38,290 nucleotides of DNA from a virus: the IMG/VR virus record IMGVR_UViG_3300032087_002194, positions 1-38,290 of that record; one strand, given 5' to 3'. Within the stretch, counting starts at the first letter, position 1. Every line of letters begins with the position of its first letter. Below are positions 1-38,290 of this stretch, piece after piece. The notes under the pieces are model-generated. The model saw only the letters and a program-made list of their open reading frames with translations, was not told the origin of the DNA and did no database searches. The position numbers and the translations under genes are program-made.

Positions 1-1
1 C

Positions 2-58
2 CACTGGTCGGTGACGCAAGAGGAGATGCGCGACTGGATCAGGGAGCGCCTGGGCTAG
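2..58 (+). CDS. C-terminal end of a truncated gene
   Basis: An open frame enters from the left edge and ends at TAG (56-58). It encodes only the last 18 residues, ending WIRERLG. The acidic/basic helix-like tail (EEMRDWIRERLG) fits a soluble protein C-terminus, but too little is present to name a family. It is followed by operator A, so this gene and the next small gene are probably separate transcription units. Confidence 0.5.
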   Translation, partial: HWSVTQEEMRDWIRERLG

Positions 59-71
59 GCCCTCCCCATCT

Positions 72-89
72 GTGCCACAACTGTGGTAC
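72..89 (+). promoter_or_regulatory. operator A, palindrome CCACA-AC-TGTGG
   Basis: GTGCCACAACTGTGGTAC is a near-perfect inverted repeat with arms CCACA/TGTGG. A -10-like TACGAT (87-92) overlaps its right end. The same block recurs at 354, 660 and, in altered form, 1844, each time just before a small early gene. No good -35 is visible here, so an activator is as likely as a repressor. Confidence 0.65.
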
Positions 90-98
90 GATGTCGGA

Positions 99-116
99 GT
101 CGGGAGGGATCCCGGC
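99..116 (+). ncRNA. 5' leader hairpin A with GGGA loop
   Basis: GTCGGGA (99-105) pairs with TCCCGGC (110-116), including one G-U pair, around a GGGA loop (106-109). It lies between operator A and the start codon at 138. The stem sequence differs from the other three leader hairpins but the GGGA loop is kept. Confidence 0.6.
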
Positions 117-137
117 ACGCACCTCGACAGACGAACG

Positions 138-287
138 ATGAACACTGAAGAGTTCCAGGCTCAATGCCTGCGACTGCTGGCCGCTGCTCGCAAGTGGCCC
201 GACCACGAGTGGGAGCGACTCGAGGGCACATGGACGATGGGGATACTCGACGCCATGTGCGATCTCGAATACGATCTCGAGCGGTGA
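138..287 (+). CDS. small early protein, 49 aa
   Basis: I do not recognise this protein. I chose the ATG at 138 because the longer frame would begin inside operator A. The product is acidic and helical-looking, rich in Glu, Leu and Trp (EEFQAQCLRLL near the N-terminus, ending DLEYDLER), with no signal peptide or membrane segment. No clear Shine-Dalgarno precedes the ATG, as is common in cyanobacteria. A strong intrinsic terminator follows at 295, so it looks like a monocistronic early unit controlled by operator A. Confidence 0.6.
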   Translation: MNTEEFQAQCLRLLAAARKWPDHEWERLEGTWTMGILDAMCDLEYDLER

Positions 288-294
288 AACCATT

Positions 295-317
295 GGGGCC
301 TCCGGGCCCCTTTTTTT
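295..317 (+). terminator. intrinsic terminator
   Basis: GGGGCC (295-300), loop TCCG (301-304), GGCCCC (305-310), then seven T residues (311-317). A textbook Rho-independent terminator 7 bp after the stop codon of the 49-aa gene. Confidence 0.9.
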
Positions 318-345
318 GTGCCTGTGCGCGGAGTGGCGCCCCCTG

Positions 346-374
346 TTGCATGTGTGCCACAGATGTGCCATACT
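346..374 (+). promoter_or_regulatory. promoter with operator B
   Basis: TTGCAT (346-351) and CATACT (369-374) are spaced by 17 bp, a plausible sigma-70 promoter. The spacer holds GTGCCACAGATGTGCCATAC (354-373), the second copy of the shared operator with arms CCACA/TGTG(C). A protein bound here would cover the promoter. Confidence 0.6.
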
Positions 375-383
375 TAGTGCATC

Positions 384-397
384 GGAGGGGGACCTCC
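384..397 (+). ncRNA. 5' leader hairpin B with GGGA loop
   Basis: GGAGG (384-388), loop GGGA (389-392), CCTCC (393-397). The 5' arm is a perfect anti-16S sequence locked in the stem and 24 nt from the ATG, so it is unlikely to act as a normal ribosome binding site. The unpaired leader after it is A/C-rich (ACAACACACC). Confidence 0.65.
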
Positions 398-412
398 ACA
401 ACACACCAAGAA

Positions 413-649
413 ATGACCAGCACCTTCCAAGTCGGCACCACCTACAAGATGCTGTGGCATGGCGACGCTGACGCCGTCACCCCCTGCAAGGTGGTCAAGC
501 GCACCGCAAAATTCGTGACCTTCGAGCTGCCCGGCTTTGGCGTCAAGCGCGTTGGCATCAAGGCCGATCTTGAGGGCAACGAAGTCGCCTCGCCCCTGGG
601 CAGCTACAGCATGTCTCCCTGGGTGCGCGCCGAGCGCGTGATGGCCTGA
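413..649 (+). CDS. small early protein, 78 aa, basic beta-rich
   Basis: The function is unknown. The start is the ATG at 413, downstream of operator B and hairpin B. The protein alternates short hydrophobic strands with Lys/Arg (TYKMLWHG, CKVVKRTAKFVTFELPG) and ends with SYSMSPWVRAERVMA. From memory, this general pattern (KVVKRTAKFVT then YSM-P) occurs in small uncharacterised phage and plasmid proteins. There is no signal peptide or membrane segment. The next gene is separated by operator C, which begins within 15 bp of the stop codon. Confidence 0.65.
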   Translation: MTSTFQVGTTYKMLWHGDADAVTPCKVVKRTAKFVTFELPGFGVKRVGIKADLEGNEVASPLGSYSMSPWVRAERVMA

Positions 650-650
650 G

Positions 651-680
651 TTGCCATCTGTGCCACAGGTGTGGTACATT
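651..680 (+). promoter_or_regulatory. promoter with operator C
   Basis: TTGCCA (651-656) and TACATT (675-680) are spaced by 18 bp. The spacer holds GTGCCACAGGTGTGGTAC (660-677), the third and best match to operator A; both are preceded by CCATCT. Confidence 0.65.
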
Positions 681-689
681 ATTTGCATC

Positions 690-709
690 GGAGGCGGGGG
701 ACCGCTTCC
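690..709 (+). ncRNA. 5' leader hairpin C with GGGA loop
   Basis: GGAGGCGG (690-697) pairs with CCGCTTCC (702-709), including one G-U pair, around loop GGGA (698-701). This is the longest of the four stems. The following ACAACAC leader and the 15-nt gap to the ATG match copy B. Confidence 0.7.
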
Positions 710-724
710 ACAACACTCGAGACA

Positions 725-964
725 ATGAACCTCTCCACCTTCTTCGCCGAGAAAGACTTCGAGATCCGCACCTACGAAGTCACCAGCCCCACCACCGGCG
801 ACTCCCACATCATCACCACCGACGTCGTCATCGAGCGCATCCTCAATACCCAAGGCCAAGAGCGCCAGCAAGTGACCGGGATCCTGCAACAGCTCGACTT
901 CCGCAACGGCGACTTTCACCACTTCTTCAAGCACCTGGCCACCGCATTGGCCGCCAACTCCTGA
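725..964 (+). CDS. small early protein, 79 aa
   Basis: Not recognised. The ATG at 725 follows the promoter/operator C and hairpin C module. The product has a beta-like N-terminal half (EIRTYEVTSPTTGDSHIIT) and a helical C-terminal half (VIERILNTQGQERQQVTGIL, then HHFFKHLATALAANS). It is soluble with no signal peptide. A GC-rich UUCG hairpin follows directly, so this may be the last gene of its own short transcript, or the hairpin may lie in the leader of the next gene. Confidence 0.65.
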   Translation: MNLSTFFAEKDFEIRTYEVTSPTTGDSHIITTDVVIERILNTQGQERQQVTGILQQLDFRNGDFHHFFKHLATALAANS

Positions 965-971
965 TCACCTA

Positions 972-987
972 GGCCCCTTCGGGGGCC
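972..987 (+). terminator. UUCG hairpin, possible terminator or processing site
   Basis: GGCCCC (972-977), TTCG (978-981), GGGGCC (982-987) form a very stable 6-bp tetraloop hairpin 8 bp after a stop codon. No T-run follows, so termination is uncertain. Alternatively it is the leader hairpin of the gene at 1013, although the loop differs from the GGGA family. Confidence 0.45.
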
Positions 988-1012
988 ACCCACCCACATC
1001 ACACCTAAACCA

Positions 1013-1333
1013 ATGCCCCGCACTAAGAACGTCGTCGCTGCACGCGCACAGCAGGCCAACGTCGAAGAAGCCCAGGCCGAGATTTCCACTCTCTGGGCCA
1101 AGCGCCACGCCGCGTACCACCAGCTGGTCGGCGTCTCTGCCAACGCCATGTTGACCATTTCCGGCTTCAGCGACGGCGACGAGTGGACGCAACAAGACGA
1201 GTTTCGCTCCCGCTGCGCCACCCACATGGAGACTGCCGTAGCAGATGCTGCCGAGAAGTTCGTCGCGGCTGACGCTGCGCACAAGCAGCAGATCGCCTTC
1301 GTCGCCAAGCTCCGCAAGGAGGCCGCCAAATGA
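1013..1333 (+). CDS. helical early protein, 106 aa
   Basis: Function unknown. The start ATG at 1013 follows a C/A-rich leader. The protein is Ala/Glu/Gln-rich and largely helical: a basic start (MPRTKNVVAARAQQ), a probable helix around residues 10-30, and a C-terminal helix with KFVAADAAHKQQIAFVAKL. It could form a coiled coil. It overlaps the next gene by 4 bp (ATGA), so the two are translationally coupled. Confidence 0.7.
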   Translation: MPRTKNVVAARAQQANVEEAQAEISTLWAKRHAAYHQLVGVSANAMLTISGFSDGDEWTQQDEFRSRCATHMETAVADAAEKFVAADAAHKQQIAFVAKLRKEAAK

Positions 1334-1539
1334 GGGCCACGACTTGGGACATTGTCTGCGCTGCCAACCAGCACCTCGAGGCCACTGGCCGCAGGCTGCA
1401 CATCTACCAGTTCTTTCCTGGCCGCTATCAGGCCATCTCGATCGATCGCCAGGGCACTGCGCGGCCCATGCGCAAGATCGGCTCGCAGATGACCGAGGCC
1501 CAGGTCCGCGAGTTCATCTGGCGGTTCATTTTCAAGTAA
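1330..1539 (+). CDS. small early protein, 69 aa
   Basis: Unknown function. It starts at the ATG inside the ATGA overlap with the preceding gene and ends 18 bp before the next ATG. The sequence reads as a small alpha/beta protein, basic overall, with the aromatic stretch YQFFPGRYQAISIDRQG and a terminal helix (EAQVREFIWRFIFK). No signal peptide or zinc motif. Its place in a tight run of early genes supports expression. Confidence 0.65.
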   Translation: MRATTWDIVCAANQHLEATGRRLHIYQFFPGRYQAISIDRQGTARPMRKIGSQMTEAQVREFIWRFIFK

Positions 1540-1557
1540 ACCCAACCACTTCAAACA

Positions 1558-1839
1558 ATGATCGTTCACGGTTACGACCTCGGCCCTCTTGAGCCCCTGC
1601 CTGATGGCTGGGTCAACCCTGGCGGGTGGTCAGCCTTTGCCATGGTCTCGCTTGAGGAGGTCACCGCTCAGCAGCTCTACGACGCCGGCGGTCGCTACTT
1701 CGGCAACTTGGTCGATGAAGGCATCCTCGAAGACAAGCCCATTGACAACCTGCCGGCCAAGTCGATGTTTGACGTGTTCTACTGCCCGGCCCTTGCTAAG
1801 CCTGACTGCCTCCCGTCACTAAAGCCTCCTTTCAGTTGA
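1558..1839 (+). CDS. early protein, 93 aa
   Basis: Unknown. The N-terminal half is Gly/Pro-rich (GYDLGPLEPLPDGWVNPGG) and the second half contains a helix-like VSLEEVTAQQLYDAGGRYF, a pattern that suggests a small ligand- or protein-binding domain. No catalytic motif could be assigned. It ends where promoter D begins, so it is probably the last gene of the transcript that includes 1013-1539. Confidence 0.6.
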   Translation: MIVHGYDLGPLEPLPDGWVNPGGWSAFAMVSLEEVTAQQLYDAGGRYFGNLVDEGILEDKPIDNLPAKSMFDVFYCPALAKPDCLPSLKPPFS

Positions 1840-1866
1840 CACCGTGCCACAAGTGGGCCACAATAC
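1836..1866 (+). promoter_or_regulatory. promoter with operator D
   Basis: A perfect -35 TTGACA (1836-1841) and a -10 CACAAT (1859-1864) are spaced by 17 bp. Between them is GTGCCACAAGTGGGCCACA, the fourth and most diverged copy of the shared operator. The promoter overlaps the end of the preceding gene. Confidence 0.65.
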
Positions 1867-1870
1867 GGAA

Positions 1871-1885
1871 GCCGGGGGATCCGGC
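1871..1885 (+). ncRNA. 5' leader hairpin D with GGGA loop
   Basis: GCCGG (1871-1875) pairs with CCGGC (1881-1885) around GGGAT (1876-1880). As in copies A-C the loop carries GGGA and the ATG lies about 18 nt downstream. Confidence 0.6.
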
Positions 1886-1903
1886 AAGCACACCCCGCAG
1901 AAC

Positions 1904-2092
1904 ATGGACCACGAAGCCCGAGAAGACCTCGCCTACGTCGTCAACGACGTGATCTTCCGCCTTCAGCAGGCAAACAGGAAGGACGAGGCCCTCACGCTTG
2001 AGTTCGCCCTCGAAGACGCTTTGCCCTACGAGGACGATCTCATGAAGCTGGCTTTCTGGGTCGAACAAGAGTTCTGCGGCCTCTACTACTGA
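1904..2092 (+). CDS. acidic early protein, 62 aa
   Basis: Unknown. I chose the ATG at 1904; a GTG at 1844 would start translation inside the promoter/operator. The product is strongly acidic and helical (EAREDLAYVVNDVIFRLQQA, then LEFALEDALPYEDDLMKLAF), ending in a short aromatic tail, GLYY. Small acidic phage proteins of this type often act as inhibitors or DNA mimics, but nothing here proves that. First gene of the transcript that probably runs through the recombination genes. Confidence 0.65.
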   Translation: MDHEAREDLAYVVNDVIFRLQQANRKDEALTLEFALEDALPYEDDLMKLAFWVEQEFCGLYY

Positions 2093-2096
2093 TCCA

Positions 2097-2231
2097 ATGT
2101 CTGACCGCATCGGCAACGCTCTCTGCTTCCTCATCGCCGCCGGCGCTTGCGCCTTCATCCTTGTGGGCTTCGGCCACATGCCACACGACGGTGAGCGGTA
2201 CAACCCCGCCAACCAAACCAAGCTCCGTTAA
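2097..2231 (+). CDS. single-pass membrane peptide, 44 aa
   Basis: A short frame directly after the 62-aa gene (4-bp gap) and abutting the next ATG (TAA then ATG). Residues 6-24 (GNALCFLIAAGACAFILVG) form one transmembrane helix, followed by a polar tail (HDGERYNPANQTKLR). Its tight spacing between two other genes and its clean membrane profile support it. Function unknown; a small inner-membrane protein made early could alter the host envelope or exclude other phages, which is speculation. Confidence 0.6.
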   Translation: MSDRIGNALCFLIAAGACAFILVGFGHMPHDGERYNPANQTKLR

Positions 2232-2402
2232 ATGCCCACCGCTAAACAGCACCCGCTGCACGTCCGCGTTCCTGAGCGCATCCACGCGCTCATGCGCGAG
2301 CAGGCCGAGTCCTACGGGGAGGGCTACACCGTCTCGGCGGTGGCCCGCATCATCCTCGAGGACTACTACGCCGGGTGCCAGCCAAAGACCCTCAACCAAT
2401 GA
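2232..2402 (+). CDS. ribbon-helix-helix-like small protein, 56 aa
   Basis: The N-terminal segment HPLHVRVPERIHALM has the alternating strand then helix pattern of a ribbon-helix-helix DNA-binding protein, followed by a second helix (YTVSAVARIILEDYY). Such proteins bind as dimers to short palindromes. It abuts the upstream stop codon and overlaps the next gene by ATGA. It is one of three RHH-like proteins in the window and a candidate to bind one of the repeated palindromes; that link is inference. Confidence 0.6.
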   Translation: MPTAKQHPLHVRVPERIHALMREQAESYGEGYTVSAVARIILEDYYAGCQPKTLNQ

Positions 2403-2716
2403 ACCCCGAGCAAACCTGCGCCGAGATCATCCGCGTTCGGCAGATGATCAAAAACCTCGAGGAGCGGTACAAGCTCTTGACCGCGTCCCTGCAGAACAGC
2501 ATCGACCTGGGCGAGTGCGACGACCTCATCAACGAGTCGGGCGGCTACAGCTACAGGAACATGACTTTTCGCCGTTGCAACAAGACCTCATGGCGCTACA
2601 GCCCCGCGGTCAAAGAATTGCAAGAGCGAGAGCAGGCGAACAACACGGCCAAGCAGAATGTCTCGACTTACCTAATGGTGCGGGTAGCTGATGCCGAGCC
2701 AGAGTATGACTTTTGA
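2399..2716 (+). CDS. coiled-coil early protein, 105 aa
   Basis: Starts at the ATG of the ATGA overlap at 2399-2402. The N-terminal 40 residues are a likely coiled coil (EIIRVRQMIKNLEERYKLLT), followed by a Ser/Tyr-rich middle (SGGYSYRNMTFRRCNKTSWR) and a charged helix. No known domain recognised. It overlaps the RusA gene, so it belongs to the recombination operon and might be an accessory factor for it. Confidence 0.65.
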   Translation: MNPEQTCAEIIRVRQMIKNLEERYKLLTASLQNSIDLGECDDLINESGGYSYRNMTFRRCNKTSWRYSPAVKELQEREQANNTAKQNVSTYLMVRVADAEPEYDF

Positions 2717-3149
2717 CGTCATCGGCACACCTGTCCCCCAGGGCTCGGTTGTCCCCAATCGGTACGGCAGCGGGGTCCGCTACTGCAACGACAAAACCCT
2801 AAAGCCGTGGCGGGCGCAGATCATCAACGAGATGGTCAACCATCGCCCAGACGACTGGGACCAAAGCGGGGCCATGGCCATCTCTGCCGTGTTCCGGTTC
2901 AACCGACCGAAGTACCACTTCGGCACCGGCCGCAATTCCGAGATCCTCAAGGACAAGGCCCCAGAGTTCCACAGCGTCAAACCCGATCTCGACAAATGCA
3001 TCCGCGCCGTCGGGGACAGCCTCACCGAGTCCGGGCTCTGCAAGGACGACGGGCAAGTCGTCTCATGGACCGCCGCAAAACGCTACGTCATCGGCGACGA
3101 GCCGCCTGGCGTCACCCTCACGATCCTCTCGTTTCCCTCTGATGTCTGA
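2691..3149 (+). CDS. rusA: RusA-family Holliday junction resolvase
   Basis: Cleaves four-way DNA junctions as a homodimer, resolving recombination and branched replication intermediates before packaging. The hallmark acidic residues are visible: KPDLDKCIRAVGDSL (about 97-111) gives D99, D101 and D109, and CKDDGQV (117-123) gives the last Asp pair. The N-terminus FDVIGTPVPQGSV matches the family's opening strand. The length, about 150 aa, is slightly above the usual 120-140. The second ATG at 2706 would give the more typical MTFDV start. It overlaps the neighbours on both sides, in an operon with the Erf-like annealing protein. Confidence 0.88.
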   Translation: MPSQSMTFDVIGTPVPQGSVVPNRYGSGVRYCNDKTLKPWRAQIINEMVNHRPDDWDQSGAMAISAVFRFNRPKYHFGTGRNSEILKDKAPEFHSVKPDLDKCIRAVGDSLTESGLCKDDGQVVSWTAAKRYVIGDEPPGVTLTILSFPSDV

Positions 3150-3783
3150 ACTGACTAAAGCACTCGTCAAGTTCCACAAGGAAGTTGGCACGATCCACAA
3201 AAACGCCTCGGCTCAATACGGCAAGTTCGCCGACCTAGCCAACGTCCTCTCCACCGTGATCCCGCCCTTGGCCAACAACGGCCTAGTGATCACCCAGACC
3301 TATGAACCGAGCGAAGGTTTCGAGCCCATCTTGGTGACCACCCTCCGTCACGAGTCCGGGGAAACCATCGAATCCCGGATGCCGATGGTGATCAACAAAG
3401 GGAGGAACATCCTCCACGACACCGGAGCGGCCATCACTTTTCTCCGGCGTTACCAGATCGTCAGCCTGCTGGGCCTGGTGGCCGACGTGGACACCGACGG
3501 CGCGTTCGTCGAGGAGGCGCCTCAGCCGAAGAGCACCACCAAGAAGGAAACCCCCAAGGCAACAAAGAGCAAGCCCTTGGGCGACCAACCTCTCACGGCA
3601 ACCGAACGCGACGAGATCCTCTTGGTTCTAGCCGCACGCCACAAGCAGCGCCCCGAGGACCTGGCCGACCTCCAGCAAAAGTTCAACGCCAAATTCAAGC
3701 TCGACGCCGGCGCCAAGCTCTCGCTCAACATCACCACACAGGAGCACGTTGAGTTCATCAACCAAACCCTGAAGCCTCTGTGA
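3142..3783 (+). CDS. erf: Erf-family single-strand annealing recombinase
   Basis: Anneals complementary single strands in phage recombination and genome circularisation or concatemer formation. The family signature is clear: MSELTKALVKFHKEVGTIHK at the N-terminus, YGKFADLANV, then the core GAAITFLRRYQIVSLLGL (95-112), ending in the acidic VADVDTDGA. The C-terminal part is Lys/Thr-rich linker followed by a helical tail, typical for Erf proteins whose C-terminus oligomerises or binds partners. It overlaps rusA by 8 bp, which pairs annealing and resolution. Confidence 0.88.
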   Translation: MSELTKALVKFHKEVGTIHKNASAQYGKFADLANVLSTVIPPLANNGLVITQTYEPSEGFEPILVTTLRHESGETIESRMPMVINKGRNILHDTGAAITFLRRYQIVSLLGLVADVDTDGAFVEEAPQPKSTTKKETPKATKSKPLGDQPLTATERDEILLVLAARHKQRPEDLADLQQKFNAKFKLDAGAKLSLNITTQEHVEFINQTLKPL

Positions 3784-3784
3784 C

Positions 3785-3982
3785 ATGCCCCAAGATCCTG
3801 GCGATGTCTACGACCTCGAATATCGGCGTGCGGTTGAGATCGCCGCCAAGAAGCCAATAGCGACCCACCGCTATTCCTTCGAGATCACTGAGGCCGACTA
3901 CAAACGGTTTCAGCAAATCAAAAAGCGGCTCGGCATGACCTCCGCTCAACTGTTCCACTGCCTAATCCTGAATCATGGCTGA
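3785..3982 (+). CDS. ribbon-helix-helix-like small protein, 65 aa
   Basis: Starts 1 bp after the Erf stop codon. The C-terminal half (HRYSFEITEADYKRFQQI, KKRLGMTSAQLF) has a strand-helix-helix pattern like a ribbon-helix-helix repressor, with an unusual long N-terminal arm. Soluble, no signal peptide. It overlaps the next gene by 8 bp. It could autoregulate the recombination operon or bind one of the palindromes; the fold assignment is by eye only. Confidence 0.55.
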   Translation: MPQDPGDVYDLEYRRAVEIAAKKPIATHRYSFEITEADYKRFQQIKKRLGMTSAQLFHCLILNHG

Positions 3983-4268
3983 CGAGTTTTCCTTCCGCTT
4001 CTCTCTCTTCAAGCAAGACGAGAAGAAGAACGACAAGGCACCGGACCAAACCGGCACCCTTGAGATCCAGCGTTCCCAGCTGCCCGCCTTCGTGAACTGG
4101 CTGCGCGAGCAAAAGCCCGAGCAAAACTACGCCGGCGATGACGTGGTCAAGCTGCGCGTGGCTGGCTGGAACACCGTTAGCGAGAAGAGTGGCCGCGCTT
4201 ACGTCAGCGGTCGCATCACCCCTCCGATGGAAAAGGCAACGGCCGCCCCGGCTTCGCTGGATTTCTAA
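3975..4268 (+). CDS. possible ssDNA-binding-like protein, 97 aa
   Basis: The 97-aa product has a charged Lys/Asp N-terminal stretch (FKQDEKKNDKAPDQTG), a beta-like core (VVKLRVAGWNTVSEKSGRAY) and a disordered end finishing in SLDF. Location next to Erf and RusA, the beta-rich core and an acidic/aromatic tip are what a small single-stranded DNA-binding protein would show, but the acidic tail is very short and I cannot confirm an OB fold. Treat the function as a hypothesis. A strong terminator follows at 4291. Confidence 0.6.
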   Translation: MADEFSFRFSLFKQDEKKNDKAPDQTGTLEIQRSQLPAFVNWLREQKPEQNYAGDDVVKLRVAGWNTVSEKSGRAYVSGRITPPMEKATAAPASLDF

Positions 4269-4290
4269 CTGTTCACCCAGACCCTGTGAC

Positions 4291-4329
4291 ACGGGGCCCC
4301 GTTATCGCTACGGTGGCCCCGTATTTTTT
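4291..4329 (+). terminator. strong terminator/attenuator before the sigma gene
   Basis: ACGGGGCCCCGT (4291-4302) pairs with ACGGTGGCCCCGT (4310-4322) as a 12-bp stem with one bulged T and loop TATCGCT, followed by A and six T residues (4324-4329). The T-run ends 5 nt before the sigma factor ATG at 4335. Confidence 0.85.
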
Positions 4330-4334
4330 GACCT

Positions 4335-5234
4335 ATGTCCGCCGACTCGATCTCTGCTTATCTGAACGAAATCGGGCGGCATCGTCTACTGACTGCCGAC
4401 GAGGAGATCACGCTGTCGCGGCAGGTGCAGCGTTGGCTCGAGCTGAAAGATTTAGACCGTCCTCTGACCCCTCGCGAGCGGCGTGAGGTGCGCCTCGGTG
4501 AGCGTGCAAAGGAGCGCATGATCGTCCATAACCTGCGCTTGGTTGTGAACGTCGCCAAGAAATACATCAAGCTGCTGCGCCATGGCGGCCTGTCGTTTGA
4601 GGACTTGATCCAAGAAGGAACGATCGGCCTCGATCGCGCTGTTGAATTGTTCGACGCGACCAAGGGCTACAAGTTCTCGACGTATTCGTATTGGTGGATT
4701 CGCCAAGGGATCACGCGGGCGATCTATACCAAAGACCGCTGCATTCGCGTTCCGCAGCACATGCTCGAGAAGCTGCAGAAGTCGCTCAACTTCAAACGCG
4801 ACTTCATGGTCGAGAACGGCTACGAGCCCTCGATCGCCGAGCTGGCCGAATCCGTGGAGATGACCGCCAAGGATTACGCCACCCTGGTCAGCCGCACCAA
4901 TACCCACAAGAGCCTCGACGAGCTGGCCTCGGTCGATGGCAGCCCCCTGCTCGATCTCGTGCCCGACGAGTCGGAGTCGAATCAGATCCTCGAAGAGGTG
5001 GACAAGAGCGTGACCTATGAGCAGCTCAACCTCGCCTTTTTTCGTCTGAAGGATTGCGAGAGGGATATTGTCTCTTCGATCTATGGCCTGAAGGACGGCA
5101 TTGCCGTGAGCCGCAAGGAGATGGGCCTCCGTCGTGGCGTCACCCGTGAGGCGATCCGGCAACGCGAAATGCGGGGGCTGATGAAGCTACGGCTGGAGCT
5201 TTCGGAAAAAGTGGAAGACGGGGTGGCCGCTTAG
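4335..5234 (+). CDS. phage-encoded sigma-70 family factor (cyanobacterial type)
   Basis: A 299-aa sigma factor that should load host RNA polymerase onto chosen promoters. Region 1.2 is residues 4-36 (ISAYLNEIGRHRLLTADEEI), region 2 about 58-130 (LRLVVNVAKKY, FEDLIQEGTIGLDRAVELFD, KFSTYSYWWIRQGITRAI), region 3 about 137-215, region 4 about 225-288 with the helix-turn-helix around 258-286 (GVTREAIRQREMRGLMKLR). The motifs are those of cyanobacterial primary/group 2 factors, not of T4 gp55 or ECF types, and the long acidic region 1.1 is absent. In region 4.2 RQREMRG replaces the usual RQIE-x-A, so -35 recognition may differ. It lies directly after a terminator with no room for its own standard promoter and no Shine-Dalgarno. 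Its last 48 bp overlap the convergent gene at 5187. Confidence 0.93.
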   Translation: MSADSISAYLNEIGRHRLLTADEEITLSRQVQRWLELKDLDRPLTPRERREVRLGERAKERMIVHNLRLVVNVAKKYIKLLRHGGLSFEDLIQEGTIGLDRAVELFDATKGYKFSTYSYWWIRQGITRAIYTKDRCIRVPQHMLEKLQKSLNFKRDFMVENGYEPSIAELAESVEMTAKDYATLVSRTNTHKSLDELASVDGSPLLDLVPDESESNQILEEVDKSVTYEQLNLAFFRLKDCERDIVSSIYGLKDGIAVSRKEMGLRRGVTREAIRQREMRGLMKLRLELSEKVEDGVAA

Positions 5235-5459
5235 GCGCGAGTGCCACGGGGCCTCTTCGACGTCCTGGGCCAAAGCATTCTTGATTTCCAGCTCGGAGAT
5301 GTACCGGACCGCCTGCTGCAAGATTTTCTTCTGGTAGGCGTTTTGTTTGACCAAAGAGGCCGCAATCGCCGCTACTTGCTCCGGTTCTGGATGATTTATT
5401 GCACTTCTTGCTAGACGCTCAACCTCTAGCTCTTCCTCGATCGTTAAATTGACGACCAT
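5187..5459 (-). CDS. helical protein, 90 aa, convergent with sigma gene
   Basis: Unknown function. I start it at the ATG at 5459 (MVVNLTIEEELEVERL); a longer frame exists upstream but would overlap the divergent gene at 5476. The body is helical: EEELEVERLARSAINHPEPE, then a coiled-coil-like KQNAYQKKILQQAVRYISEL. From memory it resembles short conserved cyanophage proteins with an LxQAV-x2-IxELE motif. The C-terminal 16 codons are antisense to the end of the sigma gene, so the transcript ends in antisense sigma RNA. Confidence 0.65.
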   Translation of the reverse strand: MVVNLTIEEELEVERLARSAINHPEPEQVAAIAASLVKQNAYQKKILQQAVRYISELEIKNALAQDVEEAPWHSRLSGHPVFHFFRKLQP

Positions 5460-5475
5460 CCATTGACCCCAGGCC

Positions 5476-5694
5476 ATGAGCGAATGGCAGAGTTTTAAGG
5501 CTAGCTGCATGCAACCGCCGAAGATAGAACAAATTGAAAAGGAAAATGGGGAGAAAGTATGGAGAGTTACTTACGCGGGAATGATCAAGGAGCACGCGCA
5601 AGACTGGCAGGCCGAGTGGCACTACCGCCAAGCGTGCGAGGTCTACGTCCAGCAGCTGGCCACCAAGCCGTCAGGGGATGATGCGGGGCGGTAG
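5476..5694 (+). CDS. small protein, 72 aa
   Basis: An ATG at 5476 opens a frame for a Trp- and Gln-rich protein (EKENGEKVWRVTYAGMIKEH, then DWQAEWHYRQACEVYVQQL). It has no recognisable family, signal peptide or membrane segment. It diverges from the gene at 5459 with only 16 bp between start codons, and its 3' end overlaps the convergent peptidase gene by 24 bp. The DNA around 5500-5580 is noticeably more AT-rich than its surroundings. Confidence 0.55.
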   Translation: MSEWQSFKASCMQPPKIEQIEKENGEKVWRVTYAGMIKEHAQDWQAEWHYRQACEVYVQQLATKPSGDDAGR

Positions 5695-6387
5695 AGGATC
5701 GACAAGGATGGCCCACCCATGGCCGGGGCCCTCGGGACTCCACCGGAAGAGAAACTCTTCGCGGCTGTAGAAGACCATCTCTCCACCGTCAGGATCGGCC
5801 AGGCCGCCCTTCTTCATGTCGTAGCGGCCCCTGGGGTCGTTCATCCAGAAGCCCTTGCCGGAGTAACCGAGCACGACGGCCCAGTGTCCGAGGCCCTCGG
5901 GCGGGCGGCCTGTGCTGATGTCCCCGTGCTGCAGGAAGCCCACGGCCAAGATGCGGCCCATGTCCAGTTCGGCCTCGATCTCCTCTGGCGTGGCATCGGT
6001 CACGAACTGAGGCCGCAGCCCAAGCTCCTCGAGGGCGTAGATGTGGGCCATTACCAAGGTGGTGTCGCCGTACTTCTCCCGGACCCGGAAGTATTGCTCT
6101 TGCGTCTGGATCACGCCCAGGTTGGCCGCGATCATGGCCATCGATGACGTGAGGCATTGGCGCTCACCATCAGGGAGATCGGTCTGCCTGAAGTAGGGCA
6201 CCCGGAACGGGGTCAGCTTCCCGCCGGCCCGCCAAATCTCAGCCCACTCGCTGTGCCACTCCAGAAGCTCCGGGGGCATCTGCTCTTGCAGCCGTTGGAT
6301 CGCCGCTCTCTGGTGTGGCCGGTCTGGGTCGTAGTAGTTGAAGAACTTCTCGAGCTGGATCACCACGCCGATCAACCAGTCGAACAC
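5671..6387 (-). CDS. C39-like cysteine peptidase, candidate endolysin
   Basis: A 238-aa protein of the papain-like C39 (double-glycine/BtrH-like) fold. Catalytic residues by motif: Cys78 in ERQCLTSSMAMIAAN, His168 in GLGHWAVVLGY, and Asn183-Asp184 in WMNDPRG; Gln68 (FRQTD) fits the oxyanion-hole Gln. The N-terminal 60 residues are helical, and there is no signal peptide. Peptidoglycan or bacteriocin-leader cleavage are the family's known uses; next to small membrane proteins in a phage, a cell-wall endopeptidase acting at lysis is most likely. GTG start, 1 bp after the stop of the 54-aa gene, so the two are coupled. Confidence 0.75.
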   Translation of the reverse strand: MFDWLIGVVIQLEKFFNYYDPDRPHQRAAIQRLQEQMPPELLEWHSEWAEIWRAGGKLTPFRVPYFRQTDLPDGERQCLTSSMAMIAANLGVIQTQEQYFRVREKYGDTTLVMAHIYALEELGLRPQFVTDATPEEIEAELDMGRILAVGFLQHGDISTGRPPEGLGHWAVVLGYSGKGFWMNDPRGRYDMKKGGLADPDGGEMVFYSREEFLFRWSPEGPGHGWAILVDPLPPRIIP

Positions 6388-6388
6388 G

Positions 6389-6553
6389 TCAAGCCTTTTG
6401 GTTCAGCATCGCTCTCTCGAGCATCAAGTACAACTGGTTATCGATTTCGTTGTCGGTCTTCTCGACCAATGCTTTCACGAGATCTAGGATCAACTTCTTA
6501 ACCGCCTGTGACTGCAAGAAAGCAAACAGGATTGGGCGAACGAGAGTGATCAT
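6389..6553 (-). CDS. small amphipathic protein, 54 aa
   Basis: A short frame missed by simple length filters: ATG at 6553, TGA at 6389-6391. It begins with a hydrophobic stretch (MITLVRPILFAFLQ) and continues as an amphipathic helix (SQAVKKLILDLVKALVEKTD). This could be a peripheral membrane or holin-accessory protein for the peptidase it precedes; the function is inferred from position only. Translation is coupled to the peptidase gene (TGA-C-GTG). A small hairpin lies 5 bp upstream of the start. Confidence 0.6.
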   Translation of the reverse strand: MITLVRPILFAFLQSQAVKKLILDLVKALVEKTDNEIDNQLYLMLERAMLNQKA

Positions 6554-6558
6554 GACTG

Positions 6559-6572
6559 GCCCACATTTGGGC
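6559..6572 (-). promoter_or_regulatory. hairpin upstream of the lysis genes
   Basis: GCCCA/TGGGC arms with a 4-nt loop, 5 bp before the ATG at 6553. It may modulate translation or be a weak processing site. There is no T-run. Confidence 0.3.
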
Positions 6573-6577
6573 GAAGT

Positions 6578-6829
6578 CTAGTTCTGGTTTTGGCGGCCTT
6601 CAAGTCGTGCGATTGCACGCTCGGCAGCACTGAGGCGCGTGAAGATCTCGAGGCGTTCGCTCCTGAGGTCTTGGTGCAGCTCCTCTAGGCGGTCGCTCAC
6701 TTGCTCTAGCGAGCTGGATAGCCTGATGAGGCAGTCGCGGTTCTCAGCGTGCCGCTTTTGGGTTGAGGCCAACCCCATGAAGGCCGCGGACAATGCGGCC
6801 CCAATACCAGCAGCGGCAACCTCGAACAC
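6578..6829 (-). CDS. membrane-anchored coiled-coil protein, 83 aa
   Basis: GTG start at 6829. Residues 3-22 (EVAAAGIGAALSAAFMGLAS) form one Ala/Gly-rich transmembrane helix, followed by a long charged coiled coil (LIRLSSSLEQVSDRLEELHQ onward). One anchor plus a coiled coil fits a spanin-like or holin-regulating lysis protein, or a tail-associated membrane factor; similar short proteins occur near cyanophage lysis genes as I recall. It lies immediately upstream of the 54-aa protein and the C39 peptidase on the same strand, which supports a lysis role. Confidence 0.65.
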   Translation of the reverse strand: MFEVAAAGIGAALSAAFMGLASTQKRHAENRDCLIRLSSSLEQVSDRLEELHQDLRSERLEIFTRLSAAERAIARLEGRQNQN

Positions 6830-6851
6830 CGTTTAGGCCCTTTCCTTCATC

Positions 6852-7118
6852 ATGGCAGCCGAGCAGAAGCAGCAGCATGACGAGGACAAAAACGACTGGC
6901 TTGGCCATGTAGTCCGCCTGGGCCTGATGACTTGGGCCATCGGCGTGATTACGGCGAATTACATGGGCATGTTCAAGCAGTCAATCGACGTCACTTTTTC
7001 GGCGAGCATTCTTTCTTCGATGGCCGCGTCCTACGGCCTTCAGGTAGGCCGGAATACTGCAAAGAAGGAAGACAAGCCTAAAGTTGATGAAACTACCCCC
7101 AGCCTGCCCAAGAAATGA
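6852..7118 (+). CDS. two-helix membrane protein, holin candidate, 88 aa
   Basis: ATG at 6852, only 22 bp from the divergent GTG at 6829. A hydrophilic N-terminus (AAEQKQQHDEDKNDW) is followed by two hydrophobic segments, about residues 20-38 (VVRLGLMTWAIGVITANYM) and 48-66 (FSASILSSMAASYGLQVG), and a Lys-rich cytoplasmic-type tail. That is the topology of a class II holin. It is in an operon with the three secreted-protein genes downstream (ATGA overlap at 7115), not with the peptidase, so a role in the secreted cassette is equally possible. Confidence 0.65.
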   Translation: MAAEQKQQHDEDKNDWLGHVVRLGLMTWAIGVITANYMGMFKQSIDVTFSASILSSMAASYGLQVGRNTAKKEDKPKVDETTPSLPKK

Positions 7119-7621
7119 AGAGGCTCCTAGCACTTGCCGTGGTCATTTCAGCGGCACCGGCTCACGCTGACATAAGCCATAAAATCCAATCCAGCATCCA
7201 GCTATCCGTTGATGGAGCCGCAAGCGCAGCCACCCGAGTCCCCACTGTCTACGCCGTCTCCGGTTCAGGAGTTACCACTACTGATGGAACTAATACTGGC
7301 GCTCTCGGCGGTTTTGGGACTATTACTAACGGTATCCCTGCTGTCACCTCCGTCACTGCATCTCAGGCCACTAGCGGTTCCGCCTTCAGCTGGTCGTCCA
7401 GCTACATAGAAGGGGACAGCACTAGCACTAACACCAGCACGGTGACTAGCGGCGTGGTTGGCAGCTTGCCGGCTTGGGGCGAAGTGACCACCTCGAGCGG
7501 AGGGGTCGCTGGAACGCTTGCCGGCACTATAAATTCAGGCCATGCAATTACGGGCACCGCGGGTAGCGCAGGCACCAGCTTTGTGGGCCAGCAAGTGACC
7601 GAAATCACGATCGCTGACTGA
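7115..7621 (+). CDS. secreted Ser/Thr/Gly-rich protein, 168 aa
   Basis: A clear signal peptide (MKRLLALAVVISAAPAHA, cleavage after AHA) precedes a mature part made of short beta strands and Ser/Thr/Gly loops. Landmarks are IQSSIQLSVDGAASAATR, VYAVSGSGVTTTDGTNTGAL and the end VGQQVTEITIAD. From memory it resembles an uncharacterised protein family of marine cyanomyoviruses. It would be exported to the periplasm or cell surface, an unusual destination for a phage product; alternatively the signal peptide is removed and the protein joins the virion. It overlaps both neighbours by 1-4 bp. Confidence 0.75.
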   Translation: MKRLLALAVVISAAPAHADISHKIQSSIQLSVDGAASAATRVPTVYAVSGSGVTTTDGTNTGALGGFGTITNGIPAVTSVTASQATSGSAFSWSSSYIEGDSTSTNTSTVTSGVVGSLPAWGEVTTSSGGVAGTLAGTINSGHAITGTAGSAGTSFVGQQVTEITIAD

Positions 7622-8046
7622 TGCGCTGGCTGCCTGTTCTGCTGCTGATTGCGGGGCCATGTAGCGCGGCCCCGTTAGTGCCCAATTTCAACACCGGCAC
7701 AATGACTTCGCACACGGAGTCAAAAACACAGATCAGCGAATCAATCCGATCCGTTGACTATCAGACGGGCTACGTTTACTCGACGAGCGGAACAGGCGTC
7801 ACCCATTCCGGCACCTCTATGGTCCCAGGGGCTGAGACGGTGCAAACTCAAACCACCGACGGAATCACCTCCTCTTGGACCGGACTCGCACTCGAGAACA
7901 AGCCGTCGTGGACGATGACAACACCGGGCGGATCGTTCCAACTGATGGAGTCTTACTCGGGTCCGGGCCTCAGTCGCGTCACGACAATCGAGCGGACCAC
8001 CCTCGTCGAATCGGTGGTCTCTACTACCTCTGTCTTTGGTCAGTAA
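7621..8046 (+). CDS. secreted beta-rich protein, 141 aa
   Basis: Signal peptide MRWLPVLLLIAGPCSAAP, cleavage near CSA|A or SAA|P. The mature protein has repeated short strands: NTGTMTSHTESKTQISESIR, DYQTGYVYSTSGTGV, GITSSWTGLALENKPSWT and a C-terminal VVSTTSVFGQ. It is paired with the preceding secreted protein (its start overlaps that stop, TGATG) and, as I recall, homologues of both travel together in cyanomyoviruses. Its function is unknown; the two may form one complex. The 3' end also encodes the signal peptide of the next gene in another frame. Confidence 0.75.
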   Translation: MRWLPVLLLIAGPCSAAPLVPNFNTGTMTSHTESKTQISESIRSVDYQTGYVYSTSGTGVTHSGTSMVPGAETVQTQTTDGITSSWTGLALENKPSWTMTTPGGSFQLMESYSGPGLSRVTTIERTTLVESVVSTTSVFGQ

Positions 8047-8756
8047 TCCTTAGCCCTACGGCAGCAGTTGCGCAGGTCAATGCAACAGCGGCGCCGTCGA
8101 GTGTCAGCAACGGGTCAGTGACCAATCAGGCCATTCAAATGCTCACTGGGCCATATCCAATCGCTGCATTCTCGAACGGCGTTTCTTGTCAGGGGGGCAG
8201 TTTCAATCTCAGCCCATTTGTCACCAAGGGCAAGTCCTACGCTCTGCCCTACAGCCCCACACTGACGACCCCGATATACGACACATCGGACGCCAACGAA
8301 GACGGCATACCCGACAACCCTGGGCGCGTGTTGTATCTAGACCAGCGACCTTCAAATCAGAAGGATTCGCATTCGCTCTCGATGGGGATTAGCGCGACCT
8401 TCAGTGTGCCCCTCGATGGGGGTATTCAAGAGCGTTGTAAAGCTGCAGCGGATGCTCAGACGGCATTGCATCGTCAGAAGCTGGCCAACTTAAAACTCGA
8501 CTTTGAATTGTCGCGCTTGAAGGTCTGCGGCGAGCAACTGGCCAAAGGCGTCCGCTTCGCCACCAACTCGAGATACGCGGTGATCTGTAGCGACGTCGTC
8601 CTGGGGCCGCGGCCGGGCCAAAAGCCCATCCCGCACGTTCACAGGATCAAGGTTTCAAAGCCCGACGCAAAGCCATCAAAGCCCGATTTCGGTCCCGCTG
8701 CGCCAGCCTCCGCTCCCACACGGATTCCCGTCGAACCGTTTTCCCGCGCAAAGTAG
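7908..8756 (+). CDS. secreted protein of the same cassette; start uncertain
   Basis: The mature region begins around QVNATAAPSSVSNGSVTNQA and contains CQGGSFNLSPFVTKGKSYAL, a Ca-binding-like DANEDGIPDN, GISATFSVPLDGGIQERC and a helical LKLDFELSRLKVCGEQLAKG, then a Pro/Lys-rich tail. A signal peptide is encoded just upstream (LYYLCLWSVILSPTAAVA), but in that frame the nearest ordinary starts are GTG 7908 or TTG 7875, which add 34 or more residues before it. AUC at 8010 would give a normal-length signal peptide. I list GTG 7908 as the only formal option close by. As I recall, relatives occur in cyanomyoviruses. The last 110 bp overlap the convergent gene at 8647. Confidence 0.65.
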   Translation: MDDDNTGRIVPTDGVLLGSGPQSRHDNRADHPRRIGGLYYLCLWSVILSPTAAVAQVNATAAPSSVSNGSVTNQAIQMLTGPYPIAAFSNGVSCQGGSFNLSPFVTKGKSYALPYSPTLTTPIYDTSDANEDGIPDNPGRVLYLDQRPSNQKDSHSLSMGISATFSVPLDGGIQERCKAAADAQTALHRQKLANLKLDFELSRLKVCGEQLAKGVRFATNSRYAVICSDVVLGPRPGQKPIPHVHRIKVSKPDAKPSKPDFGPAAPASAPTRIPVEPFSRAK

Positions 8757-9333
8757 AGATCTTCTTGATCACCTTTTTCACTGTCGGCTTGATCGCCTTC
8801 AGGATCAGGTCGGCTAACGGTTTAGCGACGAGCGCAGACGTTGCAGCAATCGCCGCAATCGTCGCAGTAGTGACGACGATCGGGATCTCAGGCAATCCAT
8901 CGACGACCTGCTCAACAATGGGCTTGGCTGGCTTAGCTTCCTCTGCTGTGCTCTGATCTCCCGGCGAATTTGGTGGAGGTAGTCGCGGGACCTCTGCAGG
9001 TTTGACGGGTCCAGGTTTGTCTCCAGGCGTCTCGGTCTGGGGTGCTGATTCTTCAAGGATGACTAGCTCCGACGGGTCGTAATCCATCGGCGTGAAAGCT
9101 GGCACCTCGCCATCCGGGCAGAACATGCCTACCCGGTTCGGGTCATCCTTCAGCAACGACGGGTTGAGTTTTTGGTCTGGGTGTACCGGGACGCAGCCCG
9201 GATACATCACAACCGGTTCGGGGAACCCTGGTCTGGCCGTAACGGACGGAGCCGGCACAGCTCTAATCTCTGGTACGCCGCGGATCTCTGGAACTTGTAC
9301 AGGTTGGACGGTGACTGGCCGGATCTCAGGCAT
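8647..9333 (-). CDS. proline-rich membrane-anchored protein, 228 aa
   Basis: The N-terminal third is built of repeated VPEIR-like units (VQVPEIRGVPEIRAVPAPS) and a Cys-containing VVMYPGCVPVHPDQ. The middle is Pro/Glu-rich and probably extended (KPGPVKPAEVPRLPPPNSPG). Near the C-terminus is a hydrophobic helix (EIPIVVTTATIAAIAATSAL) followed by a basic tail (KPTVKKVIKKIS). This layout suggests a stalk anchored in a membrane, or a virion protein with a hydrophobic end. As I recall, VPEIRG/YPGC proteins occur in cyanomyoviruses. It is convergent with the secreted gene and overlaps it by 110 bp. Confidence 0.7.
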   Translation of the reverse strand: MPEIRPVTVQPVQVPEIRGVPEIRAVPAPSVTARPGFPEPVVMYPGCVPVHPDQKLNPSLLKDDPNRVGMFCPDGEVPAFTPMDYDPSELVILEESAPQTETPGDKPGPVKPAEVPRLPPPNSPGDQSTAEEAKPAKPIVEQVVDGLPEIPIVVTTATIAAIAATSALVAKPLADLILKAIKPTVKKVIKKISTLRGKTVRRESVWERRLAQRDRNRALMALRRALKP

Positions 9334-9431
9334 CCCTCAAGTAGCTCGCAGATAACGTCCGGCAGGTAGTCGGCGTCGTAGCCATAGAGGCCATTAACGC
9401 AGTCGTACCAGAGACCGTCTTTGGTGGTCAT
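9207..9431 (-). CDS. small protein, 74 aa, overlapping the proline-rich gene
   Basis: The ATG at 9431 is coupled to the preceding gene by ATGA, and the first 35 residues look like a real acidic domain (TTKDGLWYDCVNGLYGYDAD, then YLPDVICELLEGCLR). The rest is antipeptide-like, Arg/Ser-rich, and overlaps the next gene by 127 bp, so the true product may be functional only in its N-terminal half. Function unknown. Confidence 0.45.
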   Translation of the reverse strand: MTTKDGLWYDCVNGLYGYDADYLPDVICELLEGCLRSGQSPSNLYKFQRSAAYQRLELCRLRPLRPDQGSPNRL

Positions 9432-9673
9432 GGCTTGGCAAAGGGAACGGCAGGCCCGGTCTGAGTGGGCATCCCTTTGATCATGCCGTCGAACTGGCCG
9501 TCGAGCTTCTTCTCGAGTTGACCTGCAACGGCCCCAGTGATCTGCCCGGTCATGTTCTCGATCGCCTTCTGCTTCATTGAGTCGAACTGCAGATAAGTGA
9601 TGACCAGGGCAGCAGTCAGGGAGGCCGACATGGCGAAGCCGGCCATGGCCATGAGGTCAATAATGCGGCGCAT
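9428..9673 (-). CDS. membrane-anchored protein, 81 aa
   Basis: MRRIIDLMAMAGFAMSASLT followed by AALVITYLQF forms an N-terminal anchor (about residues 7-30), then a helical linker (KQKAIENMTGQITGAVAGQL) and a Gly/Met-rich tail (DGQFDGMIKGMPTQTG). There is no cleavage site, so it probably stays in the inner membrane with a periplasmic tail. As I recall, cyanomyoviruses have a similar small gene beside the VPEIRG protein. It overlaps both neighbours by a few bases. Confidence 0.65.
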   Translation of the reverse strand: MRRIIDLMAMAGFAMSASLTAALVITYLQFDSMKQKAIENMTGQITGAVAGQLEKKLDGQFDGMIKGMPTQTGPAVPFAKP

Positions 9674-9999
9674 CAGATCACAGTCTTTGTTGCATAGTTT
9701 GGATCAGATTCGTCGAGATGGCACTCAGGTCCGAAGCCTGTGGCCTTTGCCTCTTCGCTTAGCTCTTCGGGCCGATCAATAAAGCGCGTCGGTTCGTCGG
9801 TCTCAAAGCTGTCGAGCCATTCGCGCAGGCGATCACCTGTTGGCGTCTTGGGCGGCCACGCAATGAACTTGAGCATCACGCGGCGATCCTTGAACCACTG
9901 CGTCTTGTTCGGCACCCAGCAGATCCAGTAGGCGCCATTCCACGGATCAAACGTCCGCGTGACCTTGAGGCCGGGCGCCTCAAACTGCTCAATCTTCAT
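9673..9999 (-). CDS. unknown protein, 108 aa
   Basis: I use the ATG at 9999 (MKIEQFEAPGLKVTRTF); a longer frame upstream runs across the preceding gene. The sequence is Trp/Pro-rich with a compact-looking core (GAYWICWVPNKTQWFKDRRV, MLKFIAWPPKTPTGDRLREW) and an acidic C-terminal half. It is cytoplasmic by appearance, and I do not recognise it. It overlaps the upstream gene by 11 bp and the downstream membrane protein by 1 bp, so all are one operon. Confidence 0.6.
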   Translation of the reverse strand: MKIEQFEAPGLKVTRTFDPWNGAYWICWVPNKTQWFKDRRVMLKFIAWPPKTPTGDRLREWLDSFETDEPTRFIDRPEELSEEAKATGFGPECHLDESDPNYATKTVI

Positions 10000-10192
10000 T
10001 AGCCAGGATCTTCCGCTCCGCAGCGTATGGGGCCTCGGTGTAGTACCGCCAGAGGTCGTCAAGATATGGCACAAGCCAATCAGGCGGCCAGCAGTATTCC
10101 CAGTTCGCCGGCTTCATGCAGCCAACCACAACGGTGCGCCACAAGGCCCCGGCGTAGTTGCGGGCCACCAAGGCTTGCTCCCACCACTGCAC
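9989..10192 (-). CDS. Trp/Tyr-rich small protein, 67 aa
   Basis: The GTG start at 10192 gives a protein very rich in Trp and Tyr (ANWEYCWPPDWLVPYLDDLW, RYYTEAPYAAERK). The GTG lies immediately after the T-run of a terminator (10193-10198), so an internal ATG at 10117, giving 42 residues, may be the true start. Function unknown; probably co-transcribed with the downstream genes to 8647. Confidence 0.5.
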   Translation of the reverse strand: MQWWEQALVARNYAGALWRTVVVGCMKPANWEYCWPPDWLVPYLDDLWRYYTEAPYAAERKILANED

Positions 10193-10216
10193 AAAAAAGG
10201 GCCGCCTTAGCGACCC
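10193..10216 (-). terminator. intrinsic terminator of the beta-barrel gene
   Basis: On the minus strand GGGTCGC, loop TAAG, GCGGCCC (one G-U pair) is followed by TTTTTT. It lies 35 bp past the stop of the outer-membrane-like gene and runs directly into the next start codon. Confidence 0.85.
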
Positions 10217-10250
10217 TCGGGTGTGGTGTTCAGACGTAGTCAGTATGCCG

Positions 10251-10616
10251 TCAAAAGGTGTACTTGCTACCCACCTTCAGGCCGTAGCCAGCATCGGCGC
10301 CGTCGAACTTGGCGGCAGAGATTTCCGCGTAGAGATTCATGTGGTCCGAGACGGATCCCGAGACCCCGGCCTTACCAGCAAAGCCCCAATCAGAGGTGCC
10401 GGTGCCGGTGGCCAGTGCGGGGCCCAGCTGTGCATAGAAGGGGCCATTTTCAACGCCCACGTCGAGGTTGAGCACACCGCCGAGGCTCTGAGCGCCAAGG
10501 AAACCTTGGTTGTACTCGGGGTTCAGGTAGAACTTGGTCTCGTCTGCCTTTGCCTCGGGGGCCACGGCCACGCCCAGGGCGGCGCAAGCAAGAGCAGCGA
10601 CTGCGGTCTTGATCAT
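10251..10616 (-). CDS. outer-membrane beta-barrel-like protein, 121 aa
   Basis: Signal peptide MIKTAVAALACAALGVAVAPEAKA, cut before DETKFYLNPEYN. The mature 97 residues show alternating strands with Gly and aromatic residues (KFYLNPEYNQGFLGA, GVLNLDVGVENGPFYAQLGP, SVSDHMNLYAEISAAKF) and end in an aromatic residue, KVGSKYTF, the C-terminal Phe signal used for outer-membrane barrel assembly. Only about eight strands fit. It is flanked by terminators on both sides and so is probably transcribed alone. As I recall, marine cyanophages carry similar short barrel proteins. A role in altering the host surface, for example superinfection exclusion, is inference. Confidence 0.75.
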   Translation of the reverse strand: MIKTAVAALACAALGVAVAPEAKADETKFYLNPEYNQGFLGAQSLGGVLNLDVGVENGPFYAQLGPALATGTGTSDWGFAGKAGVSGSVSDHMNLYAEISAAKFDGADAGYGLKVGSKYTF

Positions 10617-10682
10617 TGAATTGAGAAAACCTCGGCAAATCCTACCGGGCTAAATATCAGCCCAGTTGCAAAACTGTCTCTC

Positions 10683-10707
10683 AAAACAAAACCCCAACCG
10701 AGTTGGC
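10683..10707 (-). terminator. probable terminator after the fibre operon
   Basis: Minus strand GCCAAC-TCG-GTTGGGG followed by TTTTGTTTTG. The stem is short (5 bp) and the loop is 3 nt, so strength is uncertain, but it sits where the fibre/small-protein operon ends. The remaining 141-bp gap holds the 5' region of the beta-barrel gene and a GGGCT/AGCCC hairpin (about 10652-10668). Confidence 0.45.
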
Positions 10708-10757
10708 GTCGGTCAGGGTCTTGCGTGAGCAAGGACGACCCCAAGCTCGGCGAAATC

Positions 10758-10901
10758 CTACGACAGAGTCTCGGAATCGAACGGATCGCGGCCGGTCTTC
10801 TCAATCACCAAGGCTCGCTGATAAAACAAGCTCTCGGTTTTGCCTGCAGCCTCGAGGGCTTTCTTGACCTTGGCCCAGTTCTGCCGCGTCCGCTTGTCCA
10901 T
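10758..10901 (-). CDS. small basic helical protein, 47 aa
   Basis: ATG at 10901, TAG at 10758-10760. The sequence is a charged helical peptide (DKRTRQNWAKVKKALEAAGK, then TESLFYQRALVIEKTG). I recall the pattern NWxKV-x2-ALE-x-AGKT-x3-FYxRA from small cyanophage proteins of unknown role. It begins 2 bp after the stop of the upstream basic protein, which supports translation as the last gene of this operon. It is too short for most automatic callers. Confidence 0.65.
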   Translation of the reverse strand: MDKRTRQNWAKVKKALEAAGKTESLFYQRALVIEKTGRDPFDSETLS

Positions 10902-10903
10902 GG

Positions 10904-11038
10904 CTACCCACGGCCTTGGCCGCGATAACGCTTTGAGTTGTGCTTAGGGCGCGAGTTTTTTGACGCACCTTGGCGCGTCTTTTTGGGCTTGGCGGGCACG
11001 AAGTCTTGGCCCGATAGCGTCTTCGACTTGACTGCCAT
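10904..11038 (-). CDS. very basic disordered peptide, 44 aa
   Basis: ATG at 11038, TAG at 10904-10906. It is made almost entirely of Lys, Arg, Ser, Gly and Pro (VPAKPKKTRQGASKNSRPKH), ending KRYRGQGRG. I recall similar KKTRQG...RYRGQG proteins encoded in cyanophages. It could bind nucleic acid or be packaged in the virion. It overlaps the preceding gene (TGATG), so it is clearly part of the operon. Confidence 0.65.
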   Translation of the reverse strand: MAVKSKTLSGQDFVPAKPKKTRQGASKNSRPKHNSKRYRGQGRG

Positions 11039-11292
11039 CAGGGAAGCTCTTCCTGAGCAGCGAGCATTGCCTGATAAGCAGCAACAACCTCATCGGTCCA
11101 CAGTGCCGTAGCGACTGCCTGCATCTCGGCGCACTCTTCGCTCATATCTTCGCCAGGTGTTTTGCAGTGGCGGTGATAAGTGCGTCCCACTTCGACACCA
11201 TCCTTCTCAACAATGTTGGCTTCACGGCATTGCAGAATGCTGTAAGGCGGGATGATTTCGATCTTGTGTTCTTGGCGTTCGGTGAAAGCCAT
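11038..11292 (-). CDS. tail-fibre region protein, 84 aa
   Basis: I choose the second ATG (11292): GGAGG lies 9 nt before it, whereas for the first ATG (11301) the same GGAGG touches the start codon. The protein starts MAFTERQEHKIEIIPPYSIL, followed by CREANIVEKDGVEVGRTYHR. In phages this small beta-rich family sits beside tail fibres and may be a fibre-associated or assembly protein. Function not proven. Confidence 0.7.
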   Translation of the reverse strand: MAFTERQEHKIEIIPPYSILQCREANIVEKDGVEVGRTYHRHCKTPGEDMSEECAEMQAVATALWTDEVVAAYQAMLAAQEELP

Positions 11293-11332
11293 TAGGGTCA
11301 TCCTCCAGATGAAACAGGTTTAGGCTTAGTGC

Positions 11333-12076
11333 TTAAACAGTGTAGGCGCCGCTAAAACTTATGATATTTTTTTCTGCTGCAGCGGTGAAGTTTGCATTGG
11401 TCAGCCTTGCATTTGCTGCGGCACTGGTGTCATTGTTGAACATCTTAATTCCAGATGAGTTAGGCTCTAGCAGAAGACGCAGGTAAGGATCGTCTCCAGG
11501 CCATGCGCGAGCCTGACCAATAACAAAAGCGGACGATCGCTGAGAAGGGGAGCTTGAAGAAGCGAAAGGAAGTCCCGTTATCAGAACGTTCCCACTCAGC
11601 GAGTTGCTGTTGTTGATATAAACATAACCTTGGACATGCACAATAGACCCAACTTTGATGTACCTTCCAGCCGAAACAACAGTCGCGTCTCCTGAGGTTG
11701 AGAAGTTGTAGACAGGGTCCCAAGTACCTTCTTCATAATCATCCAGGGCGTTAGCAGCAGCGGTGTCGCCGTTAAAAGTCAGACCGCCACCAGCCCGGAA
11801 GCTGGCAATAGAAGTTGCATGATTGTCAATGTTGATGTTCCGGCTTCCATCTGCGTAGATGTAAAGCGCGTTTGTTTCGCCACCGGGAACGAAACGCAAG
11901 CCAGCAGAGTTGGTGCCGCTGGTTGACTTCAGCTGCAGTTCAGCCTGTGCAGCTTCGGCGTGGACGGTAACTGCTGGAGATGACGTTCCAATGCCAACAC
12001 GGGCAGAGCTATCAAAACTGAGGCTGTCAGCTGTGGCATCATTGTGCCTTATGTTATTTGCAATAATTCTGCTCAT
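11333..12076 (-). CDS. tail fibre protein, 247 aa
   Basis: A virion fibre or receptor-binding subunit. The N-terminus MSRIIANNIRHNDATADSLS leads into SARVGIGTSSPAVTVHAEA, a motif typical of phage fibre repeats. The rest is Gly/Ser/Asn-rich beta structure, including GGGLTFNGDTAAANALDDYE and EGTWDP. There is a strong Shine-Dalgarno, AAGGAGGT, a few bases before the ATG, inside the end of the upstream fibre gene, which it overlaps by 4 bp. It has no S74 chaperone of its own, so it may trimerise with partners or be a distal tip. Confidence 0.75.
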   Translation of the reverse strand: MSRIIANNIRHNDATADSLSFDSSARVGIGTSSPAVTVHAEAAQAELQLKSTSGTNSAGLRFVPGGETNALYIYADGSRNINIDNHATSIASFRAGGGLTFNGDTAAANALDDYEEGTWDPVYNFSTSGDATVVSAGRYIKVGSIVHVQGYVYINNSNSLSGNVLITGLPFASSSSPSQRSSAFVIGQARAWPGDDPYLRLLLEPNSSGIKMFNNDTSAAANARLTNANFTAAAEKNIISFSGAYTV

Positions 12077-13215
12077 GATGCACCTCCTTCAAGTGCGGTA
12101 AGGCGAGCCTCAAGGGAGGCGTTGGCGGTTTCTAGTGCTTCAATTCTGGTCATCGCCTCCTGCAAGGCTTTCACGGACTTCATGTAAAGGACCGAATACT
12201 TGACACCCTTAGTGACGGTGCCAAGGTCTTCTCCATTTTCGTCTAGATCCGGGTCGTCATCTACAAGACCAGGGCAAACAACCTCAGCCTCTTGAGCAAT
12301 CAAGCCAATCTGAGTGTGACGAGCCTGGTTGCTCTCTTCAGTGAAGTTGAATTTCCGAACCTGAAGTGCCTTTATGTCGTCCCACTGAGAAGGAGCGTCA
12401 ACAATGTTTTCTTTTAACTTGGCATCCGAGATAGATGAATAAGAACCGGTGGCATTTCTAACGTCTCCGTTATTTCTAACGTAGAACATCTCAGTGCCGT
12501 TCTGCACACCAGTTGCAGAGTGGTAGGCTCTGATTGTTTTTCTTGTAGTGCCTGTCCCCGTTGTATCGCCGACCTCAAAAGCATCCGTATCGGTTGTAAA
12601 AACGGAGGTTCTACCGTTTTCAGAAATACGCAAACGTTCTGTTACGGTACTTTGTCCATTGCGAGTAACCATGACGCGGAAGGACCCCGGCATGTCATCT
12701 GAGCCGGGTGAGGTGTCTACAACAGCATCAAGACGAACAAGATCGATAAACCTTGTTCCATCATTGCCCATCATTTCAATAGAGCAACAGGTATCCCCAT
12801 TGCCGACAACGCTGTTGCTGCCTAGCGTATCGTTTCGAGATGAACCTAGTTTTAGGAGTGCTGGGACACTGGCGGTCGCGTCGTAATTAAGAATTGCAAG
12901 TCCGTTGCTAAACCCTTGGTTTGCACCGTAAATGTAATTGCGGGAGCCAAAGTCACCTGAACCGCCAAACTTAAGGTTGGTTACTGCACTTGTATGCCCG
13001 TGCAACAGCCGCCCGCTTGCGTCAATGTTGACCGAATCGTCAGAGGCGCTGCCGTTGATGTCCAGCGGTCCCAGGTCGATGTTGCCGGTGCTTTCCTCAA
13101 CAATGAAGGTGCCGCCGTTCTTCGCCGGGATGGTGATACTGGTGTCCGTACCAGCAACTGCGGGAACATCAATCTCGATGCTGCCGGAAGTAGAGCCGTT
13201 GATCTTCAGTCCCAT
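12073..13215 (-). CDS. tail fibre with C-terminal S74 intramolecular chaperone
   Basis: A 380-aa fibre. N-terminal head MGLKINGSTSGSIEIDVPAV, beta-rich shaft with the recurring DMPGSFRVMVTRNGQSTVTE unit, then a Peptidase S74 domain (about 260-375): SSISDAKLKENIVDAPSQWD, followed by ALQVRKFNF, IGLIAQEAEVVCPGLV and a C-terminal coiled coil (EAMTRIEALETANASLEARL). S74 domains drive trimer folding of the fibre and usually cleave themselves off at a conserved Ser, here plausibly the Ser in SSISDAKLKEN. The coiled coil is the release tail. Confidence 0.88.
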   Translation of the reverse strand: MGLKINGSTSGSIEIDVPAVAGTDTSITIPAKNGGTFIVEESTGNIDLGPLDINGSASDDSVNIDASGRLLHGHTSAVTNLKFGGSGDFGSRNYIYGANQGFSNGLAILNYDATASVPALLKLGSSRNDTLGSNSVVGNGDTCCSIEMMGNDGTRFIDLVRLDAVVDTSPGSDDMPGSFRVMVTRNGQSTVTERLRISENGRTSVFTTDTDAFEVGDTTGTGTTRKTIRAYHSATGVQNGTEMFYVRNNGDVRNATGSYSSISDAKLKENIVDAPSQWDDIKALQVRKFNFTEESNQARHTQIGLIAQEAEVVCPGLVDDDPDLDENGEDLGTVTKGVKYSVLYMKSVKALQEAMTRIEALETANASLEARLTALEGGAS

Positions 13216-13226
13216 TAGCTCAAGCC

Positions 13227-13481
13227 CTAGTAAGGAGAATCACCGAGAAGGTCAGAATCCCAAGCAGCTTTTAGCTCTTCGGGAGTAGTGGCGGCATCAA
13301 TAGCTGCGGCTGCCGGAGCATCACGCAACGCTTGCTTTTCACTAACAATCGTAGCCGTGTCGGCTCCAGTTTCTAGAGCACGTTGGAACTCAACGTCCTT
13401 AGCTGCGAGCTTGGGATTGCGTGCTTGGCGGACTTTCTCGCGGTGGATGTCGCGAGCTTTGGTCATGTTGACGTTGATCAT
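13227..13481 (-). CDS. tail/fibre assembly protein, XkdW-like, 84 aa
   Basis: A helical protein with a C-terminal motif typical of small tail proteins: QALRDAPAAAAIDAATTPEE then LKAAWDSDLLG. In XkdW/tail-fibre-assembly proteins the same LRDxP ... TPEELKAxWP pattern is found. It overlaps the preceding gene by ATGA and precedes the S74 fibre, as expected for a fibre-assembly chaperone. Two starts are possible, ATG 13481 (used here) or ATG 13466 (MTKARDIH). Confidence 0.7.
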   Translation of the reverse strand: MINVNMTKARDIHREKVRQARNPKLAAKDVEFQRALETGADTATIVSEKQALRDAPAAAAIDAATTPEELKAAWDSDLLGDSPY

Positions 13482-13729
13482 TGCTCAGCCTCCGCTGCCT
13501 TAGCTGCAAAATAGGCGTCAGCGCCAATGCCGTAGCCGTCAGGGTTACTGAAGTCAGCCTCCCAAGCGTTACGGAAAGAGCGATCAGAAGGGATTACGTC
13601 GTCTTCGACGATTAGGTAGGGCGCGCCAACGGGTACATCCTTTTGGGCAACGTCCGCAATGGGAAGTTCGCCGGTTGGGACAATTACGGCAAGTCCGCTT
13701 TTTGTGTTTGGGTAAATAATTCTGGTCAT
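13478..13729 (-). CDS. tail fibre assembly-type protein, 83 aa
   Basis: Starts MTRIIYPNTKSGLAVIVPTG, with ELPIADVAQKDVP and FRNAWEADFSNPDGYGIGA further on. This small protein family sits between fibre genes in many siphoviruses and is usually annotated as a fibre-assembly or hypothetical protein. It overlaps the XkdW-like gene by 4 bp and starts 5 bp after the stop of the fibre at 13735, so the whole set is one operon. Confidence 0.7.
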   Translation of the reverse strand: MTRIIYPNTKSGLAVIVPTGELPIADVAQKDVPVGAPYLIVEDDVIPSDRSFRNAWEADFSNPDGYGIGADAYFAAKAAEAEQ

Positions 13730-13734
13730 GTCAG

Positions 13735-14649
13735 TTACCTTGCAATTAAGCAGCAGATGAATTGGTGGTCTGTGGGAGTACCAGAGGTATTGGCTGTAGC
13801 AATTTCAGCTTCTGTAGATGATTGAGCTTGTCTTTGCAATCTAAAGCCATGATGGTTCGGTGTCGTCCCGTTGCTATCTTCACCACTACTGCCGACAACA
13901 GCGTAGTTACCATCAGGCATTGCACTAGAAAAGTTTACCCGGTAAAGACCTGCGCCTTCGTCAGTAATGCTGCTTACATTACCGCTACCTCGAATAGCGA
14001 CCGTGCCGGTGCCGTTAAAGTTCACCCACGCCCTTACGCCGTAAGCCGTTTGAACACTGCCGAAGCCGGAGTTGAAGCGAAGGTTCTGCGATGAATCAAT
14101 AAGCATCGCCTCCGTAGGGCTTGAGGCTCCGTCTGCAGTGGTCGAAAACGTTAGGCGTCCCGGCATGTCGCTAGCACCGGGTGTGTTATCTACGAACGCT
14201 TCAACAGTTGCGGCGGGTCTGAAATTTGTTCCGTCAGACCCCGAAAATGTCAGACTTCCAAGCTGATCGTTGTTACTGACGATAGTCGTGCCACCAACGG
14301 ATGCACTGCGATGCTTGCCTAAAACGATCTCTGCGCCGTTTGTGTTATTGCGACCATAAATTACACTTAATCCTTTGGCTGCGTCATCATTGGCAGTCTC
14401 AAGTTGAAGCGGTGGCGTAAGAGTATTTGCCCCATCCCCGTCAACAACATTACTTCGCGCAGTAGACGTGCCAACTAAGAGGCGACCCGAGCTGTCAACC
14501 GTCGCCCTGGTAGTGCCGCCAGTGACAACGTTGACCGTATCCGTGCCAAAGGTCAGACCCGTGTTCGTGTCGGTGCCCTGAATCGCAGGGGTTGTAGCTG
14601 AGCCGTTGACTCCTGCTACTCCGTCGTCGCCGCTAAGAGTTAATGCCAT
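13735..14649 (-). CDS. tail fibre protein, 304 aa
   Basis: A second shaft-type fibre: N-terminus MALTLSGDDGVAGVNGSATT, then VDSSGRLLVGTSTARSN and the shared DNTPGASDMPGRLTFSTTAD unit, paralogous to the S74 fibre. The C-terminal part AYGVRAWVNFNGTGTVAIRG, then LYRVNFSSAMPDGNYAVVGS, is a beta-sandwich-like tip common in marine phage fibres and a likely receptor-contact region. There is no S74 domain; folding may rely on the neighbouring small assembly proteins. Confidence 0.78.
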   Translation of the reverse strand: MALTLSGDDGVAGVNGSATTPAIQGTDTNTGLTFGTDTVNVVTGGTTRATVDSSGRLLVGTSTARSNVVDGDGANTLTPPLQLETANDDAAKGLSVIYGRNNTNGAEIVLGKHRSASVGGTTIVSNNDQLGSLTFSGSDGTNFRPAATVEAFVDNTPGASDMPGRLTFSTTADGASSPTEAMLIDSSQNLRFNSGFGSVQTAYGVRAWVNFNGTGTVAIRGSGNVSSITDEGAGLYRVNFSSAMPDGNYAVVGSSGEDSNGTTPNHHGFRLQRQAQSSTEAEIATANTSGTPTDHQFICCLIAR

Positions 14650-14652
14650 GAG

Positions 14653-15255
14653 TCAAACGATCGTCCAGGTGGACCCTGATGGAATTGTAACTGTGGCGCC
14701 CGAATCAATTGTGATGGGGCCTGCCGAGAGGGCATTGGTCGAAGATGTGATCGAATAGTCCGTCGTCACATTCTGGCCATTTTCATAAAATACGGCGTCA
14801 GATCCGCCGCCTGATGCACCCCCTCCGCCACCGATTGCACCCCATGCGCCATTCGCATAGCCCTCAAATGCGTTGTCGTCGGTGTTATATCGGAACATGC
14901 CATTGCTGGCAGTCGGCCGCTGAGCCGTCGTGCCTGCCGCGACGTCAATTGCGCCAGTGCCGGTCATGTTCACATCACCGGCAAAGCTAACCGTGCCAGT
15001 GAAACTCGGCGAAGCCAAGGTCGCCAGCGCAAGGTTAGTTGCGCTGTAATCTCCTACAACAATCCACCCATCATTGGCGCTATTTCTTATCTTGAGCTGC
15101 GTATTTCCGGTATCAATCCACCACTGAAACGCAAAGGTGGTCGCCGGCTCGGTGCTGCTGCTGTTATTGCTGACGATCGCCGCGAGGACGTTGTTCGCGT
15201 CCGAACGGAAACTTTGGCCGCTTTGGTTGGCTAAATTATAGTCATGAGTGGCCAC
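14653..15255 (-). CDS. fibre/tail adaptor protein, 200 aa
   Basis: GTG start at 15255. The N-terminus is the recognisable THDYNLANQSGQSFRSDANN, then LAAIVSNNSSSTEPATTFAF, a module found at the N-terminal end of many marine phage fibres where it attaches to the tail. It is followed by FAGDVNMTGTGAIDVAAGT, a Gly-rich loop and a C-terminal DSGATVTIPSGSTWTIV repeat. It probably links the J protein to the distal fibres. It lies 53 bp after gpJ, with two hairpins in the gap. Confidence 0.75.
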   Translation of the reverse strand: MATHDYNLANQSGQSFRSDANNVLAAIVSNNSSSTEPATTFAFQWWIDTGNTQLKIRNSANDGWIVVGDYSATNLALATLASPSFTGTVSFAGDVNMTGTGAIDVAAGTTAQRPTASNGMFRYNTDDNAFEGYANGAWGAIGGGGGASGGGSDAVFYENGQNVTTDYSITSSTNALSAGPITIDSGATVTIPSGSTWTIV

Positions 15256-15308
15256 AGTTCTTTACATAAAAAGGAACTGCTCACATCTTAGCAATGGCAA
15301 AACTGCCA
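15256..15308 (-). promoter_or_regulatory. two hairpins between gpJ and the fibre genes
   Basis: GGCA-AAAC-TGCC (15296-15307) lies just past the gpJ stop, and an 8-bp AGTTCTTT/AAGGAACT inverted repeat (about 15257-15279) directly precedes the next start. Possible mRNA processing, attenuation or a weak terminator separating tail and fibre transcripts. Confidence 0.4.
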
Positions 15309-18300
15309 CTATCCAGACTTCCCGTAGCCGATGGCCGAGTAATTGAAGTTGCGGTCGATCGCCGTATCTGACGAGTTGAAGAACGCGACGTCGAACCCGG
15401 TCCCGCTGATGTTGGACAGAGTGAAGTAGTCGCCGCTCTGCATGTTGTTGGCCGTGATGCCAACGGTCGGCAACTTGGTATCAGCCCCGAGCAGGCTGGC
15501 CGTTCCTGTAAAGAAGGCATTGGCAAAGGTCACCGACTTGGTGCCAGCACCGCTAGCGATGACTGATTCGCTCGACTCAGTGCGACGTTCAAACTCAGCC
15601 ACATAGCCCAGCTCATCGACAAGGATGTTTTGCGCGGTGTCGCTGCTCGTTAACTCGGCCTTGAACTGGAAGGCCCTGCCCTTGAACGTGCCATTCGCGA
15701 ACTCGTTCCAGTCACCCCAAGTGGGCGAACCGCTTGGGTCGTCGTCCGTCTTTCGCACATAGAGCTTTGCGTTCACCTTGTCCACGGTGTCGCCATCCCA
15801 GTCGCCCCAGCTGTCCACGTTGTCGGTCCTGTCGTCGATCAGGTCATCAGGCAAGAATCCGCGGGTGACGAACCGACGCTTTAGATCGAGAGAGAAGACG
15901 GATTCAAGATCGAGGGTTGTGGCGAACTCGTACTCGCCGGAGGTCTTGGTGTCACCCAAGAAATCAATGGTGCCCCAATCGTCGATGTCGTCCGTCTTGT
16001 CGTCGATTTCCTCGGAACCCTCAAGCGTCAAAGCGTCGTATTCGTCGCTATAGAAAGTGTCCGTGAGCGTGCCTTGGAACGGCGGGGAGTCCTGATCCTC
16101 TCGCCGTGTTTGCACGAGGAGTTTGCCCTGCGTGTCGGGCAGGTCGATGATGATGCTCGTCTCATTGGTACTAAGCCGGCCACCATCGTCCGCGAACTTG
16201 ACCAGCACCTCGCCTTCGACAAGCGGGATTTTGGCGCTAGTGGCAGAGCCTGCGACAGCCTCGATTAGGTCAACTGAGTTGGACCAAGTGCCGGTGCCGT
16301 CTGTCTTGCTGCTGTGACGGATGTAAACCTTGCCGCCATGCTTGACGTCAAGATCGACCGTCTCGTCCCACTTAAGGGTGCCCTCTTTGCTGCTGGTGGC
16401 CTCAAAGCTGAGGTTCTGAACTTGGCCGGGGACTGCAGTCTTTCCAATCGCATTGAAGGAAAGACTGGTGAAGTCTGAGGACTGACGGCCCAGCGAGTTG
16501 ATGCTGTAGATCTCGATCGTGTACGTCGCGGCCCTGGTGTCGAGAATCTCAACATCAGGCCGAGCAACGTTGAGAGTCTCCCAGTTGTCGTTATCTGCCC
16601 TGTAGCGGACCTTGTACTGGGGAACGCCCTTCACGGCAGACCAGCTGACAATGATCTTGACCTTGGCCTTGTTGTCTACTGCGTAAAACTTTTCGCTCGC
16701 GCTTGGGTTTTCGGGTGGTGTCGGGATCGGGTTGAGATCCGTGATCGTCCGAGAAGACAACTCGAAGCCACGCTCGACGTGGTCGTACTTGGACGAGTCG
16801 TACTTGAGCGCACTGATTGCGTAGACAGTTTGGTCCTGCTCCTCGACCGTCAGCACGCGGAATTGTTGCGTCTGGATTGAATCCGTCTGGAAGATCCACA
16901 CGCTGTTCGCGTTTGGAGCACTGCTGAAATCAGACGAAACCGTAATCGCGGTGCCATCGCGTGAGGAGACGTCTCGCGTTTCGACTGTGCCATCAGAAAG
17001 CAACACCGACAGGGTGCCATCTTCATCAGGCAGATCGTCAGCGTTATCGACTGTGACGACACTGGCCGTTGCGCTTGAGATCCTTCCGCCGTAGCGTTGA
17101 TTTGCTCTAACTGGATCTTGGACGTCGATCACACTGCCAGGGCGCACGAGTGTCCCAGCCTCGATAGACGCGCTAAAGCTAATAACCTCAGTTTCTCTAT
17201 TTTCGGTGAACAAAATCCACTGGCCGAGCCTGTTTGCTTGGCCCCGCGATGTGCAGGCAAAAGCCTTGATTTGAGTTGCGACCCATCCGTATTTCTCGAT
17301 CGCGTCTCTGTCTTCGACGATTTCGTATTGCTGCTCTCTCGTCTCAAGGTCCAGATAACTGACGATCGCGACAGTGTGCCGGGTCTTCATGTCCGAGCCG
17401 GCGTAGCTAAAGCCAGGCTCAAGGACGTTGGAACGGTTGAATAAATAACTGGAGTCTTTCGGCTTGTCTTGCGAAAGAGTCAACGCGCCAGCAGACCAGA
17501 AAGGCTGGCTGCGCATGACCGAGCAAAGGTCGTTAATCAGCTTGTACGCCTCGTACTGGTTTTGAATGTTTGCGTTGCAGCTAAAACGCGCCTCCTTCGT
17601 GCCATCACCGAGGCCAGCATCGACCTCCTCATTTGCGTAAACAGAAGCAGAATAGAAGGCAAATTTATCTAGCTGAGCCTCGACAATGTGATCACCAAAG
17701 CCGTACCGCTTGTTGGTCAGAAGGTTATATAAAATCCAGGCCGGGCATGTGGTCCACTGTGCCGCGCCAAATGTTCCCGTCCATGTCCCTGAGTAGGTGA
17801 TTCTGCCGGTCTCTTGATCGACAGTTCCATTGTTTGGGATCTTGACCTTTACGCCACGAATGCGATAGGCCCGCGACGGAATGGAGCTGAATTGCTCAGC
17901 CTGAAAACGGAGGCCGACAAGCGCACTATTCGGATAGCGGAGCTTCTTGTAGATCAGCTCGGTGTAGGTCGCGAACTGGGTCGGATTGACGTTTTGATCG
18001 GTTGAATCATCCGAGACTCGAACAACCCGAATATCGACAGGGAACGCACCGTCTAGCTCGATGACGTAGTCGCGCTCGTACTTGTCAACAGTGCGGCCGC
18101 TGATCGTGTCCGTCTTAGCCGTAGTGAAGCCGCCGCCGTTGTATTGGACGTCGATCCTGATCGTGACTTCAGTTCCTAAGACGTCGCCCTCATCTGTGGC
18201 TTTCTCTAGGCGAGGGACGGCAACAGCAACCCTGACTGCATCGACGTTTGAGTTAGTGATCTGCCGAGTAATCGGGGTGTCTTTTACAACCGCAAGACCA

Positions 18301-18728
18301 ACAGACTCGACGCTTTCAGACGCTTCAAACCCTGGGATATAGGTCTGCGCGTTGGTGCCATACCTTGGCGTCACCGTCACGCCCTTGAAGTTGTAGTCGG
18401 TGTCCGAGAGATTGGTGACGTCTGCAGACGCCCGAAGCACGGGTGTATTGGTGAGAAAAACGTCCTTTAGAAGTGCCTTGTTGTAATTATCCGTCCCCCT
18501 GGTGTATGCACGAGCAGACGGGAACCCCTCGATTTCACCCTCGCTAATCAGGTCGAGGATATTGCCGAAAGCTGTAGAGCTGAGGTTGTCAGACGTGCGC
18601 GTCGGTGTTCTGGCCTGAGGTGGGGCAGCTTGCGACTGAACAACCTGTTGGTGGATGACTTGCTGATGACCGCCGCCACCGCCAGCACCAATGATCTGGC
18701 TCTGCTTTTTCTCCTCAGGCTTGCTCAT
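15309..18728 (-). CDS. J: tail tip / host specificity protein J
   Basis: A 1139-aa central tail-tip protein (lambda gpJ family) that closes the tail and contacts the host. N-terminal features are a Gly/Gln-rich arm, then SSTAFGNILDLISEGEIEGF and LKDVFLTNTPVL, both J-family hallmarks. The middle has the CPAWILYNLLTNKRYGFGD segment and CSVMRSQPFWSAGALTLSQD. Fibronectin-type-III-like repeats are near 640-760 (NPSASEKFYAVDNKAKVKII). The C-terminal 300 residues differ from lambda and carry the Asp-rich LTLEGSEEIDDKTDDIDDWG. The stop of gpI overlaps its start (ATGA). Its size is close to lambda J. Confidence 0.92.
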   Translation of the reverse strand: MSKPEEKKQSQIIGAGGGGGHQQVIHQQVVQSQAAPPQARTPTRTSDNLSSTAFGNILDLISEGEIEGFPSARAYTRGTDNYNKALLKDVFLTNTPVLRASADVTNLSDTDYNFKGVTVTPRYGTNAQTYIPGFEASESVESVGLAVVKDTPITRQITNSNVDAVRVAVAVPRLEKATDEGDVLGTEVTIRIDVQYNGGGFTTAKTDTISGRTVDKYERDYVIELDGAFPVDIRVVRVSDDSTDQNVNPTQFATYTELIYKKLRYPNSALVGLRFQAEQFSSIPSRAYRIRGVKVKIPNNGTVDQETGRITYSGTWTGTFGAAQWTTCPAWILYNLLTNKRYGFGDHIVEAQLDKFAFYSASVYANEEVDAGLGDGTKEARFSCNANIQNQYEAYKLINDLCSVMRSQPFWSAGALTLSQDKPKDSSYLFNRSNVLEPGFSYAGSDMKTRHTVAIVSYLDLETREQQYEIVEDRDAIEKYGWVATQIKAFACTSRGQANRLGQWILFTENRETEVISFSASIEAGTLVRPGSVIDVQDPVRANQRYGGRISSATASVVTVDNADDLPDEDGTLSVLLSDGTVETRDVSSRDGTAITVSSDFSSAPNANSVWIFQTDSIQTQQFRVLTVEEQDQTVYAISALKYDSSKYDHVERGFELSSRTITDLNPIPTPPENPSASEKFYAVDNKAKVKIIVSWSAVKGVPQYKVRYRADNDNWETLNVARPDVEILDTRAATYTIEIYSINSLGRQSSDFTSLSFNAIGKTAVPGQVQNLSFEATSSKEGTLKWDETVDLDVKHGGKVYIRHSSKTDGTGTWSNSVDLIEAVAGSATSAKIPLVEGEVLVKFADDGGRLSTNETSIIIDLPDTQGKLLVQTRREDQDSPPFQGTLTDTFYSDEYDALTLEGSEEIDDKTDDIDDWGTIDFLGDTKTSGEYEFATTLDLESVFSLDLKRRFVTRGFLPDDLIDDRTDNVDSWGDWDGDTVDKVNAKLYVRKTDDDPSGSPTWGDWNEFANGTFKGRAFQFKAELTSSDTAQNILVDELGYVAEFERRTESSESVIASGAGTKSVTFANAFFTGTASLLGADTKLPTVGITANNMQSGDYFTLSNISGTGFDVAFFNSSDTAIDRNFNYSAIGYGKSG

Positions 18729-19369
18729 TTGTTGTCCACATCAATGCCAGCAGAGACCACAACGGACCCCACCACAGTTTCGCCAAAGACCACGGGAATG
18801 GTCGTGGCAGCTTTTGAGGTGTTCTGAATCCCGCTGAAGCTGTAAGAGTCTTGGCCCTGCGGGTCCAATGCTGTGCCCTCTGTGGACTTAACGGGACTAA
18901 AACCAGCAGCTGGGCCAAGCTGGCCAATCTGCGGGGTTGGGCTAAGGAGTTGCGCCGTGCCTCCAAGAATCAACGAGGCACCAATCAGGCCAACAACACT
19001 CGACACAGCAATCGAGCCAGCGCCTACACCGAACGTACCGATCGCAGCAGCGCCGAAGGGGTTAATCACAGCAACCGCGACGAGTGCAACGCCGGCCAGG
19101 ATCTTGCCAAAGGTCTTCCAGAATCCTGCGCCCGCAACCACAGGGATGATCTGAATACAACCCGAGGCTGGGTTGTGAATATCGTCTAGCTCTGATTCGT
19201 AGTTATCGACGACAACCTTGTAATTCCAGTCCGCCATATGGCGTTCAAGCCCAGGGAAGTTGGCCAGCAACATCCTGACGGCTTCTGCCGCACTGCTTAC
19301 CTCAGCCAGGAAACTACGCCGCCCAACGAACTTAGCAAGCGGTCCGTAGAGCTTGACTTCCGTTTGCAT
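18725..19369 (-). CDS. I: tail assembly protein I
   Basis: Lambda gpI-like. The N-terminal 75 residues are a ubiquitin-like beta-grasp domain ([20 protein letters not shown], then [20 protein letters not shown]); the middle is a hydrophobic Gly/Ala-rich segment ([39 protein letters not shown]); the C-terminal part is a beta-rich domain ([18 protein letters not shown]). It helps assemble the tail tip with K, L and J, and in lambda gpI is absent or processed in the mature virion. It overlaps K by 38 bp and J by 4 bp. Confidence 0.85.
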
Positions 19370-20060
19370 AGCGCAGCACCCTACCAGTGCAGTTTACTAA
19401 CCACTCGCTGAGCTGATCGCGACTGGACAAACGGCCGCACAGGTGATGGATGACCATTTGATCGCCGATATAGACGCCGACGTGGTTGAGCTTGTTTGAC
19501 TCGACTGCCATCAGCATTGCGTCGCCTGGCTGCATGTCGTCGAAGCTCACCTCGTAAAAACCGGCCTCTTCCCAGCAGCCGTCAAACATCGGGTTTTCGT
19601 TGAACTCGATCAATGACCTAGGCCGGTCCCAGTCAGGCAGCTCAATGCCCTGCTCGCCGTACCAATCGCGGACCAAAGTCCAACAGTCAGAGACACCCCA
19701 AACCCACTGCCTACCAATCAGCGGGGCTTTGTATCCCTCGGGCAAGCACTGCCCCCACTTCTTGGTTTTTGGGTTGACGATGTACCAAGGAAGCTCGGAC
19801 TTTTCACAAGCAATGCGGTCAGCTTCACTGGGAACAGGCGGCGTGACCGGATGACTATGGATGACTGCTACGACTTCTCCTTGATCCTCAGCGGCGGCGT
19901 AGTCGATTGGGTCGAGGATGAAGAAATCACTTGTATCAGCCAAGTTTTTACATGGCACATACCGTTCTCGACCCTTGACGACGACAAGAAGGCCGCATGA
20001 CTCGCGAGGATCTTCGGCCTGCGCATGGGCCAACGCTTTCGCTTTTGCTGCAGCCTTCAT
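19332..20060 (-). CDS. K: tail tip peptidase K (JAMM + NlpC/P60)
   Basis: A two-domain protein. The N-terminal JAB/MPN metalloprotease carries Glu20 (RESCGLL), the H-x-H at 68-70 (HSHP), Ser78 and Asp81, a complete JAMM zinc site. The C-terminal NlpC/P60 domain carries Cys126 ([13 protein letters not shown]), His193 (LNHVGVYIG) and a third polar residue near His205 (VIHHLCG). In lambda-like tails, K acts at the tip in assembly and may cleave peptidoglycan during DNA entry. Both active sites look intact. Overlaps L by 4 bp and I by 38 bp. Confidence 0.92.
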
Positions 20061-20797
20061 CCGCCGAATAGACCAATACTTGGGAAGCCCCCGAACGGTA
20101 ACTCGGCATTCTCGCCAAATCGAGCTTCACAGCTGCTGAGCCGTTTGCCGCACTTGTCTTGGTCAGAGTCGCTGACCTCGTTGTCGTTCTCGTCGTAGTA
20201 ATCGGTCCCGCTGTAAGTGCACTCAGCGCCGCGATAAATCCAAGGGCAGAGGTTTTGATTGCACTGCCGCTTAGGTGCTTTGACGGTGGCCAGGTCGAAG
20301 CTGGCCGCCGCCTCAAACTCGACCACGTCGCGGTCTTCTTTTACCTTGCGGGCCAAGTAGTACGTTTCAGTCGGCAGGATCGCTGCCGTGTCCGGCGTGC
20401 CGTAGGGGTTGGTCTCGTCCTCAAAATTCACCGCGTCGATGTAGCGGACGAGGGTGCGGATCCGAACCAGCTTTGCACCGGTTAGATCGTTACCCGGTGT
20501 TTTGTCGTTGGCGCTCAGGATTAGCGTCGTGATCGCCCCGAAGATGTTCGAGATTCGCAGAGTCGGGCGAGGGAGGCTGCTGCTGTCGGCCTTGTACTCA
20601 AAGCCCTCGACTTGGATCGGATACTTGGTGTAAGTGTTGCCGTCCCAGACAATATCTTGGGCACCTACCTCGGAAGTCCCGTTGTGAAAACGGTAGGTCG
20701 TATCAGCGCCGTGGAGCGATTCGGTCAGCGTCAACTCGAACAGCTCGATAAGACTGCTCGGGTTGATCTTCTGAAGTTCAGAAGTTGGAATCGCCAT
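20057..20797 (-). CDS. L: minor tail protein L
   Basis: A 246-aa lambda gpL-type tail tip protein. The N-terminus ([20 protein letters not shown]) and central [20 protein letters not shown] are family features. The C-terminal region has the cysteine cluster Cys179, Cys184, Cys193, Cys216 and Cys223 ([24 protein letters not shown]); lambda gpL binds an iron-sulfur cluster with equivalent cysteines, so this one probably does too. It sits between M and K, in the conserved M-L-K-I-J order. Confidence 0.9.
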
Positions 20798-21144
20798 CAG
20801 GGCTCAAAGACTTGAATAAAACGAGCTGTGATCGTGGCCCGGTTGTTGTAGGGGATTGTCTTCGTCCACTCCTGACAGATCCACTTGTAAGTCTCGGAAT
20901 CGTCTAGTGGACTCCAGTCAAAGCTGGCCTGGTCTTCTGCCCTCGCATCTAGGAATGCCTCGATTGTGTCGGCGTCAGTTTCTGACACGTTCCAAGCAAG
21001 ATCCCACGCCTTCGGGTTCATATGAGTGGGCAGACCAACCGTGAGCCGGTGTTGGTAGCCATCGCCAAACTGCACAACCCGCTTCATGGGGTTGCTGGTC
21101 TTCGACGCGCCGTAAGTCGGTGTGATCGAGGGGAAGGTAGCCAT
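20797..21144 (-). CDS. M: minor tail protein M
   Basis: A 115-aa gpM family member that starts MATFPSITPTYGASKTSNPM, continues VVQFGDGYQHRLTVG and WDLAWNVSETDADTIEAFLD, and ends ARFIQVFEP, the standard signature. It forms part of the ring joining the tail tube to the tip. Its start overlaps the tape-measure stop by 1 bp (TGATG) and its stop abuts L. Confidence 0.9.
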   Translation of the reverse strand: MATFPSITPTYGASKTSNPMKRVVQFGDGYQHRLTVGLPTHMNPKAWDLAWNVSETDADTIEAFLDARAEDQASFDWSPLDDSETYKWICQEWTKTIPYNNRATITARFIQVFEP

Positions 21145-23675
21145 CAGCTCAAGAGACCTCCAGGACGCTTCTGCATGATCAACTCATGTTTGACGGCCGC
21201 GGCAATTGCTGCGCCTAGTTGATTGGCCTGCGTGTCGTTGCCTTCCACGCTACTGCCGGTGGCGTCCACGTTTACGTTGACGTTGACGTCGCCGCCCATC
21301 TGATTGTTGGGGACAATGCTGCCGCCTCGGCTGGGGGTGAAAAGTTCGGGGCCCTTCTCGCCCACCAAGTAGGACTTGCCCGCTGAGACCGGGCCGCCAG
21401 CTGCACGCTTGCCGCCAAAGATGCCGCTAAAGAGGCCGCCAAACAGGCCACCGCCACCGCCTGGGACGACGCCGAAGAGAGCTGCATTGACCGCAAACTC
21501 GATCAGCTTGTTCATCATGCTGTCGAGCAGGCCCATCGCCACATCGCGCAGGCTCTTCGTGCCCTTGATTGCGCCCTTAATCCCCTCGACGACGCTGTCC
21601 TTAATCGTCATGCCGATGTCCATATAGAGCGCCTTCATGGCCTCGCCAGCCTTCTTCTGCCGGTCTTCAAGCTTTTTGTGCTCTTCGACCTGCTTTTGTA
21701 TTGACTGCAGGTTTAGTTCGTTCTGGTAGAGGACGTTTCCGCGCTCTTCGCCGTGCTGCCTGTGCAACTCGCTCAACAGAAAAGCGTTTGCGACTTCTTC
21801 GACATTGCCCTCAATGATCGCCCGCTGCAGCGCCTGCTGCTCGTGCAATTTGTTGACCTGCTGCTCGAAAGAAAGCCGCTTTTTCTCTTGCTCGGCGAAT
21901 GCAGCCTGCTCAAGTCGCAAAGCCTCTGCCGCCAGATCCCGCTCTTTACCCTTGCCGCCCAGTGCTCCACCAGTTGGAGAGATTCCATTCGCGGCCTCAG
22001 ATGTTCCGGTTCCGCTTGGCCCACCTTGCGTGACACCGCTGCCAGCCTGAACAGTCGTAGAAACAAAACCAGTAACCGCGCTCACGGCCTGCCCGGCCAC
22101 CTGCTGAGCAACGCCACCAACAGCACCAATCAGCGCGGCTGCCTTCTCAAGGATGAAGCGGACAGGGCCGGGGAGCTTGTTGTAGAGGGCTTGTACGACC
22201 GAGACGATCTTGTTAAACGCATCTGTAAAACCGCCGACCAGCGATTGCTTGATTTCAGCGGCCCCGCTTTTGGTGCTCTTGACGATGCCCCCAATGAACT
22301 GACCAAAACGGACACCCAGGCCGACGATGAAATTCTGAATATCGGTGAAGACACCAAGAACGTTTTGGTAAGCCTGCTCAAGCTCAAACGCGATATTCAC
22401 GCCCTGTAGGCCGAGCACCTCGCTGATCGCTTGGCCAACGCCATTGACCGCCGCAAAGATTGCACGGAACGGCGCCGCCAAGGTTTTGAGGCTCATCGCG
22501 AAGACCTCGACCGTCACGGCCGCGACCTTGAACACCGATTTCAACAAAAGGCCAATCTCGGAGCCATCGGCGAACAGGTTCGAGAACGCCGTCTGCAATC
22601 GCTTGATCGAGCCTTGAATCGTGTCGGACGCCTCAAACGCTGCCTTGGCCGCGGCGCCCTGCGAGTTCTTCTGGTTCTCTAGCAGCCTGTTGAATTTCTC
22701 GGTGTCGTTCAGCAGCGCCAAGATCGAGGGACCGGCCTCAGTGCCAAACGCTTTAATGACGGTGCCAGCGTCGGCGCCGGACTTCTTGATCTTCTCAAGC
22801 GTCCCCGCCAAGCCGTCCGACTTCAGAGTCGAGGCGGTGATGTTGACGCCTAGTTTCTTAAACTCTTCGCCAACCTTGCCAGCTGCAACCTGAGCGAAGG
22901 CCGTTTTCAATGCAGTGAAGGTAACCTCTGCGCCTTGGCCACCTGCAGTGATCTGAGCGACTGCCGCGTTCACCTCTTCCAGAGGCACGCCCAAAGCAGC
23001 AGCAACAGGGGCCACCTTCGCAATGTTGGCTGCGTATTGACCGATGACGATTTTGCCGTCGTTCTGGGTCTGAATGAACCCATCGACCAACTTGGCCGCC
23101 TTGTCAGCTTCTAGGCCGTAGGCGTTGAGGACAGAGGTCGTTGCATCGCCGACAGTGTTGATGTCGGAAAAACCACCCGTTGCACCTTGGCTTGCAGCCT
23201 TGAGGATGCCAGCAGCATCGGCCGCGTTAGTGAAACCAGCCGAAGCGACGTCATAGGCCGCGCTCGTAAGCTCGACCACACTGGCCTGTCCTGCCAGTTC
23301 ACGACTCACACCCTTGAGTCGTGTAGTCAGCTGATCGCTATTGACGCCGAGAGATCGGACCTTGGCCTCAGCAAAATCCTGCTGGGCTAGCACTTGGAAC
23401 GCCTGGGTCATGGCGCCCGCTGCCGACAGCAAAAGGCCCACTGGCCCCAGAGCTGCTTTGACTGCAGTACCTAAAGCGCGAACGCCAGGGGCCGCAATCT
23501 TGGCCGCAACGCCCAGCTTGGCAGTTCCTGCGCCTGCAGCTGAAGCGGCCTTGCCTTGTTTATTTAGTGAACCTTGGGCCGCCTTTGCCGCGTCGTCGAG
23601 CTTATTGACGTGGCCCGTCAGCTTTTTGGTCGCCTGTTCTGCCTGCGACGTTTCAAAGCGAACGACTACAGCCAC
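21144..23675 (-). CDS. H: tape measure protein
   Basis: An 843-aa lambda gpH-type protein that sets tail length and is ejected with the DNA. N-terminal MAVVVRFETSQAEQATKKLT coiled coil, then the phage TMP core (LKGVSRELAGQASVVELTSA, FTNAADAAGILKAASQGATG, GQGAEVTFTALKTAFAQV), several hydrophobic segments (AAPFRAIFAAVNGVGQAISE), long charged coiled coils (QKQVEEHKKLEDRQKK type) and a C-terminal domain with SYLVGEKGPELFTPSRGGS. At 0.15 nm per residue a tail of about 125 nm is predicted. Its length is close to lambda's 853 aa. Confidence 0.93.
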   Translation of the reverse strand: MAVVVRFETSQAEQATKKLTGHVNKLDDAAKAAQGSLNKQGKAASAAGAGTAKLGVAAKIAAPGVRALGTAVKAALGPVGLLLSAAGAMTQAFQVLAQQDFAEAKVRSLGVNSDQLTTRLKGVSRELAGQASVVELTSAAYDVASAGFTNAADAAGILKAASQGATGGFSDINTVGDATTSVLNAYGLEADKAAKLVDGFIQTQNDGKIVIGQYAANIAKVAPVAAALGVPLEEVNAAVAQITAGGQGAEVTFTALKTAFAQVAAGKVGEEFKKLGVNITASTLKSDGLAGTLEKIKKSGADAGTVIKAFGTEAGPSILALLNDTEKFNRLLENQKNSQGAAAKAAFEASDTIQGSIKRLQTAFSNLFADGSEIGLLLKSVFKVAAVTVEVFAMSLKTLAAPFRAIFAAVNGVGQAISEVLGLQGVNIAFELEQAYQNVLGVFTDIQNFIVGLGVRFGQFIGGIVKSTKSGAAEIKQSLVGGFTDAFNKIVSVVQALYNKLPGPVRFILEKAAALIGAVGGVAQQVAGQAVSAVTGFVSTTVQAGSGVTQGGPSGTGTSEAANGISPTGGALGGKGKERDLAAEALRLEQAAFAEQEKKRLSFEQQVNKLHEQQALQRAIIEGNVEEVANAFLLSELHRQHGEERGNVLYQNELNLQSIQKQVEEHKKLEDRQKKAGEAMKALYMDIGMTIKDSVVEGIKGAIKGTKSLRDVAMGLLDSMMNKLIEFAVNAALFGVVPGGGGGLFGGLFSGIFGGKRAAGGPVSAGKSYLVGEKGPELFTPSRGGSIVPNNQMGGDVNVNVNVDATGSSVEGNDTQANQLGAAIAAAVKHELIMQKRPGGLLS

Positions 23676-23699
23676 AGTTCGACCAAGACTGAGTGCAGT

Positions 23700-24232
23700 C
23701 TATCGGCGAGAACGCTTGGCCCTTTCCATCGCGGCCTCTTCTCTTTCGCCCTTCAATTCATAGTACGCCGCGAAATGAACGAACTCCGCATCGGTCAATT
23801 CCGTGCGGAGCTTGCTCACTGTCATGCCTAACTCGCAGGCCAAGAAGAACTCAAAGTTGAGCCAGTTGTCCTGCTTCAGTCGTTTTTTGCTTCTTCCATG
23901 CTGGCCTCTTCACCAAGGCCAAACAGGAACAGCTCGAGGTCGTTGAGGACAGACTCGGGGAGTTGACGCTGCAGCTTTGCCGCATCAGCAGAGGCGAAAG
24001 CTTTGGTGCCATCCTCTAGCTCTGCCATTTGGCAAAGCATCTGCGTGGAGATGTCGAGCGCCTCCTCGGTGCCAGCCAAAGACTGGGCCTTTTTGCGATC
24101 GGAGCGGGTGATGGGTCGAAAGTACAGATCGACAATCGCAGCACCCGCCGCGTTCTTCAAGACGAACTTTCGGCGCTGGCTGAGGTCAAAAGCCTCAACC
24201 AGCAGATCGACAGTTCGCTTAGAAGCAGGCAT
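23700..24232 (-). CDS. tail assembly chaperone GT made by -1 frameshift
   Basis: Ribosomes slipping one base back at A-AAA-AAC (23882-23888) join the G reading frame to a second frame that ends at TAG 23700-23702. The result is about 177 aa: 117 from G plus 60 from the T part. The T part continues as RLKQDNWLNFEFFLACELGM, then TVSKLRTELTDAEFVHFAAY and YELKGEREEAAMERAKR, exactly the short helical domain expected for a lambda T-like extension. Some ribosomes make G, a minority GT; the two chaperone the tape measure and are not in the finished tail. An ATG at 23825 could also start a 41-aa fragment, but no independent gene is needed. Confidence 0.9.
23876..24232 (-). CDS. G: tail assembly chaperone G
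   Basis: A 118-aa protein made by normal termination (TGA 23876-23878). It is basic then acidic: MPASKRTVDLLVEAFDLSQR at the start, a beta strand pair (KFVLKNAAGAAIVDLYFRPI), a helical QSLAGTEEALDISTQMLCQM and a Glu-rich end (LGEEASMEEAKND). It lies between the tail tube and tape measure genes, the invariant position of this chaperone in siphoviruses. Ends 24 bp before the tail tube's neighbour spacing, in one operon. Confidence 0.88.
   Translation of the reverse strand: MPASKRTVDLLVEAFDLSQRRKFVLKNAAGAAIVDLYFRPITRSDRKKAQSLAGTEEALDISTQMLCQMAELEDGTKAFASADAAKLQRQLPESVLNDLELFLFGLGEEASMEEAKND
23882..23888 (-). promoter_or_regulatory. -1 frameshift slippery site A-AAA-AAC
   Basis: The heptamer is in phase with the G frame (GCA AAA AAC GAC TGA on the minus strand) and one codon before its stop. 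Downstream, the -1 frame is open for 60 codons with T-like content. No obvious pseudoknot was worked out. Confidence 0.88.
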
Positions 24233-24267
24233 CAGAGCTTATTAAATCGCCCTGATGCTACACCTCA

Positions 24268-24690
24268 TCACTCAAGGTTGGAAGTGATCGCGCCGCTAGT
24301 GATGAAGTTGGCGGTAACAACAACCAGCTCGCCGACGGTGGAAGTGATCTCCATGTCGGTGATGATTCCGGCAAAGCTGACGGAGTCAGTGCCGGATGTT
24401 GTGCCGGTAGTGAACAGCTCAAAGGTGGCATCTGCGGGGTCTGCAGTAGTCACCACGTCCTCAAGGAAGCCAGCCTGGCCAGTTGCGTCGGGGTCATAGA
24501 CCAGCTCAACGGTGCCAGAACCGGAGACCAAGCTGCCAACGAACGAACGGAAGGTGTCGCCGTGATCAGTGACGTCCAAGGTTTCCTTGGTAACGCTCAG
24601 GCTCCAAGAGCGAGTGCCAACAATAGTGGCATTGGTAGAACCGGCGGCGTCGAACTGAACGGCGCCCTGTTCTCCGCGGAGAATGGCCAT
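24268..24690 (-). CDS. major tail (tube) protein, 140 aa
   Basis: A tail tube subunit that polymerises into hexameric rings. It starts MAILRGEQGAVQFDAAGSTN and continues TRSWSLSVTKETLDVTDHGD, TFRSFVGSLVSGSGTVELVY and ELVVVTANFITSGAI, a beta-sandwich pattern shared by tube proteins. Size 140 aa is in the usual range for short tube proteins. Between the tail terminator and the G/GT chaperones. Confidence 0.88.
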   Translation of the reverse strand: MAILRGEQGAVQFDAAGSTNATIVGTRSWSLSVTKETLDVTDHGDTFRSFVGSLVSGSGTVELVYDPDATGQAGFLEDVVTTADPADATFELFTTGTTSGTDSVSFAGIITDMEITSTVGELVVVTANFITSGAITSNLE

Positions 24691-24693
24691 GGG

Positions 24694-25119
24694 TCAGAGT
24701 TCCTCGATGGATTCAAAGGTCACACGGACCTGAGTTTGGAAGTAGCCCTCGGGAGCTGGTGTAGCCAGTGCCTCTGGACCAATCGGAGCGTCGAAGAAAA
24801 CCCCCGACACGATGACCCTATTGTAAAGATCCCGGACTCTTTTCCCGATCACATAGTTGGCCCCAGCGCCAGTACCAGCAGGGCTAAAGATGTTTAGGAC
24901 GACAACGCCAAACAGGCGGTTTCGTGAATTGGTCGTGCCGCCTTGGCTCAGATATTCGTTACGGCCAAAGCGGACTAGGCACTGAACAAAGGACGAGTTT
25001 GGGGTCGGCTCAAACGGCATATTTGCGAACACCGCTGAGATAGCTGGAGTCTCTGCCAGCTCGGTTGCGAGGCGGCCTTCGATGGTGGCCCGAATCGTGT
25101 TGAGGTTTGCGGCTGCCAT
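24694..25119 (-). CDS. tail terminator-like protein, 141 aa
   Basis: Caps the growing tail tube and stops it at the length set by the tape measure (gpU-like / DUF4128 type). Features: AANLNTIRATIEGRLATELA at the N-terminus, FVQCLVRFGRNEYLSQGG, RLFGVVVLNIFSPAGTGAGA and the end EGYFQTQVRVTFESIEEL. Its place between the neck protein at 25119 and the tube protein at 24268 is the standard one. Identification rests on position and fold pattern more than strong sequence signature. Confidence 0.75.
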   Translation of the reverse strand: MAAANLNTIRATIEGRLATELAETPAISAVFANMPFEPTPNSSFVQCLVRFGRNEYLSQGGTTNSRNRLFGVVVLNIFSPAGTGAGANYVIGKRVRDLYNRVIVSGVFFDAPIGPEALATPAPEGYFQTQVRVTFESIEEL

Positions 25120-25592
25120 CAGAAAAAGTTTTTCAGAAACTGTCGGGCCGCTTTATCGAGAAACGCTTGCGCCTCCTTCTCGGCCAAGTCAGGGAAGCCC
25201 GGATCGACCCCTTGATTGCGTGCTGGCTTGAGACTTGGATTTCCGACTTGGTACTTGCCGCCCCAAGACGGCGGGAGGTTGGTGCCGTAAGCCACCGGCT
25301 CGGCATATTCAAGGTTGTTGTGAATGCTGTAGGTATTGCCTAGCTCGAAATTGTCGAGACTGAAATTGATTGCGGTTGGGGGCGGAAAATTCTTGTAATT
25401 GCCGGGAGGCATTGGCTCACCGGACTCGTCGTTCTCGCCAATCATCCAGCTGGCACGAAAACGCCCAGTATCAACAGGGCTGCCCTCCTTGACTCTGGCA
25501 TCGGCCATTAGAACCGTTTCGCGCAGAACAGCCTCGCCGAACTCCTTCAGCTGGGGCCCGATGTCTGAAAGCTTGCTTGCCTTCTTGGCCAT
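25119..25592 (-). CDS. HK97 gp10-like neck protein, 157 aa
   Basis: A neck or minor tail (gpZ-like) protein joining head and tail. Recognisable pieces are the helical start LSDIGPQLKEFGEAVLRETV, the SPVDTGRFRASWMIG motif (P-V-D-T-G-x-x-R-x-S-W is the hallmark of this family) and YSIHNNLEYAEPVAYG. The C-terminal half is less typical and rich in Pro and Gly. It overlaps the tail terminator gene by 1 bp. Confidence 0.82.
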   Translation of the reverse strand: MAKKASKLSDIGPQLKEFGEAVLRETVLMADARVKEGSPVDTGRFRASWMIGENDESGEPMPPGNYKNFPPPTAINFSLDNFELGNTYSIHNNLEYAEPVAYGTNLPPSWGGKYQVGNPSLKPARNQGVDPGFPDLAEKEAQAFLDKAARQFLKNFF

Positions 25593-25594
25593 CG

Positions 25595-25951
25595 CTACGC
25601 CCTCAGGATGAACTCGTAGATCAGATCGACGCCGGTCAGCTCCTCAACCCGCAGGTCGATGATCTGATGCACGACAGACCCGATCACGATCTTGTCGCGA
25701 TTGCTGGGCCGAGAAGCGAACTCCTCAGCCGGCACCGTCAGGATCTTGTCGCTGGCCTGCACAAGGTCGTTGACCTCGCGCTCGCTCACATTGCTAAGGA
25801 TCCCGGTGTGCTCGGTGTCCGTGTTTGTCTCGGCGATCGTGCCATTGGCCGTGCTGTAAGCGCCGGTCGAGACACTGCGGAAGGTCACCTCGGTGCCCAC
25901 CTTGGCGAATGCCTTAGGCAGAACCTTCGCGATCAGGTCGCCGAGTGCCAT
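25595..25951 (-). CDS. head-closure / connector-like protein, 118 aa
   Basis: A beta-rich small protein: ALGDLIAKVLPKAFAKVGTE then TFRSVSTGAYSTANGTIAET and VVHQIIDLRVEELTGVDLIY. By position between the adaptor and the HK97 gp10-like protein it should be a head-closure (Hc1) or stopper protein of the connector. No unique motif was seen, so the function is inferred. Confidence 0.7.
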   Translation of the reverse strand: MALGDLIAKVLPKAFAKVGTEVTFRSVSTGAYSTANGTIAETNTDTEHTGILSNVSEREVNDLVQASDKILTVPAEEFASRPSNRDKIVIGSVVHQIIDLRVEELTGVDLIYEFILRA

Positions 25952-25954
25952 TGA

Positions 25955-26197
25955 TCAAGCCTCGTAGGCGACGACTTGGCCGCTGGCCAGGGTGATGCTG
26001 GTGATCATGATGCCCTCGATGGTGGTCGAGGCATTCATGGTGATGCCGTTGATGGTACTGCTGCCGTTCTCGGTCAGACTCTCCGAAACGAAGGTGCAGC
26101 TCGCATCAGCGAGAGCGTGGACCTTGACGAAACGGCCAGTGTGGGCAGCTGTGTCAGTGATGATTATGGCCTTGGAAGGCTCGTAACCCATGCCCAT
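25955..26197 (-). CDS. small beta protein, 80 aa
   Basis: Unknown. Beta-rich, with Thr/Ile/Ser repeats: AIIITDTAAHTGRFVKVHAL and NGITMNASTTIEGIMITSIT, ending LASGQVVAYEA, a pattern typical of small virion decoration or fibre-knob modules. Flanked on both sides by connector genes with gaps of only 2-3 bp. It may be an accessory head or neck decoration protein. Confidence 0.65.
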   Translation of the reverse strand: MGMGYEPSKAIIITDTAAHTGRFVKVHALADASCTFVSESLTENGSSTINGITMNASTTIEGIMITSITLASGQVVAYEA

Positions 26198-26199
26198 GA

Positions 26200-26760
26200 T
26201 CAGCTCCGTTTGACAGAAATGTTGCCCGGTCCACTGATTCTAAGGCCGATCAAATACCGCTCCACCATTGGCGGAATGCGATCAGCACCTACAGCGCCGA
26301 AGAAATTAGGGGTGATATTGACCGAGCCGACTTGCAGGTTCTTAAAGTCTTCGAGGCCGCTTAGCTCAAGGCCGTCAACGTTGTTGTGCAGGTAGACCGC
26401 AAGAACGATTGTGGCCCGCTTGACTTGGTCCGGGATTTCTTCGGTGGTGAAGTAGTCCTCAGTCAGGCGGAACGGGAAACCAGTGGTGTAGGTCCGCTGA
26501 TAGGTGTCCGGCTTGCGCACCCCGTCGCGGGGCCATTGCAGAGCCTGATCGTTGTCAGCCCGTGCACCGAGGAACCGCTCGCGATCAATACGCTGCGTTG
26601 CTGCGGTCAGTGCCCGGTTGCGTGTGTCGTCGTTGCCTGATTCCCACTTGGCGACGTCGGTGCTATTCACCATCGCCTCGACCAAAGCGTTGGCGTCACT
26701 CAACGTCAGGTAGCTGTTGGCGCTTGACCCGCCGACTGTTGCGTCGATCGTGACTGCCAT
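26200..26760 (-). CDS. head-tail adaptor (DnaT-like domain), 186 aa
   Basis: An Ad1-type adaptor bound under the portal. The N-terminus VTIDATVGGSSANSYLTLSD and helical LTAATQRIDRERFLGARADN followed by QALQWPRDGV match the phage protein family labelled putative DnaT-like ssDNA-binding domain, which in phages is a connector. The middle VKRATIVLAVYLHNNVDG is the second core helix. Not a DNA-replication factor here, given position. Overlaps the small gene at 26696 by 65 bp. Confidence 0.8.
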   Translation of the reverse strand: MAVTIDATVGGSSANSYLTLSDANALVEAMVNSTDVAKWESGNDDTRNRALTAATQRIDRERFLGARADNDQALQWPRDGVRKPDTYQRTYTTGFPFRLTEDYFTTEEIPDQVKRATIVLAVYLHNNVDGLELSGLEDFKNLQVGSVNITPNFFGAVGADRIPPMVERYLIGLRISGPGNISVKRS

Positions 26761-26866
26761 CGGGCTTCTCTACTGATTTCTTAGGAGAACGCTTAGGGGG
26801 AGTGGAGGCCACTGCCGAAGCAGCAGCCTCACGCTCTTTTGCTCGCCTAAATGCGAACAGACCCAT
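26696..26866 (-). CDS. small very basic protein, 56 aa
   Basis: ATG at 26866 overlaps the stop of the decoration gene (TGATG) and the frame ends at 26696, inside the adaptor gene. The product begins MGLFAFRRAKEREAAASAVA and continues with Lys/Arg/Ser stretches. Similar short basic proteins occur between capsid and connector genes in other phages. The real extent may be shorter, since the 3' 65 bp overlap the adaptor. Function unknown. Confidence 0.55.
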   Translation of the reverse strand: MGLFAFRRAKEREAAASAVASTPPKRSPKKSVEKPDGSHDRRNSRRVKRQQLPDVE

Positions 26867-27231
26867 CAGGACGTAGCGCCCTTGATGACGACGTAGTTCA
26901 GCACGATGGCCTCACCCAGGGAGCCGCCGGACACGTTGCTGACAGTGATCGCGAAGGATCCAGCAGCAAGAGTGTTGGCCTGCACCAAGTAGGAGCCAGC
27001 AGTGCCAGCCGATGCATGGTTGACGACAACCACGTCGGAGGCGGTCACCTTGTCATTGGTGACAGCGAACGACACCTCGGCGCCAGCTGCAAGAGCAGCG
27101 TCAGCCATGGTGATTGCACCAGAAGCGGCGTTGATGGTCACGCCGGTGCTCTTGTCCGTGGCTTGGGTCACGGACGAACCGGAGGTGTAGCCAATGGCCA
27201 GACCTGCGGTTGCTTCAAAAACAGATGCCAT
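26866..27231 (-). CDS. capsid decoration/stabilising protein, 121 aa
   Basis: A head decoration protein. Ala/Val/Ser/Gly-rich beta-sandwich sequence: GAITMADAALAAGAEVSFAV then TNDKVTASDVVVVNHASAGT and SFAITVSNVSGGSLGEAIVL. This alternation is typical of Ig-like capsid-stabilising proteins of marine siphophages. It follows the major capsid gene by 15 bp. Confidence 0.78.
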   Translation of the reverse strand: MASVFEATAGLAIGYTSGSSVTQATDKSTGVTINAASGAITMADAALAAGAEVSFAVTNDKVTASDVVVVNHASAGTAGSYLVQANTLAAGSFAITVSNVSGGSLGEAIVLNYVVIKGATS

Positions 27232-27246
27232 GGTTAGTTAGTCCCC

Positions 27247-28269
27247 TCAATCTAGATTGGAGATAACGGTCGCACGACAAATGCCCAGGTTCTTGGTCTC
27301 ATAAACCTTGGACCAGTTGCCCACGGTTTCGAGAGTAGAGGCGTTGGGATTGACGGTGCTGGAGGTGTAACGAGCCCCGATCGGGTGATACACATAATGC
27401 AGGTCCATCGACATGGCATCGCTCTTGGCGAGGATGTCACGATCGACCTCAGTCCGCATTGCGAGTTGCTCGCCGCTGCCGACTGCACCTTGGGTGAAGA
27501 AGTAGCAGGCGTACTCGGTGGAGGAGCCGCTGCCAGCAGTCTGCACATCGTCAGAGACGATCACATTGAGACCCATGAATCGGGCCACAGTGGGGCTGCC
27601 GAATGCACCGGCGGTCGAACCCTGAGTTGCACTGGTGTCAGCTGCACCCGTGTCGTCATAAACGAAATCAAGGGCACGCCTTTCCAAAAGGTCGTAATAA
27701 ACCGAGGAGTGCACGCACATTGCGGTGAGCTTGTCACCTTGATCGCCCAGCTTGTTGCGAACGCGAGCAATGTGGCGGGGGCTCAGAACGGTGGGGGTGT
27801 CACCAGATTCGCCGTCGATCGTCAGATCGAAGAAAGCGGCGGAGCTGCTGGTGGAGTTCACCGAGCCGAACACACCAGCCAAGCAGGACAGGAGATCCTT
27901 TTGACGCTGGTTTGCGACATAGTTAGCCACCTTTTGACCGATTGCGGCCATGGGGTCGCTACCTGCAGCCAGAGCGGCCAGGTCTCTTGCCTCGAAGGCC
28001 CGCCCGCGATGGAGGATGACTCCAGTTTGACGGTCAGCAGTGATCTTGCCGGGGGTCAGAGAGGTGCTATCGGACAGAACCTCAAAATCGCCGGAAAGGT
28101 TTGCTTTCCAGAAGGGGACATTGACGAAGTCTCCACCCTCAGTCGCATTGAGTTCAGCCAAAGGCTGCACCACACCGCTTGCCAAGAAGGCATCACGTTT
28201 GGTGGACTCTTCAATAACGTAGGGGGTGAACACTTCGGGCACAATAATGTCGGACCGAAGGGTCGCCAT
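27247..28269 (-). CDS. major capsid protein, 340 aa
   Basis: The main shell subunit with an HK97-type fold (coat protein family of the gp13 kind). N-terminus MATLRSDIIVPEVFTPYVIE, then GGDFVNVPFWKANLSGDFEV, VANYVANQRQKDLLSCLAGV, SVYYDLLERRALDFVYDDT, FMGLNVIVSDDVQTAGSGSS and the C-terminal STLETVGNWSKVYETKNLGI. Length and the N-terminal arm then spine-helix pattern fit. Sits between the scaffold and decoration genes. Likely the most strongly expressed late gene, though no separate promoter was found. Confidence 0.92.
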   Translation of the reverse strand: MATLRSDIIVPEVFTPYVIEESTKRDAFLASGVVQPLAELNATEGGDFVNVPFWKANLSGDFEVLSDSTSLTPGKITADRQTGVILHRGRAFEARDLAALAAGSDPMAAIGQKVANYVANQRQKDLLSCLAGVFGSVNSTSSSAAFFDLTIDGESGDTPTVLSPRHIARVRNKLGDQGDKLTAMCVHSSVYYDLLERRALDFVYDDTGAADTSATQGSTAGAFGSPTVARFMGLNVIVSDDVQTAGSGSSTEYACYFFTQGAVGSGEQLAMRTEVDRDILAKSDAMSMDLHYVYHPIGARYTSSTVNPNASTLETVGNWSKVYETKNLGICRATVISNLD

Positions 28270-28344
28270 TGTTGGTTTCCAAAAGTGTTTAACGGTGCGG
28301 GCACAGCCCTATTGGCTCAGCACAGCTTTGCCTTGGTGTTCATA

Positions 28345-29016
28345 TTAACGATTGGCCTGGGCTTTCAATCGCGCATACATATCCGGGTCGGTTCTAAGTA
28401 GACGGCCCTGCTCGGTCAGATTCCAAGTCTCCTTAGTAAACGGGTTCTTGGTGCCAGCAGGAATCTCACCACCTGCGCGGCCCACAGGTGCGCCACTGCC
28501 CTGGGGCTTCGGCTGCTTCTGCATCCAAGCGGGCAAAGTACGAGCCCACTCGGCCACCGGTGTGCGCTCGTAGCCATTGACGACCACAACCGTGCCATCA
28601 GCCTCGCGCTGGATCTGATCCGCGGAAAGCTTGGTCTTCATCACCAAGTCGGGGTCGTGCACAATGTCGGCCAGTGCGCTGACGGCCGGGGTCAGCAGCT
28701 CAAGCTCGCGCACGCGGCTCTCAAGCTCAGCAATCCTGCGATCCTTCTCAGCCGATGCCTCGCGGAACTGTTCCTCCATGGCCTGGCGGGCCTCGGTGTA
28801 CTTGCCCTGCGACTCAAGCTCTTGCTGTTCGGTCTTTCGCTTGAAGTCGAGCAGCTCCTGCACGTCCACACCATCGGGGACGGCCTTGGCCTGCTGCTTC
28901 GCTTTTTTGTATTCGTCTAGCAGCTCGGCATTCTTGCGGCGCATCGCCTCAAGCTCCGCCACCAGATTTTGGTTGTCAGCGTTTTGCTCCACAGGAGCAT
29001 TTTGCTCTTCAGACAT
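28345..29016 (-). CDS. capsid scaffolding protein, 223 aa
   Basis: An assembly scaffold with a long charged coiled coil: ELEAMRRKNAELLDEYKKAK, EQFREASAEKDRRIAELESR, then LSADQIQREADGTVVVVNGY and a basic C-terminal helix (KNPFTKETWNLTEQGRLLRT). No protease domain is visible, so it may be released rather than processed. Directly upstream of the major capsid gene, as expected. A palindrome TTAGCC-ACA-GGCTAA overlaps the leader. Confidence 0.85.
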   Translation of the reverse strand: MSEEQNAPVEQNADNQNLVAELEAMRRKNAELLDEYKKAKQQAKAVPDGVDVQELLDFKRKTEQQELESQGKYTEARQAMEEQFREASAEKDRRIAELESRVRELELLTPAVSALADIVHDPDLVMKTKLSADQIQREADGTVVVVNGYERTPVAEWARTLPAWMQKQPKPQGSGAPVGRAGGEIPAGTKNPFTKETWNLTEQGRLLRTDPDMYARLKAQANR

Positions 29017-29023
29017 TTATTAG

Positions 29024-29034
29024 CCACAGGCTAA
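29024..29034 (-). repeat. 11-bp repeat copy 1
   Basis: CCACAGGCTAA, repeated exactly at 29834-29844; here it lies in TTAGCC-ACA-GGCTAA, a perfect palindrome 3 bp upstream of the scaffold ATG. Possibly an operator or a shared leader element. Confidence 0.4.
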
Positions 29035-29040
29035 ATTGCG

Positions 29041-29319
29041 TCACCACTTTACCTTTGCCGCCCAATATGCCGCAGAGGTTTTGCCTTTAGCGATGTTCTT
29101 CGCGTGACGCGCTCTAAATGATTTGCGCTTGGCCTTGTCAGCTTCTGATTCGCCCTTGCGCGGTGGCTTTGTCTGTGCGCCTTGCTGGCCAAAACGAATC
29201 AAGCGATCCTTGCCGCCGTCCTTGATCACAACAGCGTGAGACTTCCCGCTGCTGTGACCAGGGGTGCGGATGGGCTTGTCGTAGCCCTTGAAGGTATGGC
29301 CGCCGCGCTGGATTGCCAT
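29041..29319 (-). CDS. basic phage protein, 92 aa
   Basis: Lys/Arg/Gly-rich, with GYDKPIRTPGHSSGKSHAVV then DRLIRFGQQGAQTKPPRKGE and KRKSFRARHAKNIAKGKTSA followed by AYWAAKVKW. The KSFRARHAKNI...AYWA-KVKW signature recurs in small phage proteins of unknown function (DUF6321-like, from memory). It could bind DNA or be packaged in the head. It overlaps the next gene by TAATG. Confidence 0.75.
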   Translation of the reverse strand: MAIQRGGHTFKGYDKPIRTPGHSSGKSHAVVIKDGGKDRLIRFGQQGAQTKPPRKGESEADKAKRKSFRARHAKNIAKGKTSAAYWAAKVKW

Positions 29320-29543
29320 TACTTCCGCTTAGGCGCAGAACGCAACTGAGAACGACGCTTAAGCACAGGCCGGCCAGTCGATTCCGACTTAATCCGCACG
29401 ACCGGATCGTCGTCAGTGCCCACGCGGGTGATCTTGCCACCACTCGGCCCCGTAATCGTGGCCCGCTTCCCGCCAGTCCCGGTCACGGTGCCATAGGTGC
29501 GGACCCCTTGATAGGTCCAGCTCACGCGACTGCCCTTTTTCAC
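29319..29543 (-). CDS. TUDOR-like (hypervirulence-associated type) small protein, 74 aa
   Basis: GTG start overlapping the 20-aa gene stop (GTGA). The sequence MKKGSRVSWTYQGVRTYGTV then KITRVGTDDDPVVRIKSEST and LKRRSQL matches the Hva1-TUDOR/DUF2945 small SH3-like domain, with the KGSxVSW...DDPVVxIKSES...SxL pattern. In bacteria these are small chaperone- or stress-linked proteins of unclear role. Found here between structural genes. Confidence 0.78.
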   Translation of the reverse strand: MKKGSRVSWTYQGVRTYGTVTGTGGKRATITGPSGGKITRVGTDDDPVVRIKSESTGRPVLKRRSQLRSAPKRK

Positions 29544-29602
29544 TTCTTCTTGCCTCCCTTCTTTTTGCCTTTCGGCTTGGGTTTGCCGGAGTGGTAGGGC
29601 AT
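29540..29602 (-). CDS. Lys-rich micro-peptide, 20 aa
   Basis: ATG at 29602 (RC of cat), stop at 29540-29542, which overlaps the next GTG. It reads MPYHSGKPKPKGKKKGGKKK, ten Lys in twenty residues. I have seen MPYH-x-K-rich mini-proteins in other phages at comparable spots, so the coupled overlap and unusual content argue for a real product. A DNA-binding or charge-neutralising role is guesswork. Confidence 0.5.
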   Translation of the reverse strand: MPYHSGKPKPKGKKKGGKKK

Positions 29603-29629
29603 CGACTGGATGCAGTTAATCCATGCTAC

Positions 29630-29815
29630 TCAGCTGCTTTTTTTGCGGGCGCGAGGTGCACGCTTGGGCTTGGGCTCATCCTGTTGAGCAGGTTTTGCTC
29701 CGACAAGAGCGCGGCCGTAGCGGTTGCGGTACTGCTTGGCCCCATCGTCGAGAGTTACCTCGAGGGCCAGCATCAATTCGCCGTTATGCAAAACGGGCAC
29801 AAGATCAGCAGACAT
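29630..29815 (-). CDS. small protein with basic tail, 61 aa
   Basis: A folded-looking N-terminal half (SADLVPVLHNGELMLALEVT, DDGAKQYRNRYG) followed by a Lys/Arg/Pro tail (EPKPKRAPRARKKSS). Unknown function. The start codon is 18 nt downstream (minus strand) of the second copy of the 11-bp repeat. It lies between the 20-aa and 51-aa genes in the head region. Confidence 0.6.
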   Translation of the reverse strand: MSADLVPVLHNGELMLALEVTLDDGAKQYRNRYGRALVGAKPAQQDEPKPKRAPRARKKSS

Positions 29816-29833
29816 AAGCGCAAAGCTTGCTGT

Positions 29834-29844
29834 CCACAGGCTAA
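29834..29844 (-). repeat. 11-bp repeat copy 2
   Basis: CCACAGGCTAA, identical to 29024-29034, here 19-29 nt upstream of the start at 29815 and touching the stop of the 51-aa gene. The shared element may set expression of both flanking genes. Confidence 0.4.
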
Positions 29845-30000
29845 TTACTTGGTCTTATCTACAAACTTAAACTCGGCATCCTCAGCCAAAGCCTCTAAAA
29901 AGCCTTCGTCGCCAGGCTTCTTCCCCTTGGGATAATCCGCAGGGTCAGCCTTGCCAATGGCAGGAGGTGCAATAAATCGCTCGTCGCGTGGCTCAGCCAT
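29845..30000 (-). CDS. small acidic/basic protein, 51 aa
   Basis: ATG at 30000 overlaps (ATGA) the TGA that would end the ADP-ribosyltransferase reading frame after amber readthrough. Sequence: MAEPRDERFIAPPAIGKADP, then KKPGDEGFLEALAEDAEFKF and VDKTK. No known family. The ATGA coupling shows that the reading frame beyond the amber codon at 30195 used to, or still does, have a translated end here. Confidence 0.6.
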   Translation of the reverse strand: MAEPRDERFIAPPAIGKADPADYPKGKKPGDEGFLEALAEDAEFKFVDKTK

Positions 30001-32291
30001 CAGGATTGCTCTAGGTCAACCACCCAGCGGAAAATGCCTTTTTTGGTCATCCCTGGGCTGATCTCTTCCTTGGTCACGCCTTTGAGCTTATACCCCACCC
30101 CCTGAGGCATCAACACTTCGGCCTCCTCTGGGTGCTCAGACAGCAAGGAAACATCAACGCCGCGCTTGTTTTGGGTGCGGAGGAGGACCTGCTGCTACTT
30201 GCCCAGATCAAAGGCGATGCCCTCAGTGCTTGTCCAACTCTCCATCGCAAGAGTGGACTGGCCTTTTTTGAACTGCGCCAGCAGTTGATCGAGGTCGGCT
30301 TGGGGCACATTGATGCCCCGATAGACCTCGCCCTTGAATTTCGGCCCACGCTTGAGGAAGCTTTCAATCTCTGATGCGTCGTCTGCCAGCAGGCTGTTTT
30401 TCTTGAAGATGTCCACCTGGGCTTGCTCGTACCGAGAAAGGCTCTTGCCGGCCTTTTTCGCTGCGCGGAACTGTTCGGCTCGCATCTCCCTGTAATCCGT
30501 GCCGGTGTAACGCTTGAGCGCCTCGAATGGCGGCTTGGCCTTGCGAAGTGATGGGGGCAGCTCTACCGGGCTTTCGACGTCGGCCATAAATGCCGCGAAC
30601 GCCTGCTCTTCGGCCTTCTTCTGCGCGAGGTAGGCGGGATTCTTGAGCTTCAGGGCTTCCAAATCAGCCTTTGCTTTCGTGGCCTTCCCAACAACGTTCT
30701 TGGTGTCGGGGCCCTTCAAGTTGAGCACCGCAAGGTTCAATTCTTTGAACTCTTTCTCCTTGGCAGCGATTTGGGCTTGGAGGTCAGCAGGAATGGGCTC
30801 GACCTGCTGTTTTGCTGTCTTCTCCGCTTTGGTGATCAGCTTCTGAAGCTCGTCCTTCTGCTTGGCAACAGTTGCCTTGGGCTTGGCCGCGGCCTTCGGC
30901 GTAGGCTTCGGTGCAGCAGCGACAGCAGGCGTGGGCTTCGTCTTGGGCTTGGGCTTGGCCTTCGTCTTGGTGGCCGTGATCCGCTCCGGCTCGCCATAAC
31001 GCTTTTTCAGGTCGGCCAGGCTCACCTCAGTGCCGTCCTCGCGCAGGAACTTTTTCATGGCCTCATCCGGGCCATACTTGTCCGCCAGCCTGTTGAAATA
31101 GCGAGCCTTCTGTCTGGCCCCTGGCGTGTCCTTGCCACCGTTCAGCGACTTGGCCTGAGCAGCACTGGCCTCGAACTTCTTGCCCTTGGGCCGCTGATCA
31201 TGCAACCACTTCCCGTAACTCGTGCCAAGCGGGACCGCGCCCTCGCTCGACGGCCGCTTGATCTTGCTCGGTTCCGGCCTCATGTCGATGCCGAACCGCT
31301 TCGATAATCCGTCGTAGTCGATCTCGGCGACGGTGGTCGAACGGCACCCAAAGTGCGGTGGGTTGGCAGGGGTTGGCCCCTTGCCATACTCAAACACCTG
31401 CTGGTCAAGGCTCCGGCAAATCGCTGTTGTGCGTCCGTCCAGCGTGGCCAGCCATCGATATTTCTTCGTCACCTGCGGGTTGGCCTTGTAGACCCGTTGG
31501 CTCGCAGCGTTAGCCGTTGCATTCACGCTCGTGCGCACCAAGGTGGTCACCTGATGCGTGGCCATCTTGGTCAGCTGGCCGCCAGCCTGGGCCAACTGGC
31601 GCACGCTCTTGGCTTCGGTCGAGAAGCTCAAGCCCTCGCCAATCAAACGCCGCGCAATGCTCTTTGTGGATTCGCCCGTAAGCAAACCGTCCTGAATAGT
31701 GCTGGCAAAGATCTCGGCCTGCTTTTCCGCCAAGCCTCGGAATGACTTCGCCACAGAAAAACCGCCAGGCATCCTGATCGCTGCACCCTGCCGCGCCGTC
31801 AGCTTCATGGCACGCGACGAGCCCTCGACCACCTCCTCAAGACTGTCACTCAGGACAGACGTGCCAATGTCGGTCGGGTCGGCAGTGACCACCGCCTCGG
31901 CAAAAGCAGGCGTCACCTCAACTGTGCGCACAACACCCTGAGCCGCCTCGGGCAGGGCACGCCGCAGCTGGCCCGTAGTGAATTTCACCTCGATGTCGGC
32001 CAAGCCCGCTAGCTCCTTGGCCAGCTTTTGGCTCGACTTGTTCGACCAGTTCGCCAGGGCCTCAGTGTTCTGCCGGATCAGCGCCTTGAGCCGACGCGCA
32101 CGGAACTTAGGCCGCTTGGCGCTAGGCATCGCCTCGATCCGCTCAAGCTCTGCAATCGACCGCCGGATGATTCGCTCGTAAGACTTCATGAGGTCACGAG
32201 CCACGCTATTGCTGTAGCGATTCAGGTCAATGGCCTTCCTGAAGTACGCCTCGGGAATGGCGTCAAAGACCTCACGGCGGTTGGGGCTCAT
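30000..32291 (-). pseudogene. MuF-like head protein with ART domain cut by an in-frame amber
   Basis: As written the gene ends at TAG 30195-30197, giving 698 aa; the same frame stays open for 64 more codons to TGA at 30000-30002. Domains: helical N-terminus; MuF/SPP1 gp7-type region about 245-325 (THQVTTLVRTSVNATANAAS, DGRTTAICRSLDQQVF, PPHFGCRSTTVAEID); Pro/Lys linker about 440-475; coiled coil about 478-560; then an ADP-ribosyltransferase domain from about 590. That domain has Arg658 (EVYRGI), the S-W-T-S-T at 685-689 and, only after the amber, the E-A-E catalytic pair at 723-725 (EEAEVLMPQG). Without readthrough the ART domain is incomplete. TAG ends many other genes here, so the code is not reassigned. 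It may be a point mutation of CAG, a sequencing error or a leaky stop. Confidence 0.8.
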
Positions 32292-32572
32292 TGGATCTCG
32301 AGTCCTAGGTCTTCGGGGTCACATGCCACCAGCGCGGTGACGTCTGCATTGGCCTTAAGGCAGTTGGCCACGAAGATCCCAAAGTCCTCGAGGTTGACCT
32401 GCTTGCTGATGTGTTCCAAGCGGTGCTCGGAGATGCCGATCAGCCCGTTGTCGCTGTACCACTTGCAGCGGATCACAGCGAAGATATTGCCTTCGAGATC
32501 ACCAGAGACGACGTGGAGGTATCGGACCTCCTCGTCATCGTGACTGGCTTGGTCGAAGGCTTGGTCCATCAC
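32288..32572 (-). CDS. acidic protein between portal and MuF genes, 94 aa
   Basis: Tandem ATG start at 32572/32569, overlapping the portal stop. Beta-rich core (EVRYLHVVSGDLEGNIFAVI, CKWYSDNGLIGISEHRLEHI) and an acidic tail (ACDPEDLGLEIQ). Not recognised. Its position between portal and the MuF protein would fit a head-assembly accessory or a small completion factor. Overlap of 4 bp with both neighbours suggests coupling. Confidence 0.65.
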   Translation of the reverse strand: MMDQAFDQASHDDEEVRYLHVVSGDLEGNIFAVIRCKWYSDNGLIGISEHRLEHISKQVNLEDFGIFVANCLKANADVTALVACDPEDLGLEIQ

Positions 32573-34017
32573 TCGTCTTCGTCCTCCTCAGGTTCCTCCT
32601 CTTCGGCGACTTCGTCGTCCTCTTCTGGCTCTTCTACCGGCTCAGGCTCGCGCTCGCCATCAAGGCCGCCTAGCTGTGTGGCCTCTACCTCCTCCTCGAC
32701 GTCGAAATCGTCGCCAAGGACCTCGCCCTCGCTCAACTGCAGAAGCAGCGTGGATTGGGTGATGGTGCCGGCGGTGTAGAGCTGCAGCAGGGCTTGGATC
32801 TCCTGAGGCTCAAGACGAGTGCCAAGGAAATCACGGTTGACGTAGCTGCTCGGGGTGTCATTCAGGCCCAGGTAGTGGCCGTGATGCATCAAGCAGTTGT
32901 CGATCAGGTCCTGCATGTTCTGGGCGATCACCATCATGGTGCTGTCGCCCTGGCTGCGATCGATCCGCTTCGACTCGGCAGTCTCTGCGCTTAGCTTCTG
33001 GCCCAGTACGGCAGAGAGGCCGAGGCTGTTGATCTGCTCTGCGATGCGGTCCAGGTTCTTGAACTGCGCGTCGAAGGCATCGCTAGGTGGTGAGATGTAG
33101 CGAGCGTCTCCCTCGCTCGGCAAGTTGAGGGCCTCTTGCGGGCCGACGGTGATCTCGTCGCCTGCAGCAGGAAACCCAAATATGCAAAGGAAAGGGACGC
33201 TGCTTAGGTGAAGTTGGTTACTGATGTCGCTCTCGGCTTGGTACGCCTTGAGGTTCAGCTCCGCGATGTCCATCAGCGGTGGCCGCGACTCCATGAACGC
33301 GACGCGATTGGCATAGGCAACGCTGAACGGGATATGGGGCATCGTGGTCCGGCCCTCCTCGACGACCACGAACTCGCCCTCGTCATTGGCGCGGTGGATC
33401 GCGTACTCACCGGGGCGAAGGACGCGCACCTGCTGCACCTCCTTTTCGCCATATTCACCGTCGGGCAGGATCACGCGCTCGGACAGACGCAGTTGGGTCA
33501 GCTCCTGTTTCCCGTCGCGCATCTCGGTGCGGAAGCCGAGAATCTCCCGCGGGGTGACCAGCTTCCAGTAAGGCCGACCCTCTTGGCCTGCCGCTGGGGC
33601 ATCGACCAAAACGCCGATGTGGCCATAGCGGACCATCAGCCTGGCGGCGTTGTAGGTCCAGACGTCGAGGTTGTTGCCCTCTAGATCGACGTCGAACATC
33701 TGCTCGCGAACAGCGTCGGAGATGTTCTCTAAGCGGATAGGCTTCCGCGTCAACATGCCGGCCAACATCCGCTCAAGACGTTGGAAGTAAGGCGGACAAA
33801 CAGAACGCGAAAGACGAGCGTCGTAGCTCTCATCTATCTCGCGTAATTCTTGCGGCAGGTAGCGTCTATGGCGCCTCCGCATTTGGTAAGTCCCCTGCGC
33901 GAGGTCTTCCACGAGCATCCAGTGGGGCTCTTGGTTCGTCCACGCCTGATTCGGCGAGTTGACCGCGTCAACCTTGGACGATGCGGCACGGCCATAGTGC
34001 TGGTAACCGCTATACAC
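32569..34017 (-). CDS. portal protein (DUF4055 type), 482 aa
   Basis: Dodecameric portal through which DNA is packaged. GTG start at 34017. Landmarks: QELREIDESYDARLSRSVCP, PYFQRLERMLAGMLTRKPIR, ARLMVRYGHIGVLVDAPAAG, PLMDIAELNLKAYQAESDIS, then QLHLSSVPFLCIFGF and GQKLSAETAESKRIDRSQGD. The C-terminus is a long acidic tail (Glu/Asp-rich from about 445), typical for the DUF4055 portals. The neighbouring TerL and MuF genes confirm the call. Confidence 0.92.
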   Translation of the reverse strand: MYSGYQHYGRAASSKVDAVNSPNQAWTNQEPHWMLVEDLAQGTYQMRRRHRRYLPQELREIDESYDARLSRSVCPPYFQRLERMLAGMLTRKPIRLENISDAVREQMFDVDLEGNNLDVWTYNAARLMVRYGHIGVLVDAPAAGQEGRPYWKLVTPREILGFRTEMRDGKQELTQLRLSERVILPDGEYGEKEVQQVRVLRPGEYAIHRANDEGEFVVVEEGRTTMPHIPFSVAYANRVAFMESRPPLMDIAELNLKAYQAESDISNQLHLSSVPFLCIFGFPAAGDEITVGPQEALNLPSEGDARYISPPSDAFDAQFKNLDRIAEQINSLGLSAVLGQKLSAETAESKRIDRSQGDSTMMVIAQNMQDLIDNCLMHHGHYLGLNDTPSSYVNRDFLGTRLEPQEIQALLQLYTAGTITQSTLLLQLSEGEVLGDDFDVEEEVEATQLGGLDGEREPEPVEEPEEDDEVAEEEEPEEDEDE

Positions 34018-34033
34018 TTCGACGCTCTCGCAG

Positions 34034-34066
34034 GCTTCGGCTCAGTTTAAGAGCCAAGGCCGAAGC
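34034..34066 (-). promoter_or_regulatory. hairpin between terminase and portal genes
   Basis: GCTTCGGC (34034-34041) and GCCGAAGC (34059-34066) form an 8-bp perfect stem directly after the terminase stop; an alternative inner GGCTC/GAGCC pair competes with it. No T-run, so a processing or attenuation signal is more likely than a terminator. Confidence 0.45.
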
Positions 34067-35392
34067 TCAATAAATGCGGAAGCCAGTGCCCTTGCCCGCT
34101 TGGGCGTACAGCGGATTGAAGTCACTGCCCAAGATCGCGTAGCCAAGGCCATCAGTCCAGTGCTCAATCCCTGCCGACTTGTCGATCACATAATCATCCG
34201 CGCCCTCTTTGTAGGTCACGTTTTTGAGTGCCTTGATTGTGTGCTTGCAACGCGGGTGAATAAATAGCTTTCGATGACCGTCTGCAGTTTTGATCAGCCA
34301 GTTGGTCGCATTGATCTTGTCCTTGACGGCCCACGGTGCTTTCGGGCTGACGCAAGCGAAACCAGCGCGGCGAATGATGTCGTGATCGGTGCGGCCTGCA
34401 GCTGATGTCTTGCGTGCGCTGCCCGTTGGGTCGGGGTAGGCGATCACCCTGCGGTTGGGGAACCGCTCCTTGAGCATTTGACAGACCTCGTCGGTGTTCG
34501 ATTGCTTGACGGTGACCTCGTCCCAGATATGCATCGTGTCGCCGACACGGCTGGCCAAGATGCCGGCCATTACGGAGACGTTGAAGTCCGTGCCCCAGAT
34601 GATCTCGCCACCGGTATCGACGACGTCCTCGCTGATGTTGTCATCGTCAAAGTCGGGGTAAACCCTGCCGGCTAACGTCTCGAAGCTCGCGAGGTATTCC
34701 TGCCGGAAGCTCTTCTCGTCCAGGGTGCGCTTAGCCGCCTCGATCTCTTCCGGTGGGACATTGCCGCCCTGAACCGTAGTGAACGAGAAAGTCGTCCAAT
34801 CATCCTGCTCGGCCGCAGACTCCCAAAGATCGTGAAACCAGTTAAGGCCCGACGGCGTCGTGATGAACCACGCCGGGCCGCCCTGATCAGAGAGCGCCGG
34901 ACGTAGAACCATCTCCCAGGCTTCCTGCTTGACATAGGCGGCCTCGTCAACGATCAGGCTCGACAGACTTACGCCCCGCAGTGAATCAGCGTTTTCAGTG
35001 CCTTTCAAGGCAATGATCGAGCCGTTGGTGAGTTCGACGGTGAGATCGACCTCGTTCTTTTTGGCGAACAGCTCCATCGGCACCATGGCCTTGAGCTGAC
35101 GCCAAGCGATGGACTTCGCTGCTCTGAAGGTTTGGGTGCAATAGAAATTCAGGCTGCCAGGCTTCTCGATGGCCCAGGCCACCAGGCGAGCGATGCAGAG
35201 ATAGGTCTTTCCAAAACGACGACCGGAGCAGAGCAGGCGGAACCGCTCTGGCGCATCCCATACCTCACGCTGGGGAGGCGTCAGGCTTTCGTATAGCTCC
35301 TGGGCGAACGGCGTCCAGTCGCGCTCGTCTTCCTTGACGATTGCCGGCTCTAGCAGCAGGCCACCGGGGCAGGAATCAAGAAGCGAAGGCAT
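34067..35392 (-). CDS. terL: terminase large subunit, 441 aa
   Basis: The ATP-driven packaging motor and genome-cutting nuclease. Walker A is CSGRRFGKT (55-63), Walker B SLIVDEA (145-151), and a coupling motif FITTPSG follows (176-182). The C-terminal nuclease has D269 in IIWGTDFNVS and a second Asp in YPDPTGSARKTSAAGR (about 346). All parts look intact. Start ATG 35392; it overlaps the 55-aa gene by 17 bp. Its head-to-tail order with TerS, portal and MuF is standard. Confidence 0.93.
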   Translation of the reverse strand: MPSLLDSCPGGLLLEPAIVKEDERDWTPFAQELYESLTPPQREVWDAPERFRLLCSGRRFGKTYLCIARLVAWAIEKPGSLNFYCTQTFRAAKSIAWRQLKAMVPMELFAKKNEVDLTVELTNGSIIALKGTENADSLRGVSLSSLIVDEAAYVKQEAWEMVLRPALSDQGGPAWFITTPSGLNWFHDLWESAAEQDDWTTFSFTTVQGGNVPPEEIEAAKRTLDEKSFRQEYLASFETLAGRVYPDFDDDNISEDVVDTGGEIIWGTDFNVSVMAGILASRVGDTMHIWDEVTVKQSNTDEVCQMLKERFPNRRVIAYPDPTGSARKTSAAGRTDHDIIRRAGFACVSPKAPWAVKDKINATNWLIKTADGHRKLFIHPRCKHTIKALKNVTYKEGADDYVIDKSAGIEHWTDGLGYAILGSDFNPLYAQAGKGTGFRIY

Positions 35393-35543
35393 CAGCAGCT
35401 AGCCGGTCGATTCGAGCTTCCAGTTGGGCGATCTTATCTTCGACCAAGTGGGCCGAGCTACAGGTGGCGCACTCGTAGAACCCATCTCGTTCGACGCAGA
35501 CGAGCATGTAGCCCTCGTTATCGATCTGCGAGATGTGGTTCAT
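35376..35543 (-). CDS. small Cys-containing protein, 55 aa
   Basis: ATG at 35543 overlaps the TerS stop (ATGA) and TGA lies at 35376-35378 inside the terminase gene. It reads MNHISQIDNEGYMLVCVERD, then GFYECATCSSAHLVEDKIAQ and a coiled-coil-like EARIDRLAADAF. The C-x2-C (CATC) with another Cys nine residues before could hold a metal, but only three cysteines are present. It was probably overlooked by length filters. Position between TerS and TerL suggests a packaging accessory. Confidence 0.6.
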   Translation of the reverse strand: MNHISQIDNEGYMLVCVERDGFYECATCSSAHLVEDKIAQLEARIDRLAADAFAS

Positions 35544-35860
35544 TTGTCCGATAGGCCGACCAGCTCACATTGCAGGCGGATGCAGTTGAGGGCCACCATC
35601 AGTTGCCCACGTTTACTTGCGGCACCTTCGAGGGTGCGGAGGCGGCCTAGGACTTCAGCGAGGAAGGCTGGGCGGGTGAGTTCGGCGTCCTTGTCGAGCT
35701 GGGCTCTGGCACGAGCGATTAGCTCATCGGTGGAGCGGTCTGAGATTTTCCAGTTGTTTGCGGAAAACTGAAGGATCTCAGCGCGAGATTTTCCCTGGCA
35801 CAGGAGGCCGTAAACCGTGTCGACACGGAACTTGACAACAGCTGCCGTGCTGCGACCCAC
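35540..35860 (-). CDS. terS: terminase small subunit-like protein, 106 aa
   Basis: Recognises the packaging site and hands DNA to the large subunit. GTG start at 35860 (GRSTAAVVKFRVDTVYGLLC). The N-terminal helix-turn-helix-like KSRAEILQFSANNWKISDRS is typical, followed by the coiled coil (TDELIARARAQLDKDAELTR) and a helical EVLGRLRTLEGAASKRGQLM. No -10/-35 pair is certain, but an AT-rich inverted repeat lies right upstream. Confidence 0.78.
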   Translation of the reverse strand: MGRSTAAVVKFRVDTVYGLLCQGKSRAEILQFSANNWKISDRSTDELIARARAQLDKDAELTRPAFLAEVLGRLRTLEGAASKRGQLMVALNCIRLQCELVGLSDK

Positions 35861-35875
35861 GCTTGAAGTAATTAC

Positions 35876-35898
35876 GCCTTATTAAGAGTATATAAGGC
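35876..35898 (-). promoter_or_regulatory. AT-rich inverted repeat at the start of the late operon
   Basis: GCCTTAT (35876-35882), loop TAAGAGTAT, ATAAGGC (35892-35898). On the minus strand it also contains a -10-like TATACT (35887-35892). It is the only AT-rich gap before the TerS-led late genes and so a candidate late promoter or operator; no convincing -35 was seen. Confidence 0.4.
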
Positions 35899-36078
35899 TT
35901 ATTTTTGCACCCATTCGCCACACCAGTCGGCGTCGTGGGTGTAGGGCCAGAGGGCGAAGAGCATCTCGCGGCCCTTTTGCATTTGGGGAGCATTACGCCT
36001 GCAGAGACCCTGATCCTCTGCGGCGTACTTGGCGTCCACCTTTTGCCAGTAGATGCAGGAGGCGCATTTGGGCTTCAT
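35899..36078 (-). CDS. Cys-rich zinc-binding-like protein, 59 aa
   Basis: ATG at 36078. Sequence: MKPKCASCIYWQKVDAKYAA, then EDQGLCRRNAPQMQKGREML and a final DADWCGEWVQK. Cysteines: C-x2-C near the start, a third in GLCRRNAP and a fourth in WCGEW, the four-Cys pattern of a small zinc-ribbon family common in phages. Role unknown; possibly a transcription or replication accessory. Confidence 0.68.
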   Translation of the reverse strand: MKPKCASCIYWQKVDAKYAAEDQGLCRRNAPQMQKGREMLFALWPYTHDADWCGEWVQK

Positions 36079-36080
36079 GG

Positions 36081-36353
36081 TCAGACCTCGAACTCGGAGA
36101 GTTTGGTGATGATTGCGGCCGTGATGGCTTCCAGCTGCACGCGAGGTACGCCGGGGGCATGTTGGGCTGCGGCTTGGACGCACTGGGCATAGACGGTGGC
36201 CCCTTGGGGGATGGTGGGGGCCACGTTGGCGAAGGACCTGCGACGGATCAGCTCGGCCCGGTTGATGTTGAACTGAGCGGCGAGGTTGTCGAGGTAGGCG
36301 ATCTCGGCCTCGTTGAGTCGGATCTCGACCTTGCGGGTGCGGAGCTGTTCCAT
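36081..36353 (-). CDS. ribbon-helix-helix DNA-binding protein, 90 aa
   Basis: Clear RHH/CopG or MobC-like N-terminal segment: RTRKVEIRLNEAEIAYLDNL then AAQFNINRAELIRRRSF, a beta strand and two helices that dimerise and bind operators. The remaining residues are helical and Ala/Val-rich (GATVYAQCVQAAAQHAPGVP). It is downstream of the 18-bp operator array on the same strand, so it is a candidate autorepressor of that operon, by inference. Confidence 0.7.
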   Translation of the reverse strand: MEQLRTRKVEIRLNEAEIAYLDNLAAQFNINRAELIRRRSFANVAPTIPQGATVYAQCVQAAAQHAPGVPRVQLEAITAAIITKLSEFEV

Positions 36354-36610
36354 CAGAAGTCGTAGGTAGCGGGGAAGTCCCGCGGGCTAACGGTTTCTAC
36401 TCGCGGCGCAGGGGGTTGGTTGGGGTCATCTTCACGGAGCAGGTTTTTGTATTGAGGTTGCGGGGCGTTGGGGTTGTGGAGGCGAAAGATTTTGGCGTTC
36501 TCCTGCCAGTGCATGGATGGGGTGTCGAGGTCTTCGACGGTCCAGTAACCGGCCTCTACGCCTTTGCGAAGGGTGCGGCGAACGGAGGTGGGGTCGAATG
36601 CTTTTTGCAT
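36353..36610 (-). CDS. unknown protein, 85 aa
   Basis: ATG at 36610 overlaps the upstream stop (TAATG). Sequence: MQKAFDPTSVRRTLRKGVEA then GYWTVEDLDTPSMHWQENAK and a Pro-rich tail, NQPPAPRVETVSPRDFP. No recognised motif. The operon location next to an RHH regulator suggests a DNA-related role but nothing in the sequence confirms it. Confidence 0.55.
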   Translation of the reverse strand: MQKAFDPTSVRRTLRKGVEAGYWTVEDLDTPSMHWQENAKIFRLHNPNAPQPQYKNLLREDDPNQPPAPRVETVSPRDFPATYDF

Positions 36611-37602
36611 TAGCGCGTCGGGAACGAGTTGATGTCGATGGTTGATTGGGCTAGCTCGCCTTCTCCGACGTCAGCGGTGAGGAGGTCGGAGATGAAGTGG
36701 ACGTCCTCGGCTAGTTGTGCGATTTGGTTGTCGATGTCGTGAAGGCTGTAGACCCCGGCGTCGACCTGGCGAAGGAAGCCGAGATAGTCGCGGCCGTAGG
36801 TGTTCACCTGGGTGTAGAGGATGCCGCGAAGGGTGCTGATGGTCCTGGCAGCGTCGGTGATGGCGCTGGTGACTTTGCGGCATTCAGCAGCGGCATCTAA
36901 TGCGCTGTCGTCGCGCTGAATATCCCAGGCAGGGATTGTGGGTTGCGTTGTTGGTTGTGGGCTGCGGTCTTGAGCGGGCTGGGGTTGCTGACGAGCGGCT
37001 AAGGAAGCTGCTGTGGCGTTGATCTGCTTAGCTTGCTCCTCAGCACTCAGGCGGCGCGCCTCATTGGCTTGGTTTGCTTTGTAGGCAAGAGCTGCGCGAT
37101 TGACCTGATCAAAGGTCGGCAAATTGCCTTTGCCGGCTTGAGCACAAGCAGCCTTCCACATTTCCAAGGCAGCCTCGGGATAGGAATCAAGCTGGCCGAG
37201 TAAAGGGCGAACCTGGGCAGGCGAAGCTGGCAGGGGGATGCCATCGGTGGGCCATTTGGCGGACGATTGCAGCACCTCACAGCGGAACTTGTAAAACCCT
37301 CTAAGGCGCTGGGACGTGTCTTCACCAATGGGGCCTCGGCCACAGGTCAGCTCAGCAGACTCATCGATTAGCCATTGCTTCCAAGTGCGGCCGCCACTTT
37401 CGCCTCGGTAAAGCTTGCGACGGAAGATCTGCAGCAAGGCAGCGCCGATAGCTAGATCCTGATCAAGCTTGCTGGCGTACGCGGTGATGATTTGAGTTTT
37501 GACGATGACGAGCTGTTTTTGCTCAGCGTCGGTCATCGGGGAGTCCTCGAGAACCGTCGTGAGACGGTCGTCGAGAACCTCCGTTGTGGTGAGTGTGGTC
37601 AT
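36610..37602 (-). CDS. unknown 330-aa protein, possible replication/regulatory factor
   Basis: Starts MTTLTTTEVLDDRLTTVLED. The central part IGAALLQIFRRKLYRGESGG then RTWKQWLIDESAELTCGRGP and TSQRLRGFYKFR reminds me of DUF3102-like phage/plasmid proteins, where a helical region is followed by an SQRTA-like DNA-binding motif. The next 100 residues are helical, and the Gln-rich linker (QPQPAQDRSPQPTTQPTIPA) leads to a coiled C-terminal part. Overlaps the 85-aa gene by TAATG. Family assignment is tentative. Confidence 0.55.
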   Translation of the reverse strand: MTTLTTTEVLDDRLTTVLEDSPMTDAEQKQLVIVKTQIITAYASKLDQDLAIGAALLQIFRRKLYRGESGGRTWKQWLIDESAELTCGRGPIGEDTSQRLRGFYKFRCEVLQSSAKWPTDGIPLPASPAQVRPLLGQLDSYPEAALEMWKAACAQAGKGNLPTFDQVNRAALAYKANQANEARRLSAEEQAKQINATAASLAARQQPQPAQDRSPQPTTQPTIPAWDIQRDDSALDAAAECRKVTSAITDAARTISTLRGILYTQVNTYGRDYLGFLRQVDAGVYSLHDIDNQIAQLAEDVHFISDLLTADVGEGELAQSTIDINSFPTR

Positions 37603-37614
37603 CCTTTGATTGTC

Positions 37615-38205
37615 CTATTCGGCGGCGGCGAGAGCCTTGATGGCGCTCATTTGGGTGGGGTTGAGGCGTGTGATCTTGTCCTCGAATCCGCTGCTGATGG
37701 CGTGATCGACCTGCTTACTGAGCACCTCAATCTTTTTAATGATCGCGTCGTAATGCTTCTCAATGTTTTCGTTGGTCTCGTAGACGTCAACCTTGCGGAC
37801 AGTCATCGACTTGGGATCGGGCACGATCGCGATGCCTACAGCGACTGAGACATAGAGCGCCGCTTTCTTCAGGTTGCCCAGAACTGAGTTTTCAGTGACA
37901 GGCTTTTTCCCGAGACTGATTAGGTGCGAGTTGATGTCGGCAACGATGTCTGCGATGAGCACGTCGTTGGCACGGTCCCCGCGTGTGGCCAGAAGCCCAC
38001 GGGCCTCGGCCACATACAAAGCGCGGAGTGGGGCGGAGAGGTCGTTGCCCTTCCAGCAGAAATGCTCCCAGGATTCAGCAGCGAGAAGCAAAGAGCTGAG
38101 CCCATGTTGACTCTTGAGATGCTCGCCTAGATCGAGAGGAGAGATGTCGAGGGCTTGGCCAACTTGGGGGGCCGCTTTTTCGCGGCGGGGCAGCGTGATC
38201 GGCAT
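37615..38205 (-). CDS. unknown protein, 196 aa, behind the operator array
   Basis: I use the ATG at 38205 (MPITLPRREKAAPQVGQALD) because the promoter's expected transcription start lies just upstream; a longer frame would run into the promoter. The helical protein includes LGEHLKSQHGLSSLLLAAES, LIADIVADINSHLISLGKKP and a coiled-coil-like ENIEKHYDAIIKKIEVLSKQ. No recognised family. As the first gene of the operon it may be the early regulator or a replication initiator, given the array of repeats in front. Confidence 0.6.
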   Translation of the reverse strand: MPITLPRREKAAPQVGQALDISPLDLGEHLKSQHGLSSLLLAAESWEHFCWKGNDLSAPLRALYVAEARGLLATRGDRANDVLIADIVADINSHLISLGKKPVTENSVLGNLKKAALYVSVAVGIAIVPDPKSMTVRKVDVYETNENIEKHYDAIIKKIEVLSKQVDHAISSGFEDKITRLNPTQMSAIKALAAAE

Positions 38206-38221
38206 CGTGCCAATTAAAAAG

Positions 38222-38290
38222 ACGCTCCGCAGCGTACAGACGCTTTTTAGCGTTGTCAACGTGCAGAGCATCACGACGCTAAGTAGCGAT
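38222..38290 (-). repeat. 18-bp operator/iteron array with embedded promoter
   Basis: Inverted repeats ACGCT-N4-AGCGT occur at 38222-38235, 38240-38253 and 38276-38289 (last base mismatched), with a degenerate copy at 38258-38271; starts are exactly 18 bp apart. They overlap a minus-strand promoter: -35 TTGACA (38254-38259), 17-bp spacer, -10 TACGCT (38231-38236). The array may continue past the right edge. Confidence 0.75.

Follow-up and report, generated by a model that had tools for sequence, protein, structure and literature searches.

In E. coli and Bacillus, mRNAs that carry a 5'-terminal stem-loop are degraded more slowly (PMC3997798), and the stem-loop of T7 gene 10 increases mRNA level and expression (PMC6146998). 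Elements repeated in front of phage genes are known from the Cluster K mycobacteriophages, in which start-associated sequences (SAS) and extended SAS (ESAS) occur in multiple copies upstream of many non-structural genes (PMC3203893). The window analysed here, a 38,290-base IMG/VR virus record, carries a short leader hairpin in front of small early genes, and the most cautious description of it is an RNA structure that is conserved and lies at, or close to, the predicted 5' terminus of early mRNAs. Early genes of the window occupy the plus strand from 1 to 5.2 kb, and lambda-like tail and head genes the minus strand. The early region includes a RusA-like gene (2691–3149), an Erf-like gene (3142–3783), an SSB-like gene (3975–4268) and a gene for a sigma-70-family factor (4335–5234), all on the plus strand. 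This sigma factor is 41–45% identical to its counterparts in S-CBS1, S-CBS3 and KBS-S-2A, and the terminase of the window's relatives is 57–60% identical to the terminases of KBS-S-2A, S-H1 and MED4-117. The nearest isolates are thus cyanosiphoviruses, which points to a picocyanobacterial host for the window phage, and the phages carrying the leader described below include no cultured member.

On the plus strand of the window, an operator-promoter with a leader hairpin behind it occurs four times, in each case before a small early gene (71–116, 346–397, 651–709 and 1836–1885), as the original prediction had it. The operator TGTGCCACANNTGTG is exact at 71, 353 and 659 and has two mismatches at 1843; all further sites in the 38-kb window show at least three mismatches, except for the same sites read on the opposite strand. 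The proposed overlap of operator and promoter was likewise borne out. In copy 1, the operator TGTGCCACAACTGTGGTA (71–88) overlaps the -10 box TACGAT (87–92), the sole clear promoter hexamer of this part (71–92). In copies 2 to 4, the operator sits between -35-like and -10-like hexamers: TTGCAT (346–351), operator 353–370 and CATACT (369–374) in copy 2 (346–374); TTGCCA (651–656), operator 659–676 and TACATT (675–680) in copy 3 (651–680); and TTGACA (1836–1841), the diverged operator 1843–1860 and CACAAT (1859–1864) in copy 4 (1836–1864). All four hairpins fold in the predicted manner (loops in brackets): GTCGGGA[GGGA]TCCCGGC at 99–116, GGAGG[GGGA]CCTCC at 384–397, GGAGGCGG[GGGA]CCGCTTCC at 690–709 and GCCGG[GGGAU]CCGGC at 1871–1885. 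The GGGA loop assigned to all of them is found in copies 1–3, whereas the loop of copy 4 has five bases. The spacing of 10–20 bp behind operator and promoter had to be corrected, as the stems begin 6–9 nt past the -10 box (6 nt in copy 1) and would therefore lie no more than about 3 nt from the predicted transcript start. The genes led by copies 1 to 4 encode proteins of 49 aa (138–287; no family match), 78 aa (413–649), 79 aa (725–964; phrog_6004, function unknown) and 62 aa (1904–2092), and a hairpin with a run of seven T, resembling an intrinsic terminator, separates the first two cassettes (295–317).

How much weight these four copies can bear by themselves was estimated from dinucleotide shuffles of the GC-rich window leaders. 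Shuffling produced a 5-bp hairpin in 5–32% of cases when any loop of 4–5 nt was allowed, but in 0.2–2.5% per leader when the loop had to be (G/T)NGA, which gives a product of about 2e-9 for the four copies; folding-energy z-scores reached significance in copies 2 and 3 and not in copies 1 and 4. The window copies are thus suggestive but no proof of a selected structure, and the strong evidence for an RNA structure comes from comparing them with their relatives.

A scan with the Erf protein yielded four IMG/VR contigs of the same operator lineage, termed a (GTRCCACA-N2-TGTGGYAC). Five operator-hairpin copies were present in contig L009 and six in L011/L049, with the new stems GGGCA/TGCCC, GGGCC/GGCCC and GAAGCGG/CCGCTTC around the loop GGGA, so that further covarying copies in related phages, the absence of which would have spoken against the original prediction, were indeed found. 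Orthologues of copy 4 in L009, L010 and L011 have the hairpin GTCGGA[UGGA]TCCGGC. The 78-aa gene is 91% identical in L009 and L011, yet its stem there reads GGGCC[GGGA]GGCCC; conversely, the copy 1 hairpin (window position 99) recurs in L049 at 7575 ahead of another gene, and one leader precedes two different genes in L009 (227) and L049 (7210). As one leader fronts different genes and one gene has different leaders (seen for phrog_6004 and also for the 78-aa gene), the cassettes have evidently been shuffled. The operator pattern alone did not serve as a marker, since most TGTGCCACANNTGTGGYA matches beyond the window's lineage were unrelated and several resembled zinc-ribbon coding sequence (Cys-His-x-Cys-Gly).

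The phrog_6004 protein, encoded by the gene behind copy 3, was used as a query and led to 40 loci in which the gene is 61–93% identical but the upstream DNA differs. In lineage b (L071, L073, L075 and others), the operator TGGTATGCCATA lies over the -10 box and the hairpins include GGGAGGCG[GGGA]CGCTTCCC, GGGA[GAGA]TCCC and GCCG[GAGA]CGGC; lineage c (L094–L098, L100) has the operator GGGGTATACCCC and the hairpin GGGG[GCGA]CCCC. In the lineages grouped as d (L064–L070, L079–L093), phrog_6004 stands under other repeated promoters without the hairpin. A scan of viral contigs with operator b added dozens of leaders, for which whole contigs were then retrieved. By gene content, a to d form one related group with terminase, portal and tail genes in common. 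When leaders were selected by operator and without regard to pairing, the hairpin was present in 8/9 (a), 45/53 (b) and 7/7 (c). Of the eight misses with operator b, five are apparently fortuitous operator matches on unrelated contigs; in the other three a hairpin with a different loop is present, as in the isolate S-CBS3, where a b-type operator is followed by CCGGG[GCAG]CCCGG (L319, around 26127, minus strand). Since the hairpin is retained in relatives whose operators are quite different, the two parts are separable and, judged from these sequences, the presence of the hairpin does not depend on the operator before it. The original prediction of one fixed operator-hairpin module under one DNA-binding protein is not supported by this comparison, given the different operators and the hairpin-less d relatives.

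To judge the loop, we scanned by position and compared the loops with background frequencies, as 4-bp stems are too information-poor for a covariance model. The pattern required a -10-like box, a gap of 4–12 nt, a tetraloop hairpin with 4 or more stem base pairs and then an ORF start, and expected counts were taken from loop frequencies elsewhere in the same contigs. Loops of the type GVGA (GAGA, GGGA or GCGA, a subset of GNRA) were found in 57 of 124 leader-position hairpins of the operator-derived set, with 1.5 expected, and in 14 of 85 in a set retrieved by terminase, with 0.8 expected (p = 1e-13); the latter is independent of the operator by selection, although some of its contigs nonetheless carry operator c and so belong to a known lineage. 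GUGA, GNAA and UUCG loops were not enriched in either set, nor was GVGA enriched in three 400-kb stretches of cyanobacterial genomes (picked via their sigma factor), six isolated cyanophages and the d relatives.

Altogether, 88 non-redundant promoter-leaders from 50 contigs were assembled, with GAGA (43), GGGA (27) or GCGA (18) as loop and 27 different inner stems. These stems contain 44 double-change cells and reach a covariation score of 1.16 versus 0.25 in shuffles (0/500). Percentage-paired values are selection-biased, the rows of this set having been picked as hairpins, and the argument is therefore carried by the operator-selected count and the terminase-selected set; the 88 probably also include a few background cases, namely scattered singletons and hairpins lacking a convincing promoter. 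The claim of differing stems with pair-preserving changes around a constant loop thus holds, and the loop is indeed constrained, to GVGA rather than to GGGA as first proposed. The observation underlying the original prediction is real and had been understated: the sequence comparisons give good support for selection on the structure of the leader RNA, with its loop restricted to GVGA.

These data also bear on the notion that the hairpins have no function as RNA, being relics in copies of an ancestral cassette or symmetric DNA recombination boundaries between exchangeable small genes. The clear shuffling of cassettes (L009 227/L049 7210; window 99/L049 7575) is in line with it, but 27 compensating inner stems around a fixed loop are unlike the drift of copied sequence, homologous recombination would favour a constant stem sequence, and the strand asymmetry of the loop speaks against a symmetric DNA site. 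We regard this explanation as very improbable.

The 88 leaders share a common layout. The -35 box is TTGACN or TTGCCA and the -10 box CATACT, CATAAT, TACATT or TATACT; a TTG-type -35 with a spacing of 17–18 nt is present in 73/88, and in 67/88 the stem begins 8–10 nt past the -10 box, the 5' end being predicted from promoter position. The loop-closing pair is G-C in 54, A-U in 26 and C-G in 7. Hairpin and ATG are mostly 14–21 nt apart, and A and C make up 79% of the leader behind the hairpin, where 7/88 contain a Shine-Dalgarno-like motif. An intrinsic terminator or attenuator was rejected, as a U-run follows the hairpin in only 1/88, and so was sequestration of a Shine-Dalgarno sequence, given the scarcity of such motifs. 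Placed at this distance ahead of most start codons of early genes, the hairpin might act as a translational operator, to which an early or host protein binds and blocks or times downstream initiation. An open A/C-rich leader intervenes, however, which leaves the initiation site uncovered and, for want of a Shine-Dalgarno sequence, offers nothing to sequester; CsrA/RsmA-type sites need a GGA in the loop, which is present in only 27/88, and were rejected on this ground. A translational operator thus appears improbable.

As a separate observation, a GAGA hairpin, GGCCCTG[GAGA]CAGGGCC, lies between two genes of one operon in L184, L211 and L219, about 13 nt past the stop codon and away from any promoter; the window carries a UUCG hairpin at the equivalent position. 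Either an internal shield after processing or a binding site would fit this location.

The element probably protects or marks early viral messages. Our first choice, tentative and rated at somewhat less than an even chance, is that the hairpin serves as a 5' shield and insulator of early mRNAs. It would hide the transcript 5' end from decay that depends on this end, in cyanobacteria through RNase E or RNase J, and would keep the A/C-rich ribosome landing strip open, such that small early genes would yield stable, efficiently translated messages, whatever operator or gene is plugged in; the operator, with a small ribbon-helix-helix (RHH) phage protein bound, would set the timing of promoter firing. 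This choice is based on the known stabilisation by 5' stem-loops, the T7 gene 10 effect and the increase of host RNase E during infection with cyanophage P-SSP7 (PMC9692554), which provides a reason for protecting phage mRNA. Several findings count against it. A shield needs no specific loop, so the lack of enrichment of the stable GNAA and UUCG loops argues against a pure shield, and the intergenic GAGA hairpin away from promoters and the d relatives, which drive the phrog_6004 gene without a hairpin, likewise speak against it. In E. coli, a 5' hairpin blocks the RppH step. Close RppH homologues are absent from cyanobacteria (PMC10989914), which also weighs against a shield.

What speaks most for a specific reader of the hairpin is the restriction of its loop. 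The GVGA hairpin might be a recognition tag for a host or phage factor, either a protein that binds RNA or RNA polymerase together with Nus-type factors, enabling polymerase to pass inter-cassette terminators in the manner of boxB or put, or marking early mRNAs for translation or protection. The restriction is sharp, with not one GUGA at leader positions next to the 88 GVGA leaders and GNAA and UUCG unenriched, and it persists while the stems are entirely free in sequence and the closing pair is not fixed either. Lambdoid boxB loops also take a GNRA-like fold, and terminators do occur between cassettes (window 295–317; L011 at about 2085 and 3060). On the other hand, a boxA core (GCTCTT) was found near none of the 88 hairpins, by which a nut site was rejected, and the early families common to lineages a, b and c, an exonuclease-like and an SSB-like protein, are recombination genes only, and neither an RNA-binding nor an N-like protein is among them. 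Recognition by the phage N proteins known so far also involves the stem, which varies freely here. We rank a recognition tag second, as less probable than the shield. A bolder version, in which a large uncultured marine cyanophage group tags its early mRNAs with a 5'-terminal GVGA hairpin that is read, cap-like, by a dedicated host or phage factor, is slightly less probable again; if true, such a tag would separate phage from host transcripts during host RNA degradation.

The operator is probably bound by a small RHH phage protein; the assignment is a lead that draws on structural modelling. The candidate repressor in the window is a 65-aa RHH-like protein encoded between the Erf-like and SSB-like genes (3785–3982, plus strand). 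Its model (pLDDT 74) has helices at 36–49 and 53–62, and its best Foldseek matches, ParG, CopG, PutA-RHH, MazE and Arc, are weak (E 0.8–5). A protein of 60–65 aa occupies the same Erf/SSAP-SSB interval in lineages a, b and c; these proteins all look RHH-like but give no BLASTP match to one another, and their dissimilarity parallels that of the operators. A weaker second candidate is a 56-aa protein with a strand-helix-helix pattern encoded downstream in the copy 4 operon (2232–2402, plus strand), whose predicted structure gave no significant Foldseek match.

In line with the original prediction, which knew of no described phage element of this kind, we found no match in the literature searched and none in Rfam 15, where no family reached the gathering threshold and nothing rose above chance. 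Two leaders had no BLASTN match in isolated phages, and in bacterial genomes, scans with the phrog_6004 protein and the leader pattern turned up either no relative or nothing beyond chance matches. The GVGA leader hairpin appears to be a novel RNA leader element, repeated and structurally conserved in front of early genes in a large, mostly uncultured cyanophage group. Pairing a variable operator with a constant hairpin means that phage cassettes can switch repressor specificity while retaining their expression leader. For the question of how phage messages survive and are translated amid degradation of cyanobacterial host RNA, the GVGA leader offers a small, portable test element.

Among the known systems, CsrA/RsmA hairpins are also short mRNA-leader hairpins with G and A in the loop, and the GGGA and UGGA copies contain GGA; unlike them, most members of the GVGA family have GAGA or GCGA loops without GGA and show no overlap with a Shine-Dalgarno sequence. 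Lambdoid boxB shares the small hairpin, the GNRA-like loop and the location in early phage leader RNA, but is a pentaloop, whereas the GVGA leader has a tetraloop on a free stem, one copy per small gene, no boxA and no N-like protein among the common families. In Cluster K SAS/ESAS, a regulator-like inverted repeat similarly varies by subcluster while a conserved element lies closer to the start codon (PMC3203893). SAS, however, is a fixed 13-bp GGGATAGGAGCCC containing AGGAG, 3–7 bp from the start, and ESAS repeats were judged to be DNA sites whose changes are not pairing-preserving (PMC3203893). The GVGA hairpin ends at least 14 nt from the ATG and its stems vary with pairing kept; this distance and the rarity of Shine-Dalgarno-like motifs (7/88) led us to reject membership in SAS/ESAS. 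The 5' stabilising stem-loops of E. coli ompA and papA, B. subtilis aprE and T7 gene 10 are located at or near the 5' end, shortly upstream of the ribosome site (PMC3997798, PMC6146998), a position that is predicted for the GVGA hairpin too. Those leaders are single, whereas GVGA leaders form a multi-copy family with free stems, a restricted loop and no Shine-Dalgarno sequence. To our knowledge, no loop sequence is required in the ompA, papA, aprE or T7 gene 10 leaders. Kept as a structure and not as a sequence, as befits a 5' mRNA-stabilising stem-loop, GVGA leaders may by analogy work like these known stabilising leaders and are candidate members of that class.

The protein of the early gene family phrog_6004 (725-964 in the window; L064-L103 among the viral loci fetched for comparison) is kept at 61-93% identity across 40 loci, while the promoter and leader upstream of it are swapped entirely between loci; because the protein is retained and its control region replaced, phrog_6004 appears to be an exchangeable early cassette. 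The related phages that lack leader hairpins (L064-L070, L103, L083-L093) carry repeated early promoters of their own, of the TGTGCCAAC-N6-AGCTGCACAAT type and TTTGTGCTACAATTTGAT. A symmetric operator of the TGTGCCACAAGTGTGGCACA type, flanked by TTGACA-like and CACAAT boxes, was also seen in two unrelated phage contigs (L045, 4448-4467; L048, 7027-7046), which share the operator type but have no GVGA hairpin at these sites.

Hairpins were also encountered in other arrangements. GGCCCTG[GAGA]CAGGGCC (loop in brackets) lies directly past a stop codon, separating two genes of the same operon, in L184 (7079, minus strand), L211 (10059, plus), L219 (8467, plus) and L157 (1401, plus), of which only L157 has a U-run; at the equivalent position the window carries GGCCCC[UUCG]GGGGCC instead (about 972-987). 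Two hairpins occupy the leader of a single gene (product MKIL/MRVL...) in L011 (2112-2185), L110 (7262, minus strand), L210 (1345), L213 (18384) and L218 (7530), the first having lost its GVGA loop in L011 (GGGGC[ACG]GCCCC).

The cultured cyanophage S-CBS3 (L319) has one b-type operator promoter, at about 26127 on the minus strand, with the leader hairpin CCGGG[GCAG]CCCGG; the CDS as annotated starts at 26129, where the operator has its upstream edge, a start that was probably placed too early. The window itself encodes a sigma-70-family factor (4335-5234, 299 aa), a candidate that could direct later transcription, with 41-45% identity to its counterparts in the cyanosiphoviruses S-CBS1, S-CBS3 and KBS-S-2A.
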